From assembly GCF_963675165.1 (NCBI RefSeq), contig NC_087387.1:1433001-1497000 (forward strand): a stretch of DNA of 64,000 nt, in the 5' to 3' direction. A program made the translations under genes and the position numbers. The notes beneath the pieces were generated by a model. The model ran no database searches. It was not told the origin of the DNA and worked only from the letters and a program-made list of their open reading frames with translations. Of the stretch, positions 1 to 64,000 are shown one piece after another. The stretch's first letter is position 1, and every line of letters starts with the position of its first letter. Source of the DNA: Halichondria panicea. Taxonomy: Eukaryota; Porifera; Demospongiae; Suberitida; Halichondriidae.

Positions 1-786
1 AGCACATGCACATACGTAGTTCAGAGCTGAGAGGTCCAGCAAACTTTGATAGAGGCCACGATTATCGGAGTACAAGTAAACTTGAGAGATGTAACCACAC
101 GACATGACTACAGATGTAGCTACGTAGAGCTAACACGAACAGCTGCCTCCACTCACACACTACACAAGTTACACACACACACACACTAGCTATACTCTCC
201 TAATACTGGCTACAGTAGCACCTAGGTCATTCCCACTAACTGTCACTATGGGTAACAGCATCATCTCGCACGTTCAAAAGCAGCCCAACCTATTAACACA
301 TACTTGAATATTTCACAGCGATTACGATGCGTGCATACAACAAAACATGCGACACATTTAACACTTGACATACTGTAAGCTCACTGTGTGTGAATTACTG
401 TTTTCACCTTCCATATTAACAAATTTGCACTGCTTAGCATTCGTTAAATTTATGTTAACGGACATTCAACAATTCATTGAAAAGGATCGCAAACAATTAA
501 ACAAACTACATGAGTTGGGATACATGATACCGTATAGCGGGTATATTTCGACGGTATAAATGTTTGTGGTTTTCGCGGATTAAGCACGTACCGCGAACAT
601 TTATACCCTCGAATTTACTATCGCATGCATGCATGCATGCTGCAAAAGGCTGCTATTCCGCGAAAATGAAATCTGCGAAAACCTTTCTAAAGGCATATCC
701 GCGAAAATTTATACCCTCAAAATAATATACCCGCTATACGGTAGTTACATGGCTGCTTGTAGATGCATGTACAAGGCGTAACTCAC
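1..786. other. Intronic sequence of CLASP, no exon seen
   Basis: No coding exon is recognisable on either strand left of the last visible CLASP exon. The stretch holds a short CA tract near 170-185 and one inverted-repeat element, listed separately. The next CLASP exon, which should open the third TOG region, must lie beyond the left edge if the gene is intact. Confidence 0.6.
528..743. repeat. MITE-like element, TACCGTATAGCGGGTA family A, copy 1
   Basis: The element starts TACCGTATAGCGGGTATATT and ends with the inverse, CCGCTATACGGTA. Between the ends are nested inverted pieces (ATTTATACCCTC-type words with TTCGCGG/CCGCGAA) around a GCATGCATGCATGC core. No open frame of note is present. The same plan recurs at 35064, 53343 and 58264, always in introns. 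Non-autonomous, palindromic and intronic, it looks like a DNA-transposon derivative; the mobilising transposase is unknown. Confidence 0.8.
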
Positions 787-3700
787 GGTGACAGGCTGTG
801 TGTATCTGGCGTAGGGGTTGACGGACACTTCACTGGAGATGGAATATGAGCTCCTCTCAGAAGAAACACTGCCGGCATCTTCATCGTCGTCACGATCTTT
901 GTTGCCTTTGCCATAGCCCTGAACACATGCAGTTTACAGACGAGTAATAAATAAGTCATAATAACTCAATGCTCAACTGTTTAATTAATGTGTTGCAAAG
1001 ATTCTGAAAACTCTGTAGAATCTTTCTAGAAAAAGTCCTTAAAATTTCTTTCAATTCAATTTCGGTACATGTTATGGCTACTCACGTATAGCTTCATCAT
1101 GTCCTCCGTAGTGAGGCTATCTCCGAGTTTCTGTTTCCCTGACGATGAGTTGGTCACGCCCCTTAAGCCAGTGGGACTGGTATCTCGACTGAGGAAGAGA
1201 CGTGAATATAAGATTACGAAATGTAACTGGCTGAAATCAATTAGAAACCAGAAACCAAATTACATGTAGTACCGCATATCGGGTTTCGAAAGCGAGGTTC
1301 TTTCGATTGCAAACTTCGAGTTTTTGCATACAAAAGACATGCATGCAAGAGTGAGCATGCGCATACATAAAACTCACAATACAGTTAGAAACGCAATACG
1401 GCTTGTACAGTACTAGTGTCATTTGCAAATATTAACTACGCGTTCGAAACCCAATATACTAGCTGTCTATACTTCATACCCCTGAGGCAAACCAGGTGCT
1501 CACCTGACAGCAGGACTGGGCTGACAGCTGCGTGAGAGACGACCAGAACGTGAGGCGGGTCTCTTCAGGTCATGACCTGAGGATCTCTTCTCCAGGCCGC
1601 CCCGCACACCAGTGCGAGAGGCTGGACGAACGTTAGACCTGTGAACCTAGAGGGAGGGGCAGGGGAACAGAGATTGTAAGATAGGTAATCGACTGATAAT
1701 ATTGATTGGGAACTGCTCCAACATGTACAGTACTGTGTATTGGTGCCTACAGTATTACTTCTCCACAAAATCCATCAAGGTACATGTGTTAGGGGGATGT
1801 GCCCAGAGTTATCTAAGTGGTGGCTTTTTTCAATCCTCCATCTCACAAAATAATGTGCGCTTTTTTATAGCCTAACATGTGGTCAGCTAGGCCTAAAGCT
1901 TGGTTTAGTGCCGACCACAGTGTGGGCCTCTGAGGTACAAGTTTCTTACTGCATGCACTAAGAGCTTTGTCCAACTTGGACAGGATTGTACAGCGGCCCA
2001 GTGTATACCTGTACATGTATACATGGCACATGACACAAAAAACCAATTAAAAAACTTCCTATAAATTTATTTACCAAATTTCTTCCGACTACAGTGTGTG
2101 TGTTCACCTCTGTCCTGCTGGGTGGGCGTGGTATGGGGGAGGTGCTAGTACCATCCTTGTCAATCATGTTCTCCATGCTACTAGCACTACGCAGGACCTT
2201 ACTCGACTCCGCCCTCCGAGGGGAGCGGATAGTCGGCCGAATGAGACGAACGGAGGGGACATGTGAGGCTGTGGGGGGTGAGGTGGGGCGATGAAACACT
2301 TCTGGGGGATGGGGGAGAAAGAAAATTGAAATCGAAGCATGTTAAAAATTGTTTAACTGACCTTCTGAAGCTGCATGGGCGAGTGGTTTCTTCTTTGGTC
2401 TAGGGAGGGACCTATATTGAGGAGGGGGGGGGGTGAACGCATGATCAGTTAGCTACCGTATAGCCGGTAATTTTCGTGGGGGCAAAATATTCGTGACGTG
2501 GTTGAAGCTCTGACCACGAATATTTTACCCACGAATGAAGCGACCTTGCCTACCTTTACCTGCAGTGCAAGCAGCAACCACGAAAATATTATCCACGAAG
2601 TGACTAAATATTGCTCAACCACGAATGTTTCGAAAATTCCCCGCTATACGGTACATGTATATCACTGTCACACGACTACCCACATGACTAGCTAGAGTAC
2701 ATGATCACACGACTCACATGGAGGAGTACTTAGTGCCGGAGGGTGGGAGAGTGATGCTCCGCCCACCATCACCCTTGGCATCGTTGATGTGCTTCTGTAG
2801 CTGGGGGTCAAAAGAGTCCAACATTCTACTCGCGTTGTTCGGGAGATGAGTGTTGTACAGCCAGAATGCCCTGGGGATACACGCACAATAAGTGAGTGAA
2901 GATAAACTAACAAGTTTCCCTCCTCTAGAGGGCGAAACTTTATGACCCCCCACACACAAATTCTCCCACTTAGAGGAAAAAGCAATACAGGTCAGCAACA
3001 CTGTCAGTGGAGTGGTGGTCATGAGAGTTGATTCCAGCACGCTCTATACAGTACATGTATGGAGGTACAATGCACAATCATGTACATGACTTCAGACTAG
3101 TTCAATGCCGTAGAGATTGTGACACAAGCAAAACCTGTTTTTTAATACTTACATGTATATACATGTACGTGCATAAAACTGACTGCGTGCACATGTACAG
3201 TACAATGTTATCCCTACAGCTACTGTAACACTGCACTCACACACACCACCCTCTCTCTACACTTATCACACCCTCCTCCCTCTCTCTCTACACTTATCAC
3301 ACACACCACCCACACACCACCCTCTCTCTACACATATCACACACACCACCCACACACCACCCTCTCTCTACACATATCACACACACCACCCAGACACCAC
3401 CCTCTCTCTACACTTATCACACACACCACCCTCTCTCTACACTTACTGTCTTGAGTTCTTCCTTGTGATAGAGTCTTGGTCCAACAGCCCCTTCTTTAGC
3501 ATGGACTCCACAATAGGTATGCCCTTCCTCTCCAGTACAGCTGTGCTCCACCAAGAGAGGATGAGCCCAAACACCTCAGAGCAGTGCCTGGGGGGAGGGG
3601 GGTGGGGGAGGGGGTGTGATCATCATAATTATGCACACTAACTGTAGTACATATAATTATGTGTAGCCATCAACAGTATGCAGGCTTGTTGAGTTATGCG

Positions 3701-6700
3701 GAAAATGATGTAACTACGTGGAGGACTACAAGATGAGTACATGCATGTACATGGGGGACCACGAGATGAGCACATGCATGTACATGGGGGACCGCGAGAT
3801 TACATGCATGCACACGGGGGACCACGAGATTACATGCATGTACATGGGGGACCACGAGATTACATGCATGTACACGGGGGACCACGAGATTACATGCATG
3901 TACATGGGGGACCACGAGATTACATGCATGTACATGGGGGACCACGAGATTACATGCATGTACATGAGGGACCACGAGATGAGCACATGCATGTACATGG
4001 GGGACCACGAGATTACATGCATGTACATGGGGGACCACGAGATTACATGCATGTACATGAGGGACCACGAGATTACATGCATGTACATGGGGGACCACGA
4101 GATGAGCACATGCATGTACATGGGGGACCACGAGATTACATGCATGTACATGGGGGACCACAAGATTACATGCATGTACATGGGGGACCACAAGATTACA
4201 TGCATGTACATGGGGGACCACAAGATTACATGCATGTACATGGGGGACCACGAGATGAGTACATGCATGTACATGGGGGACCACGAGATTACATGCATGT
4301 ACATGGGGGACCACAAGATTACATGCATGTACATGGGGGACCACGAGATGAGTACATGCATGTACATGGGGGACCACAAGATGAGTACATGCATGTACAT
4401 GGGGGACCACGAGATAAGTACATGCATGTACATGGGGGACCACGAGATAAGTACATGCATGTACATGGAGGACCACGAGATAAGTACATGCATGTACATG
4501 GGGGACCACGAGATGAGTACATGCATGTGACTACGCGGGGGACCACGAGAGGACACTGCTCGGGCCTCTATATTTCCCCATATGCGTGTGTGATTTTACA
4601 GGTCTGTGTCAAGTACGTGCAGGAAGGGGCTCCAAACAAAGTCTGGTACGTAGCAGTCACCTTCTAATGACGGGAGACTTGGAGGCGAGTCCAATGGTGG
4701 AGAGAGGGTTGAGGAGCCGGTAGTTGGGTGAGTACTGTGTGTGTGTGTGTGTGTGTGGGCGTGAAGTGATGGAATGCCAGCTGCTCTAGGAGTGAATACG
4801 AGACGAACATTACTGTTGAGAGTGTGTGGACACAAACAACACCCTAGCTCAGCATACATCACAGGGGCACATCATCAATTGACATCCGAACGATTTCATA
4901 ATTATTATCACTCCGACAACAGACAGACTTAATGAGCATCAGGTGACTATTTTACATGTACAGGCAATGTTGATTGATATGTGTACATACACCTTCACAC
5001 TCCACACACCACACACACTCCACACACTAGCTCACCTTGACGATCATCTTGAGGCAGACCTCAGCAGAGGAGGCCATGACTTTTGCTGAGTTAGAGAGCA
5101 AGGCAATGAGTTGAGGGAGCATGAGTTCAGCAAAGAAAGAGAACTCTGACGTGAAGAGAGTGGCCATCAGACTCAGAGTGATGGACGCCTCTCGCACCAC
5201 TTGAGAGCGGAGGTCCTTCAACTGTGTGTGTGTGGTGTGTGTGGTGTGTGTGTGGTGTGTGTGTGTGTCAGGTGGCGGTTAAACGCATGTAAATGTATAA
5301 ATGGTGTAAATTCAAAATTTCAAAATTTCAAACTAAATCCACATCGAAAGTGAAAGGGTTAATAGAAGACATACTGTACATGTGGGTAAATACGTACGAT
5401 TGTGTCGGTACTCAGTACTTCTCTATAGGAGCTGCATGTGTGACAAGGTGTGCATGAAATAGACTCACCGACAGTACCATAGCTTCATCCATGGACCTGA
5501 TTAAAGACAGGATGTGGGTGTGGTCACTCGTCTCGTTCTTAACAACAGTCCGTAACTGCTTCAACTGCATTGAATAGACAATTAAAACAAAGCAAACATG
5601 ATACCATGTGCCATATTCCCGGGAAGTCAATGACAACTGTTGGCTAGGTTTCAAAAGATCGTAACTAGCCGTAAGCAAGTATACAGTAGTGTACAAACAT
5701 GTACTTCTATAGTGTGCTTACAAACTAATTGGCAAGACAACAATTAATGCTGTCAGTGAGGTATATACAATTTAATATGTAATTATACAGTACATGTATA
5801 ATTTGTCTAGTGCATGCAAACCTGTACAGTACATTTTCATTTATAATCAGTGCAAGGAACTTAATTATATACAGTCTGTGGAATGTGACGAACACGATGT
5901 CCAGTATTCGGCAGCACTAGCTACATTGTACAACATACATGTACGTATGTTGCACACGATGGCTAACTCACTGCGGTGATTCTTGTCTCCCAAGGCTTGC
6001 GTGTGTCGATCAATGTCGCTGTGATGGCCGCCGCGGCTTTCTCCACATCGTGAAGTGTGAACAGCTGTGTGTGTGTGTGTGTGTGTGGAGTGAGAACACT
6101 TTGTATCAAGGCTGGATACAAGTGCAGGGTAAAAATAGTACATGTACATTCGGGAATACTACTTCACATATTATCAGGTACAGGGTAATTGGTTTTTGTT
6201 GATACAAATGTTCGTACAGATATGTACATGTAGATCACCCAGTTGTTAACAGGCCACATTTTCATACAGCTCAAAAGTGATGAGATGTAATATGTATGCA
6301 CAGTCATGTCTAAACAGCAGTGCACGTGGCTTAATGAGCCAGTACCCTTGAGGGGATGTATACATGTCATGTGACACTCACATTCATGCTGGGAGCGTCC
6401 TCAAAGCTCTTGGTGAAGTCCTCCTCACTGACTGCCCCGCTGCCTCCCTTACTGGCAGCTGTGGGGGGTGGTCTGGACCGACCCCCTGTAGAGTGGGTGG
6501 AGCCTAATGTCCGGGCACTAACGTTGCTGCTACCAGCCGAGTTCAGTGAGGCACGGTCGTCATCAACATCTACATCCTGACCACATCAAAGGTTGTGTGT
6601 GCATGTAGGTGTGACCACATCAAAGGGTGATCGTTACCACATCAAACTGTGTATTGTGTATGAACATTGCATTGTATTGTGTGTAATATACATACATTTA

Positions 6701-9339
6701 CACTTAGCTGGTGGGCGTGGCTCGGCCAACCGTTCTGACGGGTGGCCGGGGGGACACGTTTATATATGATTTGTACTACTGCGTTATGCAGGTCTGTAAG
6801 CATCATGAATAAAATTAAAAGCCGCATGTCCGGTTATGAATATCAATATTTGAGTCATGAATAACGTTATGTGAAATACTGAATCTGATTGGGCTGCACT
6901 GAGAAGTGCAGCAGTACAAATCCTATATAAGCATGTCCCCGGCCACCCGTCAGAACGGATGGCCTGGCCACGCCCACCAGCTAATTCACACTGTGCATCT
7001 GTATGTGTTATGCGTTGATGCAATTGATGGTATTTGAGCGTACAATTAGACACATAATGCTAGTAATTAGAAGAACAAAAGCAAGCTTGTATAGCTCGTC
7101 CATATACAGTCCACGTAAGCACACTTGCACACACCACACGCAGGCATGATTGTTAGTCCACACCCATACAATAAACAACACTTTTACTTCCATACAAGAG
7201 CCACAAAACCTCACATATCAAAACCAACACATCAGCACATCCTGCCTCACTATATAGATTCAGAATCTACGTCCTTACTTTCTACGCCCTTACTTTGCAT
7301 TTGTACGTATAATTATAAGTACTGTTACAATAACAGCATAATTATAGCTGGTATTTTCTGGGAATAAATTATTCGTGGTTGAAGCTCTGACCACGAATAT
7401 TTTACCCACAAATGAACGACCTTGCCTACCTTTACCACCTTTACTGCAGTGCAAGCAGCAACCACGAAAATAATATCCACAAAGTGACTAAAATATTGCT
7501 CAACCACGAATATTTTGCCACCCGAAAATTACCTGCTATTACGTTATAAATTATGGTTGCCATGGTCACTTACAAGTGCATGTACGCCAGTTTCAGTGGT
7601 TTCAGTGGAACCAGTAGTTGCATCAACTGCGTCAAATCGAGCAGTGAGTTGACTCATTCTTGACGAAGGTAGATTTCTTCGGGAGAGATCGATTCGCACT
7701 TTGACCCCCACATGACGGTATATGTCAACGAGTGTTTCCATGGCACAGGAGCGGACTTGAGAGTTGGCATCACTTAGGAGATTACATATCTCTGACATGT
7801 GCCGACTCACTGAGATTTGTCCGGAACCAAAGCTGTGTGTGGGGTGATGTGTGTGTGTATGTGTGTGGTCTGTGATGTGTGATGTGTGTGTGGTGTGCGT
7901 GGAATGACAGTGTTCGGAATGTACATGTAAGATCAATTGATTACAATGTACATGTTCATAAACAAGAAATAACATAAGATACACATTCTTTTGAAGTAAT
8001 TATGGCATAAAGTAAATTCTGTTCAAATATCAAATACCTTCACATTCAAACATTGGTCATTCTGATTACCACACAACCCCACCCCCTCCACACACACACG
8101 TGCACGCGCTGTGGTTGGCTAAGTTATAATTATACAAAGCTTTGAAAAGGTTGCATGGACAAGCTACAGCTAGGTCTTCATAATTGCAAATGTGAAAATT
8201 AATGTGATAAAAATAATTACTCACTAGTTGAGTGTCCTAGACACACAGAGGAGGCCCTGTTCCTTCACTCTCCAGTTCTTGTGCACCAGACACGTCTCCA
8301 TGAGCTTGTCCAGAAATCCCTGAGGCGCTGACACCACGTCCATCTGGATCTGCTGAATCAGCGTCTGAGCCTGCTCTCGCACTTGCTCTTTGGCGTCCCC
8401 GAGTTTCTCACGAAGATGAGGGAAGACTGTGTGTGTGTGGGGGGGGGGGGAGGGGGGAGGGGGAAGGGGTTGGTTTGGCTAGCTATCATTATTTTAAGAT
8501 CTATAATTATCCATAAATTCAGTAGACTTGAAAAACAAATCAACTCCAGAGGTTACCAAATAATTATTTGTGAGACAGGCCAAAAGCCGTTCGTTTTAGA
8601 GGGTGCACAGTGAGTGTACATGTGTACAACCCAGTGGAAGTGAAGGCATGTATCAATGGGTGCAATTCTTTCCTGGACACCTTACACACTTCATACAATG
8701 CAACTAATCTAGGAAGTTATAGATCATAACAAACAAAGCAAGGGTTTCACAATAATCGTTGCATTGCAAATCTATACATGTATAGTATCGACCCCCAACC
8801 AAGCTTGTACTTACTTGTCGGAATGTGTTGCTTAAAGGAGCCCTTCGTCTTACTAGCTATCAAAGTAAATATTTCCATAGAACTTCCAGAAACCTGCGTG
8901 TGTGTGTGTGCGGGGTGGGGGTGGGGGTGTGGCTTTTCAAATTAGTACTGCGAGTGAAATATCTCATCGCACCGTTTGAGAGGTGTAAAGTTACGAATTA
9001 TTATTTATATTTTAATTGTAGGATTGCAAAAAAAACCAGCTTCGTGAATATGAGCTTAGTTAAACCCAACTATATCATATCTAATGTCTATATAAAGTTG
9101 TACGAGATTGAGAGTTTATCATTACAAATAGCCTCACAAGCAAATCACATAATTCTTATAGGCACCTTGAAGTTAGAGCTTCCCATCCAGACAGCTAGTC
9201 CACTAACAAGACGGTCTAACTCCTGGAACTCTTCTATGCCTTGATCATTGTTTTTGAAGAAATCTGTCAGGTCATCGGCAACCTGAAGTCTCTTGTGTGT
9301 GTCCGTCTGTGTCACTCCCGCTAATAGCTTGGCTTCCAT
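787..9339 (-). CDS. CLASP: CLIP-associating protein (CLASP), N-terminal two thirds; C-terminus beyond window
   Basis: Microtubule plus-end stabiliser. Sixteen exons in transcript order: 9339-9166, 8893-8815, 8426-8225, 7832-7574, 6576-6382, 6064-5972, 5564-5469, 5221-5036, 4734-4661, 3587-3447, 2870-2718, 2411-2362, 2301-2108, 1646-1504, 1188-1086, 918-787. All phases join, giving 758 codons with no stop. Residues about 1-230 form TOG1 (VGKRLQV-like start, then CNLLSDANSQVRS and VDIYRHVG). Exon 5 carries the SGAVSEEDFTKSF linker, and exons 6-11 form TOG2, with KDLRSQVVREA and NSAKVMA nearly identical to vertebrate CLASP. A Ser/Arg-rich stretch follows with TSPIPRPPSR, a plausible SxIP motif for EB-protein binding. 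The exons for TOG3 and the C-terminal domain are off the left edge. The start is the first ATG and aligns with the known N-terminus. Many 3' splice sites are preceded by CA repeats instead of a clean pyrimidine tract. Confidence 0.95.
2454..2653. repeat. MITE-like element, same termini, interior type B, copy 1
   Basis: It starts TACCGTATAGCCGGTAATTT and ends CCCCGCTATACGGTA. The interior repeats CCACGAATATTTT and its complement several times and contains GTTGAAGCTCTGACCACG. That interior is unrelated to family A although the termini match. A second copy lies at 7343-7545. It sits in a CLASP intron. Confidence 0.75.
3238..3441. repeat. Short tandem array of CACACCACCCTCTCTCTACA units
   Basis: Imperfect units of CACACCACCC-TCTCTCTACACTTATCA repeat about five times, ending at the 5' splice site of the CLASP exon at 3447-3587. 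Because it lies in the intron directly after the donor, it is transcribed as a purine/GT-rich tract. Confidence 0.75.
3716..4545. repeat. Minisatellite, 30 and 33 bp units, CLASP intron
   Basis: About 27 units of the type ACATGCATGTACATGGGGGA followed by CCACGAGATT (30 bp) or CCACGAGATGAGT/C (33 bp) fill the intron between the CLASP exons at 4661-4734 and 3447-3587. Each unit includes the self-complementary word ACATGCATGT. Unit lengths are multiples of three and stop codons are absent in several frames, so long but meaningless open frames appear on both strands. Confidence 0.95.
6706..6982. repeat. Inverted-repeat element, about 277 bp, ends AGCTGGTGGGCGTGG
   Basis: Both ends carry AGCTGGTGGGCGTGGC as inverted copies, and similarity extends about 60 bp inward (CCGTTCTGACGGGTGGCC and the AGTACAAAT word). 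The centre is AT-rich without a coding signal. It lies within a CLASP intron. Confidence 0.75.
7343..7545. repeat. MITE-like element, interior type B, copy 2
   Basis: It shares GTTGAAGCTCTGACCACGAA, ATTTTACCCAC and the GCAAGCAGCAACCACG block with the copy at 2454-2653. The termini are eroded (TATAGCTGGTATTTTC and GAAAATTACCTGCTATTA). It lies in a CLASP intron. Confidence 0.7.
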
Positions 9340-9832
9340 GGCTGCAAAAGCGGTGACAATCTATAACTAGCTGTATAGCAACAGGCAACCTTCAAATCTT
9401 GTGTTGAATATTGGCACTGGTAAAGATTTCCATCACCGCAAATCACTATTGGACGGATTTTAAAATCTATTATTGGTTCATGGTAAGGATTGCCATCACT
9501 ACAAATCACTATTAGACGCTTGGAAGGGAAGACCCCTCTGTCTCGATTCCAGGCCGCATTTTTACTCGGCCTGGGATCGAGGCTAACCCCCCCTCCGACG
9601 CGACGATCAAGCCCCACCCCTCTTTACTTGTAAAGTATCTATAGCTAGCTCTGTCTCATGGACAGCAAGCTTGTTTTCCATGCATATAACTGGTAAGTTG
9701 CTCTTGCAAAGCTAGTATTTGAGCCCACAATTCTGACAGCACATTAATAATCTGAAAATAATCGAGCAACGAAATCATAGGAACACACATGGCAATGAAC
9801 AGGATCAGGAGTGCTAGAAACATCTACACAAG
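9340..9832. other. Intergenic gap between CLASP start and phafin stop
   Basis: Both neighbours are on the minus strand, so this gap should hold the CLASP promoter and the 3' end of the phafin gene. No gene is seen. At 9541-9585 is a small hairpin, CTCGATTCCAGGCC with its inverse GGCCTGGGATCGAG, that belongs to a short repeat family also seen near 15581, 41618, 43000 and 45804. Confidence 0.6.
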
Positions 9833-10432
9833 TCAGTCTTGGGGCGTGATAGGTTTAAACTTATTTCTTCTTCGTCCACTACGTCTGCCGGCAGCGTTAA
9901 CACTCGGTGAGTAGTCTCCTCTTTCCTTTATAGCCTCTCCACTTTCACTTACTCCTACGTTTTCAGTTTCATTATTAGATACGGTGATTGAAACAGATTC
10001 TTGAACAGTTTGTTGAGCTTTGATTGGTTCCCCATCAACATCGTCATGAGCTTCACTCTTCACACTATCACCAGGTCCACCCTCCACATTGTCACCAGGT
10101 CCACCCTCCACACCGTCACCAGCTCCACTCTCCACTCCCTCACCAGGTCCACCCTCCACTCCCTCACCAGCTCCACCCTCCACGCCGTCACGATATTCAT
10201 TCACCACAATTTTTGGAGGCTGATCAACCCCAAGAGCCGCAGTTTCATCATCTATGGTAGCAACAGAGTCTTCAGGTGCTTTTGTATCTTCAAGAGGTCT
10301 ATATAAATGAAAGCAACACCACATATCAATTTGTATAAGACTACATACAAGCAAAGATAGGGGGAACCAAGAGTCATGCGAATGTACATTGAAGTCTGCA
10401 CTCCCCCCCCCCATTATCACACACGCACGCAT

Positions 10433-10511
<79 letters not shown>

Positions 10512-13500
10512 TCACTTGAACTTGTTCTTTCTCCGAGTTTTCTTGTTGTTAGGTGAATCATCAGATTGTCCATCGGTCTTGGTTTCCTCGTCAACAGCTG
10601 GTTCTTGTTGCTCCTTCAATTTCTGTTTCATCTGCTTCTTCTTGCGGGGAGGAGGTGTGGGTTGTGCCTCATCTTCTTCGTCTGCAATCTGATTGGACGC
10701 CTTTAGCTCAAGGGTGGGGCTAGATTCGGTACTGGGCGACTTTAATGATCGTCTAGCAACAGGAACTGGGGGTGTGGTATCCCCTTTAAGATTCTGTCTG
10801 GCTTTTGGAACAGGCCTTTGCACTTCAGTATTCTCCATGCTGGTTGGCGAAGGGGTTTTTTGTTGGGCCTCCTGTAATTAAATTTATTAATTTGTCACAC
10901 TTTGTTTGTGCAAAGAGAACGGAGCAGTTGGGATAAATGAAAAAGTTATGCAGTGGGTGAATGTAAGGGCAATACTGTTATGAGATGCTTCAATTAGCGA
11001 GTGCAAAACAATCCAAGATGTGATATTTTAATTTTGGTTTAAAGTATGGCCAGTAGGAAACAATTATGATCTAACTATTAAGATAATGCTACAGCGAGTT
11101 AATCTCTGACAAAAGTATGGCTATAAATTATCAGTATATCAATGAAAGTCAGTGTTACAAATAGATCACCTGCTCATTCCCAGAGTCATCTGAGTCCTCA
11201 GTGTCTGTTGAGGTGTCCACACCGTCAGGGGAATCCCCCTCCTTCTCTTTAGGAGGTGTAGTGATAGTGCGCAGGGCGTCCGAGACAATCTGGGCAGCCA
11301 CAGTTGGAGGTGGTGGTCGAGCAGGGGCGCTCTTGATGAATGTGTACTTATTAGTGCTGCTCCCCACAGAGTTGGCTGTATGGTCAGGTGTGTGTGAAAA
11401 GAGAAGAGGGATGGTACCAGAGGTCCGACATGCGTGCACGAATCACTACAAGTGCTAGTGCATTTGGCCTGCATGTTATCACATGACATGACCGCAATGA
11501 CATCAATGCACTGAACTTGTAGTGATTCGTGCACGCATGTCAGACCTCCTCTGGGATGATACTGAATACTACGACACCAAGTTTGTGGTATTCAAGCGTG
11601 AATTTTGCGAGAGTTAAACATCATGTAAGAGACTAATGATGCATGAAAGGTGTATTACAAAGAAGCCATAGGACAGTAGGTAGTTGTATACTTGAATACA
11701 TACCTCTAGTGTGCACGGCTGTCATTTCCTTGAAGCACTCTCTACACGTCCTCTCCAGTTTCCCTCCTCCCTCTCCGCCCCCAGAGACCACACTCCCTTC
11801 TCCGGTGACGAGGGACACACGATGAGGGGAACAAGACGTGCACACAACACGCCCACACCGACGACAATGGTGCTTCCGTTGAAACGCCGAGAATTTGGTA
11901 GAGCAGATCATACACTCTTTAGACATAGAGTCTGGTACCCATACTGGGCGTGTGATCACCTGCTGCTGGCTGTCCGACACTGCGTGGGTGGGTGTGAGGA
12001 GTGAGGGGTGTGTGGGGTGTGGGTGGAGGAGGTACATGTATATATGGAAACCTTCAACAGAGAGTGATCATTCAAGGGTTTAAAGAATGCATCTAGGCAT
12101 GTAATTGTTTAACACTGAAGTTGAATGTACATGTACGTACATTTTATTGTATAAGAATAATAAACAAGTTATGATAATAATGATTAATATAGATGACTCA
12201 CAAGTCTTTGCAACCCTTGATATGTGCTTCTGAAGATTGGCTATCCAGTTGGCTTTGTCAGCAGCAGATTGTCCGAATACATGAAATGATTTGTTGGCAT
12301 GACTGATTTGAAAGGCATTAGCCACATCTGTGCAAGGGAGGAGACAAACGACCAAACAAGGACGTGTGTTATTAGCAGTGTAAACACAGATCATACAAGT
12401 TCTGGGAGTATTTACAGCCTATAATACACTAAGTGAATTCTTTGAAGTCTTTTGCTACCCATTCTATTTTTTAACAGCTTTTTCGATTACATACTGTGGC
12501 CATGATTGGTTGTAGTGTCCCAAATCCCAGGGATGAGGGACACTGTAATTGGTATAACTGGCAGCTTAGATAGTAAGGAGCGGCTTTTAGGCACACACAA
12601 AAGCAACTAATAATGTTAGCATAAAATTTAATTACCACAAGTAAACAAACAAAAGCATTAATGGTTGCTCTGTGCAATATAATTGTATGGAAACCAATCC
12701 ACACACTACATGTAATTACGTAAAAGGCTTACAACTACTATTTGTATTTTTTAACCTACATGTATTTTGTACTCTACCACAGTAGTCGGTTAATATAATT
12801 ATAACACCCGCTACTTCCAATGCACACTGTACATACACCACCATCTGATACTATAATTAGGTCAACACCACCAGCACAGTAAGCTACACACGATCTGAAC
12901 CACCAGCACAGTAAAGGTACACACGATCTGAACCACCAGCACAGTAAAGCTACACACGATCTGAACCACCAGCACAGTAAAGGTACACACGATCTGAACC
13001 ACCAGCACAGTAAAGCTACACACGATCTGAACCACCAGCACAGTAAAGGTACACACGATCTGAACCACCAGCACAGTAAAGCTACACACGATCTGAACCA
13101 CCAGCACAGTAAAGCTACACCACCAGCACAGTAAGCTACACACGATCTGAACCACCAGCACAGTAAAGCTACACCACCAGCACAGTAAGCTACACACGAT
13201 CTGAACCACCAGCACAGTAAGCTACACCACCAGCACAGTAAAGCTACACACGATCTGAACCACCAGCACAGTAAGCTACACCACCAGCACAGTAAAGCTA
13301 CACACGATCTGAACCACCAGCACAGTAAAGCTACACACGATCTGAACCACCAGCACAGTAAAGGTACACACGATCTGAACCACCAGCACAGTAAAGGTAC
13401 ACACGATCTGAACCACCAGCACAGTAAAGCTACACACGATCTGAACCACCAGCACAGTAAAGCTACACACGATCTGAACCACCAGCACAGTAAAGGTACA

Positions 13501-14584
13501 CACGATCTGAACCACCAGCACAGTAAAGCTACACACGATCTGAACCACCAGCACAGTAAAGGTACACACGATCTGAACCACCAGCACAGTAAAGGTACAC
13601 ACGATCTGAACCACCAGCACAGTAAAGCTACACACGATCTGAACCACCAGCACAGTAAAGCTACACCACCAGCACAGTAAAGCTACACCACCAGCACAGT
13701 AAAGCTACACCACCAGCACAGTAAGCTACACCACCAGCACAGTAAGCTACACCGTACATACACGATCTGAACCACCAGCACAGTAAGCTACACTGTACAT
13801 ACACGATCTGAACCACTAGCACAGCAAGCTACACCACCAGCACAGTAAGCTACACCGTACATACACGATCTGAACCACTAGCACAGTAAAGCTACACTGT
13901 ACACACGATCTGAACTATCAGCACAGTAAAGCTACACCGTACATACACGAATGATCTGATGCTAGTATATAGGTCGAGGACTCGTCCCCATAGTCTCACC
14001 TAGATTATCCTCATCTGTCTCAGAGGCGAAGTCAGCATCTACTCTGGGCTGATAGAAACAGTCTGCACTCACTGACATTTGAGAGAGGGGCAGAATCACT
14101 TGATTGCTATAGAGACCCGCGACAATTTTTCCATATACCTGCAAAATGGGAAAAAGCTAATAAATCTTGGGACGATATCCATTGCTTGTGCGAAAGCATG
14201 CGCGTATTTTTTTTAACTCGATGATATAGCTGATGTACATTTGTATGCTGATCAACTTACTAGTATGTCATTGAACAAGAAAAACTGTCGTTTCTTGAGT
14301 CCTTTACGGCATACTTTATACAACACCCCTTCGCGTATAAATATCCTCCCTGGAACCAATAGCACCGCTCCCCCAGCAAACTTGTTCTGAATCTCAGTGA
14401 TCTTCTCGATGTTGAAGTCAGATTGAGCCAAGGCTGCCTCAGCCTGCACAAAATACACAATTTATGAAAACTACTCAAACATGTCAAAGATATAAATTGT
14501 GTGGGTAGCTGAAGCTATCCTTACCTCGGTCATATGAACATTGGCTGCATTTACTTGACCTCCTTTCTTCTTGAATATGCTCAT
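9833..14584 (-). CDS. PLEKHF: Phafin-like PH-FYVE protein with long acidic/repeat tail
   Basis: Endosomal phosphoinositide-binding adaptor. Exons in order: 14584-14525, 14443-14261, 14138-14000, 12327-12202, 11979-11704, 11375-11170, 10871-10516, 10298-9833; phases close to give 603 aa. Residues about 35-165 match the phafin PH domain (VPGRIFIREGVLYKVCRK, KRQFFLFNDILV). A FYVE finger at about 182-258 has WVPD, RKHHCRRCG and RVVC, with paired cysteines at 192/195, 208/211, 216/219 and near 249/252, so PI3P binding should be kept. A Gly/Ser/Glu insert interrupts the finger before its last Cys pair. Known phafins are about 250-280 aa; here about 345 extra residues follow: proline-rich, Lys-rich (NKKTRRKNKFK) and a degenerate repeat of EGVEGGPG type. 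The tail is unlike vertebrate phafins. It is head-to-head with XPNPEP1, with 187 bp between starts. Family assignment is firm; the symbol is at family level only. Confidence 0.92.
10420..10508. repeat. (GCAC)n/(CA)n microsatellite abutting phafin exon 7 donor
   Basis: A run of GCAC units passes into a run of CA and ends eight bases before the phafin exon boundary at 10516. In the transcript this reads as the donor GTGAGCA followed by a long GT tract. Confidence 0.9.
11418..11555. repeat. Inverted-repeat element, CCAGAGGTCCGACATGCGTG family
   Basis: Left end CCAGAGGTCCGACATGCGTG and right end CACGCATGTCAGACCTCCTC are inverted copies; pairing extends through CACGAATCACTACAAGT. It lies in the phafin intron between exons 5 and 6. 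The ends resemble the AGAGGAGGT(A)CGACAT elements at 21033, 26367 and 42728. Confidence 0.8.
12868..13950. repeat. Minisatellite, 33 bp unit, phafin intron 3
   Basis: Tandem copies of GATCTGAACCACCAGCACAG plus TAAAGCTACACAC, about 33 bp each, with two main variants (AAAGC and AAAGG) and shorter deleted units (CACCAGCACAGTAAGCTACAC) toward the right end. The array fills most of the 1.7 kb intron separating the two halves of the PH domain. Open frames across it are by-products of the unit length. Confidence 0.95.
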
Positions 14585-14771
14585 TTTGCACTGAACTACT
14601 AGTAAAATCGATAGCTCTGTCTGGTCTCTCGATTTCTTTCAAGTCAACTTGTACTCCCACACCCACTTTTTGGTCATAAGTATGTATGGTAAACATCGTC
14701 AATTTCTACAGTGCAGGAAATTTGGTAAAGATCGTTAACGTCATTTAATCAGGGCCAAGCAAAAGCTAAAG
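14585..14771. promoter_or_regulatory. Shared divergent promoter, phafin / XPNPEP1
   Basis: Only 187 bp separate the two start codons, which point away from each other, so both promoters and 5' UTRs must fit here. I see no TATA box with confidence. An AACGTCA half-CRE lies near 14738. Confidence 0.6.
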
Positions 14772-17700
14772 ATGGAGAAACGTTTAGAAGGTGTAAGGAG
14801 CTGCATGCGAGACACTAAGCTTGTTCCAGCTCCCCTCTCAGCTTTCATCATCCCTACTGACGATGCTCATCAGGTACTTCAATGCATATCTGTCGCCTTT
14901 GTCTAGATAGATAAAAAAATAAAAAGTAATCAAAAGTAAAAGATGATCTACTGTAAAATTCAGTGAGTGAGTGAGACGTACAATTTAATACAATGCAGTG
15001 AAGTACTGTACCACTGGCATCAGTTTTAAGCACCTAATCATTTCCCTTGAACACGAAAGAAATAGTGCATTTATATATAAATACGGTTGATACGATCATC
15101 AATTTTTGCATTCAATTTTTGCGTGCAGAGTGAGTACATAGCGGACTGTGACAAGAGGAGAGAGTTCATATCAGGGTTCACTGGTTCTGCAGGGACTGCC
15201 GTGGTTACTGCTGACCATGCACTCCTATGGACGGATGGCCGCTATTTTCTCCAGGCCTCTCAGCAGCTCGATGGCAACTGGACACTCATGAAAATGGGTG
15301 TGTGAAGGGTGGGATGGGGTGTGTGTGTGCACCTTCGTGACAGACATTTGTATTCAAGTTCGATCTATACAGAATATAGACTATTGAAGTAAACTATCTG
15401 TCGTTTACAATATGTACAGTAGACTCTTGTTAATACGGCCACCCTTGGGAAATTGCAGAAAACGATCTAACTAATTTTGCTGTAGCTGATCTACTGCTTG
15501 TGCGTATTTTACCAGCCTAACTTTGAGTTTTAATAGTTAAACGTGTACAGAATGTATGGATACAAGCTCCAGAGTGTTACTAGCCTCGCTCCCGGCCTGA
15601 CTTTTCTCTATTGTAACGGTCTCCTTTCTCCTTCAAGAAAATTGGCCTGAGCGAGGCTAGAGTGTTATAACGTTATAGGTAAAGTAATGAGGATGTAAAG
15701 ATGTTGTTTCGTGTTTCTTGAAAGACTCAGTTCTTGTTCACAATATTGCTCCCTTAGGGCTTTGACCACATTAGAATCCCCTCCATCTGTCATGTATTCA
15801 TACTTACATGTATATACTGTAGGGTTTCTTGTGGTTTTCACTTAAAAATCAATTTGTTATGCCGCCTCGGTTAGCACATGTATGGGTGCCACTATAATTT
15901 CTTGTTTGATAATCTCTTACATTATTGTAGGCAATCCTGGTGTGCCTAGTTTGGAGGCGTGGCTTGCAAAGGAACTCCCGTTGGGGTCAAAGGTTGGATT
16001 TGACCCCTCCCTAACCTCGGAGCTCACCTTTAAGCAGTACTCTCAAGTGAGTCTCTGTACATTATTACGTGATTGACGTGTTATAATTATGACCTTTGAC
16101 CTTTAGGCTCTAGAGTGTGCCGGCATTGACCTTTTGCCAGTGACGACGAACCTCATTGATGTTGTGTGGGGAGGGGAGAAACCATCTCGCCCCTGTAATC
16201 AACTCATGGTGCTGCCAATCAAATACTCCGGTAGGTCACATTACGTACTTGTAGGACAATTTTCAGACCCAATAAAAAAAAATGTCGCTAAAACTATATT
16301 TGCAGGACGTTCTTGGCAGGATAAAGTGTGTGATATACGTGAGAAGATGAAAGATGCTAATGCTTCGGTGGTCATGGTCACTGCATTGGATGAAGTAGCT
16401 TGTGAGTTTCTCCCGTTATGTGCAAAGCCCTCATCCACCCACACATTCATTTATCCATTCATCCACCCACTCATCCACCCATTCATCCACCCACTCATCC
16501 ACCCACTCATCCATCCACTCATCCATTCATTCATTCACAGGGCTGTTTAACTTGAGAGGATCGGACATTGAGTACAACCCACTGTTCTTTGCCTACGCCA
16601 TAATCAGCACTGAGGAAGTGAGGTAAGAATTGTGCAGTTAGTAATATAGTGAAACCTGTCTATTGTGGTCACCCTAATAAATGTTCGAAGAGCCCCAAAG
16701 CCTGTACACACATAGCATAGCGTGTGTTAGCAGGCCTCCTCTTTATTACAGCCACTGTTTGATCTGCTCTAGGGTGACTTCTATTTAAGCTGATTCAGAA
16801 TGGCTTGACCAAACATGTAATGGGTATATAACTGTGCTATGCATAACCGACGGTTATTATAATATTACTTTTACAGACTCTTTATCAGAGAGGAGCAATT
16901 AAGCCCAGACGTACTGGAGCATTTATGTGCCGGCAAAGAGGGCGGGGTCAAGACCTTCCCATACGAGGCTGCGTCATCACACTTGTCACAGCTTGTGGGG
17001 AGTGTAGAGGGGAAGGTGTGGCTGAGTGGGAAGTCAAGCCACGCCCTCTACTCCATCGTACCCTCGGCCAAGAAAAAGGACATTCTCTCACCAATACAGC
17101 TATTGAAGGCAATAAAGAATGAAACAGAGATACAAGGAATGAGATATTCTCATGTGAGTTGCTCTTATCATCATTATTGCAGAATGAGCTGCTGGCTTTA
17201 AGTGTTGTCAAATCTTGTATTCTTTAATGATTAATAATACCACCTCAGTGAATACTTTTGAGTCATTCGAAAGACTACTGTATTACTAGAATGTTTTGCG
17301 AGCATCAAACATATACGAACTTTGCGAGGGTTGATCAATTCGCAAAAATAAAATCGCAAAACCTAAATTATTACTTGTAAATACTAGTTAGATCGCAAAG
17401 GGTAAGTTTTTCATCCGCAAAATATTTTAGTAATACGGTATACAGCTAGCTACATGTAGCAATGAATCCTTGTACCTGAGTGTATAAGCAAACCAGTAGA
17501 TTCACGGTGATACTAGTAACTCTTGCACACACACCATGCTCTACCTACAGATCCGAGATGCAGCTGCCTTGTGCGAGTACCTGTGGTGGCTGGAGACAGA
17601 GGTATCACCATCCCTATAATAATATTTATGTAATAGAGCTGGTACTAAATATACTTCTCCTTCAGGTGGACAAGGGAGAGCTGAATGAAGTGACTGCTGC

Positions 17701-20487
17701 TGATAAACTCGAGGAACTGAGGAGGTGAGATAGACCTGGGAGAGTATACCTGTATAATTATATTGTATGTATGATGCCCCAAACCTACAGTATGTGCTAG
17801 CAGAGTGAACATGTCCTTGTCTGATAATTTTACACGAAATAACCGTCTTAAGAATTAAGCTTACAAAAGTATTGCGAATTGTGTAGTATCAAGCATACTA
17901 TTATCTGTTCATGTACGTACATTTATCCACCCCCCCCCCCTCCCCCCAGTGAACAGCCTGACTACGTGTCTCTGAGTTTCCCCACAATCTCATCGTCAGG
18001 GCCCAATGGAGCCGTGATCCACTATCGTCCTATACCGGCCACGGCTCGTACCCTCTCACGGGCGGAGCTCTACCTCTGTGACAGCGGGGGACAGTACAAG
18101 GACGGGACCACTGATGTCACCAGGACCATCTCACTGGGATCTCCATCTCAGAAAGAAAAGGTACTGTTACAGTAAGAAGACATATTGATTAGTGAGGGTA
18201 CCTAACCTGCCTCCAGATATGACTGTATGATGTGTAAGGCTTGAATTAGCTGATGCGGTAATTCCCTCGCATAGTTACAAAGCTCGCCAATTCTAAATAC
18301 AGTCACTGTTCTCATTGAATGAGTTCCTTTATTAGACCTGAAACCTCTACGCACCCATTAATGAGAGAAAGTCAAACTTCCCTGTTATAGCTTAGAAGCT
18401 CATAGACACGTAATAACTTTAAACTGTACTCTAAAGCATGTATTTAGTGAATGTCGTGATTGCTGGGACTCTATGTTTCTCTTGACCTTCAGGAATGCTT
18501 CACACTGGTGCTCAAGGGCCACATTGCACTGTGCTCTGCTGTCTTCCCCAACAAGACAGCTGGTAGTCGTATCGACGCCCTGGCTCGACTCCCGCTGTGG
18601 GGGGCGGGGTTAGACTACAAGCACGGGACAGGGCACGGAGTTGGTGCATTCCTCAATGTACACGAGGGACCACAGAGCATTGGGACAAAGGCGGGAGCCC
18701 AACCCCGCTATTCTGAGCCTCTTCAAGCTGGCATGTTTGTTAGTGATGGTGAGTGGAGCAGCTACATAGAGTTTGAATGGAAAGAGGTGCTTTTTATAAC
18801 GTAACCCCGTAACTCAGTAATCTAGAGTATCCAAAGACCGACTGTCTGTAACAGTTCTATAGTTATTATGTACTGTATTGTATGATAACCTATCTCCCCC
18901 TTTTGTTCCCTCTATCCCAACTCTCTCCCTTTCTTTCCAATATCCCTCACTCTTCCTCACTATCACTATCCCCTATCAGCCCCTATCAGTGCTAACAGAG
19001 CCAAAATCCATGCCTAGTTATTGAGTACAGTACTTCCCTCTTTGGTTGTTGAGGTTTTTCAATATTCTCTCGCTCTATTACAGAGCCTGGCTACTATGAG
19101 GACGGGAAGTTTGGTATCCGCATTGAGAACGTGGTAGTGGTGGTTCCCACGGAAACTAAGTACGGTAGCGGCTACCTGACCATGGAGCCAGTCACCTTGG
19201 TGAGTATGTCATTGCTTGATTGATGTGTGTACTCATTACGAAGCCTGTGTTTGTATTATTTATAATCATGTAATTGAGAGTTTCGTATAGGATATACCAC
19301 ACCTAAGAGGAGGATATGCACCCATATATCCTCCGCTACCATGGTTACTCCGAGGCGGAGCCGAGGGGTATGTAACCATGGTAGCGGAGGATATATAGGG
19401 TGCATATCCTCCGAGTAGGTGTGGCATATCTGACTTATACCACGTGACCGCAGCACTATAAAAGGACCTCCCCCTAGCAACAATTCAATCGCAATGCAGA
19501 CTGCAAAAAAGAACAAGACTATGCCGGATTTTGCAGCCGTCAAAGAGCTAGTTGAGCAACATGTTGACTCCTACAGATGCTCAAGAGTTTCCTTGGTCCA
19601 AGCGTTGACCATTCGACGTCCCTTACTGGAGTTGCAAGCTCTTCTTGGATAAAATGTATCTAAACCGCGCCCATGGACCCATGGAAGCTTAGCCATCTTG
19701 TTGGAGAGCACCTTCCGTGTTTCTGCCGTCGCTTTGAGTCTTAGTACCGTCAAGCATGGCTCTTTTCTCTTTGCTTACTTTCTTGAACAAATGAAAAGCA
19801 ACTTGAAAAACTGTGCATGCCTGGGGCTGTATGCTAATATTCTATATATCCTACAGCTGTTGACCAATGAGATCAATTTGTGGTGACGTAAGTGTGGTAT
19901 AAATTCCATTCTTGTGCAGGTTCCCATTCAAATGAAGATGGTGGAACCAAGCTTACTCACAGCTGATGAGGTAAGTCATGCAGTACATACGTGGCTGTAG
20001 GTTAATTCTCAATGCATACTCTTTCGATTTGTTGTCTAAGCACTTTACAGAGTAAAATCAATTTTCGTGGCGGTAAAAAATTCGTTCAACTCGAACACGG
20101 TGATTTTCGTGAGCAAACATTTCGTTTGACTTCATTCCCTGCACTGCATTGCATGCGTTTTGGTAAACCACGCCTACGTTTTCGTGGAGGTCAGCTTTCC
20201 CACGAAAATAACAAACATTTATATACCCCACAAAAATTACTGCTATCAGGTGCCCGCTATACAGTAGTAGCTGCTCGATCTCAAAGATTGTATGCTTTAA
20301 ATACAGTGTCTGCTGTGTCTGTATCAGTGTTGTGTTGTCATTGATCGTGCATTGTTTGTACTTACAGATCTCATGGATCAACCATTACCACAGCGAGTGT
20401 TTGGACAAGGTGGGAAATTACCTAGGTGACAGTGGAAAAACGGAGGTTCTGAAGTGGTTGCAGAGAGAAACACAACCACTTGGTTAA
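14772..20487 (+). CDS. XPNPEP1: Cytosolic Xaa-Pro aminopeptidase 1
   Basis: Metallopeptidase removing an N-terminal residue preceding proline. Exons: 14772-14873, 15129-15297, 15931-16046, 16107-16230, 16306-16401, 16541-16622, 16877-17153, 17551-17601, 17666-17724, 17950-18160, 18493-18748, 19084-19199, 19920-19970, 20368-20487; phases close exactly to 609 aa (human about 623). Two creatinase-like N domains ([51 protein letters not shown], its Trp codon split by intron 5) precede the pita-bread catalytic domain. The two-metal site is intact: Asp in [13 protein letters not shown] and in GTTDVTRT, His in HGTGHGVG, Glu in [10 protein letters not shown] and in RIENVV. No signal peptide is seen, which fits the cytosolic form. 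Intron 5 carries a (CATCCACC)n array just before the acceptor. A polyadenylation signal AATAAA lies at 20729-20734. It shares a divergent promoter with the phafin gene. Confidence 0.97.
15581..15659. repeat. Short hairpin element, TAGCCTCGCTC...GAGCGAGGCTA
   Basis: TAGCCTCGCTCCCGGCC at the left pairs with GGCCTGAGCGAGGCTA at the right, 79 bp in all, inside XPNPEP1 intron 2. It belongs to the same hairpin family as 9541-9585. Confidence 0.65.
17277..17440. repeat. Inverted-repeat element, TACTGTATTACTAGAATGTT / AATACGGTA
   Basis: TACTGTATTACTAGAATGTT at the left and ATTTTAGTAATACGGTA at the right form terminal inverted repeats, with internal TTTGCGAG/TCGCAAA words. It lies in an XPNPEP1 intron. 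A truncated relative (GAATGTTTTGCGAGCCATCA) is at 28421-28453. Confidence 0.65.
19286..19440. repeat. Strong hairpin element in XPNPEP1 intron 12
   Basis: GAGGAGGATATGCACCC pairs with GGGTGCATATCCTCC, and inside that TATCCTCCGCTACCATGGTTAC pairs with GTAACCATGGTAGCGGAGGATA. Outer words GATATACCACACCT and AGGTGTGGCATATC also pair. The RNA would fold into a near-continuous stem of roughly 65 bp. A single GTGTGGTATAAAT word recurs at 19895-19907, so the element may once have extended further. Confidence 0.75.
20048..20265. repeat. MITE-like element with ...CCCGCTATACAGTA end
   Basis: The right end CCCGCTATACAGTA matches the TACCGTATAGCGGG terminus of the families above. The interior has TTTTCGTGG and inverse CCACGAAAA words. 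The left end is eroded. It lies in the last XPNPEP1 intron. Confidence 0.55.
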
Positions 20488-20807
20488 CTCTAACTCTCTA
20501 AGTACTAATAGCAATTTCAGAGTGAACAGCTTTATATGAACATGCAGCTTTATATGCATGCATGCACGTAGAATTTATATTCATAGTTCTACATACAATA
20601 TCATGTATTCACAAAACGTATATTTTGTCATAGACTTTGGCTGAATGTGAAAACACCAATTAAGGGGTAGACATGTGACATTGTGCAATGTACAATTCAA
20701 GTTGCATCAACTTGAGAGCTACAGTACAAATAAAAACAGATGTATACACAATTGCAACACATAGCTGCATATGGTAGAGTTAGTGAATGAGCTACCTAGG
20801 TGAGACT
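20488..20807. other. Convergent 3' regions of XPNPEP1 and the ATF2-like gene
   Basis: The two stop codons face each other across 320 bp. AATAAA at 20729-20734 fits the plus-strand transcript. No further gene is seen. A GCATGCATGCACG word lies near 20556. Confidence 0.6.
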
Positions 20808-23534
20808 TCAAAGTCGTTCAGATAGACTATCCGACTCAGACGACTCCATACAGATCTCCACATCAGTGGCCACCTGGAAGGGACACAGACGTATAATTAT
20901 GTGAACCATGCATGCATATACAGTTCAAAAGAGAGTAAGCATTTCTACTTCAAAGAGATGCGCCTGTACTAGCCTGAAGAGTGCCTACATTACAACCCTT
21001 CTGCCCCTCTAATTATAAAACAGGAAGTAGTTAGAGGAGGTACGACATCCGCGTGTCATCCGCATGTCTTTAACACACACATTTCGAACTTTGACCTAAG
21101 GAATGTGTGTCTAAAACGTTTTCTTTGACACGCGGATGTCGTACCTCCTCTGGGAAGTACTGGTGCTTTGTGCAAGTATTGGCACAGTCAGACTATAATA
21201 CATGTATGCGCTGTGGTACTGCTAACTCGATCTCCTCACCTCTGGAGTCTGTTGCTGTGTCACGAGAGAGGACTGTGAGATGTTGGGGACTACAGAGCCC
21301 ACCAGAGGCACAGGACTGGAGATGAGGGGAGACATGGAGGGCATGTTGGACAGTTGGGTAAGGAGTGTCACATTACCACCTTCAGATTCAACACTGCACT
21401 CTGTGTATGAGGGGGTGGGTGAATAGTACTGTAATGAACCATACACTGTGCATTGATAGGGAAGTGTGGGCACGCATGACTGATGTACACGTAGTTAAGT
21501 TATTCTACAAATAGAGCAGACATGTTTTTGATAACACTGCCGGTGCCAGCCAGGTGCTCTCAGCAGTGATGTTGCCTGGCTATTTTCAATCTACACACAT
21601 TTGCCTCCTATATACCTATAATTATAGCCTATATAAACTTTATTGTGTGGTAAACTAGGCTCCAACCACCACCAACCATGTGGGCACGTCCCTGACACAG
21701 TACAGTACACAGTGTCTACACCAATACACATGTACAATCATACCTTTCCCCCCAGGGACCTGATGTACAATCAGAGGGCAGTCCTTGTGAGCAACCAGGA
21801 TGGACTTGAGTTGCTGCACCTCTGACCGAAGCATTATCACCTCTTGGTGAAGGTTGTGATTCACAACGGTTATATCTTTAGACTTCTTTTCCAAGTCCTC
21901 GACCCACACCTTCTTTTTAGCTCGACATCTTGAAGCAGCCGCCCTGTTTCGCTCCAGGAACTTCTGTCTCTTCACTTCAGGGGTGTCATCGTCAGGTTTA
22001 CGCCCTCGCTTTCTGGGGGGAGGCAATCACAAAAGACGAAAACCTCTTAGACATGTACATGTACATAAATGGTGGTTCAAGGCTGCAAATAAAGATAGGA
22101 ACAAGACAAAAAAAGCCTCACCTTCGTAGAGGTTGTGAGGGTACAGCAAAATTTCCATCATCAGGGTCGCCAACGGTAACGATGGTGGTAGCGTTCTCTG
22201 ACATCTGTGAGAAAAAAAAGACACCAGTGACAAAACGGATTTACATTGTATCCATCAAGACTTGACAACCTGCGATTAATTGAAAAGTTCATGTACGTGC
22301 AGGAGCCCATAAACTATATAATAACAATGGGCTCCTGGTACCCGCTATACGGCTCAACTCTTCCAGGATTAACTGATGTAGGTACAAGCAGTTCACTCAC
22401 TGGTGATATGTTTTTGAGAGCTTGAGCCAGTAACTCTGAGCTCGTCATGCCACCGCCACTACCTCCCAACTGTTGACTGATGGCCTGCTCCAAGAGCTTC
22501 TGTTGTTCCTTCATCTGGATGGTTTGCAGTAGCTTCTGCTTGGTGAGCGCAGATGTGCTGTTAACGTGTGTGGGAGCCGATGCCATGGCAACCGGTTTGT
22601 CTGGGTTTACGAGAGTAGGGGGTGGGGCCACGGGGATGGTAACAAGGTTAGCGATATTCTCAGCAGACGAAAAGGCGTCTGCATAGGTGATCAAGATAAG
22701 ATAACTAAATGGGCGAAGGCAACAACATTGTTAAAAATGAAAGTCTACTGCCATACACACCCCTTAGTTACCAATGCTGTTGTTGGTGTCTTCACTGTCA
22801 GTGTCTCCATTGGGCTTAGTCGTGGCAGAGTGGAAGTCCTGGTCAAACGGGTTGTCCAGATCTTGGAACAGTCCCGCCTCTTCGCAATTGCGTAGAAAAC
22901 GGGTGGGCGTAGGCGTCTGGTCTGCGGAGGAAAGTTAAATATGAGATCAGTTTTAGGCTTGTATGTACCTACCTACAGTGTGTAGGCACTTAACAAACTA
23001 CGATGTACAAGTCAAACATACTGCAAGCTTTTAGGCTTTGCTCAAGGCTTTTAAGCTTTTAGGCTTTTTTGTACAGGTATAAAGTAGCTAAGGGTTCTCA
23101 CTTACCAACCACCAGGGCATCAACTCCCTTGAACTTGAGAGTGAACTCGTGTCTTGCCTGATGAGTTTGAAGGTGGTCATGATTAGCAAACCTCTGCATT
23201 TAGGGATTAGTGGAATGATGTAAGTCTATAAGAGAAGGTGACATCATGGCTAGCTACACAAAATGATGTAACTAAATTTTTGACAGAATCAAGTAGTGTT
23301 CAGCTATTCTCCATCTGTCCATCGTGGATAGTATGTCTACGACAAAAATAATAATATATACTGTTGTAGTTTACGGTAGCTCTTGATATATTGGCTTTCT
23401 TCTTGGCCTAGGCCTTTGCTTTATAGCACTATACAAACTACTATACTAGCAACTATCTAGACTACGTTTTTTAGCTTTACCTGGCCACAACCAGAGGTAG
23501 GACATATAAACGGTTTCTCACTGTCACTAGACAT
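20808..23534 (-). CDS. ATF2: ATF2/ATF7-type bZIP transcription factor
   Basis: Stress-responsive CRE-binding factor. Exons: 23534-23481, 23193-23106, 22921-22772, 22678-22401, 22204-22122, 22012-21744, 21400-21240, 20873-20808; phases close to 382 aa (human ATF2 505). Residues about 8-37 form the N-terminal C2H2 finger of the transactivation domain (KPFICPTSGCGQ, then RFANHDHLQTHQARH). DQTPTPTRFLRNCEE follows, matching the ATF2 segment phosphorylated by JNK/p38 at the two TP sites. The middle is Gln/Ser-rich. The bZIP (residues about 220-285) has RQKFLERNRAAASRCRAKKK as basic region, then a heptad series ending in LVAHKDCP, characteristic of ATF2/7/CREB5. ATF2, ATF7 and CREB5 arose by vertebrate duplication, so the symbol marks the family. 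Three CRE-like sites lie 58-98 bp upstream of the start. Confidence 0.94.
21033..21151. repeat. Inverted-repeat element, AGAGGAGGTACGACATCCGC family
   Basis: AGAGGAGGTACGACATCCGC at the left and GCGGATGTCGTACCTCCTCT at the right are exact inverted copies, extended by GTGTCA/TGACAC. The 119 bp element lies in the ATF2-like gene's last intron. Confidence 0.85.
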
Positions 23535-23591
23535 CGTGAAAGCTTCTAACTTTGAAAAGGAACGTACAAAACTGGAACTTGTGTGAAATAA

Positions 23592-23632
23592 TGACGTCAT
23601 GCGTCACCATTCTGACGTGATTGATGACATCA
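23592..23632. promoter_or_regulatory. Cluster of three CRE/ATF sites upstream of the ATF2-like gene
   Basis: TGACGTCA at 23592-23599 is a perfect palindromic CRE, followed by TGACGTGA at 23613-23620 and TGACATCA at 23625-23632. They lie 58-98 bp upstream of the ATF2-like start codon, in a 197 bp gap to the stop of the next gene. The placement suggests regulation by the gene's own product or by CREB-type factors. Confidence 0.65.
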
Positions 23633-23731
23633 CATGATTATAAAATAAACATTGAAACACACATCAACACACATCAATGAAAATAAAACTGCACAGTTTG
23701 TCTATAGCACTAGGTACATGTAGCTACGGTA

Positions 23732-26700
23732 TCAGTGTGGTAAAGGTGGTAGGGGCATCGATACTCTCCGAGAATGGGGTTCTGTAATGTTCTGCATTGA
23801 CATCTCTATGAAACGTCTTCTCTCTTGAAGAGTGTGATATTGCTGACGCAGCATTAAGAGACGTCCATGGGCACTGGGAAAGTAAAAATAAAAATAATGC
23901 GTATACAGGGTAGTCAACGTAAGCAACTGATTGTCACATGACAGCATTGTCAACTACACTGCAGCATCAGTTTAATCACTCTTATTCTCTTATTTATGGG
24001 CTCATGGTATAATGTACACCCTCGACTTACTCTTGCAAGCTTTGTTTCCTTCTTTGTTTCTCCCTCTTGCTACAAGGAATGTCGGCCAGGCGTCTCGCTG
24101 CCTCTATAATCCTCTCCTCAATTTCCAGCTCCTTTTGCAACAGTGATATGCTCTCGTCTGATATGTCTGCCGTATACAGGTCTACACTGTGGGGGCGTGT
24201 TGCTCCCAGTAAGGGGTGGGCGGAGCCTCGTTGATCATCCTCCCCCACTGTTGTTGACCGTTGTATTGATTTACGTCCTGCATGTGGGCAGAGAATACAA
24301 TAACACATAGTACCGTGTGTACATGTACGGATGTAGCATGGCCTTTGCTTACACAGCATGCATGCTACAAAAACATGAATGGAGGAAATTATCACAAAAC
24401 AACTCCACCCCAAGTTTTTAAATCAACAATGTAATCATACGTATAATTATGTATAGTACATGACAGTTTATAGCTATGCTCCTCTATTCATTCAATGCCT
24501 CTTACTCTTGTGTAATTTTTTTATGGATTGCTGAGGTCTTTTGATTGATGAGAAGTTGTTCCTTCGCGGCGGGGGCAGTGGAGGGGGGAAATCATCATCA
24601 GAGGAGGAGTCCTGAGAAACACACATTTTGTATCATGTAATGTACATAATTATCGTGATGACAGGTACACATTTAAGGTACATGCAGAAAATTTAACGGT
24701 AGTTATATAGACATGCAGTTTGAGGTACATGTAAAATGGACAATTGTGAAAAGCTCCTTGCTGTACAAGTAAAATCTGCAAAACCCCACTGCTACTTAGA
24801 CTCGCCAGCCAGCCCTTCTTCGGGGTAAGGGACTGGTGGATTTCCTATCTGAGAGTTGTGCCGGTGGAATTTTAATGAGTTGCATGACATCATGTATGAC
24901 ATCATCATGTGGTTTGTAATGTCTATATGCGATATGCGTGGGTTGCAAACAGCTACACAATTACAAATAAGCTCCTCTTGCTTAGTTTGTGGCAGAGAAA
25001 CCAAGAAACATTGAGAACTGGTGGTAGAAGGCTACTGTCAAGCCCTTTCCATCCCCACATACTTTCAGACTGGAAAGATTTTCTCAAATGTAAGACAAGT
25101 GGTGCAAATCATCTACATACTAAAGTCACTGGAGGATTTGTCTCAATTGCAGCTTGATTGATAAGCTCTGCTTGGTCGCTTAATCTTGCACTAGCACAGT
25201 CTTGCCCATCCATTATTTTGTTATTATCATGCGTTCTACCACAAAGAAACTAACTAAGCGATACTGTGGGCCTAAGAATGTCACATGACATTGATACTGC
25301 ACTCTGATTGGTCATTACCAGATTCAAGTAACGGCACAACTCTCAGATAGGCAATCCACCAGTCCCTTACCCCGAGGAAGGGCTGGCTGGCGAGTCTAAC
25401 TGCTACTGTATACCGCACACACACACACCTTATTAGGACATGGTGTGGTGAGTAGCTCCCCATCAGCTGACAGACAATGCTCAGAGTAGTAATCAATCAG
25501 TTCACTCAGTCTCAGAAACGATCTTTTGGCTCCAAACAGCTCGTAACGTGTCTTTACCCCTTGCTTTGTGTCTATCCTGTAGTGCTTGACTTTGCCGTTG
25601 TGTGTGAGTGACAGTGAGTGCTCCCCCTCACGATTTTGTGACTCTCGAACCAGAAAACAATCGGACTTGACGGATCCGAGTGCTTTTTCAGCTGCTGGTC
25701 GAGAAATCATACCATGGTACCAACTGTGAGGAAAGAACAGAAAAAATAATAACACATAGCGGGTAATTTTCGTATGAACTACCCATTTAAATATGACGTA
25801 TGTTGAATCTATTGCGGTATAATTTTCGTATGATGTGCTCTTCAATACGAATTATACGAACATTTCCATCAGACGAAAATACCCCGCTATACTGTACATA
25901 CACACTGGAAATTAAACTATACTAAGTATATAATATGCAAATATAGACATACCTAATACCCAAGTGATCCATCACACACGTACAATGGCCACATGCAGTA
26001 CGCATAATTATTAAAACAGTTTGAATAGTTGTCAGTGCTATTTCCACTCACGTGTAGGAGGAGTGGTGTTTGTGCAGAGGAGAAGAGGGCGTGGCAGCTG
26101 CTTGAGGCCCTGACGTACGCACGTCTTTCCCCCAGCTCCTCTTTTTAGCTCCTGCATGTCCGCTCTTAGCAGGGGACTTTGGAGAGGCTGGTGAGGCTCG
26201 TGACGGTGACATCTGTGGCGGAGAGAGGTGTGGTCGTGCATGGAGTGGGGGGTGTGACTGCGAGGCTGGGGAGCTCGGTGGGAGGGTCAATAATGGAGGC
26301 TCATTCTCCACCTGTACAGAGGGTCATGTGATAGTCATGTGACTGGTTGGGTGGTATAGTTATATCAGAGGAGGTCTGACACGAGTACCTCGATTAAGCT
26401 AATTTGAGGTAATGCCTTTACTGTTGCATTTGCACATGACCAAGCCTATCTAATCGAGGTACTTGTGTCGGACCACCTCTGTATAGTCATGTGATATATC
26501 TTACAGGAGGGATGGAGGTGACTGAGGAAGGGGAGGAGCAGCCAGAGTCTTCATCAGAGTCTTCAGAGATAACAGGTTGCCGGATCATACTGAGAGCCTT
26601 CTCCTATAGCAACAGATCTATCAATATAATATATATACACACGCCATTTGCAGATTGCATATGCTAGCTTTATTATTTAAGTTGCGAGCTCTCAAAGCTA

Positions 26701-29163
26701 ATGTAAGTGTGCTCTTACCATCCTCAGCCTGTCTGAATTCCGACGAGTATAACTGCGTCTAAACGCTGCAAAAAACACAAACAAAAGAACTTCAATAATA
26801 CACGTAATAACTCCACCACACAGGCACTGTAATGTGCTTCTTCTTAAATGGCATTTTCAAGGTCAACACAATGTACATGCACTGGTTTCTGGCTCACCCT
26901 GCTGTAGTTTCCTAGCCGAGGTGTGGATCACAGAGAGGGCGACTTGCAACTGACCAAGATGCCATGGCTTCAACAAAACCTGCAGTGATGCATGTGTATG
27001 GGTTATAGTTATATATTTATTATATATAGTTTAAGCGAATATACGATAAATGCACAGAGAAAAGAAACTAGCTGCACGTATATTATGGCATGAGTTCATT
27101 CAGGGTGGGTAATTTGAACCATTCAATGTTGTGATTAGGAAAACTGCATAGAAGTAAAAAAAAAACCATAGGCCTTTAGTGTTCCATGCTAGGTCATAAA
27201 GTATATATAAATACACAACAGAGCCTGAGGGTACTGTATAGCGGGTAATTTTGGTTGGTGCAAATTTTCGTACGAACTATAAAAAATTATATTCATTAAA
27301 TATTTAAATATTCGTACAGCTCAGGATAGTGACGTTGAACCTATTGAGCCAGAAAAAATTCGCAGTTTATTTTCGTACGTGTTCTACTGACAAAAAAAAA
27401 CACGAAAATGTTTACCCTAAATGTGCATTGTGATTGGAATGCTTTCATTTAATTATTCATTGCATGTTTTGTAAACCACAAACACAACATTCCACAAACA
27501 TAACATTCCTGTGATGTATCAGTATAAATAGTTATAGTGTAACATAAACACTTGTAGGCTAATTGTCCAAAATGAAATCAAACAGAAAACAAACAAATCA
27601 AAAAACAGTACGAAAAGAAACGGAAAAAAAAAGAAAAAAAGGCAGAAAAAGAATTCAATAATAAACTAACAATAAGCATTTGAACAAGGGCCGGTGGTCT
27701 ATAGTATTTGGACACTCTTTGGGAGAGTTGTCCATTGTGGATTTATTTATTTTTAAACCTTTTGACAACATGCAGCCCTTAATGGTGTTTCTATCCTGAG
27801 TTAGGTCATTTCGCTAAATTAATTATTATAACATTGAGGTAGAAAATTAGACAATCAAAACTTCAAGTTATGAGCACTCAAAGTTAGCTACGAATAAAAA
27901 CTACGAATAAAAACACCAATGGTAGCGATCTTTCTCTGCCGCCATTTCACAACTACTTACACTTCTTATCACTCCCTCGCCCAAAAAAGTCTTGGCAGGC
28001 AAGATTGTTTCTTTACTGTGAGCTAAGACTTTTAAGTCTCGGCTTTACATTTATACGTATATAAACTACACTTTTTCTTCAAAATTGGAACAGCACATAA
28101 ATATCACAATAAAAAGGATCGAGGTCGTAAATATGAAAAAGCTGGGAGCAGCCCACTGTTGACTCTAGCTCACCTGATGTGAGCCCACTAGATAGTCCTC
28201 TAGCTGGGCGGCCTGGATGAGTGCTCGACAAGTCTCCGAGGGAGAGTGGGTGGAGTTCTTACAGATGAGCAGGGGGGAGTACGAGTCTATGAACTTGTCA
28301 TGTGATATTCGGACGGGGTAGCCACAAGATTGGATGAGGGCTGTGTCCAGAACACGAAGGTGTTGGAGCTGAGTCAGCACGTGGGAGGAGTCAAATTTTT
28401 TATCCTGGAACAACAAAAATATAGAATGTTTTGCGAGCCATCAAACATATTTTGTGTACTTGTGGTGATGATGTTATCGTTACATTCCACACAAATAATA
28501 TGTGCATGCATGTACATGTAACTAATTATATAATCGCATGTACTGATCAGGTGTGTAACATGAGTAAGGTAACATGAGTAATTGCAGGGTGGGGTGTTAG
28601 AAATGAGTATGTGTGTGAAAAATAAAACGTATGTCAATAAAAGGGTGACGACGAAATTGATACAACAAGATCAATGATACCCAAACACACACACAGTACA
28701 TGTACGTGGTGGCATTGAAGAATGCTGCTTATAGCCACGCGGTTGGAAAAGTGCCATAATTATAATTATGCCTTATTATATATTTACACTGTACTTCGGT
28801 AGGTAGGCGGGGGGGGGGGGGACATGATATTCATGTGCACAGCACGTACACAAGCTGTCATTTATTACCCTAAAGAATGCTCTAATATGCCTCTTGTTTA
28901 CTACCCATGCACCTTTCTGGTTCTCACCACAACACATGGTGATAGAGTCGGACAATAAAACCTAATAGGGAGCTAGGAATGTACACTCCAGCTGGTGTAC
29001 AATTGAATTATGCAGCACAAAGGGCACACTGTATTACATGTAAGCACTGAAATGTTATTGCTGCAAAAGCCTACTAATGCTCATAGTCCAGTTTTCAAAA
29101 TGTGCCCTAACTGTACACATATCACTGGCTACAGTAATACAGTATTCAGCACACCCACGCACG

Positions 29164-29202
<39 letters not shown>

Positions 29203-29203
29203 C

Positions 29204-29257
<54 letters not shown>

Positions 29258-32200
29258 CGTACTGTCTCCTCTTCTCCAGTACATAGAGTGAGCACAAAGT
29301 GTGGTTGACAAAAGGTCACCTCCTCGCACACTCTACTCATACAGTCTCTCGCTCGGTTCGTCAGAGAGTGGGCGTGGTCAGGCAGAATAACATCAGGACT
29401 AGACTCCATCATCATCTGTAAATAGATCGACTGATAATAACCGTCACCTCGCAAACATTCTAGGTACATACGGTAAATAATTATAGTTCTGTATTTGGTA
29501 AGCAATTAAAATCTTGTGCACACCAAGATCTTAATAATATCTACATAATAATTATACATGTACAGTGAGTATAATACATGTACGTACAGAAACAGATTTG
29601 CTAGTCTTAAGAGTGGTATAATTATGTTTTAAGTAACAGATGTGTCAAACCTTTGAGATATCTTGGAGTACACTGTTAGTAGAGGTGCGGAGGAGGCGTG
29701 TCAGGTCATGTGACACTGAGTGTAGCTTATTCATTCTCGGCCAATTTTCAGTCACCACATAACTCTGCTCTCCAGTAAAGTGGGACACCACAAAAGTATC
29801 AGACTGCAGAGAGATTGCGAGTAAATATATCAAAGCAACATTGTAACATGATAAAATGGAACTAATTATGAAAGGCAAAACACTGCTATAGTAATAGGTA
29901 TGGTCATTACTGAGAGTTCAAAAAGGTCATCTCCCAAAGATCACTTTCTCTAGAAGCTCACAGTTAGAAAACTCAGCCTATAAAACTATTGCATAAATTA
30001 TATGTACTACTAAACTCAAACAAAATAATGACCTCATTCACACAAATACATATCACGTACGTCTGTTTCGTAGCATGTGTCTCCACTTCCATCACAAGTG
30101 GTGGAGAGCGCAGTGAGTAGCTCATGAGTGGAGTCCAGACCAACACTCTGCAGTAACCCATCCGTCTGTGGGGGGTACGTGGGTGTGGGGGGTACGTGGG
30201 TGTGGGGAGTACGTGGGGGCAAAGGTCAATACATACATGCAGGGATGTGTCCACACTAGTACTGGTCGGTGGTGGTTGGTACTAACCACCTCTTAATTAC
30301 CACATGTTGTTATAAGGGAAAATTTGTTTAGCCACAAACTTAGGCATATCGATATACATTGTGCATACCTCAGTCTAGCGTGGATGGTTTTACATGTACA
30401 TGTAGTTACTTATACAGTAGTACATTTTAAGGCCTCATTTGTAGCGAAATAATTATACAAGTTGCATCATGCTTAATTAACCGTCTAAAGTGATGCTGCT
30501 ACATTCTTCAGAGTCCACACCCAGATATAAAAATGGGACAAAGACGCTTATATATTTCTACTTGCGAGCAAACTTCAAGTCTTCAGGTGTGACTGTGCTC
30601 ACCTTGTGAAAGGTATCCATGAGTGTTTGGTTGAACTCCACTGGGACTGTCTCCCACTCCACACCTTCCTCTTCGTATTGCTCCTGTGTGGAGGAGGGAG
30701 GGGCATAGCATCAGGTGAATCACATGTATGATCATGTGATCTAGCTATTACACAAACTGACTTTGAGACCCCAAAAAGAGATCACCACTCTATTAACAAT
30801 AATTATTATCTCCAAGAAGCATACAATTACATGTATATGCATGTTGATTGGCTACACATTTGTACACTGCCTAAGCCTTGTTGTGTTGTACTGTCTCCAG
30901 GACAACTACTGAGCATGCATGGGTGCACACAAACAGTGACTTGTACTGTCGTTCTCAAAAGTGCAGACTAGCACATAAATTATAAGGTTCAATTAGGGGT
31001 GAAATACGTTCTCTCAAGGGTGATCAACCTAAACCAACAGGATAGCAACACATAGATAGTAGGAGTGCATGAATACACTCCTGATAGTAGCTAGTTTAAC
31101 CCTCACCTGTTCCCACACGAAAAGCCTTTGACAGTAGAGGTTGTGCAGTGCCTCTGAGCAATAGCGGCCCACCAAGTCAGGGAGGGTGTTACGGTAACTG
31201 TCTGTCCACATTCCAGGCTGATTCACACACAGCACTCGACGGGGGGTCTCAGTGGGGGGTGGGGCAAGTTCAGAGTTCAACCAGCTCACTGGATAACCAA
31301 AATGCAATTGTAACTTGGCAGTAGCACTATATTTTTAGCCAAGTACTTAATTGTAGGTATATAAACAAACTACCTACCAAACATATTTCCCATTAAAAAA
31401 TCCCTTTCACTTACCTGTCCAAGCCACAAGATAGGTGTACAGCTGTTGTGCCAAGATGGTGCCTGACTCAGTGTGTAGTTGCACTCCTAGGTAACTGCTA
31501 GCTTCACCTCCCTCCAATAGTAGCCTCACTGCACTCATCAGCGCCAGGTAATTGTCTCTTAATGGCAGGGGCATACCCAATTCCTCCAGTTTTTCCCTCA
31601 CAACTTCATTATGTGCCAGCACCTGCGAAAATGCAATTTGCTGTTAATTAAGTGAAAAATTGGGGCAATAAGAGGAATATTCAAAATAGCACAATAATAC
31701 ACCTTTGATGCTATAACTAGAACGTAATAATTATGTTCACTAGAGTAATAATAATTATTGTAAGAGAGTTAGTAAACAAAACAATGAGCGACACCTCCTA
31801 CACATTTTCGTTTCCTAAAGAGCAAAGGAAATAATAATGGTGTCAGGGGTAAGATTTCATGGTATGCTTAATAGGTACAAACTAGGAAACCAAGTACAAA
31901 CAGGATGTCTGGCTATACTAAACACTGCGGTTGGGGAGAGAACCAAGTTACTGGGCCAGCCTGTAAACACACCATACAGAGCTAACCTAGTGTTGATGGG
32001 TAATCACACTTATATTAGTTCAAACAAACTTGTGATTTAAGGGGACCAATTATTATGAAGACCTTATAAGACTCCAATTCAAATTATATAGTAATGAATA
32101 AGTTTATGATTGCAGTGCAAAAAGCGTATCAAATATACAGCTCTTAATTATAATACCTCGAAATTATTCAGTGTTTTGGTGTTCAGTAGCATACAGGAGA

Positions 32201-32746
32201 AGTGCCCTCCAGTGGTCTCCATGGTAGCAGGGTCCACATAGAGAGAGGTAGTGAGCACACACTCGGGTAGTCCCTCATGGCTTGTCAGTAGAGAGAGCAA
32301 CTGAACTGCAGCCATTAGTGTGCCTGTGTGTTTGGAGCTGGCTTGAGAGAGGAGAGAGGCAACCACACTCTGGAATATAGCAGTCTTGTGTGCAGCCTTG
32401 CAGCCATAGAGTAGCAGACACTGATCGTCTTCTTGCATTTTCAGGTCGTGCAGAATGTTTGCAGCAAGTCTGTTGGCTTGCACGGGGATGGTGTGGGTAG
32501 ATGGGGACAGGTAGAGAGATACATTCCTACCAATGTGTGCCTGTGCAGAGGAATGATATGAGTGCTGCATGCAGTGAGCTTTACATGTGTGCAGAGATAT
32601 ATAGTTTATTCATGGCTAGCTAAAGCATGAATATGACTACTGCTCACATGCTGTATTCCTCGCATGTAGCGACTTTCTAAGCACGATAGTAGATTGCTGT
32701 CACTGAGCTCTTGGAGAGTGCACAGATCATCGCCATGGCATTCCAT
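23732..32746 (-). CDS. Myosin-derived protein with degenerate motor, IQ motif and SH2 domain
   Basis: Seventeen exons, all phases closing to 957 aa: 32746-32648, 32540-32157, 31622-31415, 31288-31107, 30683-30603, 30165-30061, 29803-29651, 29415-29263, 28404-28174, 26979-26898, 26765-26719, 26603-26505, 26311-26052, 25723-25429, 24611-24506, 24277-24031, 23873-23732. Residues about 1-545 follow the myosin head in order: DDLCTLQELSDSNLL and RYMRGIQHAHIG at the start; ALHNLYCQRLFVWEQEQYEEEGVEW; FVVSHFTGEQSYVV; QPHFV; GYPVRISHDKFIDSY; LKPWHLGQLQ. The P-loop is GCKAAHKT (79-86) instead of GESGSGKT, NxxSSR of switch I is absent, switch II DIxGFE is replaced by CVNQPGMW (251-258), and CIKPN is lost. 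ATP hydrolysis is therefore unlikely. One IQ motif (LQQAFRRSYTRR, 557-568) follows, then a Ser/Pro-rich linker and an SH2 domain (about 696-785) with FLVRES intact (Arg721), so phosphotyrosine binding is expected. The tail has an acidic-proline segment and a coiled-coil-like region. I cannot assign a myosin class. It is divergent to SEC61G. Confidence 0.88.
24796..25398. repeat. 603 bp element with about 70 bp terminal inverted repeats
   Basis: TAGACTCGCCAGCCAGCCCT at 24796 is inverted at 25398, and pairing runs on through TTCGGGGTAAGGGACTGGTG and the ATCTGAGAGTTGTGCCG word. The interior has no convincing coding frame. It fills most of the intron between SH2 exon 14 and exon 15 of the myosin-like gene, so any remaining splice signals lie at its edges. 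Confidence 0.85.
25753..25895. repeat. MITE-like element, interior type C, copy 1
   Basis: It starts ACATAGCGGGTAATTTTCGT and ends CCCCGCTATACTGTA. The interior shares CGTATGAACTACC, TGTTGAATCTATTGCGGTA and ATTTTCGTATGATG with 42343-42521. Terminal words match families A and B. Confidence 0.75.
26367..26480. repeat. Inverted-repeat element, AGAGGAGGTCTGACACGAGT family
   Basis: AGAGGAGGTCTGACACGAGT and GTGTCGGACCACCTCT form the ends, and GTACCTCGATTA pairs with TAATCGAGGTAC inside. It is a relative of 21033-21151 and lies in an intron of the myosin-like gene. Confidence 0.8.
27232..27418. repeat. MITE-like element, interior type C, copy 2
   Basis: It starts TACTGTATAGCGGGTAATTT and shares TCGTACGAACTA, ACAGCTCAGGATAGTGACGT and TGAACCTATTG with 42343-42521. 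The right terminus is lost after ACGAAAATGTTTACCC. It sits in the 1.2 kb intron of the myosin-like gene, which otherwise holds only AT-rich sequence. Confidence 0.7.
29152..29258. repeat. (CA)n microsatellite on the donor of myosin-like exon 8
   Basis: A CA run with CCACG interruptions ends within a few bases of the exon limit at 29263. In the transcript the donor GTACGTGTG leads straight into the GT tract. Confidence 0.9.
31623..32156. other. Myosin-like gene intron 2, no gene seen
   Basis: This 534 bp intron has a 67-codon plus-strand frame (31837-32040) without a recognisable motif. I regard it as chance. Confidence 0.5.
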
Positions 32747-33011
32747 TATGATTTCTTTGGACTGTTTCTAGCTAGCTAGCTATAGATTTATTTGCTGATA
32801 CTGGATTTTGAGTTGTAGTACAGTGCTAGTGCTAATAATAATTATAGTCGATCTAGGTCAAAGGTCAAGCAAGACGCCCCCTTACTGAAGTTTCGTTTAA
32901 TTGAAAAAGAATTTTTGAAATAACACGTTGACCAAAGTGAAGAAAAAAAGCCTTTGTTCCTCAGTCTGATCCTTTGCTTACCCAGTATCTGTTGATTGAA
33001 AAAGAAAAAAG
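32747..33011. promoter_or_regulatory. Shared divergent promoter, myosin-like gene / SEC61G, with a DR1 site
   Basis: 265 bp separate the start codons. AGGTCA-A-AGGTCA at 32855-32867 is a perfect direct repeat with one-base spacing, the classic HNF4/RXR nuclear-receptor site. Binding in this animal is inference. Confidence 0.55.
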
Positions 33012-33376
<365 letters not shown>

Positions 33377-33488
33377 CTTGGGGATTCAGAAGCATAGTTT
33401 ATTATACATGACAGCATTTCGGCAATCTACAATAGTAATGACTGTATATATAAATAATTATATTTATATAGCGCAATATTTTTGATTG

Positions 33489-36400
33489 TCACTGTTCTGT
33501 TTTATTTGCTGTCTGTTTGAATGTAATTAGTAGCCATAAGACGAGAGAGAACACACTAACAGCTCTTGTGAAGTGGAGTAGCATCCCTGTGTGGTGGGAG
33601 GAGGCGGTTATATATTGTGTGGTGTGGGCGGATGTGCATGTGTGCATGGTGGTAATTTAATTAGATAAAGGTTTCAATTAAGGCTAATAAATGGTATGGG
33701 GGTTTACTGTAGTGGTTAAGAGATAGAGGAAAGAATACCTGTGATGACGGTGTGTGGTGTCAGTGCATAGTCCACAGCCAATAAGATAATCAGTCTCAAC
33801 ACCTCGATCTTAGCACTCATGGGACTGTAGAAAATGTCGTGAATTTGTTCACACACATTATGATGTAACGACTACACTATATGTATTAAAAATAGGCACA
33901 CAATGGCAGTGATACCAGTACTAAATTAAAGGAAGAAAGCTTCGTATACGGCCAAAAATACGCTTGGATCAAGCACAGTTTCTACTTTAGCACCCATGCA
34001 CAGTGTAAGATACACATACATGCAAGTATAGATGAGATGGAGTGCATATGTTACACTGTGACAACTCTTACTTGAGATCAAACAAAAGCCCAATGTTTGT
34101 AAAATAAAGAATCAGGTAAAAAATGACCAACAGGGAGACAAAATAGGGGGCTTTCAGTTTGTCCAGCTCCAGAGATAAGTAGACTGCAGTAGTGAATTGA
34201 ATGCCGGTGTAGACAGTGAGCCACCACGAAGTAGGCTTGCCAAATCTTGACTTCAAATGTGCGGATACCTAATGTGAGGGAATTATAGACTTGTTTATGT
34301 GTTGTCTAGACAAACATACAAACAGAGGCAAACACAATTGAATCACTGCGCAGTCACTACCAACAATGCACAACTTACATAAACAAAGACAAGGGCTGGA
34401 AGCAGTTCAATTGAATAGCATAATCTATGTACAAATATTATGTTTCCACTCACACATTTATAAGAGGGGTAGTTAGTTCCCAAGGCTGCATACGCCACTT
34501 ACTAAAGGATAAACATTCTTGCACATACACGATATGAGTTGTGTATACAGTACAGTCACTCACGGGTGGGTAAGGTTCGGAGTAGACGAAACCCATTCTC
34601 CCGTGACCAGGAGTCCAACTGGGAGAGTAGAACAGAAACCTCAACTTCTCCGTAATGCCTTTGTGGGACCATACTCTCCGAATAATGTGAGCAAACACAA
34701 AGAACTGAGCATAAATGGGGTTCCAAGTTTTGGGCTGGTGCATTAGTCCATAGTAGACCTTCTCCTTCTCCTCGGCAAATGTTCCAAACATTCGGTCCCA
34801 GATGATCAGCACACCAGCTGAAGATGGAGAGTAACGCTCAAATAAATTAATGGTGAAAATATTTATAATAACAACAGTACATGAGGCACAATGTATGTGC
34901 GATCAAATAGTTCGGATACTGTAATACTGAAAGCTTTTTGTGTGTGAGGAACTACTGGCAGTTGATAATTTGATAGTCCCTCCTTTATACAAACAAACAG
35001 AGCGCGCACACACAATAGCTAGTATATAGAATCAAGATGTCTGTAGCCTAATTTAAATACGTATACCGTATAGTGGGTATATTTTGGGTATAATATTCAC
35101 GGTTTTCGCTGATTATAGTGATAAGCATGTACTCCAAACAATTTATACCCACGGCTTTAATATTGCATGCATGCATGCTGCAAAAGGCTTTTCCGCGAAA
35201 ACCTTTCAAACGGTCTTTCCGCAAAAGTTTATACCCGCTATATGGTATACCGTTTGTTAGTGGACCACGCACGCACCATAGTTCTTGTCAATGCAGTAAG
35301 GGTTAGTGCCGTGATGCACTCGGTGATGAGACGGAGTGTTGAGGAACCATTCTAGAGGGCCCAGTTTGTTCACTACCTCCGTATGGATCCAGAACTGGTA
35401 GAGCAGGTTAAACTGCTTGTGAACCACGTACATTGCAGGTGGCATAAAGAAAGCCATCGGTAAATAGAACATCTGTATAATAAAGATAATAAAATAAATG
35501 AGAGCATGGTGGAAATTGAATAAATAATCAAGGGCATGGTGGTGGAAGTTGGTGTCTTAGTTCTCTACCACAAAGGGCGTAGGGAAGGCTGCTGTGTTGC
35601 TGCAGTAACCAGGGTTACTAATTAATGTATTAGCTCAGGAATGAGTGAACAACAATGTCAGACACGCTACATGTAAGTGTGTGAATTGTAGGAATGTGCC
35701 AATATTAGAGGTTTCAATACTAGATGTAAACCAATTTTCAAGGTACTAAATTTTGGTCAATCCTCGAAAGCCTCGAAAATTTCGTGCCTCGAAAATAACC
35801 AGCTATACAATAGTACATTAACTTGCACACAATAGCTAGCTTGCAAGATGTTAAAACTCACCCAAGAGCTGAATCGCTGCATGACAGACTGTCTGAGTGC
35901 AGTGGAGAGTGTGTAGTCCTGTGAGCTGTGATGCACTTGATGTGCCGCCCAGAACAGATTGATCTCTGAGATTGAAGTGTGCGGGAAAACAGTTTAATAC
36001 TCTGACAGAGATTTTGTATCCTACATGTATCAATCTTTGTATGCTATTCAAACTCTCCTAAATGTACAATAGCTCAAACAAAGTTACGAAAAGCGATTAC
36101 TATAGACCAGGCAATAGATTAAAAGCGTGGAGGAGTACAAAGGCAGTAATTGTTGTAATTCTCTGGGTAAGGAAGACCACACCAATTATCTGCTTCTACA
36201 ATCAAACTTCATTGAAATACTGTACAATTTTGTTTTGCATTATATATTTACCATGAGCCATCCTGTGGAACCAATAATAGAAGAAATCGATCAAGATCAT
36301 AGCAATCCACCAGGTAGCCGCAGAGTCCCAGGGCAGGGGATAGAAATAGAAGTTCTCGTAGATCCAGGCATAGATGACAATCTCAAATGTTCCAATAATT

Positions 36401-36733
36401 GCTCGACCAAACATGAGGAAGGTACCGGCCGTGAGAGAACTGATACTGTCATTGACTCGTGGCAGTGGTTTGTCTTGAAACCATCGCACAACAGCCTCCA
36501 AGGCAATCAACACAAAGAAATAGGGCACCACCTACACAGACACAGAGGAGCATGTATGTATAACAGAGCTGCACTGCACTGTATACTCATATAATAGTGA
36601 TAATAAAACAACTCACTTGTTGAACATAGTCTGGGACCTCACTCAAGTGTTTAAATGAAGACTGGCTTGGTGAAACCAAGTAGAATAAAGGGAAGAATCC
36701 TTTGGCCACCTTCAGCACTGCTGTGGAGTTCAT
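33489..36733 (-). CDS. AGMO: Alkylglycerol monooxygenase
   Basis: Tetrahydrobiopterin-dependent ER membrane enzyme that cleaves ether lipids. Exons: 36733-36617, 36531-36252, 35965-35862, 35472-35277, 34817-34564, 34497-34456, 34268-34072, 33824-33739, 33586-33489; phases close to 457 aa (human 445). The fatty-acid-hydroxylase di-iron ligands are all present: HRMAH, HQVHH and HRVHH, with the AGMO hallmark LGPLEWFLNTPSHHRVHHG and CIDKNYAGVLIIWDRMFGTF. Several hydrophobic segments flank them (PYFFVLIALEAVV, FYLPMAFFMPPAMYVV, and C-terminal helices from about residue 340). The N-terminus FKHLSEVPDYVQQ aligns with the human start. The 14-codon exon 6 is placed by phase and splice consensus only and is the least certain. 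An AATAAA on the minus strand at 33398-33403 would end the transcript over SEC61G. Confidence 0.95.
35064..35247. repeat. MITE-like element, family A, copy 2
   Basis: It starts TACCGTATAGTGGGTATATT and ends CCCGCTATATGGTA. The interior has GCATGCATGCATGCTGCAAA and TTCCGCGAAAACCTTTC as in copy 1. It ends about 30 bp from the AGMO exon 4 donor. Confidence 0.8.
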
Positions 36734-36905
36734 TGCGTCCCTCAAGCTCTAAGCAAGTAACAGCCAGTCTCTGAGCCAGTCCACTGTTTGTTGTTTAAGT
36801 ACGCCCACCTATACACACCCTCACTTTTGCATGTTGCCTAATGCGCACGCGCAAGTGTTCGCCCACGTGGCTTTCACATTTGCTGACTCAGCGGAAAATT
36901 TTGAG
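36734..36905. promoter_or_regulatory. Shared divergent promoter, AGMO / NIFK, with E-box and MARE-like site
   Basis: 172 bp separate the two starts. CACGTG at 36864-36869 is a canonical E-box. TGCTGACTCAGC at 36881-36892 matches the Maf recognition element used by Maf/CNC heterodimers and embeds an AP-1-like TGACTCA. The MARE-like site lies 13 bp from the NIFK start codon, so it is probably in its 5' UTR. Confidence 0.55.
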
Positions 36906-38805
36906 ATGGCAGAGCTAATGGAGAGCAATCCTCTCGTTCTAGTGGATAATGTGCGCAAGAAGAAGTCTAAAAAAGGAAAAATAGAGGAAGTGGAAGAGCC
37001 CATGAGGCCAGGGATTGTGTATGTTGGTCGCATTCCACATGGATTCTATGAGAAAGAGATGGAAGGATTTTTCTCACAATTTGGCGAAGTGAAGAGAATC
37101 AAAGTATCAAGGAATAAGAAGGTATGGATCAAATAGTGTCATATGATTTGGTATGTACGGCACCGATGTAATATAGCGTGGCAGAGAGAAGGTTAGGGGT
37201 AGGTAGAGGCGTTTCCACGTCTGAGCTCTATAATTATGGGCTCTACATGCGATTTAATCTGTTACATGTCACAATTGTTACTATACGAGCTCTTGTATAA
37301 TGTGTGCACGAATATTTAAAGTAGTTCTCGTTTGGGGGAAACCCCTAGCTGAGGGCCTCCCTTACAAAAACCCACTACAGCTGAGACCTTCCTTGCATGC
37401 TGTATCTTATAGCTTGTAGCAAGAGTGCGTAAATATTCATACACTCTTGCTTGTAGGTATCTAAAAGGTCCATAATTATCACACTTTATTCATGAGAGGT
37501 TTATTACACTTTATTCATGAGAGGTTTATCACACTTATTCATGAGGTACATGAATATCACAGCCACGTAATTTACAGCTATTATCCCATCCATCCCACTC
37601 ACAATAGTCAATCCTCCTCATAATAGACACTATGTGTGCGTCTCCCTCTTTCTCTGTCTTTCCCTGATACAGTTGTAATGTCCATTGATTGTTTTTACAG
37701 ACTGGAAGATGCAAAGGTTTTGCTTTTGTAGAGTTTGCGTGTGATGAAGTGGCCAAGATAGCAGCGGAGACAATGAACAACTACCTCATGTTCAACAAGC
37801 TATTAAAATGTAAGTGAATATTCTTATATGTGGTTACACGTGTAACTAGTTCCCAGCCAGACCAAAGAGTTCTATTGTAGTACTTCTATTGTAGTACTGT
37901 GTTACCAATATCCTGTATTGCTGTTATTGTGGTTTGACCCTTTTATTAAATATTGTATGGACCCTGAATGCATTTATTGTGGTTTGACCCTTTTATTAAA
38001 TATTGTATGACCAGTTTTGACAGAGAGCTTTGTTTGGTGGGTTTTCTTAAATCTATTCTGTGAAATCCATCATTCTCTCTCTTATAGTGTTTTACCACTG
38101 CATACTATCTGCAATCATACGAATGCACAATGCTATATAGTCCTAGCTGGAAATTTACCGAAACAACGGCATTGTACTTGTAATTGTGGCTACACAATGG
38201 CATGTAGTGTTATGGTATCAACCCACTTGCATGTGAGGTAGGCCAGTATGTGGACGGCTCTCGAGTTCATCCCGGGATGATGGGGGGTAGGAGGAGGCTG
38301 ACAGAACTGAGGGCCACCATTAGACTCAAGAAGGCACAGAGGAAACACAACAAGGTCAAGTTATTTTACTGTCAGCGGTGCAGTATTACACTAGTGTGTG
38401 TAGGTGTGCTAACCATCCTGTGAAATGTGAGCTGTTGACCTCAGATAATATTTCTTCACAGGTTCATTTTTAGGGCATCTACTTTGCTATCAAATGTTGT
38501 GTTCAGATCTACTAGATTTGTGTATTCATATTTTTGTAAATACATGACTAGGTGCTTCATGTATTTCTAGTACAGTGTGTTTCCTGTAGTGATTGGCAAT
38601 TTCTCTTCTGCAGGTTAGAAGTGCAGAAGAATACCAAAGAAGAATCTGTCATCTGCTCTCTATTGAGAAAAGAAAGAGAAGAAAACTGGAATCTCTCGGG
38701 ATTGACTACGAGTTCCCTGGCTATACAAAGTTGGCTGAGAACTCAGGACAACATAAACCGCCCACTCACACAGTTTTTGTAAACTCTGACTCTGATAGCG
38801 AATAA
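36906..38805 (+). CDS. NIFK: Nucleolar RRM protein, MKI67 FHA-interacting (NIFK)
   Basis: Nucleolar RNA-binding protein of pre-60S ribosome assembly. Exons 36906-37121, 37701-37809, 38242-38354, 38614-38805; phases close to 209 aa. Human NIFK is longer at about 293 aa, its C-terminal Ki-67-binding tail being absent here. The RRM covers residues about 36-115 with RNP2 IVYVGRIP and RNP1 [11 protein letters not shown], and [13 protein letters not shown] matches the family-specific end. After it come Arg/Lys-rich helices ([38 protein letters not shown]), where GIDYEFP matches GIDYDFP of the human protein. It ends NSDSDSE. Exon 3's donor GTCAAG is non-optimal. An AATAAA is at 39160-39165. Confidence 0.94.
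37490..38009. repeat. Two small tandem duplications in NIFK introns
   Basis: TTATTCATGAGAGGTTTAT-type units repeat three times around 37486-37545. A 36 bp word beginning TTATTGTGGTTTGACCC is exactly duplicated at 37924-37959 and 37974-38009. Exon 2 lies between them. I see no coding role. Confidence 0.7.
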
Positions 38806-39289
38806 TTGATTAGAAGATTCTAGATAGAGTCACATGCTTTGGCATGAATACCGTTAATGTTTCCATGTGATGCAACCTTGAATAATCTTACAATGGTTGG
38901 TTAGTGATGACTGAACTCTTATGTAACTTATTATGCTCGATGTCATAATTTCATTCCACAAGAACATGATTGTTTGAACAGAGACAGTAGCCACAATGAT
39001 AAGCCAAGCATTATGTGGCTGCCAAATTCCCATAGGATTTTTGATTAGTTAGGGAGACAAAACTGCATGGCAGCATGTGACCTTTCCGATATTCATGCAT
39101 GGTGGTCTGACCTCTCTTTAAGTATGGTGTATGCCATTATGTTTGAGTGTCCATGCAATAATAAAATAATGTTGAAAATCACTTTTTTATTCTGTCAAAC
39201 ATAACAGAACGATGCTGCCATGCAGACTATAGATAAACACAAAGAGGACAAATTGAACATGAGGGTTAAAACATTGCTTAATGACAACG
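38806..39289. other. Convergent 3' regions of NIFK and NFE2L-like gene
   Basis: The stop codons face each other across 484 bp. AATAAA at 39160-39165 on the plus strand and at 39186-39191 on the minus strand are only 20 bp apart, so the two transcripts probably end in a small overlap. No gene is seen. Confidence 0.65.
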
Positions 39290-40891
39290 CTAATTGACAG
39301 AAATAATCTGAGAATTGATCTTGGGAACAAGCAACAATTTGTTGCCTTGGGCAACATGAATGAGATGTGTGTCACGTGACACTGACTGTCCAGAGCTACG
39401 ACTGTATTTTTTGTACACCCTTCTCTCGGCTGCTAAACTCCTCTCCTTGAGAGACTTTATTTGCGATCGAAGTTGATCGTACCGCGTGTGCAGTTCTGTC
39501 TTCTGTTGTCTCATAACCTCTACTTCCGATTCAAGACCACCCACTTCTTCTCTCTTTCTCTTTCGAGCGACTTGAGCAGCGGTCTTGTTCTTTCCTCGCC
39601 GACGCCACTCTTTCATAAATGCCACCTCAATATCGTTCAGTTTAGCTAGGTCCAACAGATGGTTGAACTCTTCGACAGGCATTGAGATCAATTTACTACG
39701 AGAAGTGGGCTTGCTTGGAGTGGAAAGGTTGGGTACCAGCAGCTTGTGTATAATGTCATCTTCATGCTTTCCAAACAAAATTGTGCTCTTTGTTTTCGTT
39801 TGCTCTGCAGATGGACTCTGTTTTGGTTTTGGTTTTACATAATCATCGTTGTCAGTAGAACTCGGAGATGGAGCTTCGTAACTAGTTTCTGGAGAAGAGG
39901 GATACTGCGGAGACATCATCGTCACTGGTTCAGGAGAATCGTTAATTCTTTTCGGAGGTGGCGGAAGAAAAAGGTCCATATCGAGGTTCAAAGAAGAGCC
40001 CCAAAGTTGTTGTAAGTTATTCTCCTCCCAGGGCGAGTCTTGGTTCATTGGTGAAGATACTGTAGCAGCGCTTACTGGACTGCTTTGTCCGGAGGTGTCA
40101 GTCAGCAAACTATCGGTGGACGGGGCTGGATACAATCTAGGCTGCATCCGGAAGTCATTGACGAACGGATCAACTTGTTTTTCGGTATTCTGAAACACAT
40201 CCATCGAAGATTCTTTGGAAACAGCTTCTCCCCAAATTCCAGTGGAATTGTCAGTAATGTTTTCATTCTCGACTGGTGCAGAGTTTCCGTAACTGAACTG
40301 AAGTGGCTGATCAGGAATTAAATAATCAGGTGCAGCTTCTTGTTTAAGAAAAGGATTCGCCAATAGCGCTGACAAATCAAAATCGAGTTTGCCTGGGATG
40401 GTGTTATCAAAAGAAAAAGTATCCTTTTCAAACGGATTGAAAATGTTGCTTGCATCTTTTTGAGGGATGAAGTTGTTCGATGATGTGGTTTGGATTATGT
40501 TCTCGTTGTCCACTGGGTATGCTTGAATATTAGGGTCATAGTAATTGTTCTGCTGTGGGACAGTGGCAAAAACATCAGTATAGGTGCTCAAATACTTCCA
40601 CGATTTGTCCATAGGTATGTCGTAAGTCTTTGGTCGAGAATAGTCATTTCCGAAGGAATGCGTCTGCTTGTTTAAGTATGCAGTATCGCTCCCAGAGCCA
40701 ACTTGTTTCAGTGTGTTGAAAGCCTGCAATAAAAAAAACATGGTTAAATTCCTGACAATATAAATCTATAACAATGCTAAAGTTGCATGATTTCATCAAT
40801 ATTATTTGAGTTATCTCACCTTTGTAATTTCACTATCCTCTGGTTGAGGTTTGATGATAGGCTGAGCCAGTAGAGGGCCTGTAATGACCAT
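39290..40891 (-). CDS. NFE2L: CNC-type bZIP transcription factor (NFE2L/NRF family)
   Basis: Regulator of antioxidant and proteostasis genes through Maf heterodimers. Two exons, 40891-40820 and 40723-39290, give 501 aa. A long acidic, Asn/Ser/Pro-rich activation region precedes a CNC motif at about residues 375-405 (ISMPVEEFNHLLDLAKLND, matching ISMPVDEFNELL). The bZIP begins WRRRGKNKTAAQVARKRKRE, where RRGKNKxAAQ is the CNC signature; the Asn-Cys usually following Gln is Val-Ala here. A leucine-type coiled coil follows. The C-terminus HVAQGNKLLLVPK resembles the Neh3 end of NRF2 (DGNVFLVPK). I find no ETGE or DLG, the KEAP1-binding motifs, and no N-terminal membrane segment as in NRF1. It is divergent to COPZ and convergent with NIFK. 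Confidence 0.92.
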
Positions 40892-41195
40892 GATTTTGCT
40901 TGCTTGATTGAGCTTGCAATAGCTGCAGAGACACTAGAGTAACACTACTTTCTGCAGAGAATTGTTTTACACTTCAGCATGGACATGCAGTTTATAACAG
41001 CAGCTACGCCCCCTCAATTGTTGTTTTACGGGATTATACGGTAAGTTTCCTGATAGATTTTTCTAGGGATGACGTATTTGTTGCTATATATAGAATAACG
41101 GATGCAGCAAAAATGTGTGAAACGTCACCATCAAGGCTTGTGACGTCAGAGATCATGTCTCTAATTTTTTGCTTACTCAGCACTTTTTCACCAAA
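40892..41195. promoter_or_regulatory. Shared divergent promoter, NFE2L-like / COPZ
   Basis: 304 bp between starts. TGACGTCA at 41141-41148 is a perfect CRE. TGCTTACTCAGCA at about 41169-41181 is one base away from a symmetric MARE, the element CNC-Maf dimers bind, so the NFE2L-like product could act on this promoter. This is inference from sequence alone. Confidence 0.55.
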
Positions 41196-43249
41196 ATGGA
41201 GCCACTAAATCCTGTAAGTTTCTATAGCCATAAGAGCGACTGCTATGTTGCTCATCTATTGTCATAGTTATTGTATATAATGCCTATTACCAGGAGCCGT
41301 CTCTGTTGTCTGTAAAAGCCATTTTAATTCTGGATAATGATGGAAAGAGGCTTGTTTGTAAGGTAGTCGAATACTGTACTCTGGTAGCTAGTGATACTTC
41401 TAGTTGCATGTGCATATGCATAGTAACTTCACTGTAGCTTTACTGCATTCATTTAATTTTATACGTGTAATTTTGTATACCGTACTTATTCGATTTAAAG
41501 CGACCCTCCAAATATGCGACATCCTTGATCTTTTCCAATTTTCTGACCTCTAAAAATAGCGACTGCAGCGTTCACAATTATTTTTTTATGTCGTGTCCTA
41601 AATAGAGGTCAACCACAGCCTCGATTCCAGGCCGCAAGAAACAATGTAATTTAAGCGGCCTATAATCGAGGACAGTAGAATAACCTCCAATTAGATGCGA
41701 CCCTCTAAATATGCGACACCAGGACTTCAACATAATTTTTCAACCTCCAAAAGAAACGACCTCTGGCTTTGTAATTATTTAAAAGTGTCGCTTTAAATCG
41801 AATAAGTACGGTAGTTTACTTGTCATGAATCTTTTTAATGCCCATTTTTATTGTCTGCGCTTTATACAGTACTATGACGACACGTTTCCTACACTGAAGG
41901 AACAGACTAAGTTCGAGGAATCACTTTTCAACAAAACCAAACGCTCCAATGGTACATCTGAATCTTGATGGAGCCTTTTTAGCTATTGCATACAATATCC
42001 ACTAGATGTTGTCAGAGCAGGCAAATCATTATTCAGTTATTGTGTGGTATTCTGCTCTGACTGTTTTATCCCTCTCAGATGAGATCATCATGCACGAGGG
42101 CGTGACAGCTGTCTACAAGGTCAACGTGGACTTGTTCTTTGCCGTGTTGGGTGCTCAGAATGAAAATGAGGTACGTTATTTACGTTCGGTTTAGGAGCTC
42201 CACAAATGTCAAGTGTCTGTAATAATTATGGTGTATATGCCCCCCTCCTCACACAGCTGATGCTGGTGGGTGTCCTGAATGCTCTCTACGACTCAATCAG
42301 TCAGTTGCTACGGTAAGTGTGGCTCTACTAATGTTTAAGTATTACCGTATAGCGAGTAATTTTCGTTGGTGCACGTTTTCGTATGAACTACCTATTAAAT
42401 AATTTAAAGTTTAAATATTCATACAGCTCAGGATAGTGACGTTGAATCTATTGCGGTAGAATAATTTCTAATTTTCGTATGATGCTCCTCAATACAAAAT
42501 ACGAAAATAGCCTGCTATATACAAATGTATGGTATTTGATTTTACTCACAATCTTGCTTATTTAGAACAATTATATTTTTGTGTCCCATAATATTGATAT
42601 AACTATGTTGCTTTTGTGTAGGAAGAATGTTGAGAAGAGAAGTCTATTACCTCACTTGGAGTCTCTGTTTCTCATCGTAGACGAACTGGTCGAATGTGGG
42701 TGAGTACTATCTGTGTGTGTGTCTCTCTAGAGGAGGTACGACATGAGTACCTCGATTTAGCAATTAGCCTTTGCGATAGCTTGGGCAGATAAGAGTATCT
42801 GCCTTCCCTGTATATATTGGTGCAAGATGAGGATTATAATTATATAATATATATTTTTCACAGAGTGATTGTTGAAACAGACCCACAGGTCATTGTACAG
42901 AGGATAGCAACCAAGGTACACTATGCACTATAATTTATTGGTAGAGCTTGCCTGAGTAAAGATTCGTAATTATGGTTGCATGGATTATGGATGGATGATT
43001 AGCCTCGGTCCCAGGTCAACTTTTATGTAAAAATTCCACCTGGCCCGAGGCTATGTCTATTAGTATAAAGTAAAGTGTAGTCTGATGTGATTGCCTACTA
43101 TAACTGGACACACTCTATTTTTTTGTGGACGGGTAGCTTTTACTTTGTTTCCCGGCCTGCAGATTGACGACAACCCCTTCTCTGAGAGTGCCATGAAACA
43201 GGTGTTGCAGTCGGCCAAGGAGAACATCAAGTGGTCGCTCCTCAAATAA
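41196..43249 (+). CDS. COPZ: Coatomer subunit zeta
   Basis: Small longin-fold subunit of the COPI coat for Golgi-to-ER transport. Exons: 41196-41213, 41294-41362, 41870-41951, 42079-42170, 42257-42312, 42622-42699, 42864-42915, 43163-43249; phases close to 177 aa, equal to human COPZ1. EPSLLSVKAILILDNDGKRL opens the longin domain, YYDDTFPTLKEQ, NELMLVGVLNALYDSISQLL and RKNVEKRSLLPHLESLFLIV follow, and it ends VLQSAKENIKWSLLK. Exon 1 codes only six residues. An AATAAA lies at about 43728-43733, close to the stop of the facing TBC1D15 gene (43760). Confidence 0.97.
41478..41813. repeat. 336 bp MITE-like element with 27 bp perfect ends
   Basis: TACCGTACTTATTCGATTTA at the left continues AAGCGAC; the exact inverse closes the element at 41813. 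Inside, CCTCCAAATATGCGACA and CCTCTAAATATGCGACACC repeat, and a CCTCGATTCCAGGCCGC hairpin is embedded at 41618-41675. It fills most of COPZ intron 2. It shares the outermost TACCGTA with the families above but not the rest. Confidence 0.9.
42343..42521. repeat. MITE-like element, interior type C, copy 3
   Basis: It starts TACCGTATAGCGAGTAATTT and ends CGAAAATAGCCTGCTATATA. The interior holds CGTATGAACTACCTATTAAA and CAGCTCAGGATAGTGACGTT. It lies in COPZ intron 5. A one-ended relative of the AGAGGAGGTACGACAT element (AGAGGAGGTACGACATGAGT) is at 42729 in the next intron, and a TAGCCTCGGTCCC hairpin is at 43000-43054. Confidence 0.75.
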
Positions 43250-43759
43250 ACTGAAACTCTCTAGATATGATATTATTATGCTCAACATTGCAATATTCAA
43301 CTTGTACAAATTGTTTTTGAAGGCTAAGAATTAAAGCTACAATAATACATGAGAGTGTACATCACACCCATGGCATTCTGTTACGATTTCTATGAGCGTT
43401 TTATTACAAATCATTCTATGTCTATAAAAATTAATATTTGCCGTTGAGTTTGGTTAAATTAGGCCATGCCCATTTAACAGTTTGTACTGCATTCACGTTC
43501 AGCGTTTAGTTACAAATGATTCTATGTTTAATATTTGCTGTTGAGTTTGGTTAATAATCGTAGGGTATTTGGGGCGTGGTCACGATATTGGCCATGCCCC
43601 GTTTGTACTGCATTCACGTTCACACTGATAGGGATGAATATATTTGATAAAACTGTAATCGTTGGGTTACAAAAAAAACAGCAATATTAATGCTATATAA
43701 CTGTGCTTTCAATAACTCCCTGTAAGAATAAATATATGCTATGTGTGCACACTAGTGTG
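43250..43759. other. Convergent 3' regions of COPZ and TBC1D15, with a duplicated block
   Basis: 510 bp between facing stop codons. A segment of about 110-120 bp is imperfectly duplicated at 43394-43502 and 43503-43622 (TTACAAATCATTCTATGT, GTTGAGTTTGGTTAA, TTTGTACTGCATTCACGTTC in both). No gene is seen. Confidence 0.65.
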
Positions 43760-43982
43760 TCAGTTGCTGGGCACTGCCCGCATGTTAGGGTCACACACGA
43801 TAGTGTCCTCAGTTCTCCGAACAGCTGCACTCCCGGGGATCGGCCGAGAGGGCAAAGGTCGAATCAGGAGTGGCTGAAGGTCTTCGGGTAAACTTCGACA
43901 GCTTCCCATTTGCCGGCAAAGTGACTCAGCAGTTTCCAGTAGGGAGTTGACGGGGAGCTGCTTGGAGAGGCCGTTGATGTGC

Positions 43983-44013
<31 letters not shown>

Positions 44014-47000
44014 GTGTGTGTGTGGGTGTGTATGTGTGTGATGTGTGTGGGTGTAGGGAGGAGCTAGTAGTAATGTGCTTTTAGTGCTCTGAAACTACAG
44101 TATATGATAAATTAAGGGGATTCGAAGCACACACATGGAGTAGTTTTAGACATACATGTAACTATTGCTATAAAATTGTCTGATTCGTTATTTATAAGTA
44201 CCGTACCGCAAACTGTGCATATATAATTATATTATACCTGTAAAATGTCGCTAAAGTCGTATCGGTCATTTTCGAGATCTTTCTTCTCACGCTGTAGAAT
44301 AGCCAGAGCTATGAATAGTGAAAAGTCCGTGGAAAGGAAGTTGGTCCATGTCACCTGAGTGTCACATGATGAACACACAGCTATCACATGATCTGTACAC
44401 ACTTACCTCCCATATCTTGTAGATGTCTTCATATGAAAATTCTCGTTTGAAGTTGACGAGAAGCCAGCGGAAACAAAAGTACAAGTTGTGCGTTTCTTTC
44501 TCCTCTGCAAAAAACAATTGGAGCGCATAATTATAAGTGCGTGCATGCATGTACTCAACAGTAGATAAGAGTCTACTGAATAAATTATGTGGGAGACTAG
44601 AGCCCGGCAAACTGGCAGACTAACCAACCAATAGAAGCACAGCACAAAGATTCTAATAAGATTTTCAAGAGGTCAAAAAGGATATACAACATAAAATACG
44701 AAGTAAGGACGAATGTACATACTCACTCAAGAAACTGTAGAAGTCTGGATCAGTGATATTGAGAAGTGCTCTGAGTTGCTTGAGTCTCTGTCGCATTCCG
44801 GCCTGGCTCAACTCAAAGTGGTGGCCCTGAGATTACAAGAGATTACTATAAAATACAGGAGATTACTGATAGTTTACTAGTTCATACCACAATTTCCATG
44901 AGTCCAGCAAAGCACCAGAAAGCGTCGACCTCGTTATCCATAATGCTGAGCAGTGGGGCAAGTAGGTCACTCATTCCTTGAACATAACCTAGTCAGTATA
45001 AGGGGAAATTATAAGTACAGCTAGTTACCTGTGCATTATGTCATGTGTACATATAAGTTACCTGTGCATTATAATATAATTATGTCATGTGTACATATAA
45101 GTACAGTCAATTACACACAGCCACTACGTACAATCCCTGATCAGGGGAAGTCCCTAGCTGACATAGGGGGAGTCCCCACTTACCTAGATCAAAATTGTAC
45201 ATGACATAGGTCCGGAGTATATTTTCCAGCTGAGTGAGCTTGGTGCTAGTGACATCATTGTACATTTCCAATTCTCTGTCAGTGCGCAAAACATCCTTAT
45301 CTGTAGAAACAAAAGATCGATAAATTCTTTCCAGTCAACTGTGTATAAAAGACGACCATTCAGGCAGGTATTGTTTATAAACAGTCTTTACCAGTGCCTC
45401 GTGCTGTTATTGGGGGAAATTTCTAGGTAAGCCGCCTCTTAGAGATATTTTTGTCTTGATTTCATATAATTATGCCTCGGTGTGCATGCGCAAGTGATGT
45501 ATCTACGGTAGCTATAGTGTGCTGTGTAAATGTAAGTGTAGGTAGGATAAATGAACTGCAAGTTATATAATAGTTAGACACTGTTTAGGAAGTTTCTACA
45601 TGATTTAGAAGCCCAAAGGGCTGGTTGTAGTATCCCGAATGCAGTGAGGGTTCTACTAGCCCTGAGGACTTCTAAATCATGTGGAAACTTCCTAAACAGT
45701 GTCTAAGCATTTTAGATCATAGCATCAGTATTTAGCCAATCAGATTTATCTAATCTTTGCTACATGATTTTCTAAGTGGAGTACATGATTTTCTAAGTAA
45801 GTACTAGCCTCGATTCCAGGCCGCTAAGAGAGGGCCTGGTATCGACTGTTTGCGCATGCGCCACCTATTACCCAGAAAGTGGGTAATTCGGATACCATTG
45901 TATTTTGCTCAGTAAAACAATGACGTCACAACGAACGGAAGTGGATTGAAGAAAGTGGATAGAAGAGCCCGTGTGATAGCATTCTAATAGCTACCCTTAG
46001 CCTACTATGTTAACAAAGGACTCACAGCAACAGTGTGGATAACAATCCTCTGAACGGAGGGGAAGGCTGACAATAGCCTATATGGATAGGCCACGCCCAT
46101 CTGACACTAACCTTGGTGAAAGTCGACTCTATCAGAAAGAAATTGCTGCTGTAACCAATACAGCTCTGTCTCTAGCTAGCTAGCTATATAGCTCAGTGTC
46201 TGACTTTATGAAGAGTATTCTTTGTCGGTATATGTTATTCAGGATATAATTCGGGTAAAAATTCAGTTTAATGGGAAACATTACGGGAATATTATCCAAT
46301 AATTTTGCGCATGCGCAAGCAGTCAGTAGCAGGCCTAATTGTTTAGGCCTTGTGAAGGAGGCTAAGTAAGTACATGATTTTCTAAGTTGGATAGAACACT
46401 TCCTTCAGCCAATCAAATTGCAGTATTTATGGCAAACATGATCTAAAGGCTTTTAGTAACATTTTCTATTTGTGGATTTGCAAAAATGCTTCGTTTGAGT
46501 TATGCCTACTTGGAATGCCATTGCAGCCTTTTCAGAAGAGTACGTAGCAAAAACTTGTCCATGCATGGAGTGTTGCTACTCTACTTAGCTCTGTACTAGA
46601 ACGCTAGCTATTGGTATAGCTGCAAGAGTGAGAAGGGAACTGCAAGGCTCTGCTGATGCAGCATAAATGGACGTGGCCCATCTATAGATGCAGCCATTAC
46701 TTTGTACTTTAGGCATCTTTTTAGTATCAATCAAGTCGATTGTTTCCCACTCTTTGAGTTTCCCTGCTATTACAGATTAGCCCTGCATGTACTGGACTTT
46801 GGAATCTTTGCAACACACATAGAGTAGAGCCTTTTAGTGGCAATGTAAACTGTGGTCAAACAATGTAAACATTGTTATGTAATCATCATTTAATGGATTG
46901 TAGCAGATTTGAAAAGTCTCAGTATAGCTAGCTATGGCCTATTCATGTGAAGAGAAGAGATCTAAGTCATACCAAGGGCGTATAATACTCCTCAGATTTA

Positions 47001-50000
47001 AGATGGAGAATGATCTACCAAGTAGAAGTAGTTGGTCTACCCAATAGAAAGGTAGCTGCTAATCTCCTTGTGGATCCATCTACAGTGCATAGAACAGTGT
47101 GTCTATTCAGAGCTACTGGGAACGTTAAACCTAGTCAATATCCTCCTAATCAGGGAACTGCTAAACTCACTGCTATAGATAAAGTGATGATAGTGGCTGT
47201 GCAAAAATCTATGATATGTGTACATACAAATTATATAATACTAATCTACTAATGGATGCATGGACTGCTAAAAATGTGTTTGGGGTATCACCCAGGTATC
47301 TCGTGGATCATACGGTTGTTTCTATAATCTGGGAGTGTTCTTCTACGATCGATATTTTCATATTTCTCATTTCCATACCTGGCGACGGGGTTTCATCGCT
47401 ACTTAGGCACTGGCAAGGTTTACATAGATCTATATCTTGGTCTACAGCATAATGCCAAGGAATCAACATTGAAAAAGCTACTGAGCATGGGTGCCCCAAA
47501 AACGATATCCAGTCACCAGTTCTTCTCAGCGTACTTGCCGTATTCTTGTCAACAAGTTTAGCGTATAAGGCAATGAAGCCAATTAACATGATTACCGCAC
47601 ACCCACACTGAATTATTGGCCATATTTTACGTTTGTGTTTACGACAACAGCTACAGAAACATTTTGTGTAGAAGAATATGCTGGTATAAGCAATGATGAC
47701 AGTTTCGAGTACGGTAGCACTTAAAAGCCCCCCCATTGTTGAAGCAGCCCCTGAAAAATCTAGTACAATCGCGTAACATACTGCAGTAAAGTTACGGCTA
47801 TCGATAAAATCAGAGCAGTTGGTAATGGGAAGCTGAGTATAGTTATCATCAAAAATGTAACAATCACGACTAGCATCGCATGAAAGGTCTGAATCCACAA
47901 AGAATAGATCCACTCCAGTTGCAAAACAGAATCCGAAAAACAGTAGCACTTTCATTGCAAGCATAAAATGAAGGAGATGTGCCGATTCCACAACAGAATA
48001 TTCATTGATGAATAATCGCTCACGCCCAAATCTATCAGCAGTAGTCCTCTGTGGAAACTCCCGAACGAGTCCCAATTTTCCTCCAAACAATAGTTTAACT
48101 AGTGAGTTACCACAGTTCAACACAGAAAATATTATAAATTTGACCATTTTGTCAATAATAGCATCATCTGATTTTGGGTTTTTTTTAACAGTAAATCGAG
48201 TAGTACCATAAGTGGCTGAATGCTCAGTAAGTTGCGAGGGGGAATTGTACTCAGGCTTGCACCTGTAACATCCTCGTATGGAATGACAAATGTGGTGTGA
48301 ACTTGAGCACTCTTCACAGCTTTTACAATCTTGGCATTTTAGTCGACCGCATGCATGGCAGTGGCATTTGGGACACTGACACGAGTTCTCAAAACGTTCG
48401 CTATTAAGACAGCACAAGCATAAGTAAGAGATTACCAATATGATAATAACAACGATAACCAATATCCAAACAACAAGAATGGGAATGATATCCAAAAACA
48501 GATAAAAATCTTCAGAACAACTGTTTTCATCTAGAATTCCTGAGCAGCGTTGGAAGACCATTGTATGTAGAATCCTATGTTATAGTTAAACTGCGCCTCG
48601 TGGTTTATCAGATTACTCGAGCGTGTAAATCAAATATACCACTCGAGGCCATAGTTTAACTGGCTTGTACTATGTTTAGAATTGTACTACTATGTTTAGC
48701 TACTTCCTGTCATGCTTCTTCAATGAATATGCTTATAACTACTGTTTGACGTCACTGTTGCTATAGCTATGCAATGAATTTGCTATCTTTTTAAAAAGCA
48801 ATGGCTGATTCAAGCAAGCGTCTATGATTCAAGCAAGCAATTGTGAAGGCTGTGTTTCTGCATCTTTATAGAAGGCACTTCAAGAAAGTACACTGGTGCT
48901 ACTTGTCTACAAAGAGTGCAAATGTACCCGAAAATATCATTCCACAAGCCTACTGTACTGGCCCAGTGCAGTGCAGTCTCTTTAGTCTGAGAAACACTTG
49001 GCAGTCTGGACCCTTCTTACTGCTCCTGGTCCCATGCACCAATGTAATAAGCAGGTTGTGACAACCAATGTTGAAAGTTGAAAAAAAGCAACACAAACAA
49101 ACCAGTATCGTTCGGTTCACGGAGTTCTTCCAAATTTGCCTCCTTTTTGGAACTATTCATAGCTCGAACTTGGCTCTTTTTATGTTGACTAAAATCATTA
49201 GTAGTCTGTTTTGTATTGAATTCTCTCTAGCTCTAATATTGCTAATATTGATTGAATTGAGTAGTGTGTCATTGTTTTAATTGAAACAGTGTGTCAATTT
49301 TGTTGCAAAGGTGGGATACTGTATTCAGTTCTAGCTGTACATGTAGTTTGACCACAAGCTATGGTATATGGCAGTTATACACTAGGGTATAACTGCCATA
49401 TACCATGGCTGTGGTCAGACAGGTTGTATAAGTAGTATAAACTACAACTGAAGCCTTTGATCTTTGGTGCAACCATAGTACAAAGTAACTATAATTTTGT
49501 TCTGCATGGATATATACATACTTGTCTTTTATAGAGGGGGTCCATAGGCACGTGCGACTTATTCCTCTAATAATAATTATGAATATCAGACTAGCTGGCA
49601 CATGCGACTTATTCCTCTGATAATAATTATAGACTAGCTGGCACATGCAACTTATTCCTCTGATAATAATTATGAATATCAGACTAGCTGGCACATGTCA
49701 CAGCAAGTGTGCATAATGAATTTTATATATACCCCACTTAGCATCTATAGGTGCATGGGGTTTAAATTCCAGCCCAGAGCACACATGCACTGATTGATGA
49801 ATAATAACCATCAAAAAGGGGCGAGGCTCGCTAGACATTCTTATCTATAATTTTTGCGCATGCAAGGCCAGTAACCTGACTTTGATTAGAGTTGTGAGCC
49901 ATATTATAGTTTATATGTAGTGTTTTGAAAATCTAATCAATAACAATAATTATCAAGAGTATAAATTATGATAGAGAAGAGAGTATCGAACGTAGGCATA

Positions 50001-51245
50001 CTGTATTTTTTGTGCCACAAGCAGTTGTTAATAAAACCACGTGAAGGGAGTAAGATATAGTCTCACAAGTAGCTGTCAGAAGGGGGAAAGGACGTCTGGT
50101 CGAACCCGCCACTTTTCCATGATACTCAGGAATGTGATATGTGTATAAATATCATTACCGTTGTTATATCACGAGACTATAATTGAGATAAATGTCAAAT
50201 GTTGTCAGAACACGTCATAATACTGAACAAAATTAATGTTTAAAAAGAAAAGCACAGTATTTTTTAATAGTCTGCGAAGAGTATTGTTCTCTACAAGAAG
50301 AAAGAATAGTACAGAGTCCCACTACAGAACACATTGTTCCCTCAAGAGCTGCTCCCAGACAAACAACACGTCTCTAGATCTACACACATTTCTTTCAAAA
50401 CTTTTTGTTTGGGTTTAAGCTGGAACAGACAAACAGTCTGACACACACACAGTCAGCTTTACCGTATCCTCGTGCGGCTACACCTCGAGGCATAATTATG
50501 ATGGTACAGACCACAATTAAATTCCTCATGCTCTAAAGAGACTGCAATGGCATTCAAAGTAGAGAACAATAAAGCTTTATTTTGCAAATTAATATAAAAA
50601 AAAACGTTACTAGAAGCCTATAGAAGCTCTTACTTGGGCTTCATTGATCAGTGAGCAGCTGTAGCAGCTAGCCTAGACAGACACACTACCATATACCTCG
50701 CTTGCGCATGTGCACCGAGCCATAATTACTACGCATACCAATAAACTATACACGTACTGTACATGTACAATCCTGTATGTGGCATTCATGCTCCAGCAAT
50801 TCAAAGCAAGCTACATGTACATCAATTTTTAACGACACTCTTCATATCCGGAAACAGTCTAAGACTAAAGAGAACGTACTGATAAGACGTTTTGTTTCCC
50901 TCCACTTTGAGAACCGACTCTCCTGATCAGGTGTGAACGCTTCCCATTGCCTCTTCATACGCCAGTAGTCCTCCTCCCTCGTCTGTGACAGTGTGAGGGT
51001 AGTGTGCATGTGGAGTGGGCATATTGGTGGAGAATGGTATATACTACATAATTATATATACGTACATGTAAGAGGTAAGTTTCTACTTCAAATTTTTATG
51101 GCTATCCATTTTCAAGTTACAATGAAAACAGTATCCTAGCTCACCACTCTTAGGTCCATTCTCTCTATGTCAGTGTCTCCAAATGGCATGTAGCCAAGCA
51201 GATACTTCCATGCTTCTTTGCGGAGTTTCTCCTCTATCCCCTGTG

Positions 51246-51323
<78 letters not shown>

Positions 51324-51829
51324 ACAGGGTTTGATAAAATTGATAGCATAAGTATTGATGGCCAGAGAATACACAAGACAATCAATAAGACAGGGAGCAT
51401 TCATACAAGCTTAGATTCACAGTGTCACATAGATCATCTTCTTAATGTGGCAATGTCTACATACATACATACATTAGTACAACCAGTAAATAGGATTGAC
51501 AGTGCTTCATGGTCGATCATTACCCACTCTTTGAGTTTGCATGCAGCAAATTGAAAAAATGTTCATCATGTGTCTAAAACTAAGGTACTATTGTATGTGT
51601 GTTCACAAATGTTCATACATGATAGCAAATGACTCCTTTATTACCAAATAGGGTATAATGTGATAACGAGGTAATAACTGACCCCGTACATGACCCTCCC
51701 TCTGAATCTGAGCTCCTTCTCGGGTGTGATCCTCCCCCAGTCGTCACGGAAACACTCCCACTCATCCACAGAGACGGGTGGCTGGCGAGGATGGATGGCA
51801 GGACGCACTGGGAGCTTGCCCTGTGAGGT

Positions 51830-51873
<44 letters not shown>

Positions 51874-54800
51874 GTGTGTACGTGGTGTGTGTGTGTGAGA
51901 GAGAGAGAGAGGAAGAATGTTAATCTAAAGCAATAAGCTAAGGTCTAGTGTCTGTCAGAGCAATTTATAAAATGAAAGATTTCCCTGAATTAATTGAATA
52001 GCCTCCTACACAGGCCTCTCGACCAAGCAATTAATAAGGAGCTTGAAGTATCAACCGAAGTGGGTGTGGGGACGAGACTAGTATTAGATTCAAAAGGCAA
52101 GTAGTTGGTTGTACAGTGTAGGGTGGAACTATAGCAACATGACAAGCTATCAATCTCACCCTAATGTCAGTGATGATTTGAAAGTCAGAGATGAGAGATG
52201 CCTCAGGGTCATCAGGGGATTTCCCCTTACCCCCGGCTTGTGGGGGTGGGCTGCGACCAGACTTCATGTCACTCAGTACCACAGTCTGTATAGTCTCTTC
52301 AAGGTCATCGTTCTCTGTGCCCGGTCGCACCTACAGGAACATGTGACATGCACACTTGCTATTGCATGTATATCTGTTGCTACATGTACATACGTAAATA
52401 TACACAAAGCAATGGATTTTTAACCAGCCCCAAATCATCAATTAAAATCTTGAAACTAGCCACTCTTGATTGAACGCAATTTTAATCAATCATTGAAATA
52501 ATAATAATTATGTAAGTCCATTTGCCTTTGCTTTCTTCAAAACTTGATCAAAAAGCTACTAAATTATTGGAAATTATTTATGGGCTCTCAAAGTTAGCTA
52601 GTGACACAGGGCGTACTGCATAATTATATACGAAGTAGCACTTACATCCAATAGTTTCTTGTCTGGCAGTAGATGTTGTCTCACGGCTCTGGTGATGCCC
52701 ACGAATCCAGACACTGCATCTTGGAGCAGGTTCTCCACGCCTGGCTTGTTTGGTTTGCTGTTCTGTAGGGCCGGGGAGTCCGTCTTTGTCTGAGGGGGGG
52801 CGAGCTTGGAACGGGAGGATTTGTTGAATGTGGTTACTCGATATAGAAATGGATTAGTGGAGTCCCTGCAAGCATGGAGATGTGTAACCATGGAGATAGG
52901 AAGTACAGAATTATAAATTTTCAGCATTTCGATTTACTAGTATTTACACGAACGGATTTATTTGAATTTGTACAATCAAAGTATGCTAATCCGCCAGTTT
53001 CAGAGCAAATGACATGTTTTATAACTGCCATAGGCTACAAATGACATGTGCTAGCTTTAGGCAACGTGTTGTTGGTGTGTACCTGATGAGGTAGGTGTAT
53101 CTCTGCAGGGACTGAATGAGTCCCCCCGTCCCTCCATCGTGGAAATGGAGGGTGGGCAACTCACGGCCGTCGGTCAGGAAGAATGTCAGACACCTGTGCA
53201 ACAGAGAACACGTAATGTTATAACCACAAGAGCACCGTTAGCAAAACGTATAGACTAGAATTTCTATTCTGAAATGAGATGACTCAGTAACAGTATACGT
53301 AGGTACAGGGTTCAACACTAACATACATCTTTGTACTTTATGTACCGTATAGTGGGTATATTTAGAGGGTATAAACGTTTGCGGAAAGACCAATTAAAAG
53401 TTTTTGCAGATTTAATTTTCGCAGCCTTTCGGCAGCATGCATACATGCATGTGATATTAAATTCGTGGAAATCGCAAACATTTATACCCTCAAAATATAC
53501 GGTATCAAGTTCTATTGTACACAACTGACAGTTGCAATATTGAAAGCTAACACGATCTCACTCACTTCTTTGACTGACTGGATTCTTTAATTGAGTGTAT
53601 TTTCGAAATAGGGAAATTGACGGTGTCTGCCCTGGGGTGCTCCTTGGAGGTGAGGCGTGTGGGTGTGGTAGTGGACACTATACCAGTCACCCGTGCATCT
53701 CCGTCTGATCTGTACCGTACACCTGAGGGTATAGTGATACATGTACATGTGGTTACATGTGCCGTAGTATTACTTTATGGATGAGGGAGGGGAAAACATT
53801 GCAATTGTCCAAACACTTAGTGAAGGCTATCAAAATTAAACGGGAGATCTTTGGTTGTTATTTGAAAACGAAATCTGCTTACTTATCTTTACTGGACATA
53901 CATGTACCCATGCATACAGTTAGAAGCATATGCTCCTGGTACAGTATACACACGTACATACACACACACACGTGTACACAACATTGGTTTATCAAAAATC
54001 ACAAATCAAAAATACCATGCAAAAATCAACAAACTTTAATCTCACCTTGATCCTTGATATGCACATGTGACTGTGTTGTTGGGCTGGTTGCTTGGTTACC
54101 AGGGGAGCTGAGTATCGAGTCAGGGCCCTCTAAGTTAGAGAGCTTGTAGTCTCTATCGGGATACTTGAGCTCCTGAGAGTCTATCATCTCAGGTGGCTCC
54201 ACTGGGGGGGGGGGGGGGCATATAATTATACTTAGAGGGAACACATGGACCCAGAGACTATTACTGCCCAAGTTTATATTGACAGCTCTGTCAGAGAGGT
54301 CCATTTGTACCAACAAGGAGTAATATATGCAACTTGGAGGATAAGTTTTATAAGACTTGGGGCTCTAAGATCAAAGATGTTTTTCAAAACAACTGTTAAT
54401 TTATGCAGTGTGCGTGTGGAGTTGTCCCCTGTGCCAGGATCTAATTGGCGCCGCCAATCAGATCGTAGATTGTAAAACGTCATTATCAACCCACTGTTAA
54501 TTACGCTGAAAATAGGCTCACAAGCTCAACAGTTATGATATTTAATTATTGCGATCAGGTATATATCAATAGATCTAGACTGGGGGTGGCTTAGAGCTAC
54601 AGAATAACATGTAGACAGACTGATTATTACCCGGCCCTCACCTATCTCGTCGACCATGGCCCAACCGTCGGCCTGTGCTGAGTAGAGGGAGGCCACGTCA
54701 TCGTGAGACAAGTCATTTGGCTTCCAGTTCAAGTAGAACTCTGTACCCTACAAGTACACGTACACAAAGGAGGGGGAAGAACCTTTCATTGATTATACAA

Positions 54801-55263
54801 CACAAATAGAAACTAATGCAGTTCACAACAAAGTATTAAGCATGCATCAGATCACACACGCAACACTACATGTACTGCAACTAATGCTGGTCAAAGGTAA
54901 GTTTACAAATCTTCAACGACCATCATTGTATAATTATACAATGCGACTACTAATTTCCATGCTGTATCCACGTCCACCATTTAATATATGCACCTTGTCT
55001 GTGATTCGTACCACTCCGCAAATTTTGAGTTCAAAACCAGCAGCTGACAGTTCGGCAGGTATGTAGATGTACACCTCATGGACTTCGTACACTACCACCC
55101 CCGGCTGACCACCAGACGTCTCAATCTCATAGTGGACCTGACCTCCGGAACTCGGCTTGCTGGGTGCACTAGCATTGGCACTGGGGTAGGTAGCACTGGG
55201 GTAGGTAGCACTCGCATAGGACCCAGGGGTAACTTCTTGTTTAAACTTGTTTGCAGCAGACAT
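43760..55263 (-). CDS. TBC1D15: Rab GTPase-activating protein, TBC1D15/17 type
   Basis: GAP for Rab7-class GTPases in late endosome and mitochondrial dynamics. Exons: 55263-54994, 54747-54642, 54201-54046, 53722-53566, 53193-53083, 52865-52646, 52330-52160, 51820-51683, 51240-51145, 50982-50880, 45300-45184, 44988-44888, 44826-44727, 44504-44407, 44354-44238, 43981-43760; phases close to 760 aa. The N half matches the DUF3548 region ([45 protein letters not shown]). The C half is the TBC domain: [22 protein letters not shown] (arginine finger), [15 protein letters not shown] (glutamine finger), [33 protein letters not shown] and HINGLSKQL. Both catalytic fingers are present. Vertebrate TBC1D15 and TBC1D17 are duplicates, so the symbol marks the pair. 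Intron 10 is 5.6 kb and contains a separate gene. Confidence 0.95.
45573..45706. repeat. Inverted repeat of about 45 bp arms in TBC1D15 intron 10
   Basis: TTAGACACTGTTTAGGAAGT at 45573 pairs with ACTTCCTAAACAGTGTCTAA-type sequence ending 45706, through CATGATTTAGAAG/CTTCTAAATCATG. Related words (CATGATTTTCTAAGT, GCCAATCA) recur to about 46440, and a GCCTCGATTCCAGGCC hairpin lies at 45806-45850, suggesting nested insertions. Confidence 0.7.
46990..47215 (+). pseudogene. Fragment of Tc1/mariner-IS630-type transposase (HTH part)
   Basis: The frame reads [17 protein letters not shown], then [20 protein letters not shown] and a RATGNVKP stretch. This is the paired-like helix-turn-helix and linker seen at the N-terminus of Tc1/mariner-class transposases of aquatic invertebrates. 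A stop codon precedes it and the frame breaks soon after; no DDE catalytic domain follows, so it is a dead remnant. It lies just beyond the 3' end of the nested gene. Confidence 0.65.
47308..48561 (-). CDS. Intronless multi-pass membrane protein nested in TBC1D15 intron 10
   Basis: Uninterrupted 417-codon frame from ATG to TGA on the host gene's strand. I do not recognise the family. A long hydrophobic segment at about 25-52 ([20 protein letters not shown]) is followed by a Cys/His-rich stretch at about 60-103 with [20 protein letters not shown] and CYRCK spacing that could bind zinc. Further hydrophobic segments lie at about 193-217, 263-298, 314-336 and 352-372. Between the second and third, a region with two CDASRDC-type cysteines and NYT, NCS and NFT sequons looks extracellular. 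The short C-terminal tail is acidic. Codon use and length argue for a real gene; lack of introns next to intron-rich neighbours suggests retroposition or a single-exon family. Confidence 0.75.
   Translation of the reverse strand: MVFQRCSGILDENSCSEDFYLFLDIIPILVVWILVIVVIIILVISYLCLCCLNSERFENSCQCPKCHCHACGRLKCQDCKSCEECSSSHHICHSIRGCYRCKPEYNSPSQLTEHSATYGTTRFTVKKNPKSDDAIIDKMVKFIIFSVLNCGNSLVKLLFGGKLGLVREFPQRTTADRFGRERLFINEYSVVESAHLLHFMLAMKVLLFFGFCFATGVDLFFVDSDLSCDASRDCYIFDDNYTQLPITNCSDFIDSRNFTAVCYAIVLDFSGAASTMGGLLSATVLETVIIAYTSIFFYTKCFCSCCRKHKRKIWPIIQCGCAVIMLIGFIALYAKLVDKNTASTLRRTGDWISFLGHPCSVAFSMLIPWHYAVDQDIDLCKPCQCLSSDETPSPGMEMRNMKISIVEEHSQIIETTV
48582..48664. repeat. Imperfect inverted repeat just upstream of the nested gene
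   Basis: ATAGTTAAACTGCGCCTCGT and its inverse ACTCGAGGCCATAGTTTAAC lie 21-103 bp upstream of the nested gene's start codon. It could be a 5' UTR hairpin or a small element. Confidence 0.55.
49348..49420. repeat. Near-perfect palindrome, about 32 bp arms, 6 bp loop
   Basis: GCTATGGTATATGGCAGTTA at the left arm pairs with TAACTGCCATATACCATGGC at the right, extended by TTGACCACA/TGTGGTCAG. It lies in TBC1D15 intron 10. Confidence 0.8.
49545..49701. repeat. Three tandem units of about 50 bp
   Basis: Units of GCACATGCGACTTATTCCTC followed by TGATAATAATTATGAATATCAGACTAGCTG are repeated three times with one 9-base deletion. Non-coding. Confidence 0.8.
51247..51322. repeat. (TG)n microsatellite at the acceptor of TBC1D15 exon 9
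   Basis: About 36 TG units lie seven bases from the exon boundary at 51240. In the transcript the 3' splice site is therefore a long CA tract followed by CCTCACAG. A similar tract precedes exon 8 (51827-51880) and exon 16 (43982-44045). Confidence 0.9.
53343..53504. repeat. MITE-like element, family A, copy 3
   Basis: It starts TACCGTATAGTGGGTATATT and ends CCTCAAAATATACGGTA. The interior includes GGGTATAAACGTTTGCGG and a GCATGCATACATGCATG core. It lies in a TBC1D15 intron. Confidence 0.8.
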
Positions 55264-55559
55264 TGATAACGTTTGGTGGATTTGTGATTGGACAGTACTT
55301 TCTCAGACGTTAGTTGGCTTTGATATCAGGTCACTGATGCAATTTGGGACCGCGTGGTTACAGTCTAGAACTAACTCTTGCTTGATCATGTGTCTTCTAT
55401 TGGAACTATAAATTATTGTTATTGCAACGCAGGGGGCGTGGCACGACCCTTTCAACTTTTACCACAACACATGAAGTCACTGTCACATGTGGTAGACTAG
55501 AGTCTCTCATATCACCAGAACAAGTGATAAGGATCTCCCATATCCCCTGTTTCACCAGC
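55264..55559. promoter_or_regulatory. Shared divergent promoter, TBC1D15 / MSRB1
   Basis: 296 bp between opposite start codons. An open frame continues upstream of the MSRB1 ATG to about 55416, but homology starts at the chosen Met. No clear core element is seen. Confidence 0.5.
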
Positions 55560-55940
55560 ATGACTTTCTGTGGCTACAATAGAGAGCACTTTAGAGATCA
55601 TTTTGAAGAAGGTAAACTTGACAAAAATTCATTATGACATACACGTACACATACACGACACATACATGCAGGTACTTACGTGTGTGTGAAATGTGGACAC
55701 CAGTTGTTTGAGAGCACCCGTAAATTCGATCACCCCTCCGCCTGGCCCGCCTTCTCCAAGACTGTGAGCCCAGAGAGTGTAAGAAAGGAACAAGAGACGG
55801 CCACTGCATTCAGAGTATCCTGTGGTCAATGTGGGCAGAGGCTGGGACACGAGTTTCTGCATGATGGGCCAAGTCGTGAACAATCAAGGTTCTGAATAAC
55901 ATCTTCCACCCTGTCTTTCAAACAAAAGGACAGTAAATAA
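55560..55940 (+). CDS. MSRB1: Methionine-R-sulfoxide reductase B1, selenoprotein (TGA = Sec)
   Basis: Reduces methionine-R-sulfoxide in proteins. Exons 55560-55611 and 55672-55940. The frame meets TGA at 55893-55895 exactly where mammalian MSRB1 has its catalytic selenocysteine: GPSREQSRF, TGA, ITSS, compared with GQSRF-U-IFSS. Reading TGA as Sec (residue 92), it continues TLSFKQKDSK to TAA at 55938, giving 106 aa (human 116). The zinc-binding CxxC pairs CVKC and CGQC are present, with WPAF and GHEFLHDGP of the MsrB fold. A gene finder unaware of Sec would truncate the protein before its catalytic residue. A SECIS-like element follows in the 3' UTR, and AATAAA at about 56265-56270 ends the transcript. 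Start chosen by alignment of MTFC with MSFC. Confidence 0.95.
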
Positions 55941-56013
55941 CTTGTAGGGGGCTTGTGTCATGAGGGAGGGAGGGGGGGGGGTATCTGAACTTGTTTTTGT
56001 TTGTCGTTTTTAA

Positions 56014-56090
56014 TGGAGCTGGTTATGAGATTGTAACTCTTAAATCTGCCACACACAGAGAGGTTACAGTTGATGATTTTACACAGCTCT
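56014..56090 (+). promoter_or_regulatory. SECIS element (form 2) in MSRB1 3' UTR
   Basis: Helix I is GGAGCTG paired with CAGCTCT. The SECIS core is ATGA at 56025-56028 opposite TGAT at 56071-56074. Helix II is TTGTAAC paired with GTTACAG, plus weaker pairs. The unpaired AAA at 56042-56044 comes 13 bases after ATGA, and CTG/CAG above it makes the extra mini-stem of form 2. It begins about 75 bases past the stop. All diagnostic parts are in the expected order and spacing. Confidence 0.88.
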
Positions 56091-56312
56091 TGATATTATT
56101 ATGTGTTTTTTAATTTTTATACGGTATAAATTCTGTGTGAACATTACTTTATTTGTCAACAATTATTGATTGTCTACACAAGACAAGTAATGATTTCGAT
56201 CTACAGTAGCCTAGGTAACGTACGTGTATGTGTAGCACAACAAAAACAGAATATAAACTGAGCTAATAAATTTGTGGGTCATGTACATACAGTATATGCA
56301 TTGTTCTGCGCT

Positions 56313-59293
56313 CTAAGAGGTAGTCATTGAGAGGAGGTTAGTGACGGCCTGGTCTATCTGTCCATTGCTAGCCTGGAGGACGGAGACCACCACCTCTTTG
56401 TCCACTGTCGGGAACATTTCCTGCAGCTGTTTGACCTCCTCCTCCTTGATACGTGGCGGCTGGGGGACTGTGCAGGGCGGGGGAGAGAGGGCAAGGGTTA
56501 ATATCACTAGGAGCTGACAATAATGTTAATACAACAGTGGAACCTCCCTTAATGACCACCTCTGATGAAAGGCCAACTGCAATAATTAGGGCCAGACTCC
56601 CAGGTCTCAAATAAACAGCTTGCATACAAACCCCCCTCTCAACAGTGTAATAGCCACAACTTTTTTCCTCCAAGGTAATCAGTTAAACGGACAACATGCA
56701 CAAGACTAAATGATAGGTCATGGGTAATTCAAGTACATGTATATACTCACTTTGAGAGGGTGGTAGTTGCTGAGGGGGTGGCTGTGGCTGTACTTGAGCC
56801 GGGGGGTAGGATGGGTAGACGGGTGGGTAACCACCCTGGTAGTACATCTGGGGGGCGAGGGATGGGGGGTTAGGATTATACGCTATTAAGCCTAAAGTAC
56901 ACAACTCTAAAAATGTGCTAAAGATTATACAGTTATAGCTCTACAGTGAACGGTATACAATGTAGCTACATGTGTCAGAGACACGGATTCACACGAACCT
57001 CTTGTCATCTACAGCCATAGACAAAGTTTAAATTAGTGGTGCTTTGGAACAGACGAACACAATAATACAGATATAATGATGATTGCTCTTGCTAGTGTGG
57101 TCTTACCTGTGGTCTTACCTGTGCTCCAGGCATCTGAGCTGGTACCATGGCAACAGGCTGGTTACCGTAAGCAGTGAGTTGGTACGAGGTTTGTGGGGGA
57201 GCAACCTGGACAGGAACAACAGTTAGAGACAATACACAGTTACAGTGTGTATACACAGCGTAAGCACTGCACATACCAGTTAGTGCACATAGTATTGTAC
57301 AGCTCTGGCCATTAAATTAGTGTTAGAATGCACACTACATTCCTCTACTAAAAAGTAAATTCTATACTGTTACTAGTGAGTGTGAACCACAAAACATTCT
57401 CTAACCTGTAGAGACAAGATAATGTTGATATTCCCTTCCTCCCCATTGCCTTGACGACCATTGAGGGGCACCCACTCCTCCACTGTCTCCCCATTGAACA
57501 GATCCTCAGGGAATTCAAAGTGAGCCCACGCTACACGATCATCCAGAGCCAGGTAGCGCTGTAGGATGTGGGGGGGAGGGACTACACTTATTCCTAGCAC
57601 TCAGTGATGTGAACATACAGTGGAACCACTCGTAAAAGGCTACCCCTAGAGAAGAAAGGCTACCCCTTGAGAAAGGCTACCCCTGAGGAAAGGCTACCCC
57701 TAGAAAAGAAAGGCTATCCTTAGGGAAAGAGGCTACCCCTGGAGAAAGGTCAACTGCGATACACATGTAAAGGCCAGGCACCCAGGTCCTATAAACTTGG
57801 TACAAACAACCCCTCAACAACCTCTCTATGTACGTACGGGAGGATATCCGCTATAAAGGAGTTTCGTTACTGTACCTAGAACTCATTATTTATCATAATA
57901 AGGCTCAATACTGCTGTGTTTTACTTTCATAACAAGGGGGGTAACAGTTACTGACCTCGTTGAAGATCTCCACATACAGACTGTTCACACCTCGAGCAAG
58001 ATTACTGTGTAGAGAAATTTAATATAATAACTTCCACAAACTTTGAGCATGGAATGTCTACGAGGGAAGAACAAGAGTGTGAGCATTGTAGGGACAGTAC
58101 TGAGTGGTCTCAATAGAGAGGTGGTCTCTTTAGGGTTCATACTTCATCATACAAGACCCCACTAAATACGAAGAGTCAACGTTTTAGTGGTGAGTGTAGG
58201 GGCACTTATTAGTGGTTTCAAAAGAGGAAATGGTTGCTTGACCTCAATGGCAGGTTCAGGGTATACCGCATAGCGGGTATATTTAAGGTTTCCGCGGAAT
58301 AGCAGCCTTTTTGTAGCATGCGTGCATGCATGCAATATTAAATTCGGGGGTATAAATGTTCGCGATATATAATGCTTAATCAGCAAAAACCATAAACATT
58401 TATACCATCGAAATATACTCGCTATACAGTATATTAAAAATGGACGTACGTGGCAAACACTTTATTCCATCGAGGATTTTTAGATCCATTGATGTCTGTC
58501 GGTGTCTCATACACAGTGTGGCCAATACGAATACGACAGTACGGATCCATACGAGTGAGACCATAGTTCTTGATCAGTTTGGCCTGCACAAACACACAAA
58601 CACGTACACTATAGTTATAAGCATGGTTACACGAAATTCCCCCACCTGATATGACAAGGGGCTGTGGGTTACTACAACACTATTCACTATTTACTTTTTC
58701 TCGGATATGATCATATGATCGAGCATGGTTACTATACAAATTAGTCTCCTTCCCAAGCCTGTTAAACCAGTAACTGTCCAATCTAATGTACTCGCTATAT
58801 TGACAGAGACGCACACACCTGTGAGACGGTCAACTTGAGTCTGCCCACACTGTTGGGAGGGCCTTGTTGAACCTGTTGCTGTGGGACACCGGCCTGAGGG
58901 GCATAGGTCATCGGGGCAAGATGAGGCTCCCTGTATAGAGCACAAGAGGGAATAAACAGACATTTACGTCTTCAATCTATGGTCGATCGTACAGAATACT
59001 ACAATGTACATACTGACTTGACTAGACACGAAGCACACCCAACACATGTGCTAGCTTCAATATCCGTACGCCATATAGTATACTTAGTAGTGTATTATAA
59101 ACAAGGTATTATCAATACTACACATGTGCCAGTCTAGTATTATTGTTTGCCTTGGTTCTCTGTGCCTAGTGGAACGGGTGGCCTCCACGCAGAGGAAGTC
59201 ATCTGGTAGCTGGGCAGGTAGGTATGCTCTCTCACGCCTAGTCGGCTGTCGACCTTGAGCTTCTGTAGATGCTGAATCTCCAGTTGTAGCCAT
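56313..59293 (-). CDS. TOLLIP: Toll-interacting protein, C2 and CUE domains
   Basis: Endosomal adaptor that binds phosphoinositides by its C2 domain and ubiquitin by its CUE domain, linking cargo sorting and IL-1R/TLR signalling. Exons: 59293-59124, 58930-58819, 58583-58450, 58004-57956, 57558-57406, 57205-57119, 56847-56751, 56467-56313; phases close to 318 aa (human 274). The N-terminus MATTGDS and [10 protein letters not shown] matches MATT and ELPQDFL. The C2 domain (about residues 80-200) has [47 protein letters not shown] and [17 protein letters not shown] Pro/Gln-rich linker follows. The CUE domain (about 272-315) has the MFP motif ([20 protein letters not shown]) and the terminal LL. 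Exon 6 has two donors 12 bp apart, both in frame. It is divergent to the orphan gene at 59555. Confidence 0.95.
58264..58431. repeat. MITE-like element, family A, copy 4
   Basis: It starts TACCGCATAGCGGGTATATT and ends ATATACTCGCTATACAGTA. The interior has TTCCGCGGAATAGCAGCC and GCATGCGTGCATGCATGC. It ends 19 bp from the TOLLIP exon 3 boundary. Confidence 0.8.
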
Positions 59294-59554
59294 ACCTCTC
59301 TCACTTAGTACTGGTTCAAGAAAAAAAATTTTTACATGTACACAACACTGTTTATTTTTGCCAAGTTAGCAAAAGGATGAAGTCACGTGCAATGTTTACA
59401 AGCTGACTCTTAGCGACAACGCAGTTCATTGCGCAAATCTTCCAAGCTAGAATTTATACCCCGATCAAATCAGTGTTCACCGTTCTTGATCTTCCAAATC
59501 TTTTGGCCAACAGATCTGTTTACTCTTTCATCAAGCAAGTGCAGAGCTACTACG
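59294..59554. promoter_or_regulatory. Shared divergent promoter, TOLLIP / orphan gene copy 1
   Basis: 261 bp between starts. GTCACGTG at 59382-59389 is an E-box of the M-box/CLEAR-like type, within AAGTCACGTGCAATGTTTAC. The same 20-mer stands at the same place upstream of copy 2 (E-box at 61902-61909). CACTGTTTATTTTTGCCAAG is also shared. Confidence 0.55.
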
Positions 59555-61054
59555 ATGCATGGAATTTCTTCTCGACTAAGTGCAAGAAAATCTCGCAGGC
59601 AATCTGCTGGGATCAAACCTCAGCGACAGAAGCTATCTTTTTTCAAAACTCTCAAGTCTGTTCTCCTTTGCTCATTTTACAGCAAAGAAAATGTTGTTAA
59701 TGAGGGGAAATCTGTCGAGGTAAATAAATTGCATTTGATATTCAAGTATTTGCAATTGATATTATTTTTCTGTAGTTTGCTAGCTATAAATGGAGTGAAC
59801 ATGCACAATTTAACATGATACTGATAACAAGTTTATTCTTAACAACACTAGTACATATTATTATTATTATTGTTACAGGAGATTGAACGACAACCTGGCA
59901 ACCTTGAGCCCACTACTAGTACTTTTGACTCCGATTATGATGATAATATCAGTATCATCAGCCTTGGAGAGACCACATACGTAGGAGCTGGCTCCTTGTC
60001 AAGAAGTATAGTATAATTATGTATGACCATAGAATGTTAGCCGAATGATTACGTTGTTAATGTGCTTCTCATAAGTTATACTATATTTTGTTGCTATGCA
60101 GAGTCTCCTTCCTCGTCAGCTACCCCAGGCAAAAAAACGTTGCCTCCCATCAATCACAAGAATGTTAACTCTGCACTGAAAAGTATACCAAAGCACGGGA
60201 GCTGGAAGGTCATTACTTGTGGAAGCTCCTCAACCTCAACAAGCATCAAGGAGCTGTCAGATACCAATATTGTGGCCACGATTGATGAGCTCCAAAAGAA
60301 AATTGATGTGCTTCAGCAGACAAAAAGTGCTAACCTGCAAAAACTGTTGCAGCTGATTGAACAAAATAAGAAAGATGTAAAACCACAAGTACTGCTGAAA
60401 AACCTAAAGGAGACAAAAATAAGTCTAAGAAAACTTCTAAGCGAAAACGAATCCTTTGAAAGCAAACTCAAAGAGCTTGCTAGGTCTTGTTCTAAGACGA
60501 CAGGTATTGAAGAAAGTGGCCCAACAAAATTTGATGGTAGAGCTGTGAGCAACACCACTACAAATCTACCGAGTAGCAGCCAAGTGCATCTGAATACAGT
60601 TGCACCTGCACCTTCGTCAGAAAAAGTGGTGAGATTCAATTCTCTCCCTACAGAGAATGTCCGAGCTCAGTCTTGCCATCCAGATAACGAAATAGGCCTT
60701 CCCCTGCGGCACAGCTCGGCTCTACGAAGATTCCTGTTGGCCCCGAGTGCCAGCACATCATCAAGAAGTGAACGTAGGCTAACTGAAATGAGAAGGGTTG
60801 AGCGAGAGTCGCACGAGCCCATGTTTGGCAAGAGGCCACGAGCTGCCCACCACTCACGCATTCGCAGCGTGACACAGAACATACAAGAATACCTGCCTTA
60901 CGAGTGCGAGCACCTTGATAGTGACTCCGAAGATGAATCCTCAGTCTCAAGGAAGTACGTCAGACAACACCCTGGAAATGAGGGAATGAGGAAATTCGAG
61001 CTTACACAATGTGCAGCTCCCCAAACCACACGTCACTGTGAGAATATAAACTGA
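59555..61054 (+). CDS. Unrecognised coiled-coil protein, tandem copy 1
   Basis: Three exons, 59555-59719, 59879-60005 and 60102-61054, give 414 aa. I do not recognise the family. The N-terminus is basic (RKSRRQSAG, KPQRQKLSFFKTLKSVL). Exon 2 is acidic (STFDSDYDDNISIISLGE). A predicted coiled coil spans about residues 148-226 (IDELQKKIDVLQQTKSANLQ onward). A Ser/Thr-rich stretch, an Arg-rich segment (RRFLLAPSASTSSRSERR, FGKRPRAAHHSRIR) and an acidic DSDSEDESS cluster follow. No signal peptide or membrane segment is seen, so a nuclear or cytoskeletal role is possible but unsupported. If intron 2 is retained, translation stops four codons past the exon end. The ATG is the one conserved in both copies; upstream in-frame sequence exists. 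Indels against copy 2 within exons are multiples of three, which supports coding. Confidence 0.85.
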
Positions 61055-62052
61055 ATGACTGAACTGCATGCACGTACATAGCAATAGCTAGTTCTCACCC
61101 CCAAACATTCAGTTTAATGTACGTATATTTTTTGCACTGCACGACATACATAGCAATAGCTATAGTCCCCACCCAAAAAAATCAGTTTAATGTTTGTTAT
61201 ATTATTTTTGCACTTTAATGTTTAATTGTAATTGTTGTACCATGGTAAAAATTGTCATATAAAAGAGACAGGGCTAGTCGATACTAGATACTGAATACCT
61301 AAAAACTCAGCGACTTGATATTCAGCGACTTCCTGGCTTCCAATTATATCTTCTGACGACATTTGGCATGTGCATGCATGCATGTAAGAGTAAAATTATA
61401 GGTACGAGCGTAGATACTCGGGGCCCGTACATTCATCAAAGGGTGAACGTATTAGGATGTACAAGTTAAGGATTAGATGCGAGCAAATGGTGCAAATGAG
61501 ACCAACACCACAGGCAGGTAGCCCTCATCAATAAACTGACTGTACTGTTCATAATAGTTGTTACCGTAGTTTCCCCAAACCCCAAAAATTCATTTCATGC
61601 ATGCACATTATTGTCATAAATTTATTTGAAATTCATTTGTACACAAACGTTTTGACAGAAGAGTTGATATAAAAAGTCTGCAACTTTAGCAACCGGCTTC
61701 TTTGTAGGAACAACAAACGGCCTGGTCTCGAGGCTAGAGCTTCTTTGTGTGTGTGCCCATCTTTCTTCACTTCCTTCCTTTCTCTTGTGATATCTTTCTT
61801 AATGAAGATGCTGTAGCCATACGTACCTCTCACTGTTCAGTGTAAAAACAATTTTTTTTACGGTACACTGTTTATTTTTGCCAAGTCAGCAAAATGATAA
61901 AGTCACGTGCAATGTTTACTTAGCGACAACGCCGCGATCATTGCGCAAATCTTGCAAACTGCCGAATCCTGATCACTGACTGCTGAATGTTCTTCCAAAT
62001 CTTTTGGCCAACAGATCTGTTTACTCTTTCATCAAGCAAGTGCAGAGCTATG
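61055..62052. other. Spacer between the two orphan-gene copies
   Basis: It contains the 3' UTR of copy 1 with a short internal duplication (GCAATAGCTA, CAGTTTAATG words twice), AT-rich sequence, a GCCTGGTCTCGAGGCTAG hairpin half at about 61712, then the duplicated upstream region of copy 2. A TGTAGCCATACGTACCTCTC word at 61812 resembles TGTAGCCATACCTCTCTCAC over the TOLLIP start codon, suggesting that the duplication carried the TOLLIP 5' edge. No other gene is seen. Confidence 0.6.
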
Positions 62053-63489
62053 ATGCATGGAATTTCTCGACTGAGTGCAAGAAAATCTCGCAGGCAATCT
62101 GCTGGGATCAAGTCTCAGCGACAGAAGCTGTCCTTTTTCAAAACTCTCAAGTCTGTTCTCCTTTGCTCATTTTACAGCAAAGATGATGTGGTTGTCCCTT
62201 CTAATGAGGGGAGATCTGCCGAGGTAAATGAATTGTGACTTATTTTTCTGTAGTTTGCTAGCTAAAATAATAGAGTGAACATGCACGATTCTATTATTAG
62301 ATAATAATAATAATTGTTACAGAAGATTGAACAACAACCTGGCAACCTTGAGCCCACTACTAGTACTTTGGACTCCGATTATGATGATGATATCAGTATC
62401 ATCAGCCTTGGAGAGACCACATACGTAGGAGCTGGCTCCTTGTCAAGAAGTATAGTATAATTATGTATGGCCATAGAATGTTAGCTGAATGATTACGTCA
62501 TTAATGTGCTTATCACTATATTTTTTTGCTATGCAGAGTCTCCTTCCTTGTCAGCTACCCCAGGCAAAAAAACGTTGCCTCCCATCAATCACAAGAATGT
62601 TAACTCTGCACTGAAAAGTATACCAAAGCACGGGAGCTGGAAGGTCATTACTTGTGGAAGCTCCTCCACCTCAACAAGCACCAAGGAGCTGTCAGATACC
62701 AATCTTGTGGCCACAATTGATGAGCTCCAAAAGAAAATTGATGTGCTTGAGCAAACAAAAAGTACTAACCTGCAAAAACTGTTGCAGCTGATTGAGCAAA
62801 ATAAGAAAGACGTAAAACCACAAGTACTGCTGAAAAACCTGAAGGAGACAAAAATAAGCCTAAGAAAACTTCTAAGCAAAAACGAATCCTTTGAAAGCAA
62901 ACTCAAAGAGCTTACTAGGTCTTGTTCTAAGACGACAGGTATTGAAGAAAGTGGCCCAACAAAATTTGATGGTAGAGCTGTGAGCAACACCACTACAAAT
63001 CTACCGAGTAGCAGCCAAGTGCATCTGAATACAGTTGCACCTGCACCTTCGTCAGAAAAAGTGGTGAGATTCAATCCACTTCCTACAGAGAATGTCCGAG
63101 CTCAGTCCTGCCATCCAGATAACGAAATAGGCCTTCCCCTACGGCACAGCTCGGCTCTACGAAGATTCCTGTTGGCCCCGAGTGCCAGCACATCATCAAG
63201 AAGTGAACGTAGGCTAAACGAAATGAGGAGGATTGAGCGAGAGTCGCACGAGCCCATGTTTGGCAAGAGGCCACGAGCTGCCCACCACTCACGCATCCGC
63301 AGCGTGACACAGAATGTACAAGAATACCTGCCTTACGAGTGCGAGCACCTTGACAGTGACTCCGAAGATGAATCCTCAGTCTCAAGGAAGTACGTTAGAC
63401 AACACCCTGGAAATGAGGGAATGAGGAAATTTGAGCTTACACAATGTGCAGCTCCCCAAACCACACGTCACTGTGAGAATATGAACTGA
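62053..63489 (+). CDS. Unrecognised coiled-coil protein, tandem copy 2
   Basis: Exons 62053-62223, 62323-62449 and 62537-63489 give 416 aa, collinear with copy 1. Exon 3 has the same length in both copies (953 bp) and I count about a dozen amino-acid replacements in it, many conservative (I/V, S/T, K/E). Exon 1 differs by a one-codon deletion and a small in-frame insertion (VVVPSNEG). The introns differ in length (99 and 87 bp versus 159 and 96 bp). The frame is intact, so both copies look functional. An extra in-frame ATG lies directly upstream (62050). The retained-intron stop after exon 2 is also conserved. Confidence 0.85.
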
Positions 63490-64000
63490 ATGACTGAACT
63501 GCATGGATTGCACGTACATAGCAATAGCTAGTTCCCACCCCCCAAACATTCAGTTTAATGTACGTATATTTTTTGCACTGCACGACATACATAGCAATAC
63601 CCACCCAAAAAAATCAGTTTAATTATTATTTTTGCACTTCATTGTAATTGTATAAAAATTGTCATTGTTGTATAAAGAGAGAGGGCTAAATACTGAATAC
63701 CTAAAAACCCAAACCCCAAAAATTCGTTTCATGCATGCACATTATTGTTAGAACTTCATTTGTACACGTATAAACCAAACGTTTTGACAGAAAAATTAAA
63801 GAGTTCACTGATGATAAAATGAAAGCACCACGGGTGCTGATGCCTCGGTGGAGGTGCCAAAGCTACATAGCATCCGACTAGAAAAACATTTGCAATGTGA
63901 AAAAATGCTAGGATTGGCCGGGGGAAACACTAAAAAGTGTGGAAACAAGATATCAGACGAGAGCATAACTCCAATCCGTTACAACGTCATAAACATGTAC
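63490..64000. other. 3' region of copy 2 and sequence to the window edge
   Basis: To about 63790 this repeats the 3' flank of copy 1 (GCAATAGCTAGTTC, CCAAACATTCAGTTTAATG, CATGCATGCACATTATTGT). From about 63800 to the end the sequence is unique here and shows no gene. Confidence 0.6.

Follow-up and report, generated by a model that had tools for sequence, protein, structure and literature searches.

Myosins are known for ATP-driven movement. In class XXVIII, which has been described from Nematostella, Xenopus, chicken, some fish and Capsaspora, a single protein carries a head, an IQ motif, a short coiled coil and an SH2 domain (PMC2375034, PMC5583752). According to the accessible text on a 2017 myosin dataset, class-17B, class-77 and one orphan were omitted for divergence, and fragments, partials and pseudogenes were also omitted, while class-28 was kept, which suggests that class-28 heads are alignable (PMC2375034, PMC5583752). 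A myosin III-like group with SH2 tails is described in choanoflagellates and filastereans (PMC3942036); the first-pass annotation of the present locus had thus been right that SH2-tailed myosins exist in holozoans, as far as the accessible parts of these papers go (PMC2375034, PMC3942036). Class XVIII, for its part, consists of ATPase-dead myosins, and Myosin-18A is described as binding actin without ATPase activity (PMC7900500). Searches of the main texts of open-licence PMC papers yielded no report of a myosin having both an SH2 tail and a lost ATP pocket. Here we describe a gene of the sponge Halichondria panicea, found in a window of 64,000 nucleotides, that combines these two separately known things: a motor protein apparently turned signalling adaptor. 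If its head has been kept under selection after loss of the ATP pocket, the myosin fold itself can serve signalling, and the gene would offer a test case for the wiring of tyrosine-kinase signalling to the cytoskeleton in an animal poor in Wnt and homeobox genes.

Gene structure and relatives

The gene lies on the minus strand (32746-23732), where 17 exons join in phase. The frame is open from the ATG at 32746 to the stop at 23732, and its 938 codons are free of stops and frameshifts. The 17 in-phase exons announced by the first-pass annotation were recovered, as were all the motifs it had quoted (the DDLCTL start, FVWEQEQYEEEGVEW, FVVSHFTGEQSYVV, GYPVRISHDKF, LKPWHL, GCKAAHKT, CVNQPGMW and FLVRES), but our model has 938 residues instead of 957. 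All 16 introns have GT-AG ends; the exon boundaries were chosen manually to fall on GT and AG sites, and phase and splice signals are therefore partly given by construction. A profile-driven splicing script, in its first setting, found 8 of 10 boundaries identical to the hand model, to the base (31107, 30683, 30603, 30165, 30061, 29803, 29415 and 28404), and its donors for exons 7 and 8 fell at 29672 and 29263. With looser gap settings the script left the gene bounds in the N-terminal part, and the profile-guided gene model is partial.

The myosin homology of the head is beyond chance. Pfam Myosin_head matches the 938-residue model at 5.6e-21 (74.9 bits against a curated cut-off of 33.3), and a profile of 17 heads assembled from the same genome gives the gene 94.4 bits. 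With this profile the weak first 232 residues, taken by themselves, reach 8.5 bits, whereas the best of 1000 shuffles (792 reported) reaches 5.7. The piece starting at exon 9 still matches Myosin_head at 1.2e-6 (27.5 bits). The gene is absent from the matches listed by a six-frame scan that ran the Myosin_head family over the genome exon by exon. Five of the eight head introns occupy positions and phases used by other myosins of the genome, a marginal excess (random mean 2.2, P 0.047). The intron that ends exon 1 (32648..32746, start codon and myosin N-terminal DDLCTLQELSDSNLLSCLESRY) lies at IQH|AHIG in phase 0 and corresponds to the IY|TYxG site, whose position and phase are common to 10 of the 17 heads.

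Class assignment is more delicate. In a tree with the 17 heads, the long rows meet and the pseudo-myosin, whose end branch reaches 10 changes per column, receives no placement. The relay region carries a W-E-Q signature, and the intron FxWEQ|E, before exon 5, is common to the loci L009 and L015; kinase motifs lie upstream of L009, a kinase-bearing class III-type myosin. This signature and this one intron hint at a class III-like group, which the SH2 tail also recalls. However, Pfam reveals no kinase domain in the 938-residue model, and the accessible description of the published SH2-tailed group does not give its motor state. A SEC61-gamma-like gene on the opposite strand has its ATG 265 bases from that of the pseudo-myosin, which leaves little room for an N-terminal kinase. 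With class XXVIII the protein shares a myosin head and an SH2 domain, but its IQ is degenerate and matches loosely, its helical region follows the SH2 domain, and its ATP pocket is lost; the accessible class-28 descriptions give no detail of motor residues. Like class XVIII, it would use an ATPase-dead head as a structural part. In that class, as far as the accessible text goes, the changes are small (Ser-Ser to Ala-Thr in switch I, a form carried in this genome by a separate locus, L023) and the tail is a coiled coil, whereas here whole elements, the core of switch I included, have been lost, and an SH2 domain sits in the tail.

A protein search of the same genome gave 48 matches, with no second copy of the head among them. 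Of these, 17 are the gene itself and 23 are SH2 pieces; of the other eight, seven are weak myosin-head pieces (E 5.5e-5 to 0.27) and one comes from a tail (E 0.006). When 96 Myosin_head and 71 SH2 matches were compared by eye, no second SH2-myosin was seen, the nearest same-strand pair being about 32 kb apart; the Myosin_head scan behind this comparison scored 65 of 129 candidates and did not list the gene's own head, so that an equally divergent head beside an SH2 domain could escape it. No relatives were found among bacterial and archaeal genome contigs, which might have held them as carry-over from a host.

The nucleotide pocket and the actin interface

Compared with the 17 heads of the same genome, the ATP pocket is dismantled. 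Exon 2 (32157..32540) encodes a degenerate nucleotide-binding region, in which the purine loop is deleted together with the core of switch I (SSRFG). Its P-loop GCKAAHKT (32382..32405), aligned on GESGAGKT, keeps four of eight residues, including a Gly and the Lys-Thr pair, and its two inner glycines have become Ala and His. After a shortened upper 50-kDa region in exon 3 (31415..31622), exon 4 (31107..31288) runs from a replaced switch II, CVNQPGMW (about 31206-31229), through the relay helix to FVWEQ, and exon 5 (30603..30683) closes the relay region with EQYEEEGVEW. None of the motifs of an active motor (GESGxGKT, NxxSSR, DIxGFE, NPxxxxxxY) is present, whereas GESGAGKT is intact in 14, NxNSSRFGK in 15 and LDIxGFE in 15 of the 17 heads. 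The deleted or replaced elements support the first-pass reading of a pseudo-motor. Its statement that all nucleotide-binding motifs are lost is correct for switch I and switch II, extends to the purine loop NPxxxxxxY, a fourth element that it had not listed, and is slightly too strong for the P-loop. The pocket is not much worse affected than its surroundings: the four nucleotide elements keep 5 of 25 near-invariant columns, the P-loop accounting for 4 of these, against 30 of 80 in the rest of the head.

According to these results, we consider it probable that the locus is a functional SH2-tailed pseudo-myosin gene, whose head would work independently of nucleotide and whose product would be a phosphotyrosine adaptor. 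One may ask whether the head still holds actin. An ATP-independent tether of the class XVIII kind, which would bind actin without hydrolysis while the SH2 domain brings a phosphotyrosine protein to the filaments, has a precedent in Myosin-18A (PMC7900500, in its accessible text), and the relay helix, the HFTG region and the converter are among the better-kept parts of the head. The canonical actin interface, however, is damaged. In exon 6 (30061..30165) the lower 50-kDa region has a helix-loop-helix that lacks 6 core columns in the stretch around KGTDLS of locus L012 and keeps 0 of 1 invariant columns; since it is shortened, actin binding is doubtful. Two deletions, of 40 and 44 columns, affect the upper 50-kDa region. 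Beyond exon 7 (29651..29803, with FVVSHFTGEQSYVV) and exon 8 (29320..29415, loop 2 and lower region), exon 9 (28174..28404) encodes the converter region QLQHLRVLDTALIQSCGYPVRISHDKF, and CIKPN, earlier described as gone, falls in a region that is mostly deleted in the alignment. Moreover, the class XVIII-type L023 is less altered in its motifs and has a branch of 3.96, against 10 here. Actin binding is thus probably weakened, the coupling to actin that had been suggested finds no support, and we regard the tether as unlikely.

Probable selection on the head

A second alternative is that the gene is a decaying pseudogene, or that its head is a relic which persists only through the usefulness of the SH2 part. 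The very long branch in the tree would fit such decay, as would the N-terminal half, which can hardly be recognised (residues 1-214 match Myosin_head at E 0.1), and a whole-gene codon score of 0.24, lower than that of 16 of the 17 heads (range 0.19-0.74), which are themselves the training set. On the other hand, heads of this kind that diverge neutrally to 30% identity are predicted to collect 9-32 stops, where this gene has none, and GT and AG are present at all introns. Coding-type codon use persists in the head: the annotated frame has the highest codon score in 14 of 17 exons, including all 9 head exons (at two decimals exon 8 is a tie), the exceptions being exons 12, 13 and 17. The shared introns, the partial profile-guided model, the codon usage and the open frame together support a real myosin descendant under selection, and decay seems to us improbable. 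More tentatively than for the functional gene as a whole, we suggest that the head may have become a scaffold free of nucleotide, which selection maintains and which is joined to a working SH2 domain, a myosin counterpart of pseudokinases.

The Lys-Thr pair of the P-loop raises the idea of a weakly nucleotide-binding switch, in which the Gly, Lys and Thr would hold a nucleotide as a regulatory ligand without hydrolysis. Since the inner glycines are substituted, the purine loop and the core of switch I missing and switch II replaced, this is very improbable. The first-pass annotation had also asked whether other exons might restore the motifs. On the minus strand, scanned over 12 kb (22500-34500), patterns for the P-loop, switch I, switch II and KPN are all absent, and half motifs of the P-loop and switch I gave only four bare SSR triplets. 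Although the deletions are large relative to other heads and the model, with its hand-placed boundaries, rests on genomic sequence, a normal motor hidden by missing exons or misassembly is hardly credible, given that profile search and motif scans of these 12 kb yield no alternative exon, that intron 1 has just 107 bases, and that the degenerate P-loop and switch II each lie within one exon (2 and 4).

The SH2 domain, the tail and a possible adaptor role

The lever starts in exons 10 (26979-26898) and 11 (26765-26719), where a single IQ-like stretch, LQQAFRRSYTRR, is found. The IQ consensus is IQxxxRGxxxR; the stretch has no consensus Gly and matches it only loosely, and Pfam does not report IQ at E up to 10, either in the 938-residue model or in cut-out pieces. 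The IQ motif of the first-pass annotation is thus reduced to one degenerate stretch, which is the basis of the calmodulin-binding idea. A linker, first acidic, then Pro/Ser-rich (exons 12, 26603-26505, and 13, 26311-26052), leads to the SH2 domain in exon 14 (25429..25723). Here the Pfam match is clear (4.8e-17, 62.3 bits against a cut-off of 21), FLVRES is complete with its Arg, as had been claimed, and ISR and KHYRI are present; the best PDB matches are RASA1, SYK, PLC-gamma1, SHP2 and ABL. The profile match and FLVRES support the earlier view of a phosphotyrosine-reading domain, and binding of phosphotyrosine is likely.

The tail contains two Pro-rich segments, PPPLPPPRR, which shares exon 15 (24506..24611) with a basic stretch, and LPPLP. 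Exons 16 (24277-24031) and 17 (23873-23732, with the stop codon) encode C-terminal helices that are HR1-like (residues 854-911). HR1 stays below its Pfam cut-off of 33.1 bits (15.5 for the full protein, 17.4 and 21.2 for cut-out pieces) and is kept as a hint only, with E 2.9e-4 for a 72-residue piece. Against solved structures the best E for the tail is 2.7e-4, with no single significant stretch; five matches, all to consensus or engineered TPR proteins, were set aside as helix similarity.

We propose that an intron-bearing, perhaps class III-like, ancestor gave rise to this gene. Its head would have shrunk and lost the ATP pocket, most likely with the end of ATP binding and cycling, and would have become a fixed module for structure and partner binding. 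The SH2 domain most likely recognises a partner phosphorylated on tyrosine, and the Pro-rich segments and HR1-like helices would recruit SH3, Rho or oligomerisation partners. Judged from its domains and motifs, the protein may therefore act, as these predicted steps would have it, as a phosphotyrosine-triggered cytoskeletal adaptor. It resembles SH2 adaptor and signalling proteins in its complete FLVRES and its Pro-rich segments, but differs from them in that about 540 residues of pseudo-motor are joined to the SH2 domain.

Structure and domains of the SH2-tailed myosin gene

The SH2-tailed degenerate myosin gene (hereafter the dead-motor gene) has 17 exons on the minus strand and is open from the ATG at window position 32746 to the stop at 23732. 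Its exon boundaries were set manually at GT donors and AG acceptors by three-frame reading; the 17 exons of the first-pass annotation stood, whereas the protein has 938 residues and not 957. As an independent check, 22500-34500 was also spliced by a script that was guided by a profile of the other myosins in this genome. At its first setting the script modelled the stretch from relay helix to converter, and 8 of its 10 boundaries coincided with the manual model (31107, 30683, 30603, 30165, 30061, 29803, 29415 and 28404); unlike that model, it put the exon 7 donor at 29672 and the exon 8 donor at 29263. With two looser gap settings the N-terminal part wandered into the adjoining region, and the third setting also used boundaries 32648 and 32540, as in the manual model. 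The score was 213.1 on the minus strand versus 58.6 on the opposite strand at an equal setting.

In Pfam, the protein matched Myosin_head (5.6e-21) and SH2 (4.8e-17, residues 677-755); no IQ match was reported at E up to 10, and the C-terminal helical part, cut out alone, gave HR1 at E 2.9e-4, under the curated cut-off. Among solved structures, the head was closest to myosin VIIa (2.2e-12) and myosin XV (2.7e-12), and the SH2 to RASA1 (2.8e-18), then SYK, PLC-gamma1, SHP2 and ABL. The SH2 domain appears intact, as first annotated from its FLVRES: this motif, ISR and KHYRI, which we take to be parts of the phosphotyrosine pocket, are all present. The N-terminal half of the head is weak (Pfam E 0.1 when taken alone). 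We nevertheless accept it as myosin because its 8.5 bits exceeded all 1000 shuffles (best 5.7; 792 reported) and because intron 1 is common to other heads.

Loss of the nucleotide pocket

The control was the sponge's own 131-Mb assembly, which gave 10 exon matches for Wnt genes and 28 homeodomain matches, both in keeping with an animal, a low homeobox number being expected of a sponge. Twenty myosin loci were fetched, 17 of them with GxSGxGKT, and 17 heads, all but L024, L026 and L027, could be assembled long enough for use. Among these 17 own heads, the P-loop is GESGAGKT in 14 (L020 begins downstream, L023 has GLSGSGKT and L028 GLSGAGKT), and switch I NxNSSRFGK and switch II LDIxGFE are each found in 15. 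Since most own heads carry canonical motifs, the losses in the dead-motor gene are not a genome-wide habit.

Near-invariant columns (n=105) were defined on the 15 canonical own heads, leaving out L023 and L028. The dead-motor head keeps 35 of them and has gaps in 17. The four nucleotide elements together keep 5/25: none of three in the purine loop, which is deleted, 4/8 in the P-loop (GCKAAHKT), 0/8 in switch I, where SSRFG is deleted and the remainder replaced, and 1/6 in switch II (CVNQPGMW). The initial claim that all nucleotide-binding motifs are lost thus holds for the switches, but the P-loop is half kept. Outside these elements 30/80 columns are kept; the pocket is more heavily lost than the rest of the head, which has drifted too, and the contrast is modest (20% versus 37.5%). 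The core is missing 145/585 columns, with blocks of 17, 40 and 44 as the largest; its helix-loop-helix is shorter than in the canonical heads, and most of the CIKPN region is absent.

Other exons restoring the motifs, a case raised in the first-pass annotation, were sought by sequence scan, and the minus strand of 22500-34500 proved free of P-loop, Walker A, switch I, switch II and KPN patterns. A scan for halves of the P-loop and switch I motifs, such as an intron could split, gave only four isolated SSR triplets. Intron 1, the site of the missing purine loop, is 107 bases long; exon 2 encloses the degenerate P-loop, and exon 4 the degenerate switch II.

A second strongly divergent myosin is encoded at L028 (G000:C17:5716500-5725500; GLSGAGKT, NKESSRIG, VVDMFGFE, RCIKSN). 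L023 (G000:C8:108000-117500) is a class XVIII-type myosin with P-loop GLSGSGKT and switch I NPQATR. Myosin-18 is described as lacking ATPase, with two conserved serines changed to Ala and Thr, and myosin-18A as an actin binder (PMC7900500); L023 (NPQATRC) seems to show this change. L026 (G000:C8:6240000-6249000) and L027 (G000:C8:6311500-6320500) are partial heads and probably duplicated fragments, the L027 piece being repeated at C8:6331362 with an identical score.

Descent, selection and possible function

The first-pass annotation placed SH2-tailed myosins in some holozoans, and published work confirms this. Class XXVIII tails comprise an IQ, a short coiled coil and an SH2 in Nematostella, Xenopus, chicken and some fish, and Monosiga has seven SH2-bearing orphan myosins (PMC2375034); Capsaspora was added to the class XXVIII holders (PMC5583752). 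A myosin III-like group unites SH2-tailed choanoflagellate and filasterean myosins with single sequences from Amphimedon and Oscarella (PMC3942036). No report of an SH2-tailed myosin with a lost ATP pocket was found in the literature searched, nor a second copy of the dead-motor head in the own-genome protein search. By-eye comparison placed every other SH2 match more than about 20 kb away from the listed myosin heads, with 65 of 129 head candidates scored; this negative is weak, as the listing omitted the dead-motor gene's own head.

Intron 1 (between IQH and AHIG, phase 0) occupies the position between IY and TYxG of 10/17 own heads. The intron between FVWEQ and EQY is common to L009 and L015 only, and that between HK and TDGLL to L009, L017, L018 and, one column off, L022. 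Altogether 5/8 head introns have a counterpart in at least one own head (random mean 2.2, P 0.047). L009 is class III by architecture, because kinase motifs lie upstream of it, and SH2 tails are known in the class III-like group (PMC3942036); the common introns may loosely tie the dead-motor gene to this group. In the head tree that had been proposed at the outset, here run on the own heads, the dead-motor end branch was 10 and this class placement was not confirmed; the best identity was 23%, to L013.

Codon usage was best in the annotated frame in 14/17 exons, including all nine head exons (exon 8 being a tie at two decimals) and excluding exons 12, 13 and 17, and the 16 introns scored negative. 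The whole-gene score was under that of 16/17 own heads, themselves the training set. In simulations of neutral substitution, two heads taken down to 30% identity in 200 runs each acquired 9-32 stops, versus 0 in the dead-motor gene. Together with codon usage, this argues that the head is most likely under selection as a protein.

We propose that the product is most likely a pseudo-motor adaptor. Judging from its motifs, the head would hardly be able to bind or split ATP and, for this reason, should not move; actin contact is rather doubtful. The SH2 would most likely dock onto a tyrosine-phosphorylated partner, and the proline-rich and helical parts may recruit further partners. A possible SH2 target is encoded at L032, the tail side of L013 (G000:C9:5285000-5294800): this long proline-rich open frame lies downstream of an intact head of the W-E-Q type, and its numerous tyrosines are flanked by acidic residues (EEIYDD-like).

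Other features of the window

A two-exon SEC61-gamma-like gene (33012-33268, plus strand; Pfam SecE 1.5e-6 for the second exon) lies head to head with the dead-motor gene, 265 bases separating the start codons; a common promoter, if there is one, would suggest broad expression. Intron 14 of the dead-motor gene carries an inverted repeat (24796-25399; 68-base arms, 97% complementary, 468 bases apart), a putative MITE-like insertion, and intron 12 a smaller one (26366-26481). Two tandem plus-strand open frames (60041-61054, 337 residues, and 62485-63489, 334 residues) look near-identical by eye, and the first matches no Pfam family at E of 0.01 or below. Minus-strand bZIP transcription factor genes lie at 39293-40765 (best match bZIP_Maf) and 21655-22026.
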